Shown here: positions 1 to 56,945 of the stretch, piece after piece | Position numbering within the stretch: the stretch's first letter is position 1 | Layout: the number at the start of each line of letters is the position of its first letter | Assembly (NCBI GenBank): GCA_017621075.1 | Contig: JAGATV010000055.1 | Coordinates: 1-56,945, forward strand | DNA length: 56,945 bases | Direction: 5' to 3' | From: Lachnospiraceae bacterium | Lineage (GTDB): Bacteria; Bacillota; Clostridia; Lachnospirales; Lachnospiraceae | Notes under the pieces: model-generated | Told to the model about the DNA's origin: nothing | The model's database searches: none | The model's input: only the letters and a program-made list of their open reading frames with translations | Translations under genes and position numbers: made by a program

Positions 1-1191
1 AACGGTAGCATTCTCCTTATACTTCCTACAAAGCTCGGAACCAAGCTGGATGTGAGATCCTTCCATCTCATGATACACAGCATTACCGATATCATGCAGC
101 AAACCTGCACGCTTTGCAAGTCTTACATCCAAACCGATTTCGGATGCAAGCAGACCGGATAACTGCGCAACCTCGATGGAATGCTTTAAAGCATTCTGAC
201 CATAGCTGGTTCTGAACTTCATGCGTCCAAGCAATTTTACAAGTTCAGGATGAATGCCGTGTACACCAACTTCAAGAGTTGCGGCCTCACCTTCCTCTTT
301 GATCATCACTTCAACTTCTTTTTGCGCCTTCTCTACCATTTCTTCAATTCTGGCAGGATGGATACGTCCATCGACAATAAGTTTTTCCAGCGCAATCCTT
401 GCCACTTCGCGACGGATGGGATCAAATCCTGACAGGATAACTGCTTCGGGGGTATCATCGATAATCAGATCCACACCGGTCATGGTCTCAAGGGTACGGA
501 TATTACGTCCCTCACGTCCAATGATCCTGCCTTTCATCTCGTCATTAGGAAGCTGTACAACGGAAATAGTAGTTTCAGAAACGTGATCTGCTGCACATCT
601 CTGAATCGCAGATACTACATATTCCTTAGCTTTCTTGTCTGCTTCTTCTTTGGCCCGACTCTCCATTTCCTTGATCATCACGGCCGATTCATGCTTTACT
701 TCATCTTCAACAATTTTCAATAAGTAGTCTTTTGCCTGTTCAGAGGTTAAACCTGAAATTCGTTCCAGTTCCTGTACTCGTTGCTCATTCAGCTTGGAAA
801 CCTCATCCTTCATTTTGTTGAGGGATTCTTCTTTGGCTGCCAAACTCGATTCGCGTTTCTCGATTGCATCGGCTTTCTTATCAATGTTCTCTTCCTTCTG
901 CTGCAGCCTTCTCTCATAACGCTGAGCTTCCGCTCTTCTCTCCTTGATCTCTTTGTCAAGCTCATTCTTGGTACGAATGGACTCTTCCTTGATCTCAAGC
1001 ATTGATTCGCGCTTCTTGGCATCTGCAGTCTTCAGAGCTTCATCGATGATCTCTCGGGCCTTGTCTTCCGCATTACCGATCGTCTTTGCGGATGATTTCT
1101 TCTGGTAGGAAGAAGTCACCACGGCGGTAATAACGACTGTCACAAGAACACACGCCAACGCAATGGCAATTAAAACACCAATGCTGACCAT
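1..1191 (-). CDS. rny: Ribonuclease Y, 3' end beyond the window
   Basis: Membrane-anchored endoribonuclease that starts mRNA decay in Gram-positive bacteria. The 397 residues present show an N-terminal membrane segment (about 4-25), a long charged coiled coil (about 35-190), a KH domain with the [10 protein letters not shown] loop at 221-230, and the start of the HD domain with LLHDIGN at 364-370. Family members are about 520 residues, so roughly 120 C-terminal residues lie outside the window. The ATG at 1191 is preceded by a good AGGAGG. One oddity is that the usual HDIGKA motif reads HDIGNA; the metal-binding His-Asp pair (366-367) is intact. It has its own promoter, separate from recA-recX upstream. 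Identification is firm. Confidence 0.97.
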
Positions 1192-1324
1192 CTCGACAGG
1201 AGCACCTCCTTATTTGATTTTCATTGTACACTTTAAGCTGCATGGATACCCTGCAGGGTCTCCGCCGCAGTCTATATAGAATGTATGTATGAAAACATTC
1301 TAACAAGCAATTTACAACAGTTAA

Positions 1325-1353
1325 ATTTTAAACTTATTTGACGCTTATGTCAA
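1325..1353 (-). promoter_or_regulatory. Promoter of rny
   Basis: Read on the minus strand: TTGACA (1348-1353), 17 bases, TAAAAT (1325-1330). This is close to the vegetative sigma consensus. It leaves a leader of about 125 bases before the rny start and lies just downstream of the recX stop. Confidence 0.75.
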
Positions 1354-1438
1354 GTACAAGTCGCTATATCTTCCAAAATTAGCATCAATTTGGTATATAA
1401 TTTGTGCATTTATGACGATTTGCGGGCAGATTTCCCGA

Positions 1439-2083
1439 TCAGAAAATGGAAACAGGGACATCCGGCAGGCTGTCTTCTGCATGCAAGGCTCTGCGGACAG
1501 CTTCCGGAGAAAAGCCCCGGCGTATCAGAAATGCAAAGGTGCGCTGCAATTCCTTTCTGTCGGCATGGGAAGGATCATAATGGCGCTTTTCCAGAAGGGC
1601 CGTTATCATAGCCGCTTCGTCCTTCTCGCCGCCCTGTTCCTGCCATTCTGCCCACGCTTTCTCTAAGGTTTCCTTGGAAATACCTCTCCTGCACAGATCC
1701 TGTTCGATCCGTCGGCGGCTCTTGTCTTTTTCATGACAGGTCATATAGTTTACGGCATAGCGCAGATCATCGGTGTAATGAAAGGATGCCACATATTCCA
1801 GCGCATCTTCAATGACCGGATCGGGATAAAGCCCCTGCTTCAGTTTCCTGCGCAGTTCCTCCACCGTATACTCCCTGCTCTTTAACAGATTCATGGCACG
1901 GAGCCTGGCACGTTTGGGAAGCACCCGGCTGCAGATCGTGCCGTAATCCTCCTCTGAGAGCTCCCCGCCCTCCTGTATGTGATAGAGATGAAGTTCGCCT
2001 TTGTACAAGACAAAGGCGAACTCGTGGTCAATATATACTTTACTGCGGGTCTTGGAAAGCTCCGCGATCTGCGTTACTGTCAT
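1439..2083 (-). CDS. recX: Regulatory protein RecX
   Basis: Modulates RecA filament growth by binding RecA. The 214-residue product is mostly helical with the three-repeat RecX pattern: RAMNLLKSREYTVEELRRKL (about 63-82), the central YTDDLRYAVNY segment, and a C-terminal repeat around FAFLIRRGFSPEAVRRAL. It starts two bases after the recA stop, and its ribosome site (GGGAAGG) lies in the last codons of recA. It is therefore translated from the recA transcript and should share LexA control. Length and order match the family in Clostridia. Confidence 0.9.
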   Translation of the reverse strand: MTVTQIAELSKTRSKVYIDHEFAFVLYKGELHLYHIQEGGELSEEDYGTICSRVLPKRARLRAMNLLKSREYTVEELRRKLKQGLYPDPVIEDALEYVASFHYTDDLRYAVNYMTCHEKDKSRRRIEQDLCRRGISKETLEKAWAEWQEQGGEKDEAAMITALLEKRHYDPSHADRKELQRTFAFLIRRGFSPEAVRRALHAEDSLPDVPVSIF

Positions 2084-2085
2084 CT

Positions 2086-3144
2086 TTATGCCTTCCCGGA
2101 CTTATCTGCCCTTTCAGAAGTCTCTGTTTTCCCGTCATCGTCACTTGTGTTTCCCAGGTTGAAAAGAGTCCTCACCTTGTTCTCCACCTCAGCGCAGACA
2201 GCCGGATTGTCCTTCAGATACTGCTTGGCATTCTCACGGCCCTGGCCGATCTTATTGCCCTCATAAGCATACCATGCCCCGGACTTTACAATGATATTGT
2301 TCTCCGCCGCCAGATCCAGGATATCCCCGACCATGGAGATGCCTTCTCCGAACATGATATCGAATTCGGCCTCTTTGAACGGAGGCGCAATCTTATTCTT
2401 GACCACCTTCACGCGGGTGCGGTTACCGATGACCTCCCCGCCCTGCTTTAAGGACTCGATCCTTCTCACATCCAGACGGACGGAGGAATAGAACTTTAAT
2501 GCCCGTCCTCCGGTAGTGGTCTCGGGATTGCCAAACATAACGCCTACTTTCTCGCGCAACTGGTTGATGAACACTACAGTACAGTTGGACTTGCTGATAA
2601 CCGCAGTCAGCTTGCGCAGCGCCTGGGACATCAGGCGTGCCTGCAGACCCACATGAGAATCACCCATGTCCCCGTCGATCTCCGCCTTGGGGACCAGTGC
2701 CGCAACAGAGTCCACTACCACGATATCAATGGCACCGGAACGCACCATGGTCTCCGTGATCTCCAATGCCTGCTCTCCGTTGTCCGGCTGAGAGATGTAG
2801 AGATTATCAATATCTACGCCGATATTCTTGGCATAAACCGGATCAAGTGCATGCTCTGCGTCAATGAATCCTGCAATGCCGCCCCTCTTCTGCACCTCTG
2901 CGATCATGTGCAGGGTGACCGTGGTCTTACCGCTGGATTCCGGTCCATATATCTCAATGATCCTTCCCTTGGGAATACCGCCCAGGCCCAGTGCGATATC
3001 CAGGCTCAGGGAACCTGTGGGGATCGTCTCTACGTTCATCTGTGCTGCAGGATCGCCCAGACGCATGACGGTTCCTTTTCCGTACTGCTTCTCAATCTGG
3101 CTCAACGCCGCATCCAGTGCTTTCAGCTTCTCATCTCTTTCCAT
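2086..3144 (-). CDS. recA: Recombinase RecA
   Basis: ATP-dependent strand-exchange protein and co-protease for LexA cleavage. The product is 352 residues: N-terminal polymerisation helix, Walker A GPESSGKT at 67-74, FIDAEHALD, the [11 protein letters not shown] Walker B region, loop L1 ([19 protein letters not shown]) and loop L2 ([20 protein letters not shown]). The frame stays open upstream, but the ATG at 3144 is the right start: it follows AAGGAGATATTTC and gives the standard [14 protein letters not shown] beginning. recX follows two bases later. The promoter carries a LexA-type box in its spacer and a second box lies in the leader, so SOS induction is expected. Confidence 0.99.
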
Positions 3145-3166
3145 GAAATATCTCCTTTTCTCCAAG

Positions 3167-3178
3167 GAACAAATGTTC
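3167..3178. promoter_or_regulatory. LexA (SOS) box in the recA leader
   Basis: Perfect palindrome GAACAAATGTTC, matching the GAAC-N4-GTTC core of Gram-positive LexA operators. It lies between the predicted transcription start (about 3184) and the recA ribosome site. Confidence 0.8.
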
Positions 3179-3190
3179 TGATCTGTATAT

Positions 3191-3219
3191 AGAATAAAAC
3201 ATTTGTTCGCTTTTGTCAA
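3191..3219 (-). promoter_or_regulatory. recA promoter with a second LexA box in its spacer
   Basis: On the minus strand: TTGACA (3214-3219), 17 bases, TATTCT (3191-3196). The spacer contains CGAACAAATGTTT (core 3197-3208), an SOS box with one imperfect half. LexA bound here would block RNA polymerase directly. Confidence 0.8.
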
Positions 3220-3389
3220 TGTCAAAATACTTTTTGGCTACATTTTTATCATAAGTTTTCAGAAGTACATTAAAACTCTCTCAAAGGCATCCCTCCTAAT
3301 CTTTTTTCTTTTTTGAAATTTTGGCGAAATGCCGGAAGATAAGAATTGCAGGTCTGCTTCCTCCGGATCGGAAGAAATCTGTGACCAAT

Positions 3390-3440
3390 AAAAATGTACC
3401 ATAAATCTGTCTCGCCGACAAGTATTTATGGCACATTTTT
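3390..3440. terminator. Bidirectional terminator after cinA
   Basis: Arms 3390-3406 and 3424-3440 are 17 bases long and pair with a single mismatch around a 17-base loop. The outer part is A/T with runs of A and T, so it can end transcription on either strand. It separates the yicC-cinA operon from the recA promoter. The rest of the 339 bases between recA and cinA shows nothing else. Confidence 0.75.
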
Positions 3441-3483
3441 TAACTGTCAGAATATTATGCGGATTCTCCGGGGCCTTTTCCCC

Positions 3484-4752
3484 TTATTCCTTTCCGAAAG
3501 TGACCTTGCTGAAATATTCCAGGATGCAGCTCCGCATCAGCGCCAGTGCGGAGGAAACTGCTCCCTCCCTTACCTTGGTGCGATTGCCTCTGAAGCGGAA
3601 TTCCTTTACGGTGACCTTTCCCTTTACATTGCAGGCGATATATACCAGCCCTACCGGCTTTTCCTCCGTACCGCCGTCAGGTCCGGCAATGCCCGTAATC
3701 GCCACCGTCACGTCTGCCTTGGTCACAAAAGCGGCTCCTTTGGCCATCTCCTCGGCCGTCTGTGAACTTACTGCGCCATACTTCTGCAAAGTACCTTTCT
3801 TGACTCCCAGGGCTTTGCGCTTTGCCTTGTTGGCATAAGTCACAAATCCTGTTTTGTATACCTCCGACACACCGGGCACATTGATGAGCCTTGCAGACAG
3901 CATACCTCCGGTACAGGATTCCGCACAGGCCACGGTCAGCTTGTTGGCAAGCAAAAGTTCTACCACCGCCTTCTCCAGAGTAGTGTCCTTTTCCGTGGTA
4001 TAGATATCGCCGCCAAATCTCGCCTTCAGCTCTTTCACCACCGGCTTGATGAGCTTGCGGGCCGCTTTCTGATCTTCTGCGGAAGCAGTCACCCTAAGAT
4101 GTACTTCCCCGGTCTTTGCATAAGGAGCAATGGTGGGATTGGTCTGGGCATCAATGATGTCCTTTATCATATCCTCCACCTTGCTTTCGGGCACCCCGCA
4201 GATCTTCACGGTCTGGGATTCTATGACTCCCGGAGTCAATTTTCCCAGATAGGGCGCCACGCTCTCTTCAAACATGGGCACCAGCTCATTGGGGGGGCCG
4301 GGAAGCAATATCACCCTGGCATTCTCAGCCTCTATGATGATGCCGGGCGCCGTGCCGTTGTTGTTGTCCAGCACGATGGCTCCCTCCGGCACCTTAGCCT
4401 GCTTCCAGTTGTTTTCGGTGGGTTTGATGTTGCGGCCGGAAAAATATTCCGCAATGCGCTCCATGCAGTTGTCATCCACGCAAAGCTTTCTGCCGCATAC
4501 CTTGGCAGCCACCTCCTTGGTCAGATCGTCCTCCGTAGGTCCCAGTCCTCCCGACAGGATCACCACATCGGACCGCTCCATGGCACATTTTAACACTGCG
4601 GAAAGCCTTTCTGCGTTATCGCCCACCACGGACTGATAATAACAGGAAAGTCCCAGATCCGCACATCTGCCTGCCAGGAATGCGGCATTTGTGTTTACGA
4701 TGTCGCCCAACAGAAGCTCCGTTCCTACACAGATAAGTTCTACCGTCGTCAT
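3484..4752 (-). CDS. cinA: CinA family protein (nicotinamide-nucleotide amidohydrolase)
   Basis: Two-domain protein of 422 residues. The N-terminal half is the MoaB/COG1058-type domain: GTELLLGDIVNTN near 10-22 and SGGLGPTEDDLTKEV near 66-80. The C-terminal half is the CinA deamidase domain: ACAESCTGGMLSARL and VAITGIAGPDGGTEEKPVGL. In characterised members the C-terminal domain deamidates nicotinamide mononucleotide in pyridine nucleotide salvage, and the N-terminal domain is an ADP-ribose pyrophosphatase-like fold. It is the last gene of the operon, 42 bases after pgsA, with GAAAGG before the ATG and a hairpin terminator downstream. Adjacency to pgsA and recA is common in Firmicutes. Confidence 0.93.
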   Translation of the reverse strand: MTTVELICVGTELLLGDIVNTNAAFLAGRCADLGLSCYYQSVVGDNAERLSAVLKCAMERSDVVILSGGLGPTEDDLTKEVAAKVCGRKLCVDDNCMERIAEYFSGRNIKPTENNWKQAKVPEGAIVLDNNNGTAPGIIIEAENARVILLPGPPNELVPMFEESVAPYLGKLTPGVIESQTVKICGVPESKVEDMIKDIIDAQTNPTIAPYAKTGEVHLRVTASAEDQKAARKLIKPVVKELKARFGGDIYTTEKDTTLEKAVVELLLANKLTVACAESCTGGMLSARLINVPGVSEVYKTGFVTYANKAKRKALGVKKGTLQKYGAVSSQTAEEMAKGAAFVTKADVTVAITGIAGPDGGTEEKPVGLVYIACNVKGKVTVKEFRFRGNRTKVREGAVSSALALMRSCILEYFSKVTFGKE

Positions 4753-4794
4753 AAATATCCTTCTTTCTAAAGTTTGATATACCGCCCCAATCCC

Positions 4795-5358
4795 TTATTT
4801 CGTGTCCTTCATGACATCCTTGTTCTTCACCAGATAATCGATCAAAGAAATGACGGTCAATGCCAGGGCGATCCACATAACGATGTCGGTCAAAAGTTCC
4901 AGGGCCGGAATACCGGCGATCATCAGGCACACCATCACCATCTGGAAGGTGGTCTTAAATTTGCCCCAGTAGCTTGCCGCAATGACCACTCCGTTGTCGG
5001 ATGCGATCAGGCGGAAACCGCTGATGATAAATTCACGGGCAATGATGATGATGACTACCCAGGAAGGAATCCTGCCCATTTCGATCAATGCGATCAGTGC
5101 GGAACAGACCAACAGCTTATCCGCCAAAGGGTCCATGAATTTTCCAAAATTCGTCACCAGATTATGTTTCCTTGCAATCTTTCCGTCCAGCATATCCGTA
5201 AGGCTGGCAACGATAAAGATCACCAGTGCCGCCAGGTTGGGAAGCAGCACATTTTCTCCAAACCATCCTGCATTTCCTCCCAAAAGCAGGATCAAAAAAG
5301 GCAGGATCAGAACACACCTGAAAATAGTCAGTTTATTCGGCAGATTCATTTTACTCAT
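4795..5358 (-). CDS. pgsA: CDP-diacylglycerol-glycerol-3-phosphate 3-phosphatidyltransferase
   Basis: Integral membrane enzyme that makes phosphatidylglycerol phosphate from CDP-diacylglycerol and glycerol-3-phosphate. The 187-residue product contains the CDP-alcohol phosphotransferase signature D-x2-DG-x2-AR-x8-G-x3-D-x3-D: DMLDGKIARK is followed by FGKFMDPLADK (about residues 55-83). Several hydrophobic segments surround it. The start overlaps the end of rimO by 8 bases (ATGAGTAA), indicating translational coupling. GGAGAG precedes the ATG. Confidence 0.95.
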   Translation of the reverse strand: MSKMNLPNKLTIFRCVLILPFLILLLGGNAGWFGENVLLPNLAALVIFIVASLTDMLDGKIARKHNLVTNFGKFMDPLADKLLVCSALIALIEMGRIPSWVVIIIIAREFIISGFRLIASDNGVVIAASYWGKFKTTFQMVMVCLMIAGIPALELLTDIVMWIALALTVISLIDYLVKNKDVMKDTK

Positions 5359-6679
5359 GATATATCTCTCCTATCAGATCATATTCGTTCCAGTCTGTGA
5401 CCCGGACCTTTACCAGGTCGCCCGTCATCAGACTGGCGGAAGTATTTAAGAACAGATACCCGTCCACATTGGGTGCGTCCCTGTAGGTCCTTGCCACATA
5501 AGTCTCCTCGTCGGCCACTTTGCCCTCGATCATCACCGTAAGGATGCGCCCTACCATAGTTTCTGCTTTTTCAAAGGCAACAGCCTGCTGGAGTTCCATC
5601 AGTTCTTCTCTGCGGCGCTCTTTTTCCGCTTCCTCCACCTGGTCAGACATACCTGCCGCCGGGGTGTCCTCCTCCTGAGAGTAAGTAAATACTCCCAGTC
5701 TGTCAAATTCCATCTCGTTGACAAAACGGTACAGCTCCTCAAAATCTTCCTCTGTCTCCCCCGGGAAGCCGCTGATCAGCGTAGTACGAAGGCAGATATC
5801 GGGAATCCGCACCCGCAGCTTTTCGACCATGGCACGCAATTCTCCCTCATTGGTGCGCCGCCCCATCCGCTTCAGCACCGGATCGGAGGCATGCTGGATG
5901 GGGATATCCAGATAATGGCACACTTTGGGTTCGGAAGCGATGGTATCGATGAGCTCGTCCGTGATCTCCTCCGGATAACAATACAGGATCCGGATCCAGA
6001 AGATGCCGCTGATCGCGGCCAGTCTCCGAAGAAGTTCCGGCAGGCTCTTTTTTCCGTACAGATCCACGCCGTAAAGGGTGGTCTCCTGTGCTACCAGGAT
6101 CAGTTCTTTCACACCGTTCTCCGCAAGCTCCTTTGCCTCCTCCACCAGACTTTCCATGGGAACGCTGCGGTAACTGCCTCTCACTTTGGGGATGATACAG
6201 TAGGTACAATGCTTGTCACAGCCCTCTGCGATCTTCAGATAAGCAAAATGGCCGCCGGTGGTGACGACACGCTTCTTCCCGGTGACGGGCGCCGCATTGA
6301 TATCGCTGTAATGATTCTGTCCCTGCCCTGCCAGCACTTCTTCCACTGCCGCCACGATACTGTCGATGGCAGTGGTGCCCAAGATGGCATCCACTTCCGG
6401 GATCTCTGTCTGGATCTCTTCCCGGTAACGCTGTGCCAGGCATCCCGCTGCGATCAGCGCCTTTACCTGTCCGCTCTTTCGCAGCTCGCTCATGGCAAGC
6501 AGGGTATTGATGCTTTCTTCCTTGGCATCGTTGATGAAACAGCAGGTATTCACTACGACAACATCGGCCTCTGTCTCATCATCCGTAAACGTAAACCCTC
6601 TTTCCTGAAGCATTCCCAGCATCATCTCGGAATCCACCAGGTTCTTGTCACAGCCGAGGGATACAAATAATATTTTCAT
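5351..6679 (-). CDS. rimO: Ribosomal protein S12 methylthiotransferase RimO
   Basis: Radical SAM enzyme that adds a methylthio group to an aspartate of ribosomal protein S12. The product is 442 residues from the ATG at 6679, which has GAGGT eight bases upstream; an in-frame ATG four codons earlier lacks this. N-terminal MTTase domain cysteines are C10, C46 and C80. The radical SAM cluster motif is C154-x3-C158-x2-C161 (GCDKHCTYC). A C-terminal TRAM domain covers about the last 65 residues. The SLGCDKNLVDSE opening and the absence of MiaB-type features favour RimO over MiaB. It lies between rpoZ and pgsA. Confidence 0.95.
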   Translation of the reverse strand: MKILFVSLGCDKNLVDSEMMLGMLQERGFTFTDDETEADVVVVNTCCFINDAKEESINTLLAMSELRKSGQVKALIAAGCLAQRYREEIQTEIPEVDAILGTTAIDSIVAAVEEVLAGQGQNHYSDINAAPVTGKKRVVTTGGHFAYLKIAEGCDKHCTYCIIPKVRGSYRSVPMESLVEEAKELAENGVKELILVAQETTLYGVDLYGKKSLPELLRRLAAISGIFWIRILYCYPEEITDELIDTIASEPKVCHYLDIPIQHASDPVLKRMGRRTNEGELRAMVEKLRVRIPDICLRTTLISGFPGETEEDFEELYRFVNEMEFDRLGVFTYSQEEDTPAAGMSDQVEEAEKERRREELMELQQAVAFEKAETMVGRILTVMIEGKVADEETYVARTYRDAPNVDGYLFLNTSASLMTGDLVKVRVTDWNEYDLIGEIYHE

Positions 6680-6745
6680 AGACAACCTCATAACACTTTC
6701 TTAACACAAACAGTAGCTGGGGCAAAACGCACCAGCTACTATTTC

Positions 6746-6985
6746 CTACGCTTCTTCGCTATCGTTTAAGATCTTGATCTTGCCCTGATTCAGCTCTTCC
6801 ACCGCAATAGACAGGGGTTTGTCGCCTGTCTTGTCCACAAGGGGCTCATCCCCTGCGATGATCTGTCTGGCTCTCTTGGCTGTAGCCATGACGATGGAGT
6901 AACGGCTGGTCACTACCGGTACATCGCCCTCCTCCACTTCGCTGTTCACTACCTTCATCAAATCACTGTAAGACGGATGTAACAT
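6746..6985 (-). CDS. rpoZ: RNA polymerase omega subunit
   Basis: Small subunit (79 residues) that helps assemble RNA polymerase. The segment SRYSIVMATAKRARQI (about 27-42) is the conserved omega core, followed by PLSIAVEELNQGKI. The ATG comes one base after the gmk stop codon, the usual gmk-rpoZ arrangement, so the two are co-translated. Confidence 0.95.
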   Translation of the reverse strand: MLHPSYSDLMKVVNSEVEEGDVPVVTSRYSIVMATAKRARQIIAGDEPLVDKTGDKPLSIAVEELNQGKIKILNDSEEA

Positions 6986-6986
6986 T

Positions 6987-7622
6987 TTATTCTGCTCCTT
7001 TCGCGAACCCTTTCAGTTCCTCTCTGATTTCTTTTATAAATGTGCTTCTGCGGACCGGTACCCTGCGGGCTGCATCCACCAGTCGGTGGATTTCCTCCAC
7101 ACAAGTATCCAGATCATCATTTACCACTATATAATCATAGGCTTCCATGCCTTGTGATTCCTCATAAGCCCGGGCAAGCCGACGGGCGATCACCTCATCC
7201 GTTTCCGTTCCCCTGCCTTTCAGTCTTCGCTCCAGCTCCTGTGCGCTTGGAGGTGTTACGAACAAAAGCAGGCTCTCCGGAAACTGCTTCTTTACCTTCA
7301 GTGCTCCCTGGATCTCAATCTCCAGTACCACATCTTTGCCCGCAGCAAGCTGCTCCTCCACATAAGCCCTGGGAGTACCGTAATAGTTGCCGCAATACTC
7401 TGCATATTCGATCAGACCGTTCTGTTCGATCCTTTCTTCAAACTGTTCCCTGTCAACAAAAAAATATTCGATCCCATCCCGTTCTCCTTCTCTGGGAGAT
7501 CTGGTGGTCATGGAAATGGACAGCGCGTAATTGTCATAAGTATTCAAAAGCCTCTTCATCAGAGTGCCCTTCCCGGCTCCCGAAAAGCCGGAAACCACAA
7601 TCAATATTCCCTTATCTGCCAT
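6987..7622 (-). CDS. gmk: Guanylate kinase
   Basis: Phosphorylates GMP to GDP with ATP. The product has 211 residues with P-loop GFSGAGKGT at 12-20, then TTRSPREGERDGIEYFFV, the GMP-binding region with EYAEYCGNYYGTP, and a C-terminal lid helix with RRLARAYEE. The ATG at 7622 follows GGAGGAAGG and overlaps the end of remA by 11 bases. The frame is open seven codons further upstream, but those codons contain the ribosome site. Confidence 0.97.
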   Translation of the reverse strand: MADKGILIVVSGFSGAGKGTLMKRLLNTYDNYALSISMTTRSPREGERDGIEYFFVDREQFEERIEQNGLIEYAEYCGNYYGTPRAYVEEQLAAGKDVVLEIEIQGALKVKKQFPESLLLFVTPPSAQELERRLKGRGTETDEVIARRLARAYEESQGMEAYDYIVVNDDLDTCVEEIHRLVDAARRVPVRRSTFIKEIREELKGFAKGAE

Positions 7623-7887
7623 CTGAAAGCCCTTCCTCCGCATTGTCCTGATCGCTCCTTGCGCGTCCCGCTATGGTCTCCGGAAGCAGTGCCGAAAGCA
7701 CGATCTGGCTGTTTTCCATCACAAGGACCGACTTGGTCTTGCGCCCCTGGGTGGCATCGATAGCCATGCCGGATTCCTTTGCGTTCTGCACCATCCGCTT
7801 GATGGGTGCGGAATCAGGACTTACGACTGCAATGATCTTTTCTGTATTTACAATATTGCCAAAACCAATATGAATCAATTTATTCAT
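7612..7887 (-). CDS. remA: RemA/DUF370 family regulator
   Basis: Small DNA-binding protein related to Bacillus RemA, which activates matrix and osmoprotection genes. The 91 residues contain the family core IGFGNIVNTEKIIAVVSPDS (about 6-25) and IDATQGRKTKSVLVM. A GTG three codons earlier overlaps the yicC stop but has no ribosome site, while the ATG at 7887 has a modest GAG. The position yicC-remA-gmk-rpoZ is highly conserved in Firmicutes. The C-terminal tail (about 12 residues) is longer than usual and overlaps the gmk start. Confidence 0.92.
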   Translation of the reverse strand: MNKLIHIGFGNIVNTEKIIAVVSPDSAPIKRMVQNAKESGMAIDATQGRKTKSVLVMENSQIVLSALLPETIAGRARSDQDNAEEGLSDGR

Positions 7888-7892
7888 GGTCG

Positions 7893-8771
7893 TCACTCGA
7901 TATTCTGAATCTGTTCACGGACCTTCTCAATGGTGGTCTTTAACTCGATGCCGCAGTTGGAAACCTTAAGGTCGTTGGATTTGGACAGGATGGTATTGGC
8001 CTCCCTGTTCATCTCCTGGGCCAGGAAATCCAGTTTCCGGCCGATGCTGCCGCCCTCTTTCAGTGTTGCCGCCGTGGTGGCAATGTGGCTTTTGAGTCTT
8101 ACGATCTCCTCATCCACACAGACTTTGTCGGCAAAAATAGTAACTTCCGTCAAAAGCCTTGCCTCATCCACATTTTTATCCTCTAAAAGTTCGCGTACCT
8201 TCTCCTCCAGACGGTTGCGGTATTCGGAGACGATCTGGGGGGAACGCTCCTCAATGTAGTCCACCAGCTTAAGCATCTCATCCAGCTTTTCCAACAGATC
8301 ATCACGCAGATGCTCTCCCTCATCGATGCGGGTCTTTACAAACATCTCCGCAGCGCCGTCGATGGCTTTCTGCAGTTCCTTCCACAGTTCCTCCTCATCC
8401 TCGGTCTGTTCTTCCATGGTGAACACATCCGGATATCTGGAGAGCGTGGAAACCCGGACATCATCATCCAGTCCGAATTCCTCCGCCATCTGACGCAGGT
8501 ACTTCAGATATTCTCCCGCCAATTCCTTATTGTAGCGCACACTGGAATTATTTTCTCCAAAATCTTCATAAGTAATGAAAACATCTACCTTGCCGCGGGA
8601 AATATAATTTTTGAGCTCCGTGCGTATGGAAGATTCAAAATAACCCAACTTCTTGGGCATCTTGATATTCACATCCAGATAACGATGATTCACGGATTTG
8701 ATCTCTACAGTGAATTTTCTGTTGTTCTCGGCAGTCTCATATCTGCCGAAACCGGTCATGCTCTTTATCAT
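7893..8771 (-). CDS. YicC family endoribonuclease
   Basis: Homologue of E. coli YicC, an endoribonuclease family (YicC_N plus DUF1732). The 292-residue product opens with MIKSMTGFGRYE, the family signature, has IKSVNHRYLDVNIKMP near 24-40, and ends with the DUF1732 segment GIELKTTIEKVREQIQNIE. An earlier in-frame codon exists, but the ATG at 8771 is preceded by GGGAG at the right distance. It is the first gene of the operon running to cinA and has a near-consensus promoter. Confidence 0.93.
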   Translation of the reverse strand: MIKSMTGFGRYETAENNRKFTVEIKSVNHRYLDVNIKMPKKLGYFESSIRTELKNYISRGKVDVFITYEDFGENNSSVRYNKELAGEYLKYLRQMAEEFGLDDDVRVSTLSRYPDVFTMEEQTEDEEELWKELQKAIDGAAEMFVKTRIDEGEHLRDDLLEKLDEMLKLVDYIEERSPQIVSEYRNRLEEKVRELLEDKNVDEARLLTEVTIFADKVCVDEEIVRLKSHIATTAATLKEGGSIGRKLDFLAQEMNREANTILSKSNDLKVSNCGIELKTTIEKVREQIQNIE

Positions 8772-8821
8772 GCGTGCTCCCATCTGGGCAGCGGCACTTA
8801 CTTTGCCGCATACTTCATTTT

Positions 8822-8850
8822 ATTATAGAATAAGTTTTGGGAAGCGTCAA
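8822..8850 (-). promoter_or_regulatory. Promoter of the yicC-cinA operon
   Basis: Minus strand: TTGACG (8845-8850), 17 bases, TATAAT (8822-8827). It is the only strong promoter I see for the seven-gene operon. Confidence 0.8.
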
Positions 8851-8860
8851 GGGCGAGGGG

Positions 8861-8889
8861 TTTCTTTTCTGTTAAAATTCTGTTATAAT
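8861..8889 (+). promoter_or_regulatory. Possible promoter of rqcH
   Basis: A perfect TATAAT at 8884-8889 lies 120 bases before the rqcH start. The -35 at 17-base spacing (TTTCTT, 8861-8866) is weak. It is divergent from the yicC promoter. Confidence 0.5.
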
Positions 8890-9008
8890 GGCAGGGATGC
8901 CGGTGCTTAGCGAAAGTGTGCCGCCCGGGAAACTCCTGCCCGCACCCTGGCGACCGACGGCACCGTTTTACAGACACCCATAATACTATTTGAAATGAGG
9001 AAATCATC

Positions 9009-10754
9009 ATGGCTTTTGACGGCGTTACCATAGCAAATGTAGTAAGTGAACTGAACAGAGAACTCATCGGCGGACGGCTTGCCAAGATCGCACAGCCGGA
9101 AAAAGATGAACTGCTTCTGACCATCAAGACCCAGACCGGGCAGAGAAGGCTGCTTCTTTCCGCTGATGCATCCCTGCCCCTGATCTACCTGACAGAAAAC
9201 AATAAACCCAGCCCCATGACAGCGCCGAATTTCTGCATGCTGCTCAGAAAGCACCTGCAGAACGGCAGGATCACGGACATCTCCCAGCCTGGACTGGAGC
9301 GCATCGTCCGCATCGGCGTGGAGCTGATGGACGAAATGGGGGATCTGTGCCACAAGACTCTGATCGTGGAGATCATGGGCAAACACAGTAATATTATCTT
9401 CTGCAACGAGGACAATATCATCATAGACAGCATCAAGCACATTTCCTCCGCTGTCAGCAGCGTCCGCGAGGTCCTGCCCGGCAAACCCTACTTCATTCCG
9501 AAGACGCAGGACAAGCTGGATATCCTGACCGCAGACTATGAAACTTTCCATGCTGCCGTCCTGGCAAGACCCCAGCCCCTGTATAAGGCGCTGTACGGAA
9601 GTTTTGCAGGTATCTCTCCCATCCTGGCACAGGAGCTGTGCTACCGGGCACAGCTTGACGGAGAACAGCCCACAGCCGCACCGGACGACTGCGCATATCA
9701 CCGGCTGTTCGATGTGTTGAGTGATCTGGTCAACATCATTGAGAATGGTGATTTCGCACCCAATATCGCTTACACCAACTCCCAGCCCGTAGAATTTGCA
9801 GCCATCCCTCTGACCATGTACAAGGACGGCGCCGACAAGACCGTATCCTTCCCTTCCATGAGTCGCCTGCTGGAGAACTATTATGCGGAAAAGAACCTGA
9901 TCACCCGCATCCGTCAGAAGTCTGTGGATCTGCGCCGCATCGTCCAGACCGCCCTGGAGCGCAACGTAAAAAAGTATGATCTGCAGCTGCGCCAGATAAA
10001 GGATACCGAAAAGCGTGAGACCTACCGCATTTACGGAGAGCTTCTGAACACCTACGGCTACAGTGCAAAGCCCGGGGACAAGTCTTTGGAAGCGGTAAAT
10101 TACTATACCGGAGAACCTGTGACCATTCCCCTGGACCCGACATTAAGCGCCACGGAAAATGCCAAGAAATACTTTGACAAATATAACAAACTGAAACGTA
10201 CTTATGAAGCGCTGTCAGAATTGACTAAAGAAGTCAAAGAAGAGATCGACCATCTGGAGTCCATTTCCGCCTCCCTGGACATCGCCCTTTTGGAGGAGGA
10301 TCTGGTACAGATCAAAGAAGAACTCACAGAAAGCGGATATATCCACAAAAAGAGCGGCGGCAAAAAGGCAAAAGTCACCAGCAGGCCCTTCCACTATATC
10401 AGCAGTGACGGCTTCCACATCTATGTGGGAAAGAACAATTATCAGAACGATGAACTGACCTTCAAGTTTGCCACCGGCAATGACTGGTGGTTCCATGCCA
10501 AGGGCATCCCCGGTTCCCATGTGATCGTAAAGACCGACGGCCAAGAGTTGCCGGACCGCACCTTCGAGGAAGCCGGACGTCTGGCCGCCTACTATTCCAA
10601 AGGCCGTGGCCAGGAAAAAGTGGAAATTGACTATGTGCGCAAAAAAGAAGTGAAGAAGCCAAGCGGCGCCAAGCCCGGCTTTGTAGTATATTACACCAAT
10701 TTTTCCCTGATGATCGACAGCGATATCAGCGGAATCAGACAGGCGGGGGACTAG
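9009..10754 (+). CDS. rqcH: Ribosome quality control factor RqcH (NFACT family)
   Basis: Binds stalled 50S subunits and recruits Ala-tRNA to add alanine tails that mark nascent chains for degradation. At 581 residues it is the family length: NFACT-N domain (about 1-220, opening MAFDGVTIANVVSELN), helix-hairpin and coiled-coil middle (about 270-430), and the C-terminal NFACT-R/DUF814 domain with RPFHYISSDGFHIYVGKNN and FHAKGIPGSHVIVK. At the position of the Asp-Arg pair important in B. subtilis RqcH, this protein has Glu97-Arg98, a conservative change. GAGGAA precedes the ATG. Older annotations call this family fibronectin-binding protein. Confidence 0.95.
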   Translation: MAFDGVTIANVVSELNRELIGGRLAKIAQPEKDELLLTIKTQTGQRRLLLSADASLPLIYLTENNKPSPMTAPNFCMLLRKHLQNGRITDISQPGLERIVRIGVELMDEMGDLCHKTLIVEIMGKHSNIIFCNEDNIIIDSIKHISSAVSSVREVLPGKPYFIPKTQDKLDILTADYETFHAAVLARPQPLYKALYGSFAGISPILAQELCYRAQLDGEQPTAAPDDCAYHRLFDVLSDLVNIIENGDFAPNIAYTNSQPVEFAAIPLTMYKDGADKTVSFPSMSRLLENYYAEKNLITRIRQKSVDLRRIVQTALERNVKKYDLQLRQIKDTEKRETYRIYGELLNTYGYSAKPGDKSLEAVNYYTGEPVTIPLDPTLSATENAKKYFDKYNKLKRTYEALSELTKEVKEEIDHLESISASLDIALLEEDLVQIKEELTESGYIHKKSGGKKAKVTSRPFHYISSDGFHIYVGKNNYQNDELTFKFATGNDWWFHAKGIPGSHVIVKTDGQELPDRTFEEAGRLAAYYSKGRGQEKVEIDYVRKKEVKKPSGAKPGFVVYYTNFSLMIDSDISGIRQAGD

Positions 10755-10779
10755 CCTTCCCCGGAAAGGAGATCCCACC

Positions 10780-11391
10780 ATGAATTACCGCATACAACCT
10801 TTATCTTTTCAGGAGATTCTTACCATATACGAAACCGTCTCACCCCTGCATTTTCCCAAAGAGGAACTGCGGCCCCTGTCCAACATAAAGCACCTTCTGG
10901 ACCGAGACGGCTATCAGGGGCTTGGGCTTTATCTGCCGGATGCAGCCCTTGCAGGCTATGCCCTGTTCATTGCTCCCCCAAAAGAAAATGTGGTGCTCTT
11001 GGACTTTTTTGCCATCCGGGAAGAATACCGCTGTCTGGGTCTGGGCGGCATCTTCCTGCGGGAAATGCAAAAGCACTTTTCCACCAAACAGGGACTTCTC
11101 CTGGAGACGGAAGATGTGCTGACATCCTCCACGGAAGCAGAAAAGTCACTGCGCACCAGACGCAATGACTTCTATCTTCGTAACGGTGCCTTCTCTACCG
11201 GCATTCACAGTTCGGTGGCAGGCGTCTTCTATGAGATCTTCTTTCTGCCTTCTAGGCTGCCTTCTAGGCTGCCTTCCCGTACAGCCACACTGGACGCTTC
11301 CCTGCTCCGAAGCGAAATGGAACAGATCTATCGGTTCATGCTCAGCGATCTGGGTCCCGAAGCTTATGAGCAACTGATCCGCTTTCACTAA
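10780..11391 (+). CDS. GNAT family N-acetyltransferase
   Basis: Predicted acetyl-CoA-dependent acyltransferase of 203 residues. The core shows VLLDFFAIREEYRCLGLGG (about 67-85), which matches strand 4 and the acetyl-CoA loop of GNAT enzymes, followed by a C-terminal helical tail. The substrate cannot be read from sequence. It follows rqcH by 25 bases with GGAAAGGAG as ribosome site, so the two are probably one operon. A short tandem duplication in the gene gives an SRLPSRLPSR stretch. A strong hairpin terminator follows at once. Confidence 0.75.
   Translation: MNYRIQPLSFQEILTIYETVSPLHFPKEELRPLSNIKHLLDRDGYQGLGLYLPDAALAGYALFIAPPKENVVLLDFFAIREEYRCLGLGGIFLREMQKHFSTKQGLLLETEDVLTSSTEAEKSLRTRRNDFYLRNGAFSTGIHSSVAGVFYEIFFLPSRLPSRLPSRTATLDASLLRSEMEQIYRFMLSDLGPEAYEQLIRFH
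11246..11281 (+). repeat. 12-base tandem repeat inside the GNAT gene
   Basis: The unit TGCCTTCTAGGC occurs twice in perfect tandem (11246-11257, 11258-11269), followed by a partial third copy. Its length keeps the frame and it adds Pro-Ser-Arg-Leu repeats to the protein. Confidence 0.8.
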
Positions 11392-11414
11392 AAGGCCCTG
11401 AAACAGGGCCTTTT
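11390..11414. terminator. Bidirectional terminator between GNAT gene and flippase gene
   Basis: Perfect 11-base stem AAAAGGCCCTG / CAGGGCCTTTT with a 3-base loop, then more T. It sits between two convergent genes and can serve both. Confidence 0.88.
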
Positions 11415-11420
11415 CTTTTC

Positions 11421-13094
11421 CTATCGCATCAACCGGCATTTCCTTGCCAGCTTCACCAGAAGATATCCCTTGGGCATTCCCCGCAGTTCTTCTTCCGTCA
11501 CACCCTTCAAGCCGATGAGCATGACAAAATAAACGGCCGCTCCCAGCACCACCGCCGGGATCACAGCAATGGCCATGGGCACCTCCAAAAGAAGCAGCCC
11601 CTCATAAACAGCCCACGCAGCCACCCCCATAAATACCGATGCCAGACAAGGCACAAAAAAGGTAGTTTTCAGCTCCTGCCTGTAACCTACCGCCCGGCGC
11701 ACCGCTCCCTGGTTCAACAGGCACATAACGCCGGAGTACAGAGTATTGGCCACGGCAATACTGTACATATCAAGATCTGTAAAGAACAATAAGCCCCAGG
11801 TTGCCGCCGTCTGGAGTATCAGGGCAATTCCCGCATTGATGATCGGGGTATTGACCTTTCCAAGCCCCTGCAGGATAGAGCTGTTTAAAGTGGACAGGGC
11901 ATAGAAGATCACGGACAAGGCCAGGGTCATCAGGATCTTTCCCGCCATATCCAGTTCCTCTGCCGAAGTCCTGGGGAACAATAGCGCCGTAATGGGCTTG
12001 CCCAATACAAACAGTCCCACGCCACAGGGAATGGAAATGAGCATGGTGGTCTTCACCGCCACTGCGATCTTTCCTCTGGCGCCGTCCCTGTCTCCTGCCG
12101 CAATCAGTTGTGCTACGGATGGTATCATGGCTGCTGCCATGGCTGACGCAAAAGCAATGGGAATATTGGATATGGTAAGGGCCTGACCGGCAAAGACACC
12201 CCACCTGGAGGTAACCGCCACCGTATCCAGATTTTTCATTGCAGGATAGAAATCCGTATAGATCTTGGTGTTTACCGAGCTGCTCAGATTGTAGACAGCC
12301 GTACTCAGGATAAACGGCGTCACCACTGCCGTTATCATCTTAAAAATATCGCCATAGCTATCCACTTCTCTGTGTCTGTCCCGCCTGATCCTTCCCCGGA
12401 TCATTCCCCGGTTCAGGCCATAGACTGCCAGCATGAACAAAAGGGCTGTCAGCACACCCACGCCCGTGCCCATGGCGCTTCCCACTGCGCCTCTTACCGC
12501 ACGGGCCACCTGATCCTCCGTGGACGCAGGCATTTCCATGGTCCCAAAGCTTAACTTGATCAACAGATATGCGGCGCCGATGCTGACTGCCGCATTGGCG
12601 ATCTGCTCTAAGATCTGGGAGACAGACGTCTGGGCCATGCTCTTGTGAGCCTGGAAATATCCCCGCAGCACCCCCAGTATCCCATAGAGGAAAATAGTGG
12701 GTGCAAAAGTTCTCAATACCGGTACGGCGGCTTCTTCCACAAACAGCCCCGCCCCAAAGAAAAGGAACAGGCTGGCTACCGCTCCCACCACCAGCACATA
12801 GATCAGGGAACCCAAAAAGATGCGATGGGCATTCCGATACTCCTTTACCCCCAGTTTCTGCGCAATGACCTTGGATATGGCGGAAGGAATACTGTAGGAG
12901 GAGATCAGCAGAATGATGGTATAATAGGAGTATGCCGACTGATAATAGCCCAGTCCCAGAGGACCGATGACACTATGTAAAGGGCTCCTGTAAAGGAGCC
13001 CTATGATTCTGCTTATGATCCCGGCTGCCGCCAGGATGCCCGCCTGCATGATAAAGTTGTTCTTGCTGTTATTCCTACTGTTGTGATCGCTCAT
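11421..13094 (-). CDS. MurJ/SpoVB-like lipid-linked oligosaccharide flippase
   Basis: Integral membrane protein of 557 residues with about 14 hydrophobic segments, from the MVF/polysaccharide transport superfamily. The N-terminal pattern FIMQAGILAAAGIISRIIGL, then YRSPLHSVIGPLGLGYYQSA, matches the SpoVB/MurJ-type flippases of Firmicutes. Such proteins move lipid II or related precursors across the membrane. Whether this one serves vegetative wall, spore cortex or polysaccharide cannot be decided. It lies 35 bases after glgA on the same strand and probably shares its transcript. GGAG precedes the ATG. Confidence 0.85.
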   Translation of the reverse strand: MSDHNSRNNSKNNFIMQAGILAAAGIISRIIGLLYRSPLHSVIGPLGLGYYQSAYSYYTIILLISSYSIPSAISKVIAQKLGVKEYRNAHRIFLGSLIYVLVVGAVASLFLFFGAGLFVEEAAVPVLRTFAPTIFLYGILGVLRGYFQAHKSMAQTSVSQILEQIANAAVSIGAAYLLIKLSFGTMEMPASTEDQVARAVRGAVGSAMGTGVGVLTALLFMLAVYGLNRGMIRGRIRRDRHREVDSYGDIFKMITAVVTPFILSTAVYNLSSSVNTKIYTDFYPAMKNLDTVAVTSRWGVFAGQALTISNIPIAFASAMAAAMIPSVAQLIAAGDRDGARGKIAVAVKTTMLISIPCGVGLFVLGKPITALLFPRTSAEELDMAGKILMTLALSVIFYALSTLNSSILQGLGKVNTPIINAGIALILQTAATWGLLFFTDLDMYSIAVANTLYSGVMCLLNQGAVRRAVGYRQELKTTFFVPCLASVFMGVAAWAVYEGLLLLEVPMAIAVIPAVVLGAAVYFVMLIGLKGVTEEELRGMPKGYLLVKLARKCRLMR

Positions 13095-13129
13095 CCTGTG
13101 TCTCCATGGGTCGGATTGCTACCGGGATC

Positions 13130-14575
13130 TCAACCGATCAGCCAGTCATACATCTCCTGATATTTTCCTGCGGAAACCTTCCAGGAGAAATCTGCTGCCA
13201 TGGCCCGGTCCACAATCTTATTCCACTCCCGCTTCCTGTCATAGTAGACCTGCTCCGCATAGCGGATGGCACCTAACATCTCATGGGCATTGTAGTTGAT
13301 AAAACTGAAGCCTGTGCCGGTACTCTCATACTGGTTATATGGCTGTACCGTATCCTTCAGGCCGCCGGTCTCCCTGACAATGGGAACCGTGCCGTAGCGC
13401 AGCGCCATCAACTGGCTCAAGCCACAGGGCTCGAACAGGGAAGGCATCAGGAACGCATCACAGGATGCATAGATCTTGTGGGACAATGCGTCGGAATAAA
13501 AGATATTGGCTGATACCTTATCTCCGTATTTCCAGTCAAAATGGCGGAACATATTCTCATATCGCTCTTCCCCGGTACCCAGCACCACCAGCTGGATATC
13601 GTCCTGGCACAGCTCATCCATGATATAAGCCACCAGATCCAGGCCCTTCTGGTCTGTCAGACGGGATACCAGTCCGATCATCATCTTCCTGTCATCCACC
13701 TTCAGTCCCAATTCCTCTTGGAGAGCGCGTTTATTTTTGATCTTTTCCTTTCGGAAATTCATTGCATTATAATTCTTTACGATGTACTTATCCGTCTCGG
13801 GATTGAACTCCTCATAGTCGATACCGTTGACGATACCTCTCAGATCGCGGCTGCGGGCCCTGAGCAGTCCATCCAGACCCTCACCGTAAAAAGGCGTCTT
13901 GATCTCTTCCGCATAAGTATTGCTCACCGTGGTCACCGCATCGGCAAATACAATGCCTCCCTTTAACAGATTGGCATCCTTGTAAGCCTCCAACTTATCC
14001 GGTGTAAAGAAATAATCGGACAGCCCGGTGATCTCCCTGACGGTCTTCACATCCCATTTACCCTGGAATTTCAGATTGTGGATGGTGATGACCGTCTTAA
14101 TGCCCCGGTAAAATGCATTGCCCTGGAAACGCTCTTTCAGATACACAGGGATCAGACCGGTCTGCCAGTCATGGCAGTGGATCAGATCCGGTCTGAAATC
14201 AAGCAGAGGCAGGGCAGACAGAACTGCCTTACAGAAATAGCCATATCTCTCGATCTCATAACGGGGATCATCATTGTATACCTTGGGACCGCCAAAATAA
14301 GATTCATTGTCAATGAAATAATAGTGGATACCGTCCACCACTGCTTCCATGATGCCCACATACATATTCTGCCAGCTATAATCCATATAGAAATGGTTGA
14401 CATAAGTTAGTTTATCCTTCATTTCCTGTTTCATACAGGCATACTTGGGAAGGAAGACCCTTACGTCAAAATACTGTTTGTCGATATACTTGGGCAGGGA
14501 GCCTACCACATCTGCCAGGCCGCCTGTCTTGATAAAAGGAACCCCCTCTGACGCAACAAAAAGAATTTTCTTCAT
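13130..14575 (-). CDS. glgA: Glycogen synthase (ADP-glucose type)
   Basis: Transfers glucose from ADP-glucose to the growing alpha-1,4-glucan. The 481 residues fit the GT5 family. The substrate-binding KTGGLADVVG motif starts at residue 16, HCHDWQTGLIP lies in the N-terminal Rossmann domain, and LVSRLTDQKGLDL and the catalytic PSLFEPCGLSQL motif lie in the C-terminal domain. No other glycogen genes (glgB, C, P) are adjacent, although a 4-alpha-glucanotransferase lies about 30 kb away. A TATAAT at 14611-14616 may be its -10 box, but I see no good -35. Confidence 0.95.
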   Translation of the reverse strand: MKKILFVASEGVPFIKTGGLADVVGSLPKYIDKQYFDVRVFLPKYACMKQEMKDKLTYVNHFYMDYSWQNMYVGIMEAVVDGIHYYFIDNESYFGGPKVYNDDPRYEIERYGYFCKAVLSALPLLDFRPDLIHCHDWQTGLIPVYLKERFQGNAFYRGIKTVITIHNLKFQGKWDVKTVREITGLSDYFFTPDKLEAYKDANLLKGGIVFADAVTTVSNTYAEEIKTPFYGEGLDGLLRARSRDLRGIVNGIDYEEFNPETDKYIVKNYNAMNFRKEKIKNKRALQEELGLKVDDRKMMIGLVSRLTDQKGLDLVAYIMDELCQDDIQLVVLGTGEERYENMFRHFDWKYGDKVSANIFYSDALSHKIYASCDAFLMPSLFEPCGLSQLMALRYGTVPIVRETGGLKDTVQPYNQYESTGTGFSFINYNAHEMLGAIRYAEQVYYDRKREWNKIVDRAMAADFSWKVSAGKYQEMYDWLIG

Positions 14576-14649
14576 TTGAAACCCTCCACGTTGAAAGCCA
14601 CTTTTGTACTATTATACACCATTATCGAAAACGAGGAAAGAGTTTCTTG

Positions 14650-15168
14650 CTAAATCCTGTAAGAAAGTCGGATCTTGTCGGCGATCAGGGCAATGAATTC
14701 GGAATTGGTGGGCTTACCCTTCCCCGTATCGATGGTATAGCCGAACAGCGCATCCAAGGTCTCCATCCTTCCTCTGCTCCAGGCCACTTCAATGGCGTGT
14801 CTGATAGCTCTTTCCACACGGCTTGGGGTAGTCTGGAACCGCTTGGCAATGGTGGGATAAAGGATCTTGGTAATAGAACTGATCATGGCAGGGTCCTCCA
14901 CCGACATCATGATGGCTTCCCGCAGATATTGATACCCTTTGATATGAGCCGGCACACCGATCTCATGGATCATATCCGTCACATCCTGCTCCAGATTGCG
15001 GATCACTTCCTGCTTCTTGACCTTCTCCGCATTTTCCTTATCCATGGCACTTTTGCTGGAAGGCACTGTTATCATGATCTGGAATTCCTTTCCTGCGTTC
15101 ATCAGATCCCCCAGGATCTTGTATACTTTGTCATTATCCTTTGTAGTTGTAATGTTCAGTTGTTCCAT
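14650..15168 (-). CDS. Receiver-less Spo0A-like DNA-binding protein
   Basis: The 172-residue product carries, from about residue 62 to the end, a nearly complete Spo0A C-terminal DNA-binding domain: [20 protein letters not shown] (68-87), the recognition helix [18 protein letters not shown] (116-133), and [18 protein letters not shown]. The first 60 residues are short and charged and show none of the receiver features of Spo0A (no acidic pocket, no phospho-Asp, no switch Lys), so it cannot be phosphorylated like Spo0A. It probably binds 0A-box-like DNA, either competing with Spo0A or acting constitutively. It has its own promoter. The family assignment of the domain is firm; the role is inference. 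Confidence 0.88.
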
Positions 15169-15214
15169 TAAACTACCTCCAAAATCTAAAAAAGCTGAAA
15201 TTTCGTACTAACCC

Positions 15215-15244
15215 ATTATAATGTGATATTGTTTGATGCTTCAA
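15215..15244 (-). promoter_or_regulatory. Promoter of the Spo0A-like gene
   Basis: Minus strand: TTGAAG (15239-15244), 18 bases, TATAAT (15215-15220), about 45 bases before the start codon. Confidence 0.65.
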
Positions 15245-15283
15245 CCACATTCCATCGCACATTCCGGGCAATTTGGACAAAAA

Positions 15284-15309
15284 ACAGCAAAACCTCCCGG
15301 CTCTGCTGT
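15284..15309 (-). terminator. Weak terminator candidate after ptsI
   Basis: A 6-base stem (ACAGCA/TGCTGT) with a 14-base loop is followed on the minus strand by TTTTTT. It lies 18 bases after the ptsI stop. The stem is short, so this is tentative. Confidence 0.4.
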
Positions 15310-15326
15310 CTTTTCTACAAATCCCG

Positions 15327-16973
15327 TTATTTTTTCCCCAGATCCAATTCCCGTACACGCTGTCGCAGAGAAAGGACCGATGCCGGCGCCACGCTCAGCT
15401 CATCTATCCCCATCCGCAAAAATTGCTCCGTCAGGGCAGGATCTGCCGCCAGCTCACCGCAGATACCGATCCAGATACCCGCCCGGCGGGCATTTTCCGC
15501 CGCCATCTCTATGAGCTTCATCACAGCCCTGTGCTCCGGGTCATCAAAACAGGCCAGTGCCCCGTTCTGTCTGTCCAGCGCAAGGGTATACTGGGTCAGA
15601 TCATTGGTCCCCACGCTGAAAAAATCCACCATTTCCGCAAGTCTGTCACTTAAAAGAGCGGCGGCAGGGGTCTCGATCATAATACCAGTGGGAAGATTCT
15701 TCGCAAAGGGGATTCCCTCCCTGTCAAGCTCCCTTCTTGCCTCTTCTTCGATCTCACGGATCTTTTCTATCTCTTCCGGGGAAGTGATCATGGGGTACAT
15801 GATACTCAGCTTCCCATAGATCCCCGCACGGTAAAGAGCCCGAAGCTGTGTCCTTAAAAGTTCCCGGTTCTGAAGCCCCAGACGGATGGCCCTAAGCCCC
15901 AGTGCCGGGTTGGCTTCCCGCTCAAGCCCCAGATACGGCACTTTTTTGTCGGCACCGATATCCATGGTCCGGATCACCACTTCTCTTCCCTGCATCCGTT
16001 CCAGGACCTGCCTGTAGAAATCTGCCTGCGTTTCTTCGTCCGGAGCACTGTCCCTGCCAAGATACAGGATCTCGCTTCGCAGCAGCCCAATACCTCCCGC
16101 ATCATTCAAAAGAGCAGCCTCCACGTCCTCAAGGCTTCCCGCATTGGCGAACACCTTGATGCACCTGCCGTCCCTGGTGACATTCTCCTGCCCCTTCAAG
16201 GTATGGAGCATGGCTACATGGCGGTCCGACTGTTCCTTTTTCTCCCGCATGGCCTCCCGGGTGGCAGCATCCGGCTCCACATACAAAATCCCGGCATAGC
16301 CGTCTACAATAGCCCGGCTGCCGTCATATTCCTCCGACAACTCCTGTCCCACGCATACCAGCGCCGGGATTCCCATGCTCCGCGCCAGGATTGCCGTGTG
16401 GGAATCCGTACTGCCCCTGCGCATAAGGAATCCAAGCACCAGATGCCTGGAAAGCTGCACCGTCTCACTGGGCATCAGATCGTCCGCAACAATAATGGAC
16501 GGCTCCTCCGGGAACTCCTGCCGGAAAGCCTTCGACGTTTTCTGCCCTGTCAGGATCTTAAGGAGCCTTTGGGAAATATCCCTCACATCCTGGGCCCGCT
16601 CCCGCATATAAGCATCTTCCATGGAATGGAACATCCTTGACATATTTTCCCCGGTGATCTGAATGGCATACTCCAGATTCACACCCTGGGTATTTACCAT
16701 ATTTTCTACGCTTGCCACATATTCCGGATCCTCCACCATCATCTGATGGATCTCAAAAATGGCAGCGTTAGCGGCACCCACATCCTCCATCGTACGGTCA
16801 TACAACTCCCCAAGCTGCATCACTGCGATCCGTCGGGCCCGGGCAAATCGCTCCAGTTCCTCCGCCTTATCCTCCACCGGATGGCGTTCTGCCAACGCTT
16901 CCCCTCCTCTGTAAAAGAAAAGGGGGCCCTCACAGATATCGCGAAATACACTTTTTCCCTCCAGTACCTTCAT
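15327..16973 (-). CDS. ptsI: PTS Enzyme I (phosphoenolpyruvate-protein phosphotransferase)
   Basis: Takes phosphate from phosphoenolpyruvate and passes it to HPr. The 548 residues have the HPr-binding helical N-domain, the phosphohistidine region with SHTAILARSMGIPAL (His192), and a C-terminal PEP-binding barrel with IMYPMITSPEEI, GIMIETPAAALLSDRL, FFSVGTNDLTQYTLALDR and GICGELAADP. The stretch before the active histidine reads MRRGSTDSHTAI instead of the common GGRTSHTAI, so it is a divergent member or second paralogue. No ptsH is adjacent. GGAGG precedes the ATG. Its promoter abuts the divergent DUF4317 promoter. Confidence 0.9.
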   Translation of the reverse strand: MKVLEGKSVFRDICEGPLFFYRGGEALAERHPVEDKAEELERFARARRIAVMQLGELYDRTMEDVGAANAAIFEIHQMMVEDPEYVASVENMVNTQGVNLEYAIQITGENMSRMFHSMEDAYMRERAQDVRDISQRLLKILTGQKTSKAFRQEFPEEPSIIVADDLMPSETVQLSRHLVLGFLMRRGSTDSHTAILARSMGIPALVCVGQELSEEYDGSRAIVDGYAGILYVEPDAATREAMREKKEQSDRHVAMLHTLKGQENVTRDGRCIKVFANAGSLEDVEAALLNDAGGIGLLRSEILYLGRDSAPDEETQADFYRQVLERMQGREVVIRTMDIGADKKVPYLGLEREANPALGLRAIRLGLQNRELLRTQLRALYRAGIYGKLSIMYPMITSPEEIEKIREIEEEARRELDREGIPFAKNLPTGIMIETPAAALLSDRLAEMVDFFSVGTNDLTQYTLALDRQNGALACFDDPEHRAVMKLIEMAAENARRAGIWIGICGELAADPALTEQFLRMGIDELSVAPASVLSLRQRVRELDLGKK

Positions 16974-17005
16974 GCAGGCTCCCTCCTTTCCCCTGTTGTG
17001 TCAAT

Positions 17006-17035
17006 ATTATACCACATTTTCTCCCTTTTTCACAA
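17006..17035 (-). promoter_or_regulatory. Promoter of ptsI
   Basis: Minus strand: TTGTGA (17030-17035), 18 bases, TATAAT (17006-17011). Confidence 0.65.
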
Positions 17036-17064
17036 TTGCTCCTGCCACAAAATTGAGATATACT
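17036..17064 (+). promoter_or_regulatory. Promoter of the DUF4317 gene
   Basis: Plus strand: TTGCTC (17036-17041), 17 bases, TATACT (17059-17064). Its -35 box starts one base after the -35 box of the divergent ptsI promoter. Confidence 0.55.
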
Positions 17065-17098
17065 TAAATTCAAAAACAGAAAGATGAGGAATCCATTT

Positions 17099-18253
17099 AT
17101 GATAAAACAGGAAGTAAGCGAGATCAAAAAACTTTTGACCCAGAAGAATTGCTCCATCACCCGTATCTGCGGCTGCTATGTGGATGGGGAAAAGAATAAG
17201 AAGACACGGTTCAAACAGGCCTTTTTATCCCTTCCCGAAGAAGAAATGTTCAAATATTTTGAAATCCTGAGAAAGACCCTCTCAGGCACCATCGGCAAAA
17301 ATATGCTGAATCTGGAATTTCCTCTGTCCAGCGAGGAGGAAGGCGGCACCCAGGAATTCCTTTTGCGTCTTAAGAGCAGCCGTCTGAAAGACGATGGACT
17401 TCTGGAAGAATTTTATGACAGGATCATTGACGCTTACGAATATGTAGGAAACTATCTGATCCTGGTTGTCCATGATGCTTACGACGTCCCCGGCAGGACT
17501 TCGGACGGCATCGACATGGAAGATGCCTCCGACGAAGTGTACGAATATCTTCTGACCTGTATCTGTCCCGTAAATCTGTCGAAACCGGGCTTGAGCTACA
17601 ATGCTGAGGAAAATGCCTTCCAGAACCGCATCCGTGACTGGGTGGTGGATCTGCCCGAAACCGGATTCCTGTTCCCTGCTTTCAATGACAGGAGCACCGA
17701 TCTGCACAGCACCCTCTACTACTCCAAGAATGCAGAAGAATTGAAGGAATCCTTTGTGGAACAGCTCCTGGGCTGCCCTCTCCCTCTGTCCGCAGGCGGG
17801 CAGAAAGAGACCTTCCATACCCTCATCGAGGAGACCCTGGGAGATACCTGCGATATGGAAGTAGTGAAGAACATCCATGAAAAACTCACCGAGATGGTGG
17901 AAGAACATAAAGAAGAGCCGCAGCCCCTGGTACTTGACAAAAATGAAGTAAAGACCCTGTTCGCAAGCAGCGGTGTGTCCAATGACAAAATGGCTGAGTT
18001 CGACAGACATTATGATGAGACTGCCGGGGAGGACACCTCCCTTCTGGTGAGCAATGTCATGAACAGCCGCTCCTTTGAGGTCAAGACTCCCGATGTGGTC
18101 ATCAAAGTAAATCCGGAACGCACGGACTTAATTGGCACCCGCACCATAGACGGCAGACCATGCCTGGTCATCGAGTTGGACGGAAACGTAGAGGTAAACG
18201 GCATCACGGTAAGAGCGGACTCTCATCATAACTCTCCAGAAAATGATGCCTGA
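17099..18253 (+). CDS. DUF4317 family protein
   Basis: Cytosolic protein of unknown function, 384 residues from the ATG at 17099. That start has GAGGA eight bases upstream and gives the typical opening before EIKKLLTQKNCSITRICGCY. An earlier ATG (17084) has no ribosome site. The family is widespread in Lachnospiraceae and related Clostridia. Features visible are the N-terminal ICGCYVDGEKNKK stretch, a central VVHDAYDVPGRTSDG motif and a C-terminal beta-rich end. No signal peptide or membrane segment is seen. Its last 50 bases overlap the end of the convergent rhodanese/TtcA-like gene. Confidence 0.85.
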   Translation: MIKQEVSEIKKLLTQKNCSITRICGCYVDGEKNKKTRFKQAFLSLPEEEMFKYFEILRKTLSGTIGKNMLNLEFPLSSEEEGGTQEFLLRLKSSRLKDDGLLEEFYDRIIDAYEYVGNYLILVVHDAYDVPGRTSDGIDMEDASDEVYEYLLTCICPVNLSKPGLSYNAEENAFQNRIRDWVVDLPETGFLFPAFNDRSTDLHSTLYYSKNAEELKESFVEQLLGCPLPLSAGGQKETFHTLIEETLGDTCDMEVVKNIHEKLTEMVEEHKEEPQPLVLDKNEVKTLFASSGVSNDKMAEFDRHYDETAGEDTSLLVSNVMNSRSFEVKTPDVVIKVNPERTDLIGTRTIDGRPCLVIELDGNVEVNGITVRADSHHNSPENDA

Positions 18254-19373
18254 CACCATCCTTCTTATAAGCGATCACCGTGCTTAAGTTCACATTCTCC
18301 ACGCTCTTGAAGATATTTCCCTCCACAAAGGGATTGGTCTCCTTTAACGCTGCGATCAGACGCTTGACCTCCATTCGCTTGGAAGCGCTGCTGCCGTCAG
18401 CACGGCAGGTGGTGCAGGTGTCTGTGAACTGGCAGGCACACTGCAGGAAATGAAGCCCGTTATAATCCCTCCAATGGCGGATGTCCTCCTCCCGGATCAG
18501 ATACATGGGACGGATCAGTTCCATCCCTTCAAAATTGGTGCTGTGGAGTTTGGGCATCATGGTCTGCACCTGTCCTCCGTACAGCATTCCCATCAGGATG
18601 GTCTCGATCACATCATCATAGTGATGGCCCAGGGCAATCTTATTGCAGCCAAGCTCCTTAGCCCGGCTGTAAAGATACCCCCTCCGCATCCTCGCACACA
18701 GATAGCAGGGCGATTTTTCGATATCATATACCGCATCAAAAATATCCGATTCAAATATGGTAATAGGAATGTCCAAAAGCCTGGCATTATTTTCAATGAC
18801 CATGCGGTTAGCCCGGCTGTAACCGGGGTCCATTACCAGAAATACCAGTTCAAAGGGAAATTTGTCATGGCGTTTCAATTCCTGGAACAGCTTGGCCATC
18901 AGCATGGAATCCTTGCCACCGGAGATGCACACTGCAATCTTATCATTCTCCTGCAACAGCTCATACTGATTGATGGCTTTGGCAAATTTGGAGAACAGCT
19001 GCTTATGGAATTTCTTACGTATACTCTTCTCGATCTCCTCCGCCTTGGAACGATCCTCTTTTTTTTGTCCCTCCGCTTCCATTTCAGCCATCAGCCATCC
19101 GTTATAGCCTCCCGCCAGACTGTATGCCTCTACCCCCTCTTCCCTAAGCATCCGGGCACACTCTGCGCTGAACACGCCTCTGGTACAATACAAAATGATC
19201 TTCTTCCCATCCGGCAGCTCCGCCATCCGGTCTGCCAGATTTTCCCGGGGAATATGCCTGGCTCCCGGTATCCTGCCGTAACTTACGGAAACTTCGTCGC
19301 GAAGGTCAACCATACAATAGTCCTCCGGGCGAAGCTCCTTATATTCTGTATATGTGATTTCCAACTGATCCAT
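18204..19373 (-). CDS. Rhodanese domain fused to a TtcA-like ATP pyrophosphatase
   Basis: A 389-residue fusion. Residues about 5-95 form a rhodanese domain with active-site loop YCTRG (Cys63). Residues about 130-385 form a TtcA-like PP-loop domain: SGGKDSM at 151-157, a first CxxC at 223/226, IALGHHYDDVIETILMGML, and further cysteines in CACQFTDTCTTC. TtcA enzymes thiolate C32 of tRNA. A rhodanese can deliver persulfide sulfur, so the fusion would couple sulfur supply with activation, which is inference. The ATG at 19373 follows GGAAGG; the open frame extends 12 codons more. It overlaps the convergent DUF4317 gene by 50 bases at the 3' ends. Confidence 0.85.
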   Translation of the reverse strand: MDQLEITYTEYKELRPEDYCMVDLRDEVSVSYGRIPGARHIPRENLADRMAELPDGKKIILYCTRGVFSAECARMLREEGVEAYSLAGGYNGWLMAEMEAEGQKKEDRSKAEEIEKSIRKKFHKQLFSKFAKAINQYELLQENDKIAVCISGGKDSMLMAKLFQELKRHDKFPFELVFLVMDPGYSRANRMVIENNARLLDIPITIFESDIFDAVYDIEKSPCYLCARMRRGYLYSRAKELGCNKIALGHHYDDVIETILMGMLYGGQVQTMMPKLHSTNFEGMELIRPMYLIREEDIRHWRDYNGLHFLQCACQFTDTCTTCRADGSSASKRMEVKRLIAALKETNPFVEGNIFKSVENVNLSTVIAYKKDGVRHHFLESYDESPLLP

Positions 19374-19541
19374 CTCTTCGATCCTTCCGCCACCCAACGG
19401 CTTCTGCAATGATATTTTTGTTTCATGTTATCATTTCTCACCCGAAAACACAAGAAAAATGCATTGTCCAAACTATAAAAACAGCTTTCTGTGCCATGTA
19501 AAATATGGTAATATAGAGCTATGAAGCAAGGAGGTGTCATC

Positions 19542-20315
19542 ATGGCGTGGATCAGTGCCGAATTTCGTTCCAAAACATTGAATATGCCGGTGGAAGCCGA
19601 GATACTGGTTCCCCAACCGGGCTATAAACGTCTGACGCAGACAGAAGGTTACAAGGTCATTATCCTGCTGCACGGCGCCAACAACGACAGGACTGAGTGG
19701 CTTTTGAAAAGCCAGATCTTTGATATGGTCAAAGAACTGCCCATTCTGGTATTCCTGCCCTCAGGTAAGAACAGCTTTTATGTGAACACAGCAAACGGAT
19801 ACCCCTACATGGATTTCATCACCCTGGAAATCCCCCGGTTCATCAAAGACAATTTCCGGGTTTCCAAAGACCGTAATGACTGGCTCATCGCCGGAGAATC
19901 CATGGGCGGCTACGGAGCCCTTACATGCGGCCTCAATCATACCGAACAGTTCGGCAATGTGGCAGCCTTCAGCGGAGCTCTCGATATCCTCAGCAAAGAA
20001 ACTCATCTGCCCGTCATCAACATGGAACTGATCTTCGGAAACGACTGGGAAAAGACCGCCCTTAGCAATTACAATCTATATCGCTTGTGCCATCTGATCC
20101 CGGAGGAAAACAAACCCCGCATCTTCCTAAATTGCGGCAGGCAGGACCGCTTATACGAAATGAACGTCCGATTCTATCAGGAGATCAGGGATGCTTACGA
20201 TGTCACCTATACAGACGGTGACGGCAATCACAATTTTAACTATTGGAATGAACGCTTAAAGGAAATGATCGCCTGGTTCATGGGCGGGGCCCAGGAAGAG
20301 GAGGTATTGCCATGA
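19542..20315 (+). CDS. Alpha/beta-hydrolase, esterase family (first of a pair)
   Basis: Predicted cytosolic esterase of 257 residues (putative esterase family, as in S-formylglutathione hydrolase and feruloyl esterases). Visible are the oxyanion region LLHGANNDRTEW (about 42-53), the nucleophile elbow GESMGGYG with Ser120, and the C-terminal GDGNHNFNYW with the catalytic His. There is no signal peptide. The ATG at 19542 has a perfect AAGGAGG. The gene overlaps the next esterase gene by 4 bases (ATGA), so the two are translated together. Confidence 0.85.
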   Translation: MAWISAEFRSKTLNMPVEAEILVPQPGYKRLTQTEGYKVIILLHGANNDRTEWLLKSQIFDMVKELPILVFLPSGKNSFYVNTANGYPYMDFITLEIPRFIKDNFRVSKDRNDWLIAGESMGGYGALTCGLNHTEQFGNVAAFSGALDILSKETHLPVINMELIFGNDWEKTALSNYNLYRLCHLIPEENKPRIFLNCGRQDRLYEMNVRFYQEIRDAYDVTYTDGDGNHNFNYWNERLKEMIAWFMGGAQEEEVLP

Positions 20316-21085
20316 CTTCACTGAAGATCAATCATTTTTCCAACATACTGAGCATGAACATGGACTGTCGTCTGCTGCTTCCGGATATGCTTTCCGAAAC
20401 AGAAGCGCCCCTAAAAGTGCTCTTTCTCTGCCATGGAGGTTCCGGAAACGAAAATGAATGGCTGTATCACTCCACGATCGCACAGCTTCCCGATACATAT
20501 CACATTGCAGTGGTCATGGTAAATGCTGATGATTCCTGTTTTGTGGATATGCCTTTTGGGAAAAATTACGGGACCTATATCGGCAGCGAGCTGCCACAGA
20601 TCCTGTACCGGATGTTTCCCCGTCTCTCCGATGCCAGAGAAGACAATTACATCAGCGGACTTTCCAATGGCGGATACGGCTGTTTTATCGTCGGTCTCAA
20701 AAATCCGGAACGCTTTGCCGCAATCGGTGCCTTTTCTGCCGGAGACAAGGCAGATGCCACCCCAAAACCCTATCCCCCCGGCACTCTGAACCCCAGGGTC
20801 AGAATGTTTGGGCAGGTAGACATCCGTCAGACGGAGTACAGCATGAAATATCTGGCCCGCAAAACAGCCAAGACACCGGGAGCCAAACCACGGATTTACC
20901 ACGCCTGCGGCAGCCTGGACCCTTGGCTTGACTTGAATCTTGCCGTCAGAGACTGTATGGCAGAGATCGCCTGCGCCGAATATGACTATACCTACCACCA
21001 GGCCGAAGGATTAGGCCATGAATGGAAATTCTGGGATCTGGAAATCCGCAATTTTCTGGATTACTGTGGAATTGAAAAGATCTGA
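20312..21085 (+). CDS. Alpha/beta-hydrolase, esterase family (second of a pair)
   Basis: A diverged relative of the preceding esterase, 257 residues. It shows LCHGGSGNENEWLY (39-52), nucleophile elbow GLSNGGYG with Ser118, and GLGHEWKFWD at the C-terminus with the likely catalytic His. The nearly equal length and the ATGA overlap point to an old tandem duplication. A chemoreceptor gene starts 15 bases downstream, suggesting that the products or substrates of these esterases may be sensed. The substrate is unknown. Confidence 0.82.
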   Translation: MTSLKINHFSNILSMNMDCRLLLPDMLSETEAPLKVLFLCHGGSGNENEWLYHSTIAQLPDTYHIAVVMVNADDSCFVDMPFGKNYGTYIGSELPQILYRMFPRLSDAREDNYISGLSNGGYGCFIVGLKNPERFAAIGAFSAGDKADATPKPYPPGTLNPRVRMFGQVDIRQTEYSMKYLARKTAKTPGAKPRIYHACGSLDPWLDLNLAVRDCMAEIACAEYDYTYHQAEGLGHEWKFWDLEIRNFLDYCGIEKI

Positions 21086-21100
21086 CAAGGAGGAAATTCC

Positions 21101-22789
21101 ATGAAAAAGCAGAACAGCATTATTGTAAAATTTATCCTGATAATGGTAGCCACTCTGGGGATTGCATTCACATGTGTCAATTACTTTTCCATACAGATCC
21201 TGAAAGATGAAATATCTGCACAACTGTTAAAGGACAGTGAAACTTTGACCGCAGCTTATGGGGAGCTGACAAAGGCCAAAAATTGCTCCACCGCCGAAGA
21301 CTATCAGGCATTCATCAATGATATTTATGCAAAGAACACCTTAAACTACGCCCTTTACATAAAAGACGTTGACGGTGAGGCCGTTGCCATCGCCCACAGC
21401 AATCCTGACAGGATCGGTCTGATACTCACGGATGAAGGAAGCCTGGCTGCAGTACACACCGGGGAACCTTACTCCGGATATTATACTGACCCTGTTACCG
21501 GAGGCCGCACTCTGGATATCCTTTCTCCTGTTTATGATGACAGCGGGCAATTACAGGGTGTCCTTAATATCGGCATCCCCATAGATGATTCTTCTATGCA
21601 GGAGATGATCGGAGCATCCGTCAGGGATCTGACCATACTAGCCACCCTTTTCTCCCTTGGCCTGTTGCTAATCCTCAGCCTGTTGCTTTACTTTATCGTA
21701 GTCCGCCCCATATCCCTTCTGTGCCAAGATATCAAACGCCTCAAGGAATATGATCTCACCGCCGCTCAGGACAGTGCCCATAACAAGCTGAGACAGCGCA
21801 AGGATGAAATCGGCCTGATCAGCAATGACTGCGAAAGCATGCGGCACAGTCTGATCGGCATGGTGGAAAACATAAAATCCGTTTCCAATGAGCTCGCCGA
21901 CCAATCCGTAAAGCTTTCCAATGTCTCCGGTGACGTAGCCGAGACCAGCAGCCAGCTTTCCGTTTCCGTGAACGAAGTGGCAAACGGCGCCACCAATCAG
22001 GCCCAGGAAACCCAGACCGGCCAGGAACATGTCACCAGACTGAGCAGTCTGTTGGAAGAAATGCAGCAGAATATGGATCGGCTGAACGCAAGCACCAGGG
22101 ATGTTGCCGCCATGAAGGATGAGGGACTTGCCTCATTACAGGTAGTGGTTGCCAACACAGAAACCGGCAGTGAAAACTCCTCCAAAGTCCACGAGGTCAT
22201 CATGGAGACCAGCCGTCAGACTGACCGGATCAAAGATGCCAGTGTGCAGATCCGTGAAATTGCTACCCAGACCAATCTTTTGGCCTTAAATGCTTCCATC
22301 GAAGCTGCCCGGGCAGGAGATGCCGGGCGGGGATTTGCGGTTGTGGCCACTGAGATCGGCAATCTGGCCGGAGAGACCAACACCCTGACTTCCCAGATTG
22401 AAGATATCATAAAAGACCTTGTGAACAGGATGGATCTTGCGGTAAGCGCCATAGGCGACATGCAGGCCGCCTCCCGGGAACAGACCCAGAGCGTTGCCGA
22501 TACGCAGGACAAATTCCATAAGATTGCCGAAAGTCTGAAAGAAATGCAGGAAAGATGCAGCCAGCTGGGCGAATCCACACAGCGCATTGAAGAAAGCCGC
22601 AATGCCATCGTGGATGTGGTCAGCGATCTCTCCGCCATTTCCCAGGAAAATGCCGCCTGCATGGAAGAGGCTTCCGCCTCCATGACCGAAGAAAGCAAAT
22701 CTCTGGAACAGGTTGCTCAATCCAGCAAACAGGTATCTGCTCTTGCAGACCAGCTAAACGATGAAATCAGCAGATTTGTCACCGATTGA
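21101..22789 (+). CDS. Methyl-accepting chemotaxis protein
   Basis: Transmembrane chemoreceptor of 562 residues. TM1 lies at about 8-30. An extracellular domain of about 140 residues, probably a single Cache-type, contains [22 protein letters not shown]2 is about 172-200, followed by HAMP and a long cytoplasmic coiled coil with the canonical tip around [27 protein letters not shown] precedes the ATG. It is the third gene after two esterases with 15 bases between. No CheA, CheW or flagellar genes are in the window, so it must work with components encoded elsewhere. Confidence 0.93.
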
Positions 22790-22800
22790 CACTTTTTATA

Positions 22801-22840
22801 AAAGAAAAGCCCGGACACGATCCAGTCCGGGCCTTTCTTT
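22801..22840. terminator. Bidirectional terminator after the MCP gene
   Basis: Stem GCCCGGAC / GTCCGGGC around an 8-base loop, flanked by A-rich and T-rich sides. It separates the MCP gene from the convergent XRE regulator gene. Confidence 0.85.
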
Positions 22841-22871
22841 ATGTACTTTAGGTATCTTTTGGGGTATGATC

Positions 22872-23861
22872 CTAATTCTTTTCCCTGCTTTTCAGGATCC
22901 AGTCACAAACCACTCTTACCGCTGCGAACAGCACTCCTGCAACCGGCCATAGTATCCAGGTCCGATCCCAGTCCTTAGTCGCAAAGCTCCACGCCAGATA
23001 TCCAGCGGTAGCCAACAGCCAGTAGATCGCACTGACAGGTGCAAACTTCCGGTTCTTTCGTTTGGCATCCCTGGTATAATCCCCTTCCTGCAGCAGCTTC
23101 TGCATGCTTGCCCAGGGAATTCCCGCTCTGATAAAAAAGATCACACCAATTCCCACAATGACCAGGGTCAGACACACCATCCATACGCTCAGGATATCCC
23201 CTTTGCCCTCCAGCATAACGCCCACCATCAGCGGGATGGCGGAAAAAATGCACAGGCAGGTCCCCAGAACATTGAACCTCGCATAAGTATCCTTAAACTG
23301 CTTCTTCCGCTCCTTCACCATGCCGGACACACCATATTCCATTTCAATCTCTTCCGTCTCCAGATATTCATAAGGCTTGGTCTTGAAGCCACAGAATAGG
23401 AAAATGGCGCAGGCCGCTGCCACCATGAGAAGCAGCACGATCAGTCCGGCTCCTGCCGCCATATTTTCAGTGACACCACCATATCCCTCCTCGGCACAGG
23501 CCCCCAGTGCCAACAGACAGATAGGGGAAAGGATGCACAGAAACGTACCTGTGGCAACCCCTTTGGCCGTCTCCCATTTTACAGAAAGGAACTCATTTGC
23601 CTCCTCCATGGACACCCTGCGCAGGGTGCCTGTCTCCGGCTCCTCCGTATACTCTTCTTCCTCAATAGTATCCTTCAAAAGGTAATCCGTGCTAACCCCA
23701 AATATCTGGCCAAGCAGCAATATCTTATCCAGATCGGGAACCGACTGCGCCCCCTCCCACTTGGATACGGACTGCCTGGTCACATTCAGTTTCTCTGCAA
23801 GCTCCTCCTGGGACCATCCGTTCTTTTTTCTGAGCATAATGATCTTATCTGCCAAAATCAT
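22872..23861 (-). CDS. Membrane-anchored XRE family regulator
   Basis: The 329-residue product has an N-terminal XRE helix-turn-helix (about 5-60: NGWSQEELAEKLNVTRQSVS, then VPDLDKILLLGQIFGVSTDYLL). An acidic linker and six hydrophobic segments from about residue 100 onwards follow, for example CILSPICLLALGACA, GLIVLLLMVAAACAIFLF and WLLATAGYLAWSFA. Such proteins tether a DNA-binding domain to the membrane; the signal they sense is unknown. AGGAGGAG precedes the ATG. No target gene is obvious next to it. Confidence 0.88.
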   Translation of the reverse strand: MILADKIIMLRKKNGWSQEELAEKLNVTRQSVSKWEGAQSVPDLDKILLLGQIFGVSTDYLLKDTIEEEEYTEEPETGTLRRVSMEEANEFLSVKWETAKGVATGTFLCILSPICLLALGACAEEGYGGVTENMAAGAGLIVLLLMVAAACAIFLFCGFKTKPYEYLETEEIEMEYGVSGMVKERKKQFKDTYARFNVLGTCLCIFSAIPLMVGVMLEGKGDILSVWMVCLTLVIVGIGVIFFIRAGIPWASMQKLLQEGDYTRDAKRKNRKFAPVSAIYWLLATAGYLAWSFATKDWDRTWILWPVAGVLFAAVRVVCDWILKSREKN

Positions 23862-24170
23862 AGTTTTCTCCTCCTGTTATGAAGTCCCCCTCTTGTTGGA
23901 GGCTCCTGTTTTTGATGATCTTATGATAACGGTTTTGCCGGTTGCCTGCCAGAAAGTGCGCCCGTCAATTTGTCAACCGGCAGTTGCAAAGGGCCGAAAA
24001 TGGGGCTCTATCCATATTAACATATTCGGGGGAAGAAAAACAGAGGAAAGGGATGTTGTAATGATAATTAGAAATTATGGGGTAAATGTACGGAATGTTT
24101 TAAGTCGAAACCTAAAACAGATTCCTTACTATATTTGAGAGAGCTTAATGCATAACTTACTCACCTTTTA
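23862..24170. other. Intergenic stretch between the XRE gene and a pseudogene
   Basis: 309 bases with no gene I can support. A frame of 25 codons at 24061-24138 follows an AGGAAAGGG but resembles nothing I recognise. No convincing promoter, terminator or repeat is visible. Confidence 0.5.
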
Positions 24171-25148
24171 TCAATCGAATTGTCCCGAATTGCTTCGGTT
24201 TCGGTCAGCCTCGAAATGATCCACCGCGATGACGATTGCCTTTAAGGGTTTGCCAGCTGTCTGGTTATACACGGTGAAATTGGACACCATCTTCTCCGTA
24301 TCATCATACAGCATGTAATCTGCCGTATGCGTCATTGCCGTCATCAAAAAGACTGTCTTGCCAGATCTACAATCCCGGACAGGCTGTCCTTTGCCGTCTC
24401 CACTCTGTCAAGTTCCTCCTGCACAGTGCTCTGATATACCATTTCCCTGCGCATGCGGGTATCATTGTTGGAAAATCCGAACACGATATCCTCCACACCC
24501 GATATTTTTTGGAAAGGCTGCCGTTCATCCGAAGATAAGCTAACATATCCTGCAGATTTGCCAGATCCAGGAAGAACCCCTGATCCTCCTCATAGATATC
24601 CCGGGTAACATAAGCCCGAAATACCTGTTCAAAGGTGACTCCTGCCCGCAGGACATCTCCGTAGTGTTCCTCGATAAATGGGTCCATCCGATAGGAGGTT
24701 ACCAGATCCTTTTCCACATCCACATAGCAGACCGTAACATATTCTTTTGCCAGCACCCCGATGATATTCATTTCGCGCAGGCGTTCCTTCTGCATCTCAA
24801 TGGTCTGCTCCATATATCCCTGAAGGTCCTCTCTGTAGGACAAGGTCTGAAAATAGAGGTAATAGGCAAGGGTGGAAAGGCACCATTGCAATTCTTCCCA
24901 TACTGCGCACCGAGAATACTGCCTCCATGACAATGGCCGTCACGATGACCACGCAGATCGCCCATACAATGGCACCTTCCAGCCAACTACCCTTTTTGCA
25001 TTTGGCTATCGATAATACCAGGATGCATACCAGATAGAACACGGTGACGATATGCGGGAAATAGCCAAGCGGGCCCCTGACAAATTCATTTTCTGCGTTG
25101 TAGGAATAGACGATATCCTGCCCCGTGCAGCAAGCCTGACTGCGGCCT
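24171..25148 (-). pseudogene. Remnant of a membrane signalling protein, three frameshifts
   Basis: A coding stretch without a start codon begins just after the stop of the response-regulator gene. It reads through YSYNAENEFVRGPLGYFPHI and a membrane segment FYLVCILVLSI, then a second hydrophobic stretch (WAICVVIVTAIVMEAVF). The readable frame changes three times: an extra C near 24882, one base lost at an A run near 24521, and one base lost at a T run near 24357. After the shifts the protein continues sensibly (YYLYFQTLSYREDLQGYMEQ, then GVEDIVFGFSNNDTRMRREM, then AVDHFEADRNRSNSGQFD and a stop). The layout resembles the membrane N-terminal half and soluble sensor part of a diguanylate cyclase or kinase. 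No GGDEF or kinase domain remains. Confidence 0.8.
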
Positions 25149-25156
25149 CTCCTTAT

Positions 25157-25924
25157 TCAGAACTCCTTTCGCCCCATTAAGACATCCTCGATCACAGACA
25201 GTAGTTTTTCCTTATCCGGCGGTTTTAAGATGTACCCTGCAGGATAAGATTTTAACACCGCATAAATCTGCCTTTTATCTGCAATGCTGGTCAAAAATAC
25301 CACCGGGATGTCCCTTGCGGATTCATCTTCCAGAATCGCCTCAAAAGTTGCTTTCCCATTCATCCCCGGCATCTCATAATCCAACAGGATCAGATCCGGC
25401 TTATTTTGGGGGATCACTTTTAAAGCCTGTTCTCCCGAAGTCGCCAGAAAGACATCATACTTTTCTTCCAGGATACTTTTCATATTGCGCAGTGTCAGGG
25501 GGCTATCGTCCACAAGCAAAAGCCTTTTCCTTCTTGCGGACAAACCATGCCTGCACTCCAGTTTTTTGATATGAAGCATCTGATAGCATTTATTCAGCAG
25601 ATCATTCTTCGTCATGGGCCGGAACAGCTTTTCAAACTGGCGGCCGTCCAAAAATCCACTGTACTTTCTCCATTCCTCGCTGGTCGTGATGATCAGTACC
25701 GGAATTTCAGAATACATTTCCTGCAGCCGGCTCAAAATGGCAGTATCTGAATCTCCGGTCCCTATCCCGCAGAAAACGATCATGTCCGGCTTTACGATCT
25801 TCACCATTCCCTGAATATGCTCCGGCTGTGGGGCACACAACTGCACCCGGAATTCTTCCATCAGACATTCATTCAGGCTTCGAACGATCTCATTTAACGT
25901 TCCTATCAATACTATCTTTTTCAT
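25157..25924 (-). CDS. Response regulator with a degenerate and a functional receiver domain
   Basis: The 255 residues form two receiver-like halves and no output domain. Residues 1-120 look like a receiver fold, but Cys52 stands where the phospho-Asp should be (DMIVFCGIG). Residues 133-255 are a canonical receiver with DD at 139-140, phospho-acceptor Asp182 in LILLDYEMPGMNG, a Thr in VFLTS and Lys in LKPPDKEK. The gene overlaps the end of the upstream hybrid kinase gene by 4 bases, so it is very likely its partner in a phosphorelay. A signalling pseudogene follows directly downstream. Confidence 0.9.
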   Translation of the reverse strand: MKKIVLIGTLNEIVRSLNECLMEEFRVQLCAPQPEHIQGMVKIVKPDMIVFCGIGTGDSDTAILSRLQEMYSEIPVLIITTSEEWRKYSGFLDGRQFEKLFRPMTKNDLLNKCYQMLHIKKLECRHGLSARRKRLLLVDDSPLTLRNMKSILEEKYDVFLATSGEQALKVIPQNKPDLILLDYEMPGMNGKATFEAILEDESARDIPVVFLTSIADKRQIYAVLKSYPAGYILKPPDKEKLLSVIEDVLMGRKEF

Positions 25925-28900
25925 TGGGGCACTTCCTTTTCACACTTTCTTATCTTCTCTATCTCAGCGATCGTCTGTTCCGCATCCAGATTGGCCACTG
26001 CCAGTTCCAGTCTCTCCAGATAAGGCATCAGATGCTCCGGATAATGGAATCGTTTGAGCTGTACTACGATCTCGTCCGCCGTGTCAATATCCATAGCCTC
26101 CATGGCATCCTTTAACAAACGAAGATATTCTTCCGTCATCCGGGGAGATGCTTCCGGCTTGGGTCCGTCTTCCTCCGGTACAGCCGCTTTGACCAATGGT
26201 GCCAGCCGTTGTTTCATCTCCTGCCATTCCTCCAAGAAAACAGGTGTTATTTGAATAATACGCTCCTGATCCAAGTCTCTTGCCGCATATTCCAGCATTC
26301 TGGCAATGCCCGCCAGAGACACCGCTCCTATCATGGCTGCCGAGCTCTTCATGGAATGCACCTTCACCCGGTACTGTTCCATTGCCTTGTCTGCCTGCTC
26401 CTTTGTGCCGGCCGTCTCTATCATCTCAAAAAAGCCCTTCAGGCTCATATATTCTGTATCGGCCAGTCGATAAAAATCTTGAATCGTATCTTCCAAAATT
26501 TCCCTTTCTTTACAGTGGAGCAATGCATACTCCCAGTCAATTCCATCCATGGGAGGCAGTTCCCTGGGTTTGTCCGCCGCATCCGAAGGATCATTTGAAT
26601 ACTTTTTTTCTTCCCCCAAAAGGATTTTTTCCCGGGGAAGCATTTCCATGATCATTTTTTCCAATTTCTCTGTATTGATGGGTTTGGAAAGGAACTGACA
26701 GAAGCCCTCCTTCAGATACATCTCTCTGGCACCGCTTACCGCATTGGCTGTCAAGGCCACCACCGGTGTTGACTTGCATGGGTAATCCTCCCATTTCATC
26801 ATTTGATGCAAGGTCTCTATGCCGTCCATATCCGGCATCATGTGATCCAGAAAGATCATATCATAGTGTTTTTGCTGTACCATCTCCAGACATTCCAGAC
26901 CGCCGGCCGCCTCATCGATCTGTATTTGGGTTGCCTTCAGAAGATTTACAAATACCCGGCGATTCACCGCATTGTCATCTACCACCAGAATCCTGGCATC
27001 CGGAGCGGCAAATGCTGCCTGATAGGTATACCTGGCTGCCTGGTCTTTGATCCGTTTCCCCAGATCACCGATGGGCTCTTTATTTGCGATCCCCTGTCTC
27101 AGCACAAAATAAAATCTGGAGCCCTTGCCATATTCACTCTCCACCTGCAGCCGGCTTCCCATAAGATTCAAAAGCTGTGCGGAAATGCTCATGCCCAGTC
27201 CGGTCCCCTCGATATGGCGGTTCCTCTGTTCCTCAATGCGCTCAAATTCCGCAAAGAGCTTGTCCATGTCTTCCTTGCGGATGCCGATGCCGGTATCCTC
27301 CACCGAAAAGGTCAGCAGAATGTCATCTCCCTGGGGTTCTCCCTTCACTGTTAGAGTGACGCTCCCCTCTTCTGTATATTTCACAGCGTTGTTCAGCAGA
27401 TTGATCAGCACCTGGCGGAGCCTTACATCATCCCCCCACAATCTGGAGGGCAGTGTCTCATCAATGTCCATAGAAACAACCAGCTCCTTATCTTCCGCCT
27501 TTGCTGTAACCATATTCATGATATCGTGGATCAGACTGCTGAAATCATATTCCACAGGAACGATCTCCAGTTTTCCCGATTCGATCTTGGACAGATCCAG
27601 GATATCGTTGATCAACGCCAAAAGATTCTGCCCTGCATTTTTGATATCTAATGCATACTCCCTGACATTTGCCTCCGTGCTCTCCCTAAGTATCATATCA
27701 TCCATCCCCAGCACTGCATTGATGGGTGTCCTGATCTCATGGGACATATTGGCCAGGAACCGCCCTTTGGCTGCGCTGGCATATAAAGCCCGCTGCTTTT
27801 CCCCCTCCATATACATGATCTCCCGGATCGTATTGATACTGGCAAAGATCAGGAGAAAGATCAATCCCACCGCCAGGATCACACCGTTGAACAAACTGGT
27901 CCTGCGGAAATAGACAATGATCTGCATCACTGCGGCAACAAAGGCAAACAGGATTCCCGCTGCCACATAACGGTACTCCTTCATATATCCATTGCAGGCA
28001 TCCAGCACGATAGTGACTGCCATGAACAGGATCGTCAACATACATACCACAGCCATGTACGCAATGGTATCCGTAAAATCCTTCCATCCGAAAATATGTA
28101 ACCCGGTACACACAAAGAAGTCCGCCAGCGCAACGATCTCCGCGATCAGATATGCCCTCCGGTAGCGCTCCTTCTGGACTCCGTTCATGTAAAACAGATA
28201 AGGCAGCGGCAAAAGCATGATCATATAAAATGCGATATCATTTACCACAGAAAGGTTGGGGAAAATAAGCTGGCGGAAAACGGAATTGACGATCAGCCAG
28301 ATCCCTGCGATCAGAATGCCCCAGCCCAGATATTCCAGATTGACCTTGTGACCATAACACAGCCTTAACGCCATACTTCCGATAATGCTGATCACACTCA
28401 GGATCAATATCAAAAAAGCCACCACCAGCTCGGCTCCATACTGTTTAAAATAGTACTGCCAGACATCTATCTGGCTTCCCATGTAGATAGTATAAAAAAT
28501 ACCGGAATAGGGAGAGTCCGTCCTGGTCCTCACCTGAAGTATCCTGCCGGCATCCTCAGGATGGACCTCAACAAAGACATACGCCACTGCGGTTGTTTTG
28601 CCAAACAGCCGCGTCTGTTCCGTGGAATACTCCTGTCTCAATTCGCCATCTATGTAAAATTCCATATCCTGCTTGGCACTGCGAAAGCACAGATAAGTAT
28701 CCTTCTGCAGGGTTTCCGGCAGCTCTGTTTCCACCACCACCGTCTCGCCTCTTGCCGCCCGGCATCCGCCGGGGATCTCCTGGGGAACCTTCCTTCCGTC
28801 CTCCAGCACTCTGACCCATTGTCCCCGGTAGCTTTGCAGATTGGCATCATTCCCCCATTCATCTGCCGGGAGCAGGCATTCACCCAGCACAAAATAAAGA

Positions 28901-28965
28901 AGTACACCTGTGATTAAAATAGCAAATATCCTGATGATCCCGTTGCCGCTTGTCCTGCCAGCCAT
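25921..28965 (-). CDS. Hybrid sensor histidine kinase with receiver and HPt domains
   Basis: A 1014-residue membrane kinase. Domains in order: TM1 (11-30); an extracellular beta-rich domain (about 35-170); seven further hydrophobic segments (about 178-378); HisKA with SHEIRTPINAVLG (His409); HATPase with NLLNNAVKY, DTGIGI and GTGLGM boxes; a receiver with Asp707 in IFLDHMMPDMDG; and an HPt domain with VHSMKSSAAMIG (His870). The full His-Asp-His chain is thus in one protein and can pass phosphate to the co-translated two-receiver protein. The 7TM layout resembles 7TMR-DISM sensors, but the ligand is unknown. A GAGGGGG precedes the ATG. Confidence 0.93.
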   Translation of the reverse strand: MAGRTSGNGIIRIFAILITGVLLYFVLGECLLPADEWGNDANLQSYRGQWVRVLEDGRKVPQEIPGGCRAARGETVVVETELPETLQKDTYLCFRSAKQDMEFYIDGELRQEYSTEQTRLFGKTTAVAYVFVEVHPEDAGRILQVRTRTDSPYSGIFYTIYMGSQIDVWQYYFKQYGAELVVAFLILILSVISIIGSMALRLCYGHKVNLEYLGWGILIAGIWLIVNSVFRQLIFPNLSVVNDIAFYMIMLLPLPYLFYMNGVQKERYRRAYLIAEIVALADFFVCTGLHIFGWKDFTDTIAYMAVVCMLTILFMAVTIVLDACNGYMKEYRYVAAGILFAFVAAVMQIIVYFRRTSLFNGVILAVGLIFLLIFASINTIREIMYMEGEKQRALYASAAKGRFLANMSHEIRTPINAVLGMDDMILRESTEANVREYALDIKNAGQNLLALINDILDLSKIESGKLEIVPVEYDFSSLIHDIMNMVTAKAEDKELVVSMDIDETLPSRLWGDDVRLRQVLINLLNNAVKYTEEGSVTLTVKGEPQGDDILLTFSVEDTGIGIRKEDMDKLFAEFERIEEQRNRHIEGTGLGMSISAQLLNLMGSRLQVESEYGKGSRFYFVLRQGIANKEPIGDLGKRIKDQAARYTYQAAFAAPDARILVVDDNAVNRRVFVNLLKATQIQIDEAAGGLECLEMVQQKHYDMIFLDHMMPDMDGIETLHQMMKWEDYPCKSTPVVALTANAVSGAREMYLKEGFCQFLSKPINTEKLEKMIMEMLPREKILLGEEKKYSNDPSDAADKPRELPPMDGIDWEYALLHCKEREILEDTIQDFYRLADTEYMSLKGFFEMIETAGTKEQADKAMEQYRVKVHSMKSSAAMIGAVSLAGIARMLEYAARDLDQERIIQITPVFLEEWQEMKQRLAPLVKAAVPEEDGPKPEASPRMTEEYLRLLKDAMEAMDIDTADEIVVQLKRFHYPEHLMPYLERLELAVANLDAEQTIAEIEKIRKCEKEVPQ

Positions 28966-29066
28966 TTGCCAGCCCCCTCTCCTTAACGCCGGATACCTTG
29001 ATACTATTATCTTATCATCCGCCTATTCTTTTTACAATAAAAGATTGTCACATTATTTTGAATACG

Positions 29067-29106
29067 CAAAAACCGCCGTCCCAAGTTCCTTACCCGGGAC
29101 GGCGGT
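29067..29106 (-). terminator. Terminator after the LysM protein gene
   Basis: Perfect 11-base G/C-rich stem, arms 29072-29082 and 29096-29106, with a 13-base loop. On the minus strand a run of T follows. It lies 12 bases past the stop codon of the LysM gene. Confidence 0.88.
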
Positions 29107-29117
29107 CTGCTTTCACG

Positions 29118-29918
29118 CTATTTGATCCGGATCTTCTGTCCGGGATAAATGTATTTCTGACTCATAACTTCCGGATTTAAGGATGCCAGGCCGGCCAGGG
29201 ACAATCCGTTCTTCCGGGCAATGCGGTACAGGAAATCTCCTTTTTGCACCACATAATATTCTGCATCGGCAGATGTGGCTGCTGTATTTCCTGCGGTCTG
29301 ACCGGTCACCGTCTTGGTGGTATGACCTACCACGATCTTCTGTCCCGGATAAATCCTGTTGGGATTCTTGATCTGCGGATTCAGAGCCAGCAATACTGAC
29401 AAGGTCAGATCATTCTTTTTAGCGATCTTACTCAGGGTATCTCCTTTTGCTACCGTATATTCAACAGCTACTGCAACCTTCTCCTCCGTTGAGGTTTCTT
29501 CGGAAGCGTCATCCCCGCCGTCGTCCGATGTACTGTCGCTGTCACCTCCGTCTTCCGGATCTGTATTTCCCGCAATGACGGCAGTCGTCGAAGCATACTC
29601 TCCGCCTTCATAGTCCGCCACTTTGATCAGATAGGAACCCGGCGCAAACTCCCGCGTAAGGGTATAGGAATAGGTATTATCCTTTCCTACCTGGCAGGTT
29701 TCCATTGCCTGCAGTGTGGTCCCCGACTGGTCATAAACCAGCACGACACAGGCTGCGGTTCCCGCTTCGGCCGTTCCGGATACCGTGATCTGATTGGCGG
29801 AAATATCTGCGTTTACAGTGGATATGGTTTTGGCCGTTACCTCCAACGGAGTGGGAATTACCAGGAAGAGAACAACAGCCATGGTCAACATTATAATTGT
29901 TTTATAGCAATTTTTCAT
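29118..29918 (-). CDS. Secreted protein with Ig-like and two LysM domains
   Basis: A 266-residue exported protein. A signal peptide covers about residues 1-30 (IIMLTMAVVLFLVIPTPLEV). A bacterial Ig-like or Big-type domain follows (about 35-110). Then comes an acidic Asp/Ser/Glu linker and two LysM repeats (YTVAKGDTLSKIAKKNDL ... YPGQKIVV and YVVQKGDFLYRIARKNGL ... YPGQKIRI). LysM binds peptidoglycan, so the protein should be wall-attached. The ATG at 29918 follows GGGAGG. It starts 14 bases after the large secreted protein gene and shares its transcript; a strong terminator closes the unit. Confidence 0.9.
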   Translation of the reverse strand: MKNCYKTIIMLTMAVVLFLVIPTPLEVTAKTISTVNADISANQITVSGTAEAGTAACVVLVYDQSGTTLQAMETCQVGKDNTYSYTLTREFAPGSYLIKVADYEGGEYASTTAVIAGNTDPEDGGDSDSTSDDGGDDASEETSTEEKVAVAVEYTVAKGDTLSKIAKKNDLTLSVLLALNPQIKNPNRIYPGQKIVVGHTTKTVTGQTAGNTAATSADAEYYVVQKGDFLYRIARKNGLSLAGLASLNPEVMSQKYIYPGQKIRIK

Positions 29919-29932
29919 AATCAAACCTCCCG

Positions 29933-31480
29933 CTATTGTTCTACATCAAAGGCCACGCCTGCACCATTGCCAAAACATGCTCCGCCAAAAGCAGTTCCCG
30001 TTATAGCATTTGTGTTTACCACTGTTGCACTGACCTTTACCGGTGCATCCTCTTTGGTTCCGGAGTACAGGATATAATCTCCGCCTTTCAAGCTTCGATC
30101 CACGCAATAGGTCTCCCCAATTCCGGCCACCTCTTTTGTCTCTACCCTGCCGTCCGCATAAGTCAATGTTGCGATGATATGATAATCCTGATAGGTCTTT
30201 GCGCTGTCATAATAGAATGTACCGACAATATTTGCCTTATCGGCATACTCTGTACCGGACCAGTCATACCCATTTTGGGTTCCGTGGTAAATGTAATTAC
30301 GCGATCCCTGTCCAAAACCATCCGCCTGGATCGTAAGGCCCAATCTTTGTACCTGTACATAGCCAACCGTTCCATCCTGCATGGTAACCTTGAAGGTTAC
30401 TTCATCATAGAAATTGGAATGAAATCTAACGGTATTACCGTCAATTGTCACTGCCGCCGGATTGATGTCTTCTGCAAGTTCCACCTGACGGACAGCTCCC
30501 GGATCATCCACTCCGCCCACGGTAAAGGTATCATTTGCAAAATACTGCAGTACGGTCTGTGGATCCTCTTTTGTGGTTTGGGAAAGGTCTACCTGATTGG
30601 ACAGGATCAGATTGCTGAACATATCCGGTTCAGCACCCTGCTGCTCCACCACGACTCCCGCATATCCCTCTACATAAAAAGTGATATTGGTAACATAAAA
30701 GTCCTCGATCTGCGTAACCCCAAAGGAGTCCCGATAATGCGACTGCAGATTCACGGTAATAAAATTCTCACCCTTTGCGATGGTATACACCTCCAGCGCA
30801 CTTCTGCCTTCCGCATCATAGCAGACGGTTGACATACTCTTGCCGCTCAGGCCCAAAGCTTCCAGAGAAGCTATGGAATCTACCCATTCGCCGTCACCCT
30901 TTTTTTGTCTCAAAACAGTGATCTGCGAAGCATCCTCCATCTTTTCGATCTGATAACTATGATCGCCCTGCAATCCATAATATTCCCGATCTCCGATCTG
31001 AAGATCAAATTCCCAGGTACCGCCTTCTTCTCCGGGAGCCATACCACCGGCATCTGCCTGCACAACTGCTAAGTTCAGCGAGGATGGCAGGCCTCCGTCA
31101 TTTGTCTTGTTGGCCAGGGAAGTCACAAGCCCATTGACGGTCAGAGTGGTACTAAAGTCATCTTCTCCCACTCCGGTTACTTTGACCTCCATGGTATCCG
31201 GATCAAAATTATCGCTGAGCGTAAATGTCACACTGCCCAGATCTCCAAAGGGTACTGTGACTGCCGAGTCTGTGACGTCTCCACCGGACACTGTCACCAC
31301 AACCGTTTCCTCCCCCACACCGTAACTGATCGTATTCCCGCTTACCGTGCCGTCCGCGAAAAGGACGGTGATACCGTCTTCTGCATTTGCCAGAAGGGCC
31401 GTCCGGTCACAGATCATGACGGAGAATACCATCAACACAGCTAAAAATCCTGCCAGTTTTCTTTGAAAGTGAGCCTTCAT
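29933..31480 (-). CDS. Large secreted protein of unknown function
   Basis: A 515-residue protein that I do not recognise. It has a clear signal peptide (LAGFLAVLMVFSVMI, probable cut after the ALLANA region). The mature part is rich in Thr, Val, Asp and Gly and looks all-beta: the first 130 residues suggest an Ig-like fold, the rest is beta-rich with many aromatic residues (YYGLQGDHSYQIEKMEDASQ region, NYIYHGTQNGYDWSGTEY). There is no LPXTG motif, transmembrane end or obvious catalytic signature. Its partner gene encodes a LysM wall protein 14 bases downstream, so a surface structure or wall-associated complex is a fair guess. AAAGGAT precedes the ATG. Confidence 0.82.
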   Translation of the reverse strand: MKAHFQRKLAGFLAVLMVFSVMICDRTALLANAEDGITVLFADGTVSGNTISYGVGEETVVVTVSGGDVTDSAVTVPFGDLGSVTFTLSDNFDPDTMEVKVTGVGEDDFSTTLTVNGLVTSLANKTNDGGLPSSLNLAVVQADAGGMAPGEEGGTWEFDLQIGDREYYGLQGDHSYQIEKMEDASQITVLRQKKGDGEWVDSIASLEALGLSGKSMSTVCYDAEGRSALEVYTIAKGENFITVNLQSHYRDSFGVTQIEDFYVTNITFYVEGYAGVVVEQQGAEPDMFSNLILSNQVDLSQTTKEDPQTVLQYFANDTFTVGGVDDPGAVRQVELAEDINPAAVTIDGNTVRFHSNFYDEVTFKVTMQDGTVGYVQVQRLGLTIQADGFGQGSRNYIYHGTQNGYDWSGTEYADKANIVGTFYYDSAKTYQDYHIIATLTYADGRVETKEVAGIGETYCVDRSLKGGDYILYSGTKEDAPVKVSATVVNTNAITGTAFGGACFGNGAGVAFDVEQ

Positions 31481-31542
31481 TGTCAATCATCCTTTCTTTT
31501 GGTCTTTATCATGTATTTTATACTGCGCCCGGCATAGCGAGA

Positions 31543-32370
31543 TCACTGCTCCCGCAGGCCGGTGCCTCCGCAGGTGATACATGCCTTGCCGCCGTGGCAC
31601 AAAATGCAATCATCCGATACCACGCCCTTGCCGTTGCAGATACTGCAGGCTTTGCCGTCCTCCACCGCCGCATACACCGCAGCTTTCCCAAAGGCTTCCG
31701 CCGCATCTCTTGCAGGGAAGCGTACCGCCGCCACACTCCGGACAGATCCCGGTGCCTCCGCAGTCCGGGCAGGGTTCTTTTGGCACTTCCGGTTCCGGCG
31801 CTACGGTCTTGGCCTCTTCCCCCGCTCCTTCTATGCCAAGCGGGGCTGAAAGCTGCTTGTCCGTAAGGGTATCCTGCACCGCTGTCTGCACCTTTTCCGT
31901 CAGTTCCTGAAGGAAAGCCTCCTCAGCAGTCACCTCCACAAAATCTACGGAATCATCTTGCCGTCCGTCAGATATCCTTCCTGTACAGCAGTGTCCACGA
32001 TCCTGCTTACGGCGTCCTCCAGACTTTCGCCCACAAGTACCAGGTCTGAAAACGCATTCCGGGCATCTTCGTTCAGATATTCCACCTTCACTACACTGCC
32101 GTCTGCCGCTACATACAGAGCCACCTTGGGATTGATGGTAATCTCCACCACCGTCACATAATCTGACCGTGTCACATCTTCCCCGGCAGGGCTCTCTGTG
32201 GGCGGTGTCTCCGTTATTGCCTCCGTTATTGTTTCCATTATCGTTTCTCCACTTTTATTCTGTGGCGGTTCGGCCAACGTCTCCGAACTGCCGCAACCTG
32301 TCAGCAATGCCAGGGAGCACACTGCTGCAGGCAGGAAACTTTTTCTGACATATCTCCAAATTCTCTTCAT
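31543..32370 (-). pseudogene. Lipoprotein with RsgI-like domain and zinc knuckles, two frameshifts
   Basis: The gene starts at 32370 after GGGAGG with a lipoprotein signal ending in ALLTGC. Next comes a domain like the middle region of RsgI-type anti-sigma factors: VEITINPKVALYVAADGSVV, then VEYLNEDAR and a final GYL. The frame breaks near 31950 (one base lost) and continues in a second frame through EVTAEEAFLQELTEKVQ and a DnaJ-like zinc-knuckle series (CPDCGGTGICPECGGG). It breaks again near 31700 (extra G) and ends in CSICNGKGVV, CILCHGGKACITCGGTG. Repaired, the product would be about 275 residues. Combining an extracytoplasmic RsgI-like module with Cys-rich knuckles is unusual. Confidence 0.75.
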
Positions 32371-32431
32371 CCGTCCCTCCCACTTTTTCAATTTATCATA
32401 CAAAATGCAGTTCCGTAAGTTTACATTTGTC

Positions 32432-33849
32432 TCATTTGCTTCCCACCTGACCTTCCCCGGTCTGCTTCCAGCCATAATAGAACTGCATCAGCCCGATCCT
32501 GGATTTGGTCTGTGTTTTTTCATTCAGGCTTGTGATATGTCTGTACAATGCCGCCCTTGAGATCAAAAGCTGCTCTGCGATCTCCTGGACGCTGGCATCC
32601 GAATCCAGGATACCTTAAGGACCTCCTGTTCCCTGTCCGTCAGGGAAAAGCTTTGGGAAAAGGCCGCAAACTTTGCAACGTCATCCATCTCCATGATCCC
32701 GGCCCTTTCCGGACTCTGCCGCCGCAACTGACTTTGATAAATATAGATGGCGACCGTAATGCCCACAAACAACAAGAGTGTCGCAATGATAAGCGCCATG
32801 CCATTTCCCAGTTCCAACAAGGCAACTGACAAAGAAGACGTCAGTACAGCGCACAGATTGTTGACAGCCCGTCCGATTCCTGCCCAAAATTCCGGCATTT
32901 GTGCATACTGTGCAAAATCCAGGAATCCAACCGTGAAAAACACCACAAAGAATCCTGCGGACAAATAAAATACCACAAGCCCCGCCAAAAACGGCCCGCC
33001 CATCTGGATCACCACGACACATATCGTAGAAAGCAGCGTCACACAGTACATCATCACAGTCATATACTGTCGGTCCTTTATATCATACAGGATCCCTGCC
33101 GCCATCCCGCTGACCGCCAGAAGCAGTCTGGGCCACCGGCCGATATCTGCACTTCCCGCTGCATGTACCATGGTTACCGCAATATCCAGAGTAGAAAAGA
33201 TACAGGTCATTAAAATAACGCATGTTATTAATGATATTCCTGCCGCCAGCGTTCTTTTGGGGCCGGGAAACGTCCCTTGCCCTTCCTCAGTGGTCTTCCC
33301 ACCTTGTACAGCCTGCGCCTCATTTTCCAGCCGCATGAACAAGATCACGAAAAGCAATAGTGCCATAGAAAGGACCAGCGCCTGAGCTGTTTCATTTCCC
33401 ACGAAGTGGTTGTTTACAAATTGAAAGAAAATGCCCAACGCATAGGCCGTCCCCATCATCTTTCCCAAATGCCTGCCATCTCCCCTGACAACAAACACCA
33501 GATAATGGATACCGCTTCCCATCACCCCGAGCAGCACGAAGAAAATCAGGCCTGCCGCCAATATCATCTCATAAGACCCATGCTGTTCCACCAGAAAAAT
33601 GCAGATAACCGCAATACAGATACCGCCCAGGTAGCAAAAATGTTCCATGCCCTTTGGTATCAGTCAGTGTAATACGCCAAAAAGAACAAATCCCAGCACA
33701 CTGGCCCCCAGAATATAGCTTTGTGCAAGGACAACGCCTTCCGAATCCACCAGATAGGCCATCATATTATCAAACAAATACTCCGTTCCCAGAAAAATAA
33801 AATTGAATAATGCCACCGCAAGAACTGCCATGCCTTTGTCTTTTCTCAT
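32432..33849 (-). pseudogene. LuxR-type regulator with multi-pass membrane domain, one stop and one frameshift
   Basis: The start at 33849 follows GGAG. The first 61 codons encode membrane segments (MAVLAVALFNFIFLGTEYLF) and end at an in-frame TGA (33664-33666). The same frame then continues for about 350 codons with many hydrophobic helices in MFS-like spacing. A LuxR helix-turn-helix begins at SLTDREQEVLK, where one base is missing near 32617. The rest of the HTH lies in the next frame (LDSDASVQEIAEQLLISRAA, then LYRHITSLNEKTQTKS) and ends at 32432. Such LuxR proteins with a 12-TM domain are known in gut Actinobacteria and Firmicutes. Two independent lesions argue for a dead gene. Confidence 0.8.
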
Positions 33850-33978
33850 CCGTCTGACTCCATATCGTGTTTTCCTATGATAAATATTATAGATACAAAA
33901 ATCTCATGCAGGCAAGTTGACAAATGTCTCAACCTGCCCTCATCCCATCCTTTTGTCAATCTGATCCCCATAAATGTG

Positions 33979-35739
33979 CTACTCAGGCAGGCTTGCCGAC
34001 ACACACAGCTTTCCAAATCCCACCCTGTCGTTGGGGTACTCTGCCTCACCCCGCAAAGGCTGGGCCCCGGCCCTCAGATACGCCTTCACCTTCTCACCGT
34101 ACAGAAAAGGATCATTGCCCCTGACGATCCCCCATTCCATCAGCAGCGCAGCACTGCCGCTGACGATGGGCGTGGCGAAGGAAGTGCCGTTAAATGCCGA
34201 ATATCCTCCATAGACATCCGGTGCCAGGATACCCACTCCCGGCGCTACAATGTCCGGCTTGGTCAATCCCGCCATGACAACACCGATGGTCCTTTCACTG
34301 TCAGCATATCCCCGCCCCGAAAAATCGGCATAAGTGTCATAAGTACTGTCAAATGCCCCAACTGTAATCACTTTTGCAGCAGCCGACGGTGTTGTCAGTG
34401 TCACCAAGGGTGTCGGTTTGTAGAATCTCGTCTGTTCATTCCGCACTGCGGCACTCGGAAGGTAGAGATAATATTGTCCCGTGACCACCTCCACCGGTTC
34501 TATCTCCATGGTCCACACCCCGCTGTTTAGATAAGGGCGTCCCTCCGGTATCATCTCCAGATAGACTTCCTGCGCTACGGAATAAGGTGCCGGCTCCCCC
34601 CAATAGACCAGTATCCTGGTCTGCTCCATTCTCAAGGTATATTTTCCCCGAAAGCGTCTGCCCTCCCCACCCATGATGGCCGGGGAAAGCTCCTCCCTCT
34701 GTCCTCCCGGCGACCTCAGATAGATACGGTAGACATCATTATAATTTTTCCAGAATTGAATATTTAGCGTACTTTCATAGCCCGACACCGCCAGTTCTAT
34801 CCTGGTTTCTGTGTCCACATTTCCCGCCAGGTGCCCCCCGGAGCTTCCCTCATTGCCGCTCCCCACGCAGATCACGGTACGCCCGATCTCTGCGGCATTG
34901 TCCAAAAATCTCTCCAATAATGAGCTTCCGTCATGGGAACCGTAAGTATTGCCAAAACTTAAATTGATCACAAGGGGCTGCCCAAGCTGCTGTGCCTTTT
35001 TTAGGGCATAGACCACTCCACGCATGATCTCGGTGGTCCTGGGGAATCCCAGGGGCGACGGCCTCCCCAGCTTCACGATCACAAGATCCGCACCCGGTGC
35101 AGCCCCTGAATATCCTTCTGCTCCCGGCACGCCTCTGCCAAGGACAAGGGAGCCTGCCGCAATAGCTGCCACAGCAGTACCGTGCCCGTTTACATCCCTG
35201 CTGGGAAGCAGCGCATACTGTGCGCTTTCTGTCTCTGCTGCCAGGGCCTGATTGATCTCCTCCTCCGTAAATTCCCGGTTCAGCGTCTGATCCCACAAAA
35301 AGCGTATCCTGGTATCCCCGTTCTCTTTTCTAAAATCCGGCAGCCGATATTCGATCCCGGAATCCAGGATGGCTATCATTACATTTTCCCCGGTCAGATA
35401 GGGGTCCTTTAGGAGCACCTGGGGCAGACAGGAAGCCGCCGTGGGCGTCACGGCCTGATAAAAATACCTTTTGGGCATTTCCACATATTCAATCTGCGGC
35501 AGGTCTGCCACCTCCTCCACCTGCTCCTCCGGCACTGTCAGAATGGCATATCCGGCGATCAGATACTCCACTTTGATCCCCTGAATGGTCAGCTCATCCA
35601 GACTGCCGTTGTACTTTACGATCAACTCCCAGGTGCGGCTTGCCGTATCGAAGCCCACATTCAATGTCCCCGTCTGCTCTCTGACATCCTCAGGGGTCTC
35701 CAATGCCAGACTCAGCATATCCTCCAATTTCTGATTCAT
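33979..35739 (-). CDS. Subtilisin-like serine protease (S8), Csp-like
   Basis: A 586-residue protease from the ATG at 35739, with no signal peptide. The catalytic triad is present: Asp126 in AILDSGIE, His186 in NGHGTAVAAIAAG, and Ser about 520 in NGTSFATPIVSG. A large insert between His and Ser (about residues 300-440) is beta-rich and fits the jelly-roll insert of clostridial Csp proteases. Csp proteases activate the cortex hydrolase SleC during spore germination; that role here is only inference, since no sleC-like gene is nearby. An alternative ATG lies at 35751. A 13-base inverted repeat followed by T's ends four bases before the chosen start. Confidence 0.85.
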   Translation of the reverse strand: MNQKLEDMLSLALETPEDVREQTGTLNVGFDTASRTWELIVKYNGSLDELTIQGIKVEYLIAGYAILTVPEEQVEEVADLPQIEYVEMPKRYFYQAVTPTAASCLPQVLLKDPYLTGENVMIAILDSGIEYRLPDFRKENGDTRIRFLWDQTLNREFTEEEINQALAAETESAQYALLPSRDVNGHGTAVAAIAAGSLVLGRGVPGAEGYSGAAPGADLVIVKLGRPSPLGFPRTTEIMRGVVYALKKAQQLGQPLVINLSFGNTYGSHDGSSLLERFLDNAAEIGRTVICVGSGNEGSSGGHLAGNVDTETRIELAVSGYESTLNIQFWKNYNDVYRIYLRSPGGQREELSPAIMGGEGRRFRGKYTLRMEQTRILVYWGEPAPYSVAQEVYLEMIPEGRPYLNSGVWTMEIEPVEVVTGQYYLYLPSAAVRNEQTRFYKPTPLVTLTTPSAAAKVITVGAFDSTYDTYADFSGRGYADSERTIGVVMAGLTKPDIVAPGVGILAPDVYGGYSAFNGTSFATPIVSGSAALLMEWGIVRGNDPFLYGEKVKAYLRAGAQPLRGEAEYPNDRVGFGKLCVSASLPE

Positions 35740-35783
35740 AAAAATTCCCATATACACAGCCTTTGCACTATGTATATGGGAAT
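35740..35783 (-). repeat. Inverted repeat just before the S8 protease start
   Basis: Arms 35744-35756 and 35771-35783 are 13 bases long and pair perfectly (TGTATATGGGAAT and its complement) around a 14-base loop. On the transcript the hairpin is followed by UUUU and then the AUG. It could end transcription from the aminopeptidase gene or hide the ribosome site of the protease gene. Confidence 0.7.
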
Positions 35784-35808
35784 GCTGTAAACAGTTTTCC
35801 AAATTTTT

Positions 35809-37167
35809 CTACTCTGCAAAAAAAGTCCGAAAAGCCTGCACTGCATACAGGGTGTCCCTGGCCCCGGCGGTTTCCACCGCAGAATGCATGGCAAGCTGCG
35901 GAAGCCCGATATCTACGGAAGAAACGGACACATGGGCAGTAGAAATATTGCCCAGAGTGGAGCCGCCCGGAATATCCGACCGATTGGCGTAGGACTGGCA
36001 GGGCACCTTGGCTCTGTGACAGATTTCCTTCATCCGTGCCGCCGATACTGCATCTGTGGCATATTTCTGGCTTCCGTGGTATTTGATCACAATTCCTCTG
36101 TTCAGATATGGACGATTGGTAGGGTCCGCCTTCTCCGGATGATTGGGATGAACTGCATGGGCATTGTCCGCAGAGATCAGGAAACTATCGGCGATCCATC
36201 GGAGAAGACGGCTTTTCCTGCCCTGTCCGTCCGGGTACTGTCCCATTCCTTCCCCGGCCATCAGGCTCTCGCTGATACGGGACAGCACATCCTCAAGAAA
36301 GGTGGAGTCCGCTCCCTGCCCGGTACCGCTCCCCACTTCCTCATTGTCGAATACCGCACACAGGTTGATATACCTCTCCGGCACACTTTCCATAAAAGCC
36401 TTACAGGAGGCAAAAACACATTGCAGGTCGTCCAGTCTGGGAGATAAGATAAATTCTCCGTTTTCCCCCAGGATGCGCCCTTTCTCACGGACATACAAAA
36501 ACAGGTCATGGCCCAGGATATCCTCCTTCTTAACGCCCACTGCCTCTGCCACCATCTTTGACAGAGCCCCGCTGCCTTCACTCTCGGCACAGTCTGCGAA
36601 CAGGGGCAGCATATCCACCTGGGGATTGTATTCCACGCCCTTGTTCATATCCCGGTTCATATGGATGGCCACATTGGGAATGACCAACAAGTCCTTTTGT
36701 ATGTTGACCAATTTGGTCGATATTCTGTCTTGTATGATATCGCCTGCTATTTTTGATGTTTTCCCGGGGCAAACCGCCACTCTGCCGGCTACGGACAGGG
36801 GCCTGTCCAGCCAGGTGGAGAGGATCATGCCTCCATACTTCTCGGTATTCAGCTTTACATAACTTTCTTCCACCGTGATCTCCGGCCCTTCCTTCACCTT
36901 AAAGGACGGGGAATCACTGTGGGAAGCCACAATGTGGAAGCCTGCGATCTCCTGCTTCCGGGGGATGCAAAACGCGATGATGGAGGAACCGTTGCGGATG
37001 ACATAATACCTGCCGCCCGGCACTATCTCCCATTCTTCGCCTTCTTTCAATTCCGTAAAACCTTCCCCGTTCAGTCTTCCTCTGATATTTTCCACCACAT
37101 GGAAGCTGCTGGGACTTTCCTCAATAAATTCCAACAGTTCCCTTGCACATTTTTCATAATCTTTCAT
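35809..37167 (-). CDS. apeB: M18 family aminopeptidase
   Basis: Cytosolic zinc metallopeptidase of 452 residues that removes acidic or other N-terminal residues from peptides. Family motifs present are GFHIVASHSDSPSFKVK (metal-binding His), CAVFDNEEVGSGTGQGADS (catalytic Glu and metal-binding Asp/Glu), ISADNAHAVHPNHPEK, and a C-terminal GGSTLGNI ... DIGLPQLAMHS with the last metal His. GAAAGG precedes the ATG. It lies 22 bases after the GDP-fucose synthase gene and 69 bases before the S8 protease start, so two peptidases are neighbours. Confidence 0.93.
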   Translation of the reverse strand: MKDYEKCARELLEFIEESPSSFHVVENIRGRLNGEGFTELKEGEEWEIVPGGRYYVIRNGSSIIAFCIPRKQEIAGFHIVASHSDSPSFKVKEGPEITVEESYVKLNTEKYGGMILSTWLDRPLSVAGRVAVCPGKTSKIAGDIIQDRISTKLVNIQKDLLVIPNVAIHMNRDMNKGVEYNPQVDMLPLFADCAESEGSGALSKMVAEAVGVKKEDILGHDLFLYVREKGRILGENGEFILSPRLDDLQCVFASCKAFMESVPERYINLCAVFDNEEVGSGTGQGADSTFLEDVLSRISESLMAGEGMGQYPDGQGRKSRLLRWIADSFLISADNAHAVHPNHPEKADPTNRPYLNRGIVIKYHGSQKYATDAVSAARMKEICHRAKVPCQSYANRSDIPGGSTLGNISTAHVSVSSVDIGLPQLAMHSAVETAGARDTLYAVQAFRTFFAE

Positions 37168-37189
37168 TGTTCTGTCCTTTCGGGGTGCC

Positions 37190-38134
37190 TTACCGCTCCG
37201 CTCTCATGGGATTGTTCAGAAAATCTTCATAAGTCAGCCGGATACCCTCCTCCAGCTCCGTGGTGTAATGATAGCCCAGACGCTCTAACTTGCTCACATC
37301 CAAAAGCTTCCTGGGCGTTCCGTCAGGCTTGGAAGCGTCCCATTTGATCTCTCCGGTATAACCGACCACCTTAGCGACCATCTCGGTCAATTCCTTGATG
37401 GTCAATTCTTTGCCCGTTCCCAGGTTCACCGTTTCATTTCCGCTGTAGGTATTCATCAGATACACACAGGCGTCTGCCAGATCATCCACATACATAAATT
37501 CCCGCAAAGGAGTTCCCGTGCCCCAGCAGACCACTTCTTTGGCACCGTATTCCTTGGCCTCATGGAATCTTCGGATCAGCGCCGGAAGCACATGGCTGTG
37601 GGTGGGGTGATAATTGTCATTGGGACCGTACAGATTGGTGGGCATAACACTGATATAGTCCGTTCCATACTGTCTGTTCAGGAACTCACAATATTTCAGT
37701 CCTGAAATCTTGGCCAATGCATAAGCCTCATTGGTCTTTTCCAGCTCGGAGGTCAAAAGACAGTCCTCCTTCATGGGCTGGGGTGCCATGCGGGGATAAA
37801 TGCAGCTGCTGCCCAGAAACAAAAGCTTCTTACAGCCATTTACCCACGCAGAATGGATCACATTCATCTCCAGGATCATATTGTCATACATAAAATCCGC
37901 CAGGGCCTCACTGTTGGCCATAATGCCGCCCACCTTGGCAGCCGCCAGGAACACATAATCCGGGCGCTCCTTTTCAAAAAATTCCTCCACCGCTTCCTGC
38001 CTGCACAGGTCCAGCTCCTTATGGCTTTTCGTAATGAGATTGGTGTAGCCGTTCTTGATAAGAGCCCGGCAGATAGCGCTTCCCACCATTCCCTTATGAC
38101 CTGCCACATAGATTTTCGCATCCTTTTCCATCAT
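37190..38134 (-). CDS. fcl: GDP-L-fucose synthase
   Basis: Epimerase-reductase that converts GDP-4-keto-6-deoxymannose to GDP-L-fucose with NADPH. The 314-residue SDR protein has the Rossmann [10 protein letters not shown] near 11-20, [20 protein letters not shown], the YALAK catalytic Tyr-Lys pair, and [20 protein letters not shown]. The partner dehydratase gene gmd, usually adjacent, is not in this window. AAAGG precedes two tandem ATGs (38134 and 38131). It is followed at 22 bases by the M18 aminopeptidase. Confidence 0.93.
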
Positions 38135-38190
38135 CTTCTCTGCCTTTCTGCCATTGCCCTTTGGGCCTTTTCCCTTTCGGACATTTTCCT

Positions 38191-38739
38191 CTACCTGTAT
38201 ACGATTCCTGCCGCCAACCGGTCTGCTTTTTCCTGTCCGCAGAGCACACCTATCACAGTAAGCCCCAGTTCGATTGCGGTTCCCATGCCCCGTGAAGTGA
38301 TCACATGGCCGGAGATCTCCACCGGATTGTGCGTGACTTCAGCTCCCTCAAGGTGGCTTTCAAAGGAAGGATAGCAACAGGCCTTCCTGCCCTTTAAGAT
38401 CCCCCTGTGTCCAAAGATGCTGGGTGCCGCACAGATCGCAGCAATATACCTTCCCGCCTCATAAAAATCATCGATCCCTGCCATCAGACCTTCGTGGGCC
38501 TCCAGATTCCGGGTGCCCGGCATCCCTCCGGGCAATACCAGCATATCGTATCCCGAAAGATCCGTCTCTTCAAACAATCTGTCCATCTCAACCCTAATGC
38601 CGTGAGAGCCTGTGACGCATTTTTCTCCGGTGACGGATACCATGTCTGCCTCAATCCCTGCCCTCCGGCACAGATCTACTACTGTAAGTGCTTCTATCTC
38701 CTCATATCCTTCTGCAAAAAACACTGCAATCCTGCTCAT
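38191..38739 (-). CDS. DJ-1/PfpI family protein
   Basis: A 182-residue flavodoxin-like protein of the DJ-1 superfamily, annotated in many genomes as ThiJ, YajL or protein deglycase. Visible are [20 protein letters not shown] (4-23), GGMPGTRNL (71-79) and the nucleophile elbow [11 protein letters not shown] with Cys103. Activity as deglycase or glyoxalase is debated, and the substrate here cannot be read. The ATG at 38739 has AAGGAAG upstream; the open frame reaches ten codons further without a ribosome site. Its promoter is near consensus. Confidence 0.88.
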
Positions 38740-38801
38740 GCCGTTACTTCCTTTCCCGGTTCCTTCCACACGATCAAAATCGTGTCCGACCGCTTACCGA
38801 T

Positions 38802-38830
38802 AGTATACACAATTTACACAGAATTTTCAA
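38802..38830 (-). promoter_or_regulatory. Promoter of the DJ-1 gene
   Basis: Minus strand: TTGAAA (38825-38830), 17 bases, TATACT (38802-38807). A 7-base dyad ACACGAT-N4-ATCGTGT lies downstream at 38768-38785 in the leader and may be an operator. Confidence 0.7.
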
Positions 38831-38838
38831 TTAACAGC

Positions 38839-38866
38839 TTGGAATTATGGCAGAATATGATATAAT
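38839..38866 (+). promoter_or_regulatory. Promoter of the CYTH gene
   Basis: Plus strand: TTGGAA (38839-38844), 16 bases, TATAAT (38861-38866), about 44 bases before the start codon. It is divergent from the DJ-1 promoter. Confidence 0.65.
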
Positions 38867-38909
38867 CTGATTAGTGGATACCCACATCATAGCAAGAACA
38901 GAGGCTGAC

Positions 38910-39425
38910 ATGGAAATAGAACGGAAATTTACCTTAAAAGCGCTGCCCGGTGATCTGGACAGCTACCCTTTTCATCATATCCAACAGGGTTATTTGAATA
39001 CCGATCCGGTGGTGCGGGTCCGCAGAGAAGATGAAGAATACTACCTGACTTACAAGGGCACCGGCTTCATGGCCCGGGAGGAGAGCAATCTGCCCTTGAA
39101 CAAGGAGGCCTATTACCACCTGTTACAGAAAGCAGACGGCAATATCATCTCCAAAAGGCGGTATCTGATCCCCTTAAAGAATCCCAAAGTAAAAGAGGGA
39201 TTTCCCACACCTCCCGAAGATTATACGCTCACCATTGAGCTGGATGTGTTCGATCCCCCCTTTGCCCCTCTCACCATGGCGGAAGTGGAATTTGGCAGCA
39301 AGGAAGCCGCCGAAGCCTTCATCCCTCCGGAATGGTTCGGCGAGGAGGTTACCTATTGCAAGGAATATCATAATTCCTACATGGCAATGCGCGATATGAG
39401 CGATCCTAAAAAGACACCCTCTTAA
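38910..39425 (+). CDS. CYTH domain protein
   Basis: A 171-residue protein of the CYTH/triphosphate tunnel metalloenzyme family. It opens with the hallmark MEIERKF (ExExK). Further on are VVRVRREDEEYYLTYKGTG, with paired basic residues lining the tunnel, and ELDVFDPPFAPLTMAEVEFG, with metal-binding acidic residues. Members hydrolyse inorganic triphosphate or make cyclic AMP; short single-domain forms in Firmicutes are mostly triphosphatases. The ATG at 38910 follows GAGG and gives the family-typical N-terminus, while an upstream in-frame start would add 12 unrelated residues. A bidirectional terminator overlaps its last codons. Confidence 0.9.
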   Translation: MEIERKFTLKALPGDLDSYPFHHIQQGYLNTDPVVRVRREDEEYYLTYKGTGFMAREESNLPLNKEAYYHLLQKADGNIISKRRYLIPLKNPKVKEGFPTPPEDYTLTIELDVFDPPFAPLTMAEVEFGSKEAAEAFIPPEWFGEEVTYCKEYHNSYMAMRDMSDPKKTPS

Positions 39426-39441
39426 CATGGAGGGTGTCTTT
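39410..39441. terminator. Bidirectional terminator between CYTH and GGDEF genes
   Basis: Perfect 12-base stem AAAGACACCCTC / GAGGGTGTCTTT with an 8-base loop and flanking A and T runs. The left arm covers the last codons of the CYTH gene. Confidence 0.88.
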
Positions 39442-39471
39442 CTGCTTTCTTTGTCTAAAACAGACAAAACT

Positions 39472-40358
39472 TTAACTTTGAAAGGTATATGAGCTTCCTT
39501 TATTCAATTTACTGTCATACACACCGCCGTCAGCAATCTTATAAAGCGAATCAAAAGTCAATCCGCTTTTATACAAAACCGCCCCATGCTGACACTGATT
39601 TCTTCCGTCATGGGCGCAATATGGATCTTAGCGACTTCATCAAAAAATCTGTTGATCACTTCGGAAGCGGTTTCCTCGGATAGGATATCAACGAAATACG
39701 CAGCAAATTCATCCCCGCCCAGGCGCATGACGATATCGTTACTCCCTTTTACTTTTTGAAGGGCTTCTGCTATCGCAATCAGCACTTTATCGCCCACTAA
39801 ATGACCGTATTTGTCATTCACATGCTTAAATTTGTCAACATCAAACAAACAGAACAGACCTGCTTGATGTCCTGCCAGAAGCTCAGAGATCATCTTTTCC
39901 CCATGGCCACGATTGAAGATCCCGGTCATCAGGTCAGTTTGGGAGAGATATAAGAGATGATCTTCCTTTTTCTTCTCTTCATCGATACATTCCACGGCAT
40001 AAAGGACATAGCGAAGTTTATCATCCACGTTGTCATCTACCTTGATAAACCTGGCCCTGCACCAGCCATTTACCTTGCCTCTAAATACTGTGGAGATCAC
40101 CCTGTGACCTTGCATTCTCTCTTCAAGCGTAGCAAGGTCCGTAAATTCTGTGACCACTCCCAGATGCTCATCCACAGTGATATTATTCATGACATTGCCA
40201 AGTTTATCCTGACAACCCTCAAAATTTGCGGACCACATATCAATGTACTGATTGGTCTTTATCGGGAACAAGGTATCTTCCTGCAGATCGAAAATATGAA
40301 GAGATATATAGATCTCCGAGAGTGCAGCGAGCGTCAGTCTATCTATATCATTTTTCAT
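39472..40358 (-). pseudogene. GGDEF domain protein, frameshifted near its end
   Basis: A soluble diguanylate-cyclase-like protein: an N-terminal PAS-like sensor (about 1-135), then a GGDEF domain with DLMTGIFNRGHGEKM, FDVDKFKHVNDKYGH and RLGGDEF. No RxxD inhibitory site stands before GGDEF. After SVSMG the present frame reads six odd residues and stops at 39558. Adding one G to the GGGG run near 39583 restores the expected ending, AVLYKSGLTFDSLYKIADGG, and a stop at 39472. The start has GAAAGG and a near-consensus promoter. Only the last helix and strand of the domain are lost, so some folding might remain, but activity is doubtful. A sequencing slip in the G run is possible. Confidence 0.75.
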
Positions 40359-40407
40359 TCAAATGAACCTTTCTTTTGTTTCTGTGATGCCAATGTTTTC
40401 TGATCTC

Positions 40408-40436
40408 ATTATATTTCTGATATGCTTTTTAGTCAA
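40408..40436 (-). promoter_or_regulatory. Promoter of the GGDEF gene at 40358
   Basis: Minus strand: TTGACT (40431-40436), 17 bases, TATAAT (40408-40413), 50 bases before the start codon. Confidence 0.75.
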
Positions 40437-40550
40437 TTTATTTTATGGATGATTCACAAGGCAATCACACCGGACAAGGATACCGCCCAATGGATGTAAC
40501 AGAAAAGAACACTATCTTGCGATAATGCTCTCTTCTTCAGCAAATTATGT

Positions 40551-41300
40551 TTACCAGGTCTTTTCCAAAGTAATATGGTAATCCACTGCATATGGGTTAT
40601 CCTCGCGGGTCTTCAAATCCTCGTAGATGGCACGGCGTTCATCACTGCTGCCCTCCGACCAGTACTCGTAGCCGCGCAGATAGCTTTCTATCAATTCATC
40701 CCAGGAATCATACATAGGCTGCACCTGCTTTGCAATTTCCAGGGATTTATCCAATGCCTCCTCTAACGTGTAGTAATCAGCAATGTAATACCATCCCAAA
40801 AGATTGAATGCCCTGCAGTAATCCCAGCCATCGATGGCATGCCCGCCATACTCCTGATACATGATGTAAGTATTGGCAAAGAATTCCGCTCTCTCTTCCT
40901 CCAGGCCAAAAGCAAGCATAAAGAATGGAACATACTCCTCTTCATCCAGTTCACTCAGACCATACTCTGTCAAATGGTTCACCGTCTTCACAAAACCGGC
41001 CCGCTCGCCTTCCACCATGATCCATTCCAATCTCATATCGGCTGTTTCGCGGTCTGTTACCCCCCAATGATCAGCCAGAAGCTGCCTAACAGATTCCTTA
41101 TCTTCAGCGTTGGGGATCCTTCCGCCAAACTTATTATAATCCAGGCCGTTACATTCCGTCAGAATGGCATAAGTTGCATTGAACCAACGCACAGTATCCG
41201 ATGTCTTCTGCTTCCCTGCACCGCAGCCTCCCAGGACTGCCGTACAAACCATGCTGACTGCCAAACTCAATATGACTGCGATCTTCTTTGCTCTTTTCAT
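40551..41300 (-). CDS. DUF1266 family lipoprotein
   Basis: Exported lipoprotein of 249 residues. The N-terminus MKRAKKIAVILSLAVSMVC and then AVLGGC form a lipoprotein signal with the lipid-bearing Cys. The rest fits DUF1266: GWDYCRAFNLLGWYYIADYY, then TLEEALDKSLEIAKQVQPMY, DSWDELIESYLRGYEYW. The function of DUF1266 is unknown, and most members are cytosolic, so a lipoprotein form is notable. The ATG at 41300 is 14 bases after the upstream gene. It is the second gene of a two-gene unit under a promoter covered by dyads. Confidence 0.82.
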   Translation of the reverse strand: MKRAKKIAVILSLAVSMVCTAVLGGCGAGKQKTSDTVRWFNATYAILTECNGLDYNKFGGRIPNAEDKESVRQLLADHWGVTDRETADMRLEWIMVEGERAGFVKTVNHLTEYGLSELDEEEYVPFFMLAFGLEEERAEFFANTYIMYQEYGGHAIDGWDYCRAFNLLGWYYIADYYTLEEALDKSLEIAKQVQPMYDSWDELIESYLRGYEYWSEGSSDERRAIYEDLKTREDNPYAVDYHITLEKTW

Positions 41301-41314
41301 GTGTATTTCCTTCA

Positions 41315-41692
41315 CTATTGTAATTTATTGTTAAGGAACTCCATCCAATCATTTCTTTTCAATACAGAGCAGACCTTTTTGGCAGACTTTCCGTTTTCAT
41401 CCGCATAGATCACTTTGATGCCGGTAGGGATGATGGGGATAATTCCTCCTGCATTACACTTTTTGATCTCTGTGATCTTATCATAAGGAACACCCCAATT
41501 GTTGTTGCCTAACATTCCGCCTACAAATATCATTGTCTTTTCTGTAAAAAAGAAATTTCCTCTTACCTGAGAGAATCCAAACTCCCAATAATCCCCCGCA
41601 GTGTGCTCCACAAGAGTCTCACCCTCGGGCAGATATCCCAGATTCTTCAGTAGTGTGATCCATTCATTCTTTTGTTTCTCTGATAATTTCAT
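41315..41692 (-). CDS. Small PH-like domain protein
   Basis: A 125-residue cytosolic protein. After a short helix (EKQKNEWITLLKNLGYLPEG) it has a run of beta strands, GNFFFTEKTMIFVGGMLGNN, then WGVPYDKITEIKKC and GIKVIYADENGKSA, and a C-terminal helix RNDWMEFLNNKL. This order fits bacterial PH-like or GRAM-like domains; the match is by pattern only. AAGGAG precedes the ATG. It leads a two-gene unit with the DUF1266 lipoprotein. Confidence 0.7.
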   Translation of the reverse strand: MKLSEKQKNEWITLLKNLGYLPEGETLVEHTAGDYWEFGFSQVRGNFFFTEKTMIFVGGMLGNNNWGVPYDKITEIKKCNAGGIIPIIPTGIKVIYADENGKSAKKVCSVLKRNDWMEFLNNKLQ

Positions 41693-41709
41693 AAGTGTCT
41701 CCTTTCCAT

Positions 41710-41753
41710 GGTCTATTTACTTTAGACCCCTTGTAAGTCTATATGATATAGAC
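41710..41753. promoter_or_regulatory. Two GTCTA/TAGAC dyads, likely repressor operators
   Basis: GGTCTA-N7-TAGACC at 41710-41728 and GTCTATATGATATAGAC (7-base arms, 3-base centre) at 41737-41753. The second covers the -10 box of the promoter at 41736-41764 and the first lies at the expected transcript start. They share half-sites, so one dimeric repressor probably binds both. The neighbouring BlaI-type regulator is the obvious candidate, which is inference. Confidence 0.7.
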
Positions 41754-41764
41754 CTATTTGTCAA
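41736..41764 (-). promoter_or_regulatory. Promoter of the PH-like/DUF1266 unit
   Basis: Minus strand: TTGACA (41759-41764), 17 bases, TAGACT (41736-41741). The spacer and -10 are covered by the GTCTA/TAGAC dyad. Confidence 0.7.
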
Positions 41765-41776
41765 GAAGATAATGGA

Positions 41777-43837
41777 TCACTGTATAGGGTGATGATAGGT
41801 TTTTAAGCCCAATGCAAATACATCCTCGACACTTTCTCCTGTTTCCGGCAGGATGCCGTCACTCACAAATACCCAGCCCGCCATACCGTCATCACAGATA
41901 AGTTCCACCCAAAAACCCGAAAACTCCTTATCCGCAATCTGCCACTGCCGTTTTTGCGTGATACGGCAGGCACTCACCACCTGGGGCTGTATCACAAACG
42001 TATGGAAGCTCTCCGGTTCTTCATGCACCGTCAACTCTTTTTGTATCTCATACGAAACAGGCACTATTTCCGCATACTCTTCTTCCTGTTTCACCAGTCT
42101 GCCCTCTGCATCGATATCCCATGTTGTCTGCACACTTTCTCCCATAATGATCTTTTGTGGCACATATGATAAGATGGTATCCCCCAAGACTTCTGTCCGT
42201 GACAGATCAGCCTCTATTTCCCCCCGGGATAAAATAGCATCCTTTTCATATTGATAAAAAGAAGTAACGGTATTTGTCATTCCATCCGTCTGCCCGTCTC
42301 TGTATTCCAATGCCAGACAAATCTTCCTGCCATCAAAGGATATCGCACATATTTCGTTTGCGACTGCCTTTGCCCGGCCCTGCACCTTATCCTTGCCGAT
42401 CACCAAAGCAAACTCTGTCTCCCCATTTTCGTTCCTATCTTCCAAGGAAAAATCCAGCCTGATTTCTTCAGCTTTTCCATCCCCATCCATATCAAGGCAG
42501 GCACTCGCTCCCGCATCCGTCCACTGTGTCACATTGTACACAGTCCCCGGATGTTCCAGGATTTCCTGTGCGTCGGCAGTCTCTCTTTTTCTTATGGATA
42601 GTTTTCTGCTTTCCGCAGAATCGTCCGTGTAGCTGATACTCAATATACCGTTGTAAATATTGAAGGATTTTATCCTTTTTCCGTTTTCGCAGCTAAATAT
42701 CTCTTCCGTTTCGTTGGTCTCCACATCCAAGCGCTTTATGCAGATCCCGCCCTGTGCCAGAAAGAACAGATTTTCCTCAATCATGAAAAAATCGGATATC
42801 TCAGAATATTTTTCCTTATAGATCCGCTTTTCGCCGTTCTCGTCTATGCGATATATACCATTGCCGCGCATCTCATATACAATGCCGGTTTTTTGGTCGA
42901 TCAATCCGCCGGATTCACTGGTTGCTTCCTCGCTCTGACGGATCGGCACCATATTGATCTCAAACCTCTCCGATACAAATATCCCCCAGACCATAAAGCA
43001 CATAGTGAGAACGGATGCCAGAATAGAAACCTTTTTGGTAGCATGTTCCGCTTTGATACAGCGACGGATACGATATTTGATATTGGCCTCTCCAAAAGCA
43101 AGAGCGTGATCCCTTTCCCCGCTGACAAAAAATCCGGAAGCCGCCTTCAAAATGGTATCCGCATATTGCTTCTTTTGCCCTGTTCCTATTTTCTGCAGCA
43201 CAAGCTCATCACAGGAAGCCTCCTGGTCCCGAACAAAAAAATAAAAGGCACACCACATCAGAGGATTATACCAATTGACTGCACATAACAAAAAAGCCAT
43301 CCCTTTTGCCACATAATCGCCTCTTTGGATATGTGTCCTCTCATGGGACAAAATCAGGTTTTCCGTGCTTTCGTCCAAGCCCTCGGGCAGATAAATCCCT
43401 GGGGGAAAGTAGCCGAAAGTAAATGCACTTGATATCACAGGGCAACGATATATCTTCACCTTCATCCACCGGGCTCTGGCAGAGCCGCCATCCGGCCTGT
43501 CCGCCTCCACCGCAGTATGCTTTAATCTGTTTGCCAGCCGGATATAACTTACTCCGTTTGCAAGCAACAGGATGCACAGCACTGCCAGATATATGATCAC
43601 GATCACCTTCCAGTTCACGTCAATATAGCCCAGTTTCCCCGCTATTTTCACCTTGGGTATGACCGCAAGTCTGCCTGTGGGCGCCACGGTACAGAGCAGA
43701 TGAAAGGCCACAAGTGCCCACAGCGCATAAGTTACACTTTTCGGCAACTTCTTTAATATTATCCTCAATGCCAATAAATACAAAACTGCAAACGAGCCGG
43801 AAAGACTTATTTGCAGCAGTTTATAAAAGATACTCAT
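41777..43837 (-). CDS. M56 (BlaR1-type) receptor peptidase with a large non-PBP sensor
   Basis: A 686-residue membrane protein from the ATG at 43837. The N-terminal 290 residues follow the BlaR1/MecR1 plan: membrane helices, then the zinc peptidase motif LSHERTH (HExxH at 165-169), a later CDELVL, and another helix near 272-290. In BlaR1 the extracellular part is a penicillin-binding domain. Here it is about 390 residues of beta-rich sequence: propeller-like repeats (YEMRGNGIYRIDENGEKRIY), an FG-GAP-like DMDGDGKAEEIRLDF, and an SH3-like C-terminus (FWVELICDDGMAGWVFVSDG). There is no SxxK or KTG motif, so beta-lactams are unlikely ligands. It follows a BlaI gene by 93 bases and has its own promoter. 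The ribosome site is weak, so the start is uncertain. Confidence 0.85.
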   Translation of the reverse strand: MSIFYKLLQISLSGSFAVLYLLALRIILKKLPKSVTYALWALVAFHLLCTVAPTGRLAVIPKVKIAGKLGYIDVNWKVIVIIYLAVLCILLLANGVSYIRLANRLKHTAVEADRPDGGSARARWMKVKIYRCPVISSAFTFGYFPPGIYLPEGLDESTENLILSHERTHIQRGDYVAKGMAFLLCAVNWYNPLMWCAFYFFVRDQEASCDELVLQKIGTGQKKQYADTILKAASGFFVSGERDHALAFGEANIKYRIRRCIKAEHATKKVSILASVLTMCFMVWGIFVSERFEINMVPIRQSEEATSESGGLIDQKTGIVYEMRGNGIYRIDENGEKRIYKEKYSEISDFFMIEENLFFLAQGGICIKRLDVETNETEEIFSCENGKRIKSFNIYNGILSISYTDDSAESRKLSIRKRETADAQEILEHPGTVYNVTQWTDAGASACLDMDGDGKAEEIRLDFSLEDRNENGETEFALVIGKDKVQGRAKAVANEICAISFDGRKICLALEYRDGQTDGMTNTVTSFYQYEKDAILSRGEIEADLSRTEVLGDTILSYVPQKIIMGESVQTTWDIDAEGRLVKQEEEYAEIVPVSYEIQKELTVHEEPESFHTFVIQPQVVSACRITQKRQWQIADKEFSGFWVELICDDGMAGWVFVSDGILPETGESVEDVFALGLKTYHHPIQ

Positions 43838-43893
43838 GATTTCTGATATTTCCACACCGCCCCGCCACTTTGGTCTACATCTTGCCAACCTAA

Positions 43894-43922
43894 AGTTTAT
43901 AAAATACGGGCCCTATTGTCAA
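43894..43922 (-). promoter_or_regulatory. Promoter of the M56 receptor gene
   Basis: Minus strand: TTGACA (43917-43922), 17 bases, TAAACT (43894-43899). The -35 box lies just before the blaI stop region. A single half-site GGTCTA at 43872-43877, like those in the DUF1266 promoter, lies downstream. Confidence 0.6.
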
Positions 43923-43930
43923 GGCATATT

Positions 43931-44299
43931 TTAACATTCATCGATCAATCGTCTGATCTCTTCTTTCTCCTTTTCGGACAATTTCACTCCGCTCCCGCAA
44001 AATGCAGTAAGGAACATCGGAAGCGACCCGGCGAAATGTTCATCCACATAGTCTCTTCCCCGGGCTCCGTAATAGTCCTCTTTCTTCAGCGTCGACGTGA
44101 CGATCGCATTTTCATTTTTTATGACTTCCTTCCCACAAAGGTTCTTGAGCATCGTGTATGTAGTGGATTTTTTCCACTCAAACGTTTTCTCGCATTCCTT
44201 CACAAGAGCGGTGGAATTGATAGGCTCCAGTTTCCAGATCAGTTCCATAAATTTCATTTCGGTCTTGGTAAGTATACTTACCTTGCATTTCTTTTTCAT
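43931..44299 (-). CDS. BlaI/MecI/CopY family repressor
   Basis: A 122-residue winged-helix repressor. The N-terminal domain shows LTKTEMKFMELIWKLEPINS, the recognition region EWKKSTTYTMLKNLCGKEVI and the wing; the C-terminal half is the dimerisation part with LTAFCGSGVKLSEKEKEEI. In this family the M56 receptor leads to cleavage of the repressor and release of target genes, and the M56 gene lies directly downstream. It starts 16 bases after malQ, so it is also on the malQ transcript. Likely targets are the GTCTA/TAGAC dyads about 2.5 kb away, which is inference. Confidence 0.92.
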   Translation of the reverse strand: MKKKCKVSILTKTEMKFMELIWKLEPINSTALVKECEKTFEWKKSTTYTMLKNLCGKEVIKNENAIVTSTLKKEDYYGARGRDYVDEHFAGSLPMFLTAFCGSGVKLSEKEKEEIRRLIDEC

Positions 44300-44315
44300 G
44301 GCTGTTTCCTGTCCT

Positions 44316-45797
44316 TTATCTTCCGTACAGTTTCGTCATGGTACGGATCTTTTTTGCCAGTTCTTTGGTCAGTGCGTCCTTTTCCATCCGCCACCGCCAG
44401 TTGTTTCCCAGGGTGGAAGGAGTGTTGATCCTGGCGCTGCTTCCAAGCTCCAGATAATCCTGAAGGGGTATGACAGCCGTGTCCGCCGCACTGGAAAGCG
44501 CCCCACGGATGCAGGCCCAAAGCAGATCCTTACGGTTCTGCACATTCAGATATTGCATGAGGAAACGCAGCCGGCTGCCCTTTAAAGTGCGTATCCAGCC
44601 CGCTGTGGTGTCATTGTCATGGGTGCCTGTATAGACTACACAGTTTTGGGTATAGTTATGGGGCAGATAAACGTTTTCCCGATCGCCGTCAAAGGCAAAC
44701 TGCAGGATCTTCATCCCCGGATATCCTGTTTTCTTCACCAGCTTCCGCACACTGTCCGTCAAAAATCCCAAATCTTCCGCAATCACCTGCCGCTTGCCCA
44801 GCTTCTTTTTCATGGCCTCAAAAAGCTCATAGCCGGGGCCTTTTTCCCAATGACCGTTCTCCGCCGTAGGATCACCGTAGGGAACCGACCAGTACTCATC
44901 AAAGCCGCGGAAATGATCAATCCGGACAATATCATACAGTTCATAGCAGTGTGCGATCCTGTCGATCCACCACCGGTATCCTGTCTTTTTATGGTGCTTC
45001 CAGCGATACAGGGGATTGCCCCAGAGCTGTCCCGTCTCGGAAAAAGCATCCGGAGGGCATCCTGCCACGGCAGTGGGATGACCGGTTGCATCCAACTGGA
45101 ACAGTTCCGGATGCGCCCAGGTATCTGCACTGTCCAAAGCCACATAAATAGGAATATCTCCCACGATCTGTATACCCTTTTTGTTGGCATAAGCTTTCAG
45201 TGCTTTCCACTGTGTGGCAAAGAGATACTGTTGAAACCGATAGCATGCGATCTCCTCTGCCAAAAGCTCCTCATATCGCGCCATGGCTTTCTTTTTCCGA
45301 AGCCTGATATCCTCCTCCCACTCCAGGAAGCATCGGCCCCCAAAATGGTCCTTGACCGCCATATATAATGCGTAATCATCCAGCCAGCTACGGTTCTCTT
45401 CCAAAAAAGCCACATAATCCGGCTGCTCAAAAAGTCCCTTCTCCCCGGCGCGCTTCCATGCCCTTTGCAGCACCCGGAATCTGGAAAGATAGATCTTCTC
45501 ATAGTCGATATCACCGGGATCGTTCCCAAAATCACAGGCATCACACTCTTCCACGGTCAGATACCCCTTGCCGATCAGAAGCTCCAGATCGATATAATAG
45601 GGATTGCCCGCAAAGGTGGAAAAGGACTGATAAGGTGAATCTCCGTACCCGGTAGGCCCCAGGGGAAGGATCTGCCAGAGGGTCTGACCCGCCTTTTTCA
45701 AAAAGTCCACAAATCTGTAACTCTCTTTTCCAAACGTACCGATCCCATAAGGGGAGGGGATACTCGAAACCGGCATCAGGATTCCTGCTCTTCTCAT
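44316..45797 (-). CDS. malQ: 4-alpha-glucanotransferase
   Basis: GH77 amylomaltase that transfers maltooligosaccharide segments between glucans. The 493 residues are family length. Motifs are GTFGKESYRFVDFL near the start, IGDIPIYVALDSADTW, the nucleophile region IVRIDHFRGFDEYW, the acid/base IAEDLGFLT, and VVYTGTHDNDTTAGW. GAGG precedes the ATG. It follows the membrane GGDEF gene by 9 bases and precedes blaI by 16 bases, so these form one unit. It could act on glycogen made by GlgA encoded about 30 kb away. Confidence 0.96.
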   Translation of the reverse strand: MRRAGILMPVSSIPSPYGIGTFGKESYRFVDFLKKAGQTLWQILPLGPTGYGDSPYQSFSTFAGNPYYIDLELLIGKGYLTVEECDACDFGNDPGDIDYEKIYLSRFRVLQRAWKRAGEKGLFEQPDYVAFLEENRSWLDDYALYMAVKDHFGGRCFLEWEEDIRLRKKKAMARYEELLAEEIACYRFQQYLFATQWKALKAYANKKGIQIVGDIPIYVALDSADTWAHPELFQLDATGHPTAVAGCPPDAFSETGQLWGNPLYRWKHHKKTGYRWWIDRIAHCYELYDIVRIDHFRGFDEYWSVPYGDPTAENGHWEKGPGYELFEAMKKKLGKRQVIAEDLGFLTDSVRKLVKKTGYPGMKILQFAFDGDRENVYLPHNYTQNCVVYTGTHDNDTTAGWIRTLKGSRLRFLMQYLNVQNRKDLLWACIRGALSSAADTAVIPLQDYLELGSSARINTPSTLGNNWRWRMEKDALTKELAKKIRTMTKLYGR

Positions 45798-45806
45798 TCT
45801 ATTACC

Positions 45807-47432
45807 TCACTTCTGCTTCATGGCAAATTTCTCTTGATACATCATCTTATCCGCACGCCTGGAAGTGTCACGGATATCGTAATCAAGCCTCTTGTCATAC
45901 ACCACATACCCACAGGCGATCTCCATGAACACATCCTCGCTCTGTCTGTTAAAATCATCCACCATTTCCTTTAGGCCGGACACAAGCTTCTTACATAACT
46001 CTATGCTGCCGTTGGGGATCAACACGCAGAATTCATCGCCGCCCATGCGGTAACATTTTCCCTTCTCTCCAAAAATATGCTCTATGATCTGTGCACTTTC
46101 CCGAATATAAAGATCTCCCTTTTCATGTCCGAGGGTATCGTTACACTTCTTTAAATCGTTCAGATCCAGTGCCACTACGATACAGTGTTCCGGTCGGAAT
46201 TCTTCGCTGTTCACATAGACGTCATAAGCAGTGCGGTTGTATAATCCGGTAAGCTGGTCATGATAGGCCATGCGCTCAAAGGCCTTGGCATGCATCCCCA
46301 CGTTCATCAACTGCCGGATGCCTTTCATGGAAAAGTATCCCTGCACGAAAATATACACCATAAAACAGGTCATGCCGATCAACGTGTTCTGCTGCCAGCC
46401 AAGCAGATAGTACAGCAGCACATCCAGGGCAAATCCGCAGGCACATACCGTCAGGCACAGGGCATTGCGCTTTAGCTTGGGATTCCAGCCCACTTCATGC
46501 ACTTCCCGGATTACCATGACCAGGGCAAGGAACAGATTTGCCGCCAGACTTGCATGGACCAGAACCAGTGTCTCACTCATATCGGTGATCCCGGTAAACT
46601 GCAGGATCAGCACCACCGCCGCGGTGATCAGGCTGATGAAACAACCCACATACCACACAATGCTCTCCCGGGATCGGAACAGTTCTTTTAAAAACAGCAG
46701 AAGCGGCACACAGACCAGCATCAGCGCAAGATAAGGTGCGATGGACAGGGAGAGATATCCCGGGAACATCAGCTTGACTGCCGCAGTATCCATCAGTTTC
46801 CAAATCCCCAGCTGCACCGCAAAAAGCCCTAAGAGCCATATCGATATGTCGATTTCCGCATTTCTGTAATTATACAGGGTAAATACAATAAAGATAAGCC
46901 CTGCCAAAACAGCAAGGACTCCCAATATCATATCCGGCACATCCGCCCGGATACGGTCCTTGACAATATCAAACTTGGTTCCAAAATAGAAATCCGGCGC
47001 CCTGTCCACGGCTTTTTGGTACACCGGCACGATCACCACCCTCAGTGTCCTTCCGTTGTCGGATTCCTCCAGCATGATACTGTTCCACACACAGCCCGGC
47101 GTCCGCCCGAAGGGATTCTTGCTGTCCGCCGCCATCCGGTAAATTGGTTCCTCATCCAAGAACACCTCTATATTCTGGTGATAACTGTAAAAGATCAGCT
47201 CCCTGTAAGCCTCGCTGACCCCCCGGATCTCCCAGACATACTCCTGCACAATTCCCTGGGGCGCAGAGGCATCCGGGACAGTGACCAGTTCCTTTTGCGG
47301 CAGGAGCTCATACCCCGACTTTGCCGCCTTTTGGGTCACCTCGATGTCAAAATCAGCAGTAATATATACAAAAAGAATCGCCAACAGCAAAAAGAAAAAC
47401 AGATATGTCCTCTCTACAAACTTCTTCATCAT
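45807..47432 (-). CDS. Membrane-bound diguanylate cyclase (GGDEF)
   Basis: A 541-residue membrane protein. TM1 lies at about 10-28, an extracellular beta-rich domain of about 150 residues follows, then seven or so membrane helices (about 190-380), and a C-terminal GGDEF domain with YHDQLTGLYNRTAYD, VALDLNDLKKCNDTLGHEKG and RMGGDEFCVLIP. No RxxD inhibitory site stands before GGDEF. The N-terminal layout resembles that of the hybrid kinase at 25921-28965. The ATG at 47432 has AGAAGGG upstream; earlier in-frame codons add a stretch without a ribosome site. It is co-transcribed with malQ. Confidence 0.9.
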   Translation of the reverse strand: MMKKFVERTYLFFFLLLAILFVYITADFDIEVTQKAAKSGYELLPQKELVTVPDASAPQGIVQEYVWEIRGVSEAYRELIFYSYHQNIEVFLDEEPIYRMAADSKNPFGRTPGCVWNSIMLEESDNGRTLRVVIVPVYQKAVDRAPDFYFGTKFDIVKDRIRADVPDMILGVLAVLAGLIFIVFTLYNYRNAEIDISIWLLGLFAVQLGIWKLMDTAAVKLMFPGYLSLSIAPYLALMLVCVPLLLFLKELFRSRESIVWYVGCFISLITAAVVLILQFTGITDMSETLVLVHASLAANLFLALVMVIREVHEVGWNPKLKRNALCLTVCACGFALDVLLYYLLGWQQNTLIGMTCFMVYIFVQGYFSMKGIRQLMNVGMHAKAFERMAYHDQLTGLYNRTAYDVYVNSEEFRPEHCIVVALDLNDLKKCNDTLGHEKGDLYIRESAQIIEHIFGEKGKCYRMGGDEFCVLIPNGSIELCKKLVSGLKEMVDDFNRQSEDVFMEIACGYVVYDKRLDYDIRDTSRRADKMMYQEKFAMKQK

Positions 47433-47547
47433 TCTTGCCGATTCCCTTCTTTTTATTCCATACACAGCCGTCCCTGGCAAAAAAATAAGCACAGACACTT
47501 ACGGCCTGCGCTTATTATAGCATTTATGGGAATCTGCTTCAACAATT

Positions 47548-48486
47548 TTACCTGATCAGATACACAAAATATGTGGCATATCCTGTCAAAAGCAGGACAC
47601 CGCCCATCCTGCCGAGCTTTTTCTTCGGCAGGACACAGAAGAACAAGAGGACCATGGCTGCCACCGCCACGATGCTGTCCACCAGAAAGTCCCCACTGTA
47701 GACCACCGGCGTGATCAGTGCCGTGGTGCCCACCACGAACAGGATATTAAAGATATTGCTTCCCACGATATTGCCTACCGCAATGTCAGGCTTGCCCTTG
47801 ATGGCTGCAGTAACACTGGTGACCAGTTCCGGCAGAGAAGTGCCAAGGGCCACAATGGTCAGACCGATGAATCTCTCGCTCATGCCGAAGCTTCGCGCCA
47901 GGCCGGTAGCCGCATCCACCGCAATATCACTGCCCCACACTACCACGAACGCACCGAATACGATCAAAAACAGTAGCTTTAAGACAGATTCCTGTTTGTG
48001 GGTCTCTTCCTCCTTGTCCGGGGCATTTCCTTTCTTTGCCATATATAAGAGATACAACAGGTAAAGGATCATGAAAGCCCAGAAGACCACACCCTCCAGG
48101 CGGCTGATCTGATGATCCGAAAGCCCCAGGACCGCCAGAAGCACCGTGATCAGAATGGTAAAGGGGATTTCATAACAGACTGTGGACTTCTGCACGGCAA
48201 TGGCACAGATCACAGAGGTCAGTCCCAGAATGACCAGCACATTCATGATGTTGCTCCCCACCACATTACCGATGGTAATTTCCGCACTTCCCTGAACTGC
48301 TGCCGAAATGCTCACTGCCGCTTCCGGCAGGGAGGTACCCATGGCCACGATGGTCAGACCGATGACCAGTTGGGGGATCCCCAGCCTGTCTGCCACCTTG
48401 GATGCTCCGTCCACGAACCAGTCCGCCCCTTTCATCAGCATGGCAAAACCAACTACCAACAATACTAACTGCACTACAATTTCCAT
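47548..48486 (-). CDS. Na+/Ca2+ exchanger family protein (YrbG-like)
   Basis: A 312-residue antiporter with about ten membrane helices and the two alpha repeats that define the family: GLTIVAMGTSLPEAAVSISA, then GNVVGSNIMNVLVILGL in the first half, and GLTIVALGTSLPELVTSVTA, then GNIVGSNIFNILFVVGT in the second. It is expected to exchange Na+ for Ca2+ or a related divalent ion. A conserved acidic loop separates the halves. AGGAGG precedes the ATG. A long leader with a terminator-like hairpin lies upstream, so expression is probably controlled by attenuation. Confidence 0.93.
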   Translation of the reverse strand: MEIVVQLVLLVVGFAMLMKGADWFVDGASKVADRLGIPQLVIGLTIVAMGTSLPEAAVSISAAVQGSAEITIGNVVGSNIMNVLVILGLTSVICAIAVQKSTVCYEIPFTILITVLLAVLGLSDHQISRLEGVVFWAFMILYLLYLLYMAKKGNAPDKEEETHKQESVLKLLFLIVFGAFVVVWGSDIAVDAATGLARSFGMSERFIGLTIVALGTSLPELVTSVTAAIKGKPDIAVGNIVGSNIFNILFVVGTTALITPVVYSGDFLVDSIVAVAAMVLLFFCVLPKKKLGRMGGVLLLTGYATYFVYLIR

Positions 48487-48538
48487 AATCTCCTCCTGTC
48501 TGAAAATGGCATCTTCCTTTAGTATGTGCTATGAAATC

Positions 48539-48574
48539 AAAAAAGACTCCCAGCACACAGGTGCTAAAAGTCTT
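48539..48574 (-). terminator. Terminator-like hairpin in the leader of the exchanger gene
   Basis: On the minus strand the stem AAGACT/AGTCTT, an internal loop, and AGCAC/GTGCT with a 4-base loop are followed by TTTTTT. It lies between the promoter and the exchanger start codon, so it works as an attenuator if the promoter call is right. Confidence 0.75.
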
Positions 48575-48672
48575 GTTCTCTCATTATGGAATGAAAGCGT
48601 GTAACCACGGCGCTGCTTCTTGCTCTATGCCGGGGTATGTTGATTACACGTTACAACTACTCCCTCTTAACT
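48575..48672 (-). ncRNA. Structured leader, possible riboswitch, upstream of the exchanger gene
   Basis: About 100 bases of leader before the attenuator hairpin. An early GGGAGTAG and a later CAACATACCC ... AGCAAGA recall the conserved loops of the yybP-ykoY manganese riboswitch. A 7-base pairing CGTGTAA/TTACACG closes part of the element. The closing helix expected for yybP-ykoY is not obvious, so the class is uncertain. No T-box motif is seen. Confidence 0.45.
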
Positions 48673-48678
48673 TAGAAT

Positions 48679-48707
48679 ACCGTATCATCTTTGTCGGAAT
48701 TTGTCAA
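48679..48707 (-). promoter_or_regulatory. Promoter of the exchanger gene
   Basis: Minus strand: TTGACA (48702-48707), 17 bases, TACGGT (48679-48684). The -35 is perfect and the -10 is weak. It places the transcript start near 48672, about 185 bases before the coding sequence. Confidence 0.55.
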
Positions 48708-48786
48708 GTACCGGCGATGCAGCCGCCCCTGCACGGCATCATCCCCCTGCAAAATGCTATTTTTGAAAAAATCCTCTCTGAATTCC

Positions 48787-48814
48787 TTGAAATTTATTTT
48801 TGACGTGCTATAAT
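48787..48814 (+). promoter_or_regulatory. Promoter of the tRNA-Gly/tRNA-Val unit
   Basis: Plus strand: TTGAAA (48787-48792), 16 bases, TATAAT (48809-48814), ten bases before tRNA-Gly. Confidence 0.75.
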
Positions 48815-48823
48815 AATATTCAT

Positions 48824-48894
48824 GCAGATATGGTTCATCGGTAGAACGCTAGCTTCCCAAGCTGGAAAGGCGGGTTCGACTCCCGTTATCTGCT
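48824..48894 (+). tRNA. tRNA-Gly (anticodon CCC)
   Basis: Cloverleaf: acceptor GCAGATA/TATCTGC with discriminator T, anticodon loop TTCCCAA (CCC), T arm with GGTTCGACTCC. CCA is not encoded. Confidence 0.95.
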
Positions 48895-48911
48895 TTGATC
48901 CGAAAGGATAT

Positions 48912-48985
48912 GGAAGCATAGCTCAGCTGGGATGAGCGTCCGCCTCACACGCGGGAGGCCACGGGTTCGAGCCCCGTTGCTTCCA
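48912..48985 (+). tRNA. tRNA-Val (anticodon CAC)
   Basis: Cloverleaf: acceptor GGAAGCA/TGCTTCC with discriminator A, anticodon loop CTCACAC (CAC), T arm with GGTTCGAGCC. It follows tRNA-Gly by 17 bases on the same transcript. Confidence 0.95.
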
Positions 48986-48991
48986 TTTTTT

Positions 48992-49025
48992 TGCGCAGAT
49001 TTTCCTATAAGATCTGCGCATTTTT
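48992..49025 (+). terminator. Terminator after tRNA-Val
   Basis: Perfect 9-base stem TGCGCAGAT/ATCTGCGCA with an 11-base loop, then TTTTT. Confidence 0.85.
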
Positions 49026-49030
49026 AATCA

Positions 49031-49111
49031 TGCGGATGAGGGGACTTGAACCCCTACATCATAGATACTAGAACCTAAATCTAGCGCGTCTGCCAATTCC
49101 GCCACATCCGC
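49031..49111 (-). tRNA. tRNA-Leu (anticodon UAG)
   Basis: Minus strand: acceptor GCGGATG/CATCCGC with discriminator A, anticodon stem CTAGA/TCTAG around loop TTTAGGT (TAG), a longer variable arm as expected for class II, and T loop GGTTCAAGTCC. It lies just downstream of the MATE gene on the same strand. Confidence 0.93.
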
Positions 49112-49150
49112 AGTTATCTGTATGATTATACCTTTCCGGGCCCGGATTTG

Positions 49151-50548
49151 TCACCCCCGGAGCCTCTCTTCCCCCGCTTCCCCTTCTTCCTTCTCCCCGA
49201 TATGCCGGATGATCTTTTGGTAAATGCGCACCAGGAAATAAGTACTCATCCCCACGCTGGCAAGCTCCGCAATGGGAAAGGACCACCAGATCAGATCCAC
49301 ATCGCCGCTTAAGGACAAAAGCTTTGCCACAGGCAAAAGTACACACAGCTGTCTGGCGATGGACACAAGCATGCTGTAGACACCGTTTCCCAACGCCTGG
49401 AACACACTTCCCACCACGATGCAATATCCCGCAAACACAAAGCTTAAGCTGATGATCCGAAGGGCCACAGCTCCCATGGCAAGGATTTCCGGTGTGGCAT
49501 GGAACAGCCCAAGAAGCTGTGCCGGCATCACCTGCATCAGGACGAGACCACAAAGCATGATGCCTACGGCATAGAGGATGCTGCTCTTCATGGTCCTGAT
49601 GACACGGTCACGCCTGCCTGCCCCATAATTGTAGGCAATGATGGGCACCATGCCGTTATTGAGTCCGAATATGGGCATGAAGACAAAACTCTGCAGTTTA
49701 AAGTAAACGCCGAATACCGTCTGGGCGGCACCGAAGGAGGCCAGGATGAGATTCATGCCATATGTCATGACGGAACCGATGGCCTGCACCACAATGGAAG
49801 GGGCGCCTACCTTGTAAATATGCAGGATCAATTCCCCGTCAGGCCTGAATCCCTTCATGGAAAGATGGATCTCCCGATTGTATTTCAGGTTAAAGAAGAT
49901 CGCCAGGGCTGCAGCCACCATCTGGCCTGCCACAGTGGCTGCAGCGGCTCCCGCCACACCCATCCGGGGCATACCGAACCAGCCGAAGATCAGGATGGGG
50001 TCCAGGATCAGATTGATGATGGCTCCGGTCCCCTGGGTGATCATGGTAAAAAAAGTCTTTCCGGTAGACTGCAGTATCCTCTCGAAGGTGGTCTGCAAAA
50101 AGATGCCGATGCCGGCAATGCAGCAGATCCCAAGATACGTCACGCCGTATTCCCTGACTTCCGGGATCCGGGTCTGGCTGGCAAAAAAGGGCCTGCTGAC
50201 CAGGATGCCCACCACCGCAAATACCAGATAGCTCATCACCGCCAGAAAGATACCGTTCCTTGCAATGATATTGGCTTTCTCAAATTCTTTCTCCCCCAAT
50301 GTCTTGGACAGGAAAGCATTGATACCCACCGCCGTGCCTACCGCCACTGCGATCATCAGGCTCTGGATGGGAAATGCCAGGGAAACCGCACGCAGGGCAT
50401 GTTCATTGATCCGGGACACGAAGATACTGTCCACGATATTGTAAAGAGCCTGCACCAGCATGGAGATCATCATGGGCAGGGACATACTGAGCAGAAGCCG
50501 ATTGACGGGCATGACACCCATCTTATTCTCTTTTGTTGTTTCCCGCAT
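49151..50548 (-). CDS. MATE family efflux transporter
   Basis: A 465-residue membrane protein with 12 hydrophobic segments. Family features include LLLSMSLPMMISMLVQALYN, then IVDSIFVSRI in TM1, the LDPILIFGWFGMPRMGVAGA region that ends the first half, and the second-half repeat FGLNNGMVPIIAYNYGAGR. It is expected to export cationic compounds or other small molecules using Na+ or H+. The ATG at 50548 follows AAAGGA; a longer open frame upstream runs into tRNA-Lys and is not coding. It lies downstream of a four-tRNA group on the same strand. Confidence 0.93.
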   Translation of the reverse strand: MRETTKENKMGVMPVNRLLLSMSLPMMISMLVQALYNIVDSIFVSRINEHALRAVSLAFPIQSLMIAVAVGTAVGINAFLSKTLGEKEFEKANIIARNGIFLAVMSYLVFAVVGILVSRPFFASQTRIPEVREYGVTYLGICCIAGIGIFLQTTFERILQSTGKTFFTMITQGTGAIINLILDPILIFGWFGMPRMGVAGAAAATVAGQMVAAALAIFFNLKYNREIHLSMKGFRPDGELILHIYKVGAPSIVVQAIGSVMTYGMNLILASFGAAQTVFGVYFKLQSFVFMPIFGLNNGMVPIIAYNYGAGRRDRVIRTMKSSILYAVGIMLCGLVLMQVMPAQLLGLFHATPEILAMGAVALRIISLSFVFAGYCIVVGSVFQALGNGVYSMLVSIARQLCVLLPVAKLLSLSGDVDLIWWSFPIAELASVGMSTYFLVRIYQKIIRHIGEKEEGEAGEERLRG

Positions 50549-50643
50549 TGCATATTCCTTTCTTATATTCCCTGTTTTATGTTGCTTTTCAACAGGTGTA
50601 CCGTTCCAAACAAAAACATCACTTTTACAAGTGATGTTCTTCA

Positions 50644-50716
50644 TGAGACATCGGGGATTCGAACCCCGGACAACTTGATTAAAAGTCAAGTGCTCTACCG
50701 ACTGAGCTAATATCCC
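50644..50716 (-). tRNA. tRNA-Lys (anticodon UUU)
   Basis: Minus strand: acceptor GGGATAT/ATGTCTC with discriminator A, anticodon loop CTTTTAA (TTT), T loop GGTTCGAATCC. Confidence 0.95.
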
Positions 50717-50732
50717 ATCCGTATAAAAGAAA

Positions 50733-50804
50733 CAGGGCTAGCTGGATTCGAACCAGCGAATGCAGCAGTCAAAGTGCTGTGCCTTACCGCTTGGCGATAG
50801 CCCT
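50733..50804 (-). tRNA. tRNA-Gln (anticodon UUG)
   Basis: Minus strand: acceptor AGGGCTA/TAGCCCT with discriminator G, anticodon loop CTTTGAC (TTG), T loop GGTTCGAATCC. Confidence 0.95.
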
Positions 50805-50851
50805 AAAGTATGACACCAAGCGTGTCATCAAGACACATCTTACAGCATGAG

Positions 50852-50926
50852 GGTGGATAATGGGATTCGAACCCATGGCCTCCAGAGCCACAATCTGGCG
50901 CGCTAACCAGCTGCGCTATACCCACC
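50852..50926 (-). tRNA. tRNA-His (anticodon GUG)
   Basis: Minus strand: anticodon loop TTGTGGC (GTG). The extra 5' G typical of tRNA-His is present and pairs with the discriminator C. T loop GGTTCGAATCC. Confidence 0.95.
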
Positions 50927-50963
50927 ATATACAGAAACAGAAGTCCTTATGAGCCTGTCCCAA

Positions 50964-51037
<74 letters not shown>

Positions 51038-51149
51038 ATACCGTTTGGTGTTTCCACACAAACCGACGAAGCATATTGTAACTTATTATTCGCAGTTTGT
51101 CAACACTTTTACCTATTTATTTTTGCATTTTTTGCATCAACAGATACCC

Positions 51150-51178
51150 TTGTGTTTTCCTCCGTTTCACAGTATACT
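51150..51178 (+). promoter_or_regulatory. Promoter of the TRIC-like channel gene
   Basis: Plus strand: TTGTGT (51150-51155), 17 bases, TATACT (51173-51178), 56 bases before the start codon. Confidence 0.6.
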
Positions 51179-51233
51179 TGAGCTGATGATTGATACACAG
51201 ATTTGTACAGGTCTTTGGGCAGAAGGGAAGTTT

Positions 51234-51902
51234 ATGCAGATTTTTTTAGAGAATACCGATACCTTTATTTTCATAATAGAACTCATCGGCACCATTGCCT
51301 TTGCCTCCTCCGGCACCCTGACTGCCTTTAAACAGGAGATGGATATTTTCGGTGTCAATGTACTGGCCATCATCACGGCAGTAGGCGGCGGATGTATCCG
51401 GGATCTGATCATCGGCAACACCCCTCCCGTCATGTTCCGGGAGCCTGTCTATGCTCTGGTGGCAATGATCACATGCAATGTTCTGATCCTGCTTTTCTAT
51501 CTGAACCGCAGGCACCTTACCGGTATCTTTTTCCAGTCTTACGAGCGGCTCATGCTGATCCTGGATGCCATCGGACTGGGCATCTTTACCGTGACAGGCG
51601 TCAGCACAGGCATGCACACTCCCTATTATGACAATCTGTTCCTGGTAGTGTTTTTAGGAGTCATCACCGGAGTGGGCGGCGGTGTCCTTCGGGATATCCT
51701 TGCGGTGCAGAAGCCTTATATCCTGGTCAAGCACGTCTATGCCTGTGCGTCTCTGCTGGGCGCTCTCTGCTGTGCCCTTCTGTGGCCTTTTGGCAGTATC
51801 CTGGCTATATGGGTGGGCGCCGCTGTGGTCCTGGTGATCCGGATCCTGGCCATGACCTTCCGCTGGAACCTCCCCAAGGTGACGGAAGGACATTCTGCGT
51901 GA
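51234..51902 (+). CDS. TRIC-like cation channel family protein (UPF0126)
   Basis: A 222-residue membrane protein with seven hydrophobic helices built from two repeats. Each repeat carries the family motif GGGxxRD: VGGGCIRDLIIGNTPPVMFR in the first and VGGGVLRDILAVQKPYILVK in the second. Prokaryotic members of the trimeric intracellular cation channel family conduct K+ or Na+; the role in cells is not well known. The ATG at 51234 has AGAAGGGAAG upstream. The frame is open for 63 more codons upstream, but these run over the promoter. Confidence 0.9.
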   Translation: MQIFLENTDTFIFIIELIGTIAFASSGTLTAFKQEMDIFGVNVLAIITAVGGGCIRDLIIGNTPPVMFREPVYALVAMITCNVLILLFYLNRRHLTGIFFQSYERLMLILDAIGLGIFTVTGVSTGMHTPYYDNLFLVVFLGVITGVGGGVLRDILAVQKPYILVKHVYACASLLGALCCALLWPFGSILAIWVGAAVVLVIRILAMTFRWNLPKVTEGHSA

Positions 51903-51921
51903 CCGAAGGATGCGATCCGGC

Positions 51922-51950
51922 TTGCATTTCCTTGTTGCCTAAGATATAAT
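51922..51950 (+). promoter_or_regulatory. Promoter of the YfhO-family gene
   Basis: Plus strand: TTGCAT (51922-51927), 17 bases, TATAAT (51945-51950). The transcript would start about 51957, which favours the downstream ATG at 51996 over the one at 51960. Confidence 0.7.
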
Positions 51951-51995
51951 TTTACTGATATGTTTTCCAAATATTACCGTGACAAGGATATGCAC

Positions 51996-54473
51996 ATGAA
52001 TCAACAAAACAAGCTGCTCCGTTCAGAGCGCAACATTCACCGCCTTATCTATATGGCTTCCTTTCTCATTTCCGCCCTGGGGATGCTTCTGATCCTCAAG
52101 GCCAGAGGCTTCTATCCTTTCAAGGACACCACCCTGTTCGTTATGGATATGCAGGATCAGTATGTGGAATTCTATGCTTCCCTGCGCTACCTCTTTGGGG
52201 GTGACAACTCCCTGTTCTATTCCAGGTCCCGCTCCATGGGCGGCAATTATATCGGTCTCTTTGCTTATTATATTGCAAGTCCTCTTGCATTTCTCACCCT
52301 GCTTTTTCCTGTGGAACAGATGCCTTTGGCGATCACGGTCCTGTCCGTCCTGAAAATCGGGCTCTGCGGTCTGAGTTTTTCCGTATATGCTGTCTATCTC
52401 TGGGAATACCGGTCGATCCCTTCTGCTAAAACGGCTGATATCGCCTGCCAATGGGTGCAGCTGTCGGTGATCCCACTTTCCGTTTCTTATGCCCTGATGT
52501 CCTATAATATCACCTATCTGTGCTGTCTGATGTGGCTGGATGGCGTGATCTTCCTGCCCATGATCCTTCTTGGTGTGGAAAAACTCTTAGACGGCAAAAA
52601 GGGCCTGCACTACACGCTTTCCCTGGCCGGACTGTTTCTCTGCAACTATTACACCGGCTACATGGTAGGAATCTTCACCGCCCTCTATCTCCTTTTCCGG
52701 GGACTGACACAGCTTGACAAAACAGCGGTTAAGCATTCCTTCCAAACCTTTTTTAAAATTGTGGCACGTTTTGCTTTCTGTACCCTGCTTGCACTGGGCC
52801 TTGCGGCTCCCATCCTGCTTCCGGTAATACGGGATCTGTCTGCCGGGCGGCTCAGCACCACCAATATGCTGCCGGACTCTCCTTACAATTTCCAGCCCTT
52901 CCCGGCACTGCTCGGCCAACTTTCCAACGGCGCTTACATAAGCCTGGACAATTCCGGACTCCCTGCCATCTATTGCGGATACCTTATCCTTGGGGCAGGG
53001 CTTTGGTTCTTTCTGTCCCGCAGGATTTCCATAAAGGAAAAGCTGGGGGCGCTGATCCTTTTGGGGATCTTTGCCTTAAGCTTTTATTATGTATACCCTG
53101 ACCTGATCTGGCACGGTTTCAAGCGCCCGGTCTGCTTCCCTTACCGCTATGCCTTCTTGTGCAGTTTTTTGCTGCTCTATATGGCCCTTAGGGCTTTTAT
53201 CTGCCTTCCCTGGAGAAAACTGCCCACTTTATGGCAGCGCAGGCCCATTTTTGAAATCCTCCTGGTAATCCTCATGCTGGAAACCGCCATAGATATGGGG
53301 ATCAACGGAAGAGATATCCTATTTCAGATTGGCAATCAGTTCGCCTACAATCCCTTATCTGATTATGAAAGTTTCCTTGCATCAACGGAATCTTTGATCA
53401 CTGACATTCAACAGGATGATGACGGGCTCTACCGCATCAACTCAGGCTACGAATATTCCAAAAACGACGCCATGCTTCTTGGCTATAACGGCATGACCCA
53501 CTATTCTTCCACTTTTAACGCCTCCGTCAATTCCCTGACCTCAAACCTGGGACTGGCACAGATTCATTTCTGGAATTCGGGTTATGGCTCCAATCCCCTG
53601 CTGGACAGCCTGTTTTCCGTAAAATATATCCTGGCACAGCACCCTGTGCCGAAATCCTATATTCTGCGCAAGGATACCGGTGTTATATGGGAAGAAAATG
53701 CAGGGTCCACAGCTTCTTATGTCAATCCCACGGCACTGCCCATGGTGTACAGTGCCCCGGCGGTGTCCCTGAACCCTGAGACAGACACTCCCGATCCCTA
53801 CCGGAACCAGAACGCTCTCCTGAATGCCATTGCCGGCACCCAAACAGAGTATTTCACAGAATATACCTGTTTGACACAAGCCCGGGACACCGGATTCAGC
53901 TATACCTTTACCGCCGATTCCACCAATCCGGTATATCTGTATCTGGACACCGCAGAATACCTTCCTTACGGTCCCAAAACGGTTTGGGTCAACGGCTGTG
54001 CGGTAGGGGGATACTTTACCTCCGAAACCCTCTGCAGCCTGTATCTGGGGACCTTCTCTCCCGGGCAGCAGGTGGTGGTGGAGATCCCGGAACAGACCAT
54101 GGCTCCCAACGCTGTGATGATCGCCCAGCTTCACATCGATGAGACCACCCGGACCCTGAATACCCTTCAGGAAAAGGGCATGAATATCACCGCACACAGC
54201 GGGGGACATTTCAGCGGAACCATCACCCTTACGGACGGCGATACCATCCTGACCTCCATTCCTTATGACGATGGCTGGACCGTAAAAATAGACGGCCGTA
54301 AAGTACCTACCGAAAAATTTGCAGACACTTTCCTGGCAGTCAGGGCCGAAAGCGGAGAACATACTCTTTCCTTCTCCTACCTGTCACCGGGATTTGCGGC
54401 AGGCATGCTCTTGTTCCTTGCCGCTCTGCTTTTGGGAAGTGCTTATTTCCTTCTTCCCAATAAAACCTCATAA
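51996..54473 (+). CDS. YfhO family membrane protein
   Basis: An 825-residue protein with about 12 membrane helices in the first 450 residues, a large extracellular domain, and a last helix at the C-terminus (FAAGMLLFLAALLLGSAYFL). Family marks are ALGMLLILKARGFYPF, MDMQDQYVEFYASLRYLF and the acidic first outside loop typical of GT-C-like glycosyltransferases. B. subtilis YfhO is linked to glycosylation of lipoteichoic acid; the sugar here is unknown. The ATG at 51996 follows AAGGAT. An ATG at 51960 would be almost leaderless and has no ribosome site. Confidence 0.88.
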   Translation: MNQQNKLLRSERNIHRLIYMASFLISALGMLLILKARGFYPFKDTTLFVMDMQDQYVEFYASLRYLFGGDNSLFYSRSRSMGGNYIGLFAYYIASPLAFLTLLFPVEQMPLAITVLSVLKIGLCGLSFSVYAVYLWEYRSIPSAKTADIACQWVQLSVIPLSVSYALMSYNITYLCCLMWLDGVIFLPMILLGVEKLLDGKKGLHYTLSLAGLFLCNYYTGYMVGIFTALYLLFRGLTQLDKTAVKHSFQTFFKIVARFAFCTLLALGLAAPILLPVIRDLSAGRLSTTNMLPDSPYNFQPFPALLGQLSNGAYISLDNSGLPAIYCGYLILGAGLWFFLSRRISIKEKLGALILLGIFALSFYYVYPDLIWHGFKRPVCFPYRYAFLCSFLLLYMALRAFICLPWRKLPTLWQRRPIFEILLVILMLETAIDMGINGRDILFQIGNQFAYNPLSDYESFLASTESLITDIQQDDDGLYRINSGYEYSKNDAMLLGYNGMTHYSSTFNASVNSLTSNLGLAQIHFWNSGYGSNPLLDSLFSVKYILAQHPVPKSYILRKDTGVIWEENAGSTASYVNPTALPMVYSAPAVSLNPETDTPDPYRNQNALLNAIAGTQTEYFTEYTCLTQARDTGFSYTFTADSTNPVYLYLDTAEYLPYGPKTVWVNGCAVGGYFTSETLCSLYLGTFSPGQQVVVEIPEQTMAPNAVMIAQLHIDETTRTLNTLQEKGMNITAHSGGHFSGTITLTDGDTILTSIPYDDGWTVKIDGRKVPTEKFADTFLAVRAESGEHTLSFSYLSPGFAAGMLLFLAALLLGSAYFLLPNKTS

Positions 54474-54485
54474 ATACGTCAAAAC

Positions 54486-54516
54486 GCCGGGCCCAAACGG
54501 ACCCGGCATTCTTTTT
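54486..54516. terminator. Terminator between the YfhO gene and pfk
   Basis: Nine-base arms GCCGGGCCC / GGACCCGGC (one mismatch) with a 4-base loop. T-rich on both sides, it can serve both convergent genes. Confidence 0.8.
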
Positions 54517-54555
54517 GCATTCTATGTATCTGTCTTTGGCACTGATCCCATACTC

Positions 54556-55788
54556 TTACTGTTCCATGTCTACCACAATATGACGAGGCTGTCCGGTGAT
54601 CATGATGGGGGTCAGTTCTGCCTGGATCAGAGGCTTGATATAGTTTACCAACTGCTGGCTCACATTGGTGCCGCCTTCTGTGATCCAGTCAAGAGGAACC
54701 TTCTTCTCGATATTGGCGATCTCATGGACATCATAAATATCCGTGGTGCAGATATAAGGCTCGGAAGATACTCTCTTTAAGATGATCATCTTGCCTGTCT
54801 CGCCGTCAAAAGCTGCTCTTACTGCGGAACCGCCTACCTGGAATGCCTCTGTGATATCCACTCGGGAAGTCAGGTGTCCTGCACATCTCTGCAGGGTGGA
54901 AAGCTCGATGGATCTGGACTTGCATCCAAACTTCTCACTGATCAGAGTTGCAAGATATCTTGCAGTACCGCTAAGCTGCTTGTGTCCGAAGGAGTCCACA
55001 TACTCGGTATGATTGGTCAGCTCAAATACATACTCGCCCTCCGCAGTCCTGATACCTTCCGATACCGCAACTACGATGGAATTCTTCTTCTGTAACAGTT
55101 CGCCGATCTTTACAATGAAATCATCCACATCAAAAGGAAGCTCCGGCAGATAGATCAGATCCACGCCCTCGCAATCCTCACCTTTGGCAAGGGCTGCCGC
55201 ACCGGTAAGCCATCCGGCATTACGTCCCATGATCTCAATGACAGTGACATTCTTGATATCATATACCAGACCGTCCCGGATGATCTCCTTGGTTGCAGAA
55301 GCAATATATTTTGCCGCACTTCCGAAACCGGGGGTATGATCTGTTACAGCAAGGTCATTGTCAATGGTCTTGGGCACACCCATGAAACGAATAGGGCTGT
55401 TTATTACGCATGCGTAGTCAGAAAGTTTCTTGATGGTGTCCATGGAGTCATTGCCGCCAATGTAGAAAAATGCACTGATCTCATACTCATTCAGAATATC
55501 AAAGATCTTGTCATACAGTGCTTTGTCGGCTTCAATCTCCGGGAGTTTGAATCTGCAGGAACCAAGGAATGCGGACGGGGTTCTCTTTAAGAGTTCCAGA
55601 TCCAGCTCCGTGCGGATTTTCTCGCTCATGTCAATGATATTCTTCTCCAGGAATCCCTGAATACCGTGTCTCATGCCGTACACTTTGTCGGCGCCGAGAT
55701 CCTTTGCAGTCTTGAATACACCTGCAAGGCTGGAATTGATTACGGCGGTAGGGCCGCCAGATTGTCCTACAATAACATTGTTTGCCAT
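54556..55788 (-). CDS. pfp: 6-phosphofructokinase, probably PPi-dependent
   Basis: Phosphorylates fructose-6-phosphate at carbon 1. The 410 residues have GQSGGPTAVINSS at the N-terminus, the phosphoryl-donor motif GGNDSMDT (111-118), the catalytic PKTIDND (139-145), and the sugar-phosphate site IEIMGRNAGWL. ATP-type enzymes have Gly in the fourth place of GGDGS and Gly before TIDND. Asp114 and Lys140 here point to pyrophosphate as donor. The first Asp of the usual GGDDS is Asn113, a variant worth noting. GGGAGG precedes the ATG. It is a single gene with its own promoter and terminator. Confidence 0.9.
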   Translation of the reverse strand: MANNVIVGQSGGPTAVINSSLAGVFKTAKDLGADKVYGMRHGIQGFLEKNIIDMSEKIRTELDLELLKRTPSAFLGSCRFKLPEIEADKALYDKIFDILNEYEISAFFYIGGNDSMDTIKKLSDYACVINSPIRFMGVPKTIDNDLAVTDHTPGFGSAAKYIASATKEIIRDGLVYDIKNVTVIEIMGRNAGWLTGAAALAKGEDCEGVDLIYLPELPFDVDDFIVKIGELLQKKNSIVVAVSEGIRTAEGEYVFELTNHTEYVDSFGHKQLSGTARYLATLISEKFGCKSRSIELSTLQRCAGHLTSRVDITEAFQVGGSAVRAAFDGETGKMIILKRVSSEPYICTTDIYDVHEIANIEKKVPLDWITEGGTNVSQQLVNYIKPLIQAELTPIMITGQPRHIVVDMEQ

Positions 55789-55828
55789 AAATACCTCCCG
55801 TAACTAATATTGTTTATATCTGTTTTTT

Positions 55829-55857
55829 ATCATACCACATATCGTCATTTTGCACAA
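55829..55857 (-). promoter_or_regulatory. Promoter of the phosphofructokinase gene
   Basis: Minus strand: TTGTGC (55852-55857), 17 bases, TATGAT (55829-55834). Confidence 0.65.
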
Positions 55858-55884
55858 TGGTTTATCCAAAAAAGCCCAAAAAGT

Positions 55885-56748
55885 TTACACCTGTACCAAT
55901 TCATACTGTCTGGAACCATACCCCAGCTTAGCGGCTGCTTCTATGGTATGAACGCCGTTCCTGGATTCGATGCGTTCCAACAGGTGATCCCGACCGGGAT
56001 CATCGGAAGCATACACCAGATCGAGGCATGCCTGATCGATGGCAACGGGGTCCTCCGAGACCAGGATACCGATATCCTGCATGCAGGGGTCCTCCGCCAC
56101 CGCACAGCAGTCACAATCCACAGACATATTTTTCATAACGTTGACATACATCAAATTTCCCTTAAAATACTCTATCACGGACAGCGCAGCATCTGCCATG
56201 GATTCCAGGAATGCATCATGGTCTGCCGTCCAGATCTTTTCCGGGTCGCCTGCTCCATGGATGTAAGCCTTTCCAAAGGAGGAAGCCACACCGATGGACA
56301 ACTGCTTGATGGCTCCGCCGTAGCCGCCCATGGGATGTCCCTTAAAATGAGAAAGCACCAGCATGGAATCATACTTTACGATATTCCTGCCCACATAATT
56401 TTTCTGTATCCTTTGTCCGGAAGGAATGGGAAGCTCCAGATCAGGACCTTCCGCATCCAGAAGGTCCACATCAAAATAGCGGTTCCATCCGTGCTTTTGT
56501 AAAGTCTCAAGGTGCTTCTTGGTGGTATTGCGGGCACCTTCGTAAGCTGTGTTGCACTCCACCACAGTACCGCCCACATAGTATATCATGGGTTTCCAGA
56601 ATTCAGGCTTTAGGAAATTCTGATTGCCCTCCTCACCGGAATGGAGCTTCACTGCCACCTTGCCCGGAAGCGTTTTCCCTGCCAGCTTATAGAGTTCTGC
56701 CACTTTCCCGGGAGTGATCTCTTTGGAAAAATACACTTTTACTGCCAT
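55885..56748 (-). CDS. DUF362 family protein
   Basis: A 287-residue cytosolic protein of the DUF362 family. Visible are VAVKLHSGEEGNQNFLKPEF near 31-50, LSHFKGHPMGGYGGAIKQLS near 133-152, a Cys pair in SVDCDCCAVAEDPCMQDIG, and ILVSEDPVAIDQACLDLVYA. Longer family members carry a C-terminal ferredoxin domain, which is absent here, and the biochemical role is unknown. AAGGAGG precedes the ATG. It lies upstream of the phosphofructokinase gene on the same strand, with a separate promoter between them. Confidence 0.87.
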   Translation of the reverse strand: MAVKVYFSKEITPGKVAELYKLAGKTLPGKVAVKLHSGEEGNQNFLKPEFWKPMIYYVGGTVVECNTAYEGARNTTKKHLETLQKHGWNRYFDVDLLDAEGPDLELPIPSGQRIQKNYVGRNIVKYDSMLVLSHFKGHPMGGYGGAIKQLSIGVASSFGKAYIHGAGDPEKIWTADHDAFLESMADAALSVIEYFKGNLMYVNVMKNMSVDCDCCAVAEDPCMQDIGILVSEDPVAIDQACLDLVYASDDPGRDHLLERIESRNGVHTIEAAAKLGYGSRQYELVQV

Positions 56749-56778
56749 ACCCTGTCCTCCTTACAGTTTATTTACGGC

Positions 56779-56904
56779 CTCGCTGTCACTTTATGCCCTT
56801 TCAGGGCGAAAGCAGGGTGTATTCCCCCGCTTTGGCGGCCCTGCCGCCTGACAGCTTCGCTGTCACTTCATGCCCTAAAAAGGGCATGAAGAAAGCGGGT
56901 GATG
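56779..56904. repeat. Imperfect direct repeat next to tRNA-Gly with several dyads
   Basis: The block 56779-56823 and the block 56858-56904 share TCGCTGTCACTT, ATGCCCT, AGGGC and GAAAGC, then GGGTG. The second copy runs into the 3' end of tRNA-Gly. Within it an 11-base dyad CTTCATGCCCT/AGGGCATGAAG (56867-56891) may act as terminator or processing site. GACAGC/GCTGTC lies between the copies. Confidence 0.6.
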
Positions 56905-56945
56905 GGAATCGAACCCACGTATCCAGCTTGGAAGGCTGGTGTTCT
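56894..56945 (-). tRNA. tRNA-Gly (anticodon UCC), partial
   Basis: Minus strand, 3' part only: anticodon stem CCAGC/GCTGG around loop CTTCCAA (TCC), T arm GGGTTCGATTCCC, and acceptor 3' strand CACCCGC. The 5' part lies beyond the window end. Confidence 0.93.

Follow-up and report, generated by a model that had tools for sequence, protein, structure and literature searches.

A locus of a gut Lachnospiraceae bacterium (GCA_017621075.1) probably encodes a one-step circuit of the BlaI/BlaR1 type, in which a receptor with a non-penicillin-binding sensor controls the genes of a PH-like protein and a DUF1266 lipoprotein. The BlaR1/BlaI pair is best known for switching on drug resistance. The locus lies on contig JAGATV010000055.1, of which a stretch of 56,945 nt was analysed (the window); the corresponding genome assembly comprises 2.36 Mb and is 87% complete. 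The relevant features of the window are as follows.

40551..41300, minus strand: gene of the DUF1266 lipoprotein (P0004, 249 aa; PF06889, E 2.5e-27; lipobox LGGC)
41315..41692, minus strand: gene of a small PH/GRAM-like protein (P0003, 125 aa), an open reading frame with AGGAGA in front
41711..41727, no strand assigned: dyad 2, GTCTATTTACTTTAGAC, directly downstream of the promoter and 26 bp from dyad 1
41736..41764, minus strand: operator-promoter (TTGACA, 5 bp, GTCTA, 7 bp, TAGACT), from the genus pattern and a consensus scan
41737..41753, no strand assigned: dyad 1, GTCTATATGATATAGAC, covering part of the spacer and the -10 box
41777..43837, minus strand: M56/BlaR1-type receptor gene (P0001; PF05569, E 6.5e-39)
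41780..42913, minus strand: sensor domain (P0001 310-687), predicted to be almost all-beta, with propeller blades, a DMDGDG motif and an SH3-like C-terminus
43873..43877, no strand assigned: lone GTCTA/TAGAC half-site in the receptor leader, read from the sequence
43894..43922, minus strand: receptor-gene promoter-like site (TTGACA, 17 bp, TAAACT) with a degenerate left half-site, from the consensus scan
43931..44299, minus strand: blaI-type repressor gene (P0002, 122 aa; PF03965, E 1.5e-18; matches to BlaI/MecI structures in the PDB)

A preliminary description of this DNA had recognized the BlaI protein, the M56 receptor and two GTCTA/TAGAC dyads at the promoter of the lipoprotein unit. All of these are real, and the two GTCTA-N7-TAGAC dyads are perfect and retain all ten defining bases; the 2.36-Mb assembly contains no others. 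The right half-site of dyad 1 serves as the -10 box of the operator-promoter, and the composite pattern matches the genome once, at 41736..41764. Across the genus, 72 of 138 genomes contain the pattern TTGACA-N5-GTYTA-N7-TARACT, with 103 matches in total against a single one for the reversed control. Among 106 distinct composite occurrences, 96 have blaI within 900 bp behind the operator, and 101 are accompanied by a further dyad that has no more than one mismatch. Together with the composite counts, the position before blaI in 96/106 identifies the window site, as judged from sequence, as the operator-promoter that BlaI usually has in these bacteria. Its placement before the PH-like and DUF1266 genes rather than before blaI is unusual.

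At the level of the order, the composite operator was present in 47 of 392 genomes (some of them from the genus), with 60 matches and one in the control. Outside the genus, 18 of 23 examined composite sites lead to blaI; GTTTA-only sites (5/23) look like chance matches, as does an operator site at a guaB-like gene in G154. Among the matches listed, 49 places with dyads were examined, the window excluded: 29 of 31 dyad pairs were located at blaI, the two others being L114 (murT) and L148, whose blaI begins about 0.6 kb further. Single dyads were not counted as evidence because 15 of 18 were not at blaI (3/18 were). In an otherwise unselected set of 29 loci retrieved by M56 homology, 12 had an exact dyad and 11 a pair.

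The operator type itself has been published. In the available part of that study (PMC8457756), BlaI_0696 of C. thermocellum is described as binding inverted GTCTAT sequences 5 nt apart, with two dyads per target, on the basis of DAP-seq and of EMSA with modest specificity. Its three targets are the BlaI operon and separate genes, with Clo1313_2238 named as a target protein, and the authors read the regulon as a beta-lactam response (PMC8457756). The same tandem arrangement, two promoter dyads of inverted GTCTA(T) whose half-sites are separated by 5-7 bp, is present at 41711-41727 and 41737-41753. The window thus resembles that regulon, as far as the source describes it, in its tandem GTCTA dyads and in having putative targets besides blaI; the comparison covers the operators. 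Unlike in the window, the BlaI operon of C. thermocellum also carries an operator itself (PMC8457756).

The repressor P0002 matches PF03965 with 67.6 bits (curated cut-off 22.6). Its recognition helix, WKKSTTYTMLKNL, contains the Lys at the position that distinguishes the operator class: among the loci found by M56 homology, an exact GTCTA dyad accompanied 11 of 12 BlaIs with this Lys and 1 of 9 without it (the exceptions are the BlaIs of L027 and L016), an association that is post hoc and uncorrected for kinship among the BlaIs. By this residue, the window BlaI appears to fit the GTCTA operator class. Two further BlaIs were found in the same genome, with operators of the GTTTAAC- and TACTAC-type and with other helices. 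In a tree, the window BlaI forms a long branch; support for its grouping is not strong (87/92), and of the five neighbouring BlaIs three came from the GTCTA-pattern retrieval itself. The blaI gene follows malQ with a gap of 16 bases, and no dyad or operator lies upstream of it. In most relatives blaI itself carries the full operator, whereas here the output unit does, so the window blaI is probably not tightly self-regulated.

The receptor promoter, in which the preliminary description had seen a third half-site, was rejected as a third operator: this stretch holds a half-site only, with best dyad-matrix scores of -12 and -12.5, and the best 19-mer at 43873..43877 also scores -12. Its promoter-like site nevertheless shares the TTGACA-17-TARACT geometry of the operator-promoter.

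The receptor P0001 consists of a membrane zinc-peptidase part (about residues 1-290) and an extracellular sensor of about 380 residues (about 300-687), with hydrophobic segments at 11-29, 35-61, 79-97 and 271-289. As had been proposed, the BlaR1 zinc peptidase is kept: PF05569 matches with 134.3 bits (cut-off 31), and HERTH at 166-170 (HExxH) and E207ASCD211 (ExxxD) correspond to the peptidase motifs described for BlaR1 in the accessible part of PMC9834060. The BlaR1 structures 8exp and 8exs match with E of about 3e-5, with significant alignment only over residues 124-287. Pfam and NCBIfam scans found no transpeptidase or beta-lactamase family in P0001, and its score against the BlaR1 equivalog NF000326 (66.9 bits) is far below the cut-off of 400. 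By sequence, the sensor is therefore predicted not to bind penicillin. Its structure model is nearly all-beta, with the propeller blades first; no penicillin-binding fold was among the structural matches listed, and the sensor profile had no sequence relatives in the PDB at E up to 1. Of the earlier reading that propeller-, FG-GAP- and SH3-like sequence replaces the penicillin-binding sensor, the absence of the penicillin-binding signature in the sequence stands, and an all-beta, propeller-like character is predicted by the model. The other two labels lack a Pfam match in the window: for FG-GAP/VCBS, a DMDGDG-like motif is conserved in relatives, and SH3_3 matches weakly in 5 of 16 aligned sequences (best E 0.0071).

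The sensor was called novel; it belongs to a family that recurs in 24 of 138 genus genomes. Exact GTCTA dyads precede blaI at 7 of 16 named sensor loci, six of them as pairs, and GTTTA-type dyads occur at four, three of them before blaI; six of these 16 loci are also present in other sets counted here. The sensor-family blaI-M56 operons such as L197, L198, L202, L203 and L206 (23-31% identity in the sensor alignment) share exact GTCTA dyad pairs with the window, but there the operator precedes blaI, and no PH or DUF1266 gene lies in the stretch examined. What is unusual is the placement at the lipoprotein unit. Among the matches listed, the open-access literature held no description of M56 receptors with a propeller/SH3-like sensor or of an operator code of Lachnospiraceae BlaIs, and the literature searched had none of PH-like and DUF1266 genes as a BlaI target. 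The operator type is hence already known, and the sensor family and the target were not found described.

The output unit is rare. P0003 has no Pfam match, PH/GRAM included; by the same test, L040 has no Pfam match, L041 unrelated weak matches only, and L300 a GRAM match (E 0.0011) below the cut-off. PH homologues were found in 3 of 99 genomes (its own, G039 and G043) and in 4 of 392 (its own included, G099, G321 and, weakly, G276), and no dyad with up to a single mismatch lies in the stretches examined around the PH genes of G039, G043, G099 and G321 (L072, L073, L299, L300). P0004 matches PF06889 with 96.6 bits (cut-off 27) and is 61% identical to a second copy in its own genome (C32) and 63% to that of G099; the copies of C32, G099 and G009 are 53-63% identical and have the lipobox. 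A LiaF-TM/LiaI-LiaF-like membrane gene precedes the C32 copy, and no exact GTCTA dyads accompany the DUF1266 copies of C32, G099 and G157. DUF1266 is present in 47 of 138 genus genomes. Among the 30 loci listed (L167-L196), each viewed with 1.5 kb of flanking DNA on either side, none had a PH or BlaI gene near it, and M56 adjoined it at one, L176 of G157 (PF05569, E 9.3e-47). A longer stretch shows that a DUF1266 lipoprotein of 485 residues, M56 and blaI stand there in a row, without GTCTA dyads; this single adjacency in 30 may be due to chance. The PH gene of G039 comes after a lipoprotein-like frame that has no Pfam family; the blaI-M56 genes 3.8 kb ahead of it belong to the TACTACA operator class. 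Apart from these looser neighbours in G157 and G039, the expected co-occurrence of M56, BlaI, PH-like and DUF1266 genes with the dyad was not found in relatives, and no other genome searched in the genus and order sets has PH+DUF1266 behind a GTCTA operator. No description of DUF1266 function was found among the open-access matches listed.

In the circuit that we propose, BlaI dimers on both dyads would, at rest, block the -10 box as well as the start region, keeping the PH-like and lipoprotein genes off. A signal to the beta-propeller/SH3-like sensor, most likely the state of the cell wall or envelope, would cause the cytoplasmic zinc peptidase of the receptor to cut BlaI, and the two genes would be turned on. 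The encoded proteins, catalytic motifs, operator and genus-wide operator link to blaI-M56 provide the sequence basis, from which we infer BlaI binding at the window operator, cleavage, repression, the signal and the role of the products. As in staphylococcal and Bacillus BlaR1-BlaI and in MecR1-MecI, a winged-helix repressor is combined with an M56 zinc peptidase and a C-terminal extracellular sensor; unlike in these systems, no penicillin-binding sensor was detected, the operator is GTCTA-N7-TAGAC, and the output is a lipoprotein unit instead of a beta-lactamase. The earlier suggestion that the dyads go with this BlaI and receptor is strongly supported by comparison: by the operators at blaI-M56 operons across genus and order, the helix class and the sensor relatives in operons with the same dyads. 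Against the circuit stand the uniqueness of the unit behind this operator among the genomes searched, the lack of an operator at the window blaI, unlike the autoregulation of most relatives, and an Ala aligned with Asn101 of S. aureus BlaI. The next residue, Phe, is kept; the receptor peptidase is described as cutting BlaI at Asn-Phe in the accessible part of PMC9834060.

The claim that the system is unrelated to beta-lactams is not supported: the sensor seems non-penicillin-binding by sequence, and the signal could still be wall damage caused by beta-lactams. We consider it possible, if unlikely, that the receptor answers these drugs indirectly by reading the peptidoglycan damage or fragments that wall antibiotics give rise to, which would make the locus a wall-damage or drug-response system. 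The murT-gatD genes mediate lipid II amidation. Operators of the same type precede them in G013 and G019, both of which have the sensor family; in G013, one and the same 17-mer forms the second murT dyad and the operator of the sensor-type blaI. In addition, weak SH3_3/SH3_4 matches in sensor relatives point the same way. A peptidoglycan fragment is described as triggering beta-lactam resistance in B. licheniformis (PMC3305447, in part). The missing penicillin-binding domain, by Pfam and by BlaR1 equivalog score, argues against this reading, and the murT-gatD operator occurs in just 2 of 10 genomes with close GatD. As a general target murT-gatD was rejected, since 7 of these 10 genomes lack the operator, including G058, which has the sensor family (the contig of G156 ends near the place, and G153, a weaker match, was left out).

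It is less probable that an old blaI operator-promoter became stranded before the PH/DUF1266 genes through a change in gene order, with blaI and receptor weakly or no longer connected to it. The module has blaI-promoter geometry yet precedes other genes, blaI follows malQ closely without an operator, the receptor promoter resembles a copy that has degenerated, and the repressor sits on a long branch, all of which favours this reading; the intact dyads, the open receptor frame with its catalytic motifs and the class-specific BlaI helix argue against it. Regulation by a BlaI encoded elsewhere is quite improbable. Two more BlaIs exist and, because the assembly is 87% complete, a further one could be missing, but both known ones have adjacent operators of different sequence and different helices, and the GTCTA dyads lie near the window blaI only. 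Chance palindromes, for which nothing but the short length of the dyads speaks, are practically negligible as an explanation, given a dyad pair in 0 of 300 shuffles and 103 genus-wide matches against one in the control.

The proposed circuit suggests that the BlaR1/BlaI chassis may serve gut Lachnospirales as a general outside-to-inside signalling kit with exchangeable sensors. Its simple operator-promoter pattern yields regulon predictions (the lipoprotein unit, murT-gatD and two solute-binding lipoproteins) and a route to asking which non-beta-lactam signals M56 receptors sense; DUF1266 would gain a testable regulation. Speculatively, and with the odds rather against it, the genus may contain many BlaI-M56 circuits insulated from one another, every one having a separate sensor and a separate operator word that a matching recognition helix reads, in which propeller/SH3 receptors would sense the state of peptidoglycan or lipid II and the outputs would be envelope genes (murT-gatD and, here, the DUF1266 lipoprotein). 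Such insulation can be likened to that of two-component systems.

All genes of the locus share the minus strand and are arranged as follows:

end at 44316, minus strand: malQ, putative, named from its translation
44299-43931, minus strand: blaI (P0002; PF03965, 67.6 bits)
43837-41777, minus strand: M56 receptor (P0001; PF05569, 134.3 bits)
41692-41315, minus strand: 125-residue PH-like protein (P0003)
41300-40551, minus strand: DUF1266 lipoprotein (P0004)

The locus is flanked on both sides by proteins with a GGDEF motif, recognized from translation (39558-40358 and 45807-47498), and seven tRNA genes form two clusters at 48824-51038 of the window.

The M56 receptor has hydrophobic segments at residues 11-29, 35-61, 79-97, and 271-289 and retains the peptidase motifs HERTH (166-170) and E207ASCD211, which match the BlaR1 signatures H201EXXH and E242XXXD as given in PMC9834060. 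Its BlaR1 equivalog score is 66.9, below the cut-off of 400, and significant alignment of BlaR1 structures is confined to the peptidase part. The preliminary description nevertheless went too far in calling the system unrelated to beta-lactams. Frames of 556 to 759 residues that carry the same sensor family and lack a Pfam M56 match were seen at four other loci (L067, L069, L156, and L160); in L210, the same record as L156, a GTTTA-type dyad lies immediately upstream of the frame.

The exact dyad GTCTA-N7-TAGAC occurs twice in the 2.36-Mb assembly, both copies lying 5′ of the 125-residue gene, while 300 shuffled windows gave a mean of 0.01 dyads and no pairs. BlaI, the receptor, and the dyad pair are all present as first described. 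A promoter-like sequence, TTGACA-17-TAGACT, has its −10 box inside dyad 1, with dyad 2 directly downstream; this site has 10/12 consensus matches, tied second with two others in the region, in a scan that is itself weak (13 sites found versus 8.2 ± 2.9). This geometry recurs in the receptor promoter, where the half-sites are degenerate, and the third half-site noted there was not borne out as an operator.

Comparison across genomes identified the window dyads as the BlaI operator usually present in these bacteria. In an unselected sample of 29 loci from 99 genomes (L010-L038), picked by M56 homology alone, the exact dyad was present in 12 and a tandem pair in 11. Among 49 listed dyad places outside the window, 29 of 31 pairs lie at blaI, versus 3 of 18 single dyads, and at many blaI promoters the −10 box is the right half of dyad 1. 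The composite pattern of this layout, TTGACA-N5-GTYTA-N7-TARACT, has 103 matches in 72/138 genomes genus-wide (reversed control, 1), and its one match in the own genome is the window site. Of 106 distinct occurrences, 96 have blaI within 900 bp downstream and 101 a second dyad (≤1 mismatch) alongside. Order-wide, 60 matches were found in 47/392 genomes (control, 1); outside the genus, 18 of 23 examined sites precede blaI. The operator is of the type bound by Clostridium thermocellum BlaI_0696, for which PMC8457756 reports inverted GTCTAT sequences five bases apart (DAP-seq and EMSA) and, at its targets, always two dyads each. The operator itself is therefore already known; the original reading holds in its core and overstates its novelty.

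This operator word appears to be matched to the BlaI helix, which was recognizable in 26 of the 29 M56-homology loci. The 21 helices of the TTYT/TAYT type were compared, leaving out four TTSFT and one TTYN. The exact GTCTA dyad accompanies 11 of 12 BlaIs with Lys at the class position versus 1 of 9 without (Fisher p 3.7e-4, which ignores kinship and concerns a class chosen after inspection of a wider helix-operator table). In that table, some of whose loci had been chosen through the GTCTA pattern, Arg at the class position goes mostly with GTTTA-type operators and a TTSFT helix with TACTACA. The window helix, WKKSTTYTMLKNL, belongs to the Lys class. A tree of 70 BlaIs groups the window protein (87/92, long branch; best identity 58%) with those of L024, L105, L146, L030, and L155, all of which carry GTCTA dyads, L105, L146, and L155 having originally been fetched by that pattern. 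Two further BlaIs were found in the own genome, one with a GTTTAAC-type operator and the other with a TACTAC-type one. The helix-operator pairings (LK-GTCTA, LR mostly GTTTA, TTSFT-TACTACA) form an apparent insulation code among BlaI paralogues. Own-genome contig C56 holds a BlaI-type gene (L077, 4306-4692) with a TACTACTGTTGTAGTA palindrome upstream and no M56 match within the 10-kb stretch.

At the window locus the operator is located at the output unit, and blaI has none; we infer that blaI is probably expressed through transcription coming from malQ or from a promoter not seen. Following the established BlaR1/BlaI scheme (PMC7593790), BlaI would repress the PH/DUF1266 unit, and an outside signal would lead the receptor to cleave BlaI. 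At the cleavage bond of BlaI, the following Phe is kept and the preceding residue is Ala in place of Asn.

Few composite operators elsewhere lie away from blaI. Tandem-dyad operator-promoters precede murT-gatD operons in two genomes (L114 4955-5022 in G013; L274 533-600 in G019), and in G013 one and the same 17-mer forms the second murT dyad and the operator of that genome's sensor-family blaI. Others lie 5′ of two solute-binding lipoprotein genes in G151 (L266 571, L269 521) and of an F420-ligase-like gene in G022 (L277 534, reverse strand), which are predicted to be separate BlaI targets. Three precede an M56 gene standing first in its operon, and one site in another genome was set aside as likely chance. 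Such genes, together with the shared 17-mer, point to envelope functions, yet among ten genomes with a close GatD the murT-gatD operator is present in just two, absent in seven, and not judgeable in one; G058 has the sensor family and lacks this operator.

The PH-like protein and L040 have no Pfam match. Homologues of the former are rare (G039, G043, G099, G321, and weakly G276), and only L300 among them nears GRAM (E 0.0011, below cut-off). Sequence identity of the DUF1266 lipoprotein is 61% with a second own-genome copy and 63% with one in G099; no exact dyad lies at the former in the search of the whole assembly, nor at the latter among the matches listed. The PH-DUF1266 pair behind the operator is therefore seen only in the window, and co-occurrence of the gene set with the same dyad, proposed as a check, was not found in the other genomes searched. 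The second own-genome copy (L298 1432-3153, contig C32) stands behind a LiaF-TM/LiaI-LiaF-like gene.

Two looser neighbourhoods may be relevant to this unit. In G157 (L369 4003-7650), one strand carries a 485-residue DUF1266 lipoprotein gene, then an M56 gene without the window's sensor, and about 0.6 kb further on a blaI-type gene, with no GTCTA dyads at this row. In G039 (L072 2976-9669), a blaI-M56 pair of the TACTACA class is followed on its strand, at a distance of 3.8 kb, by a PH-like gene that itself comes after a lipoprotein-like frame.
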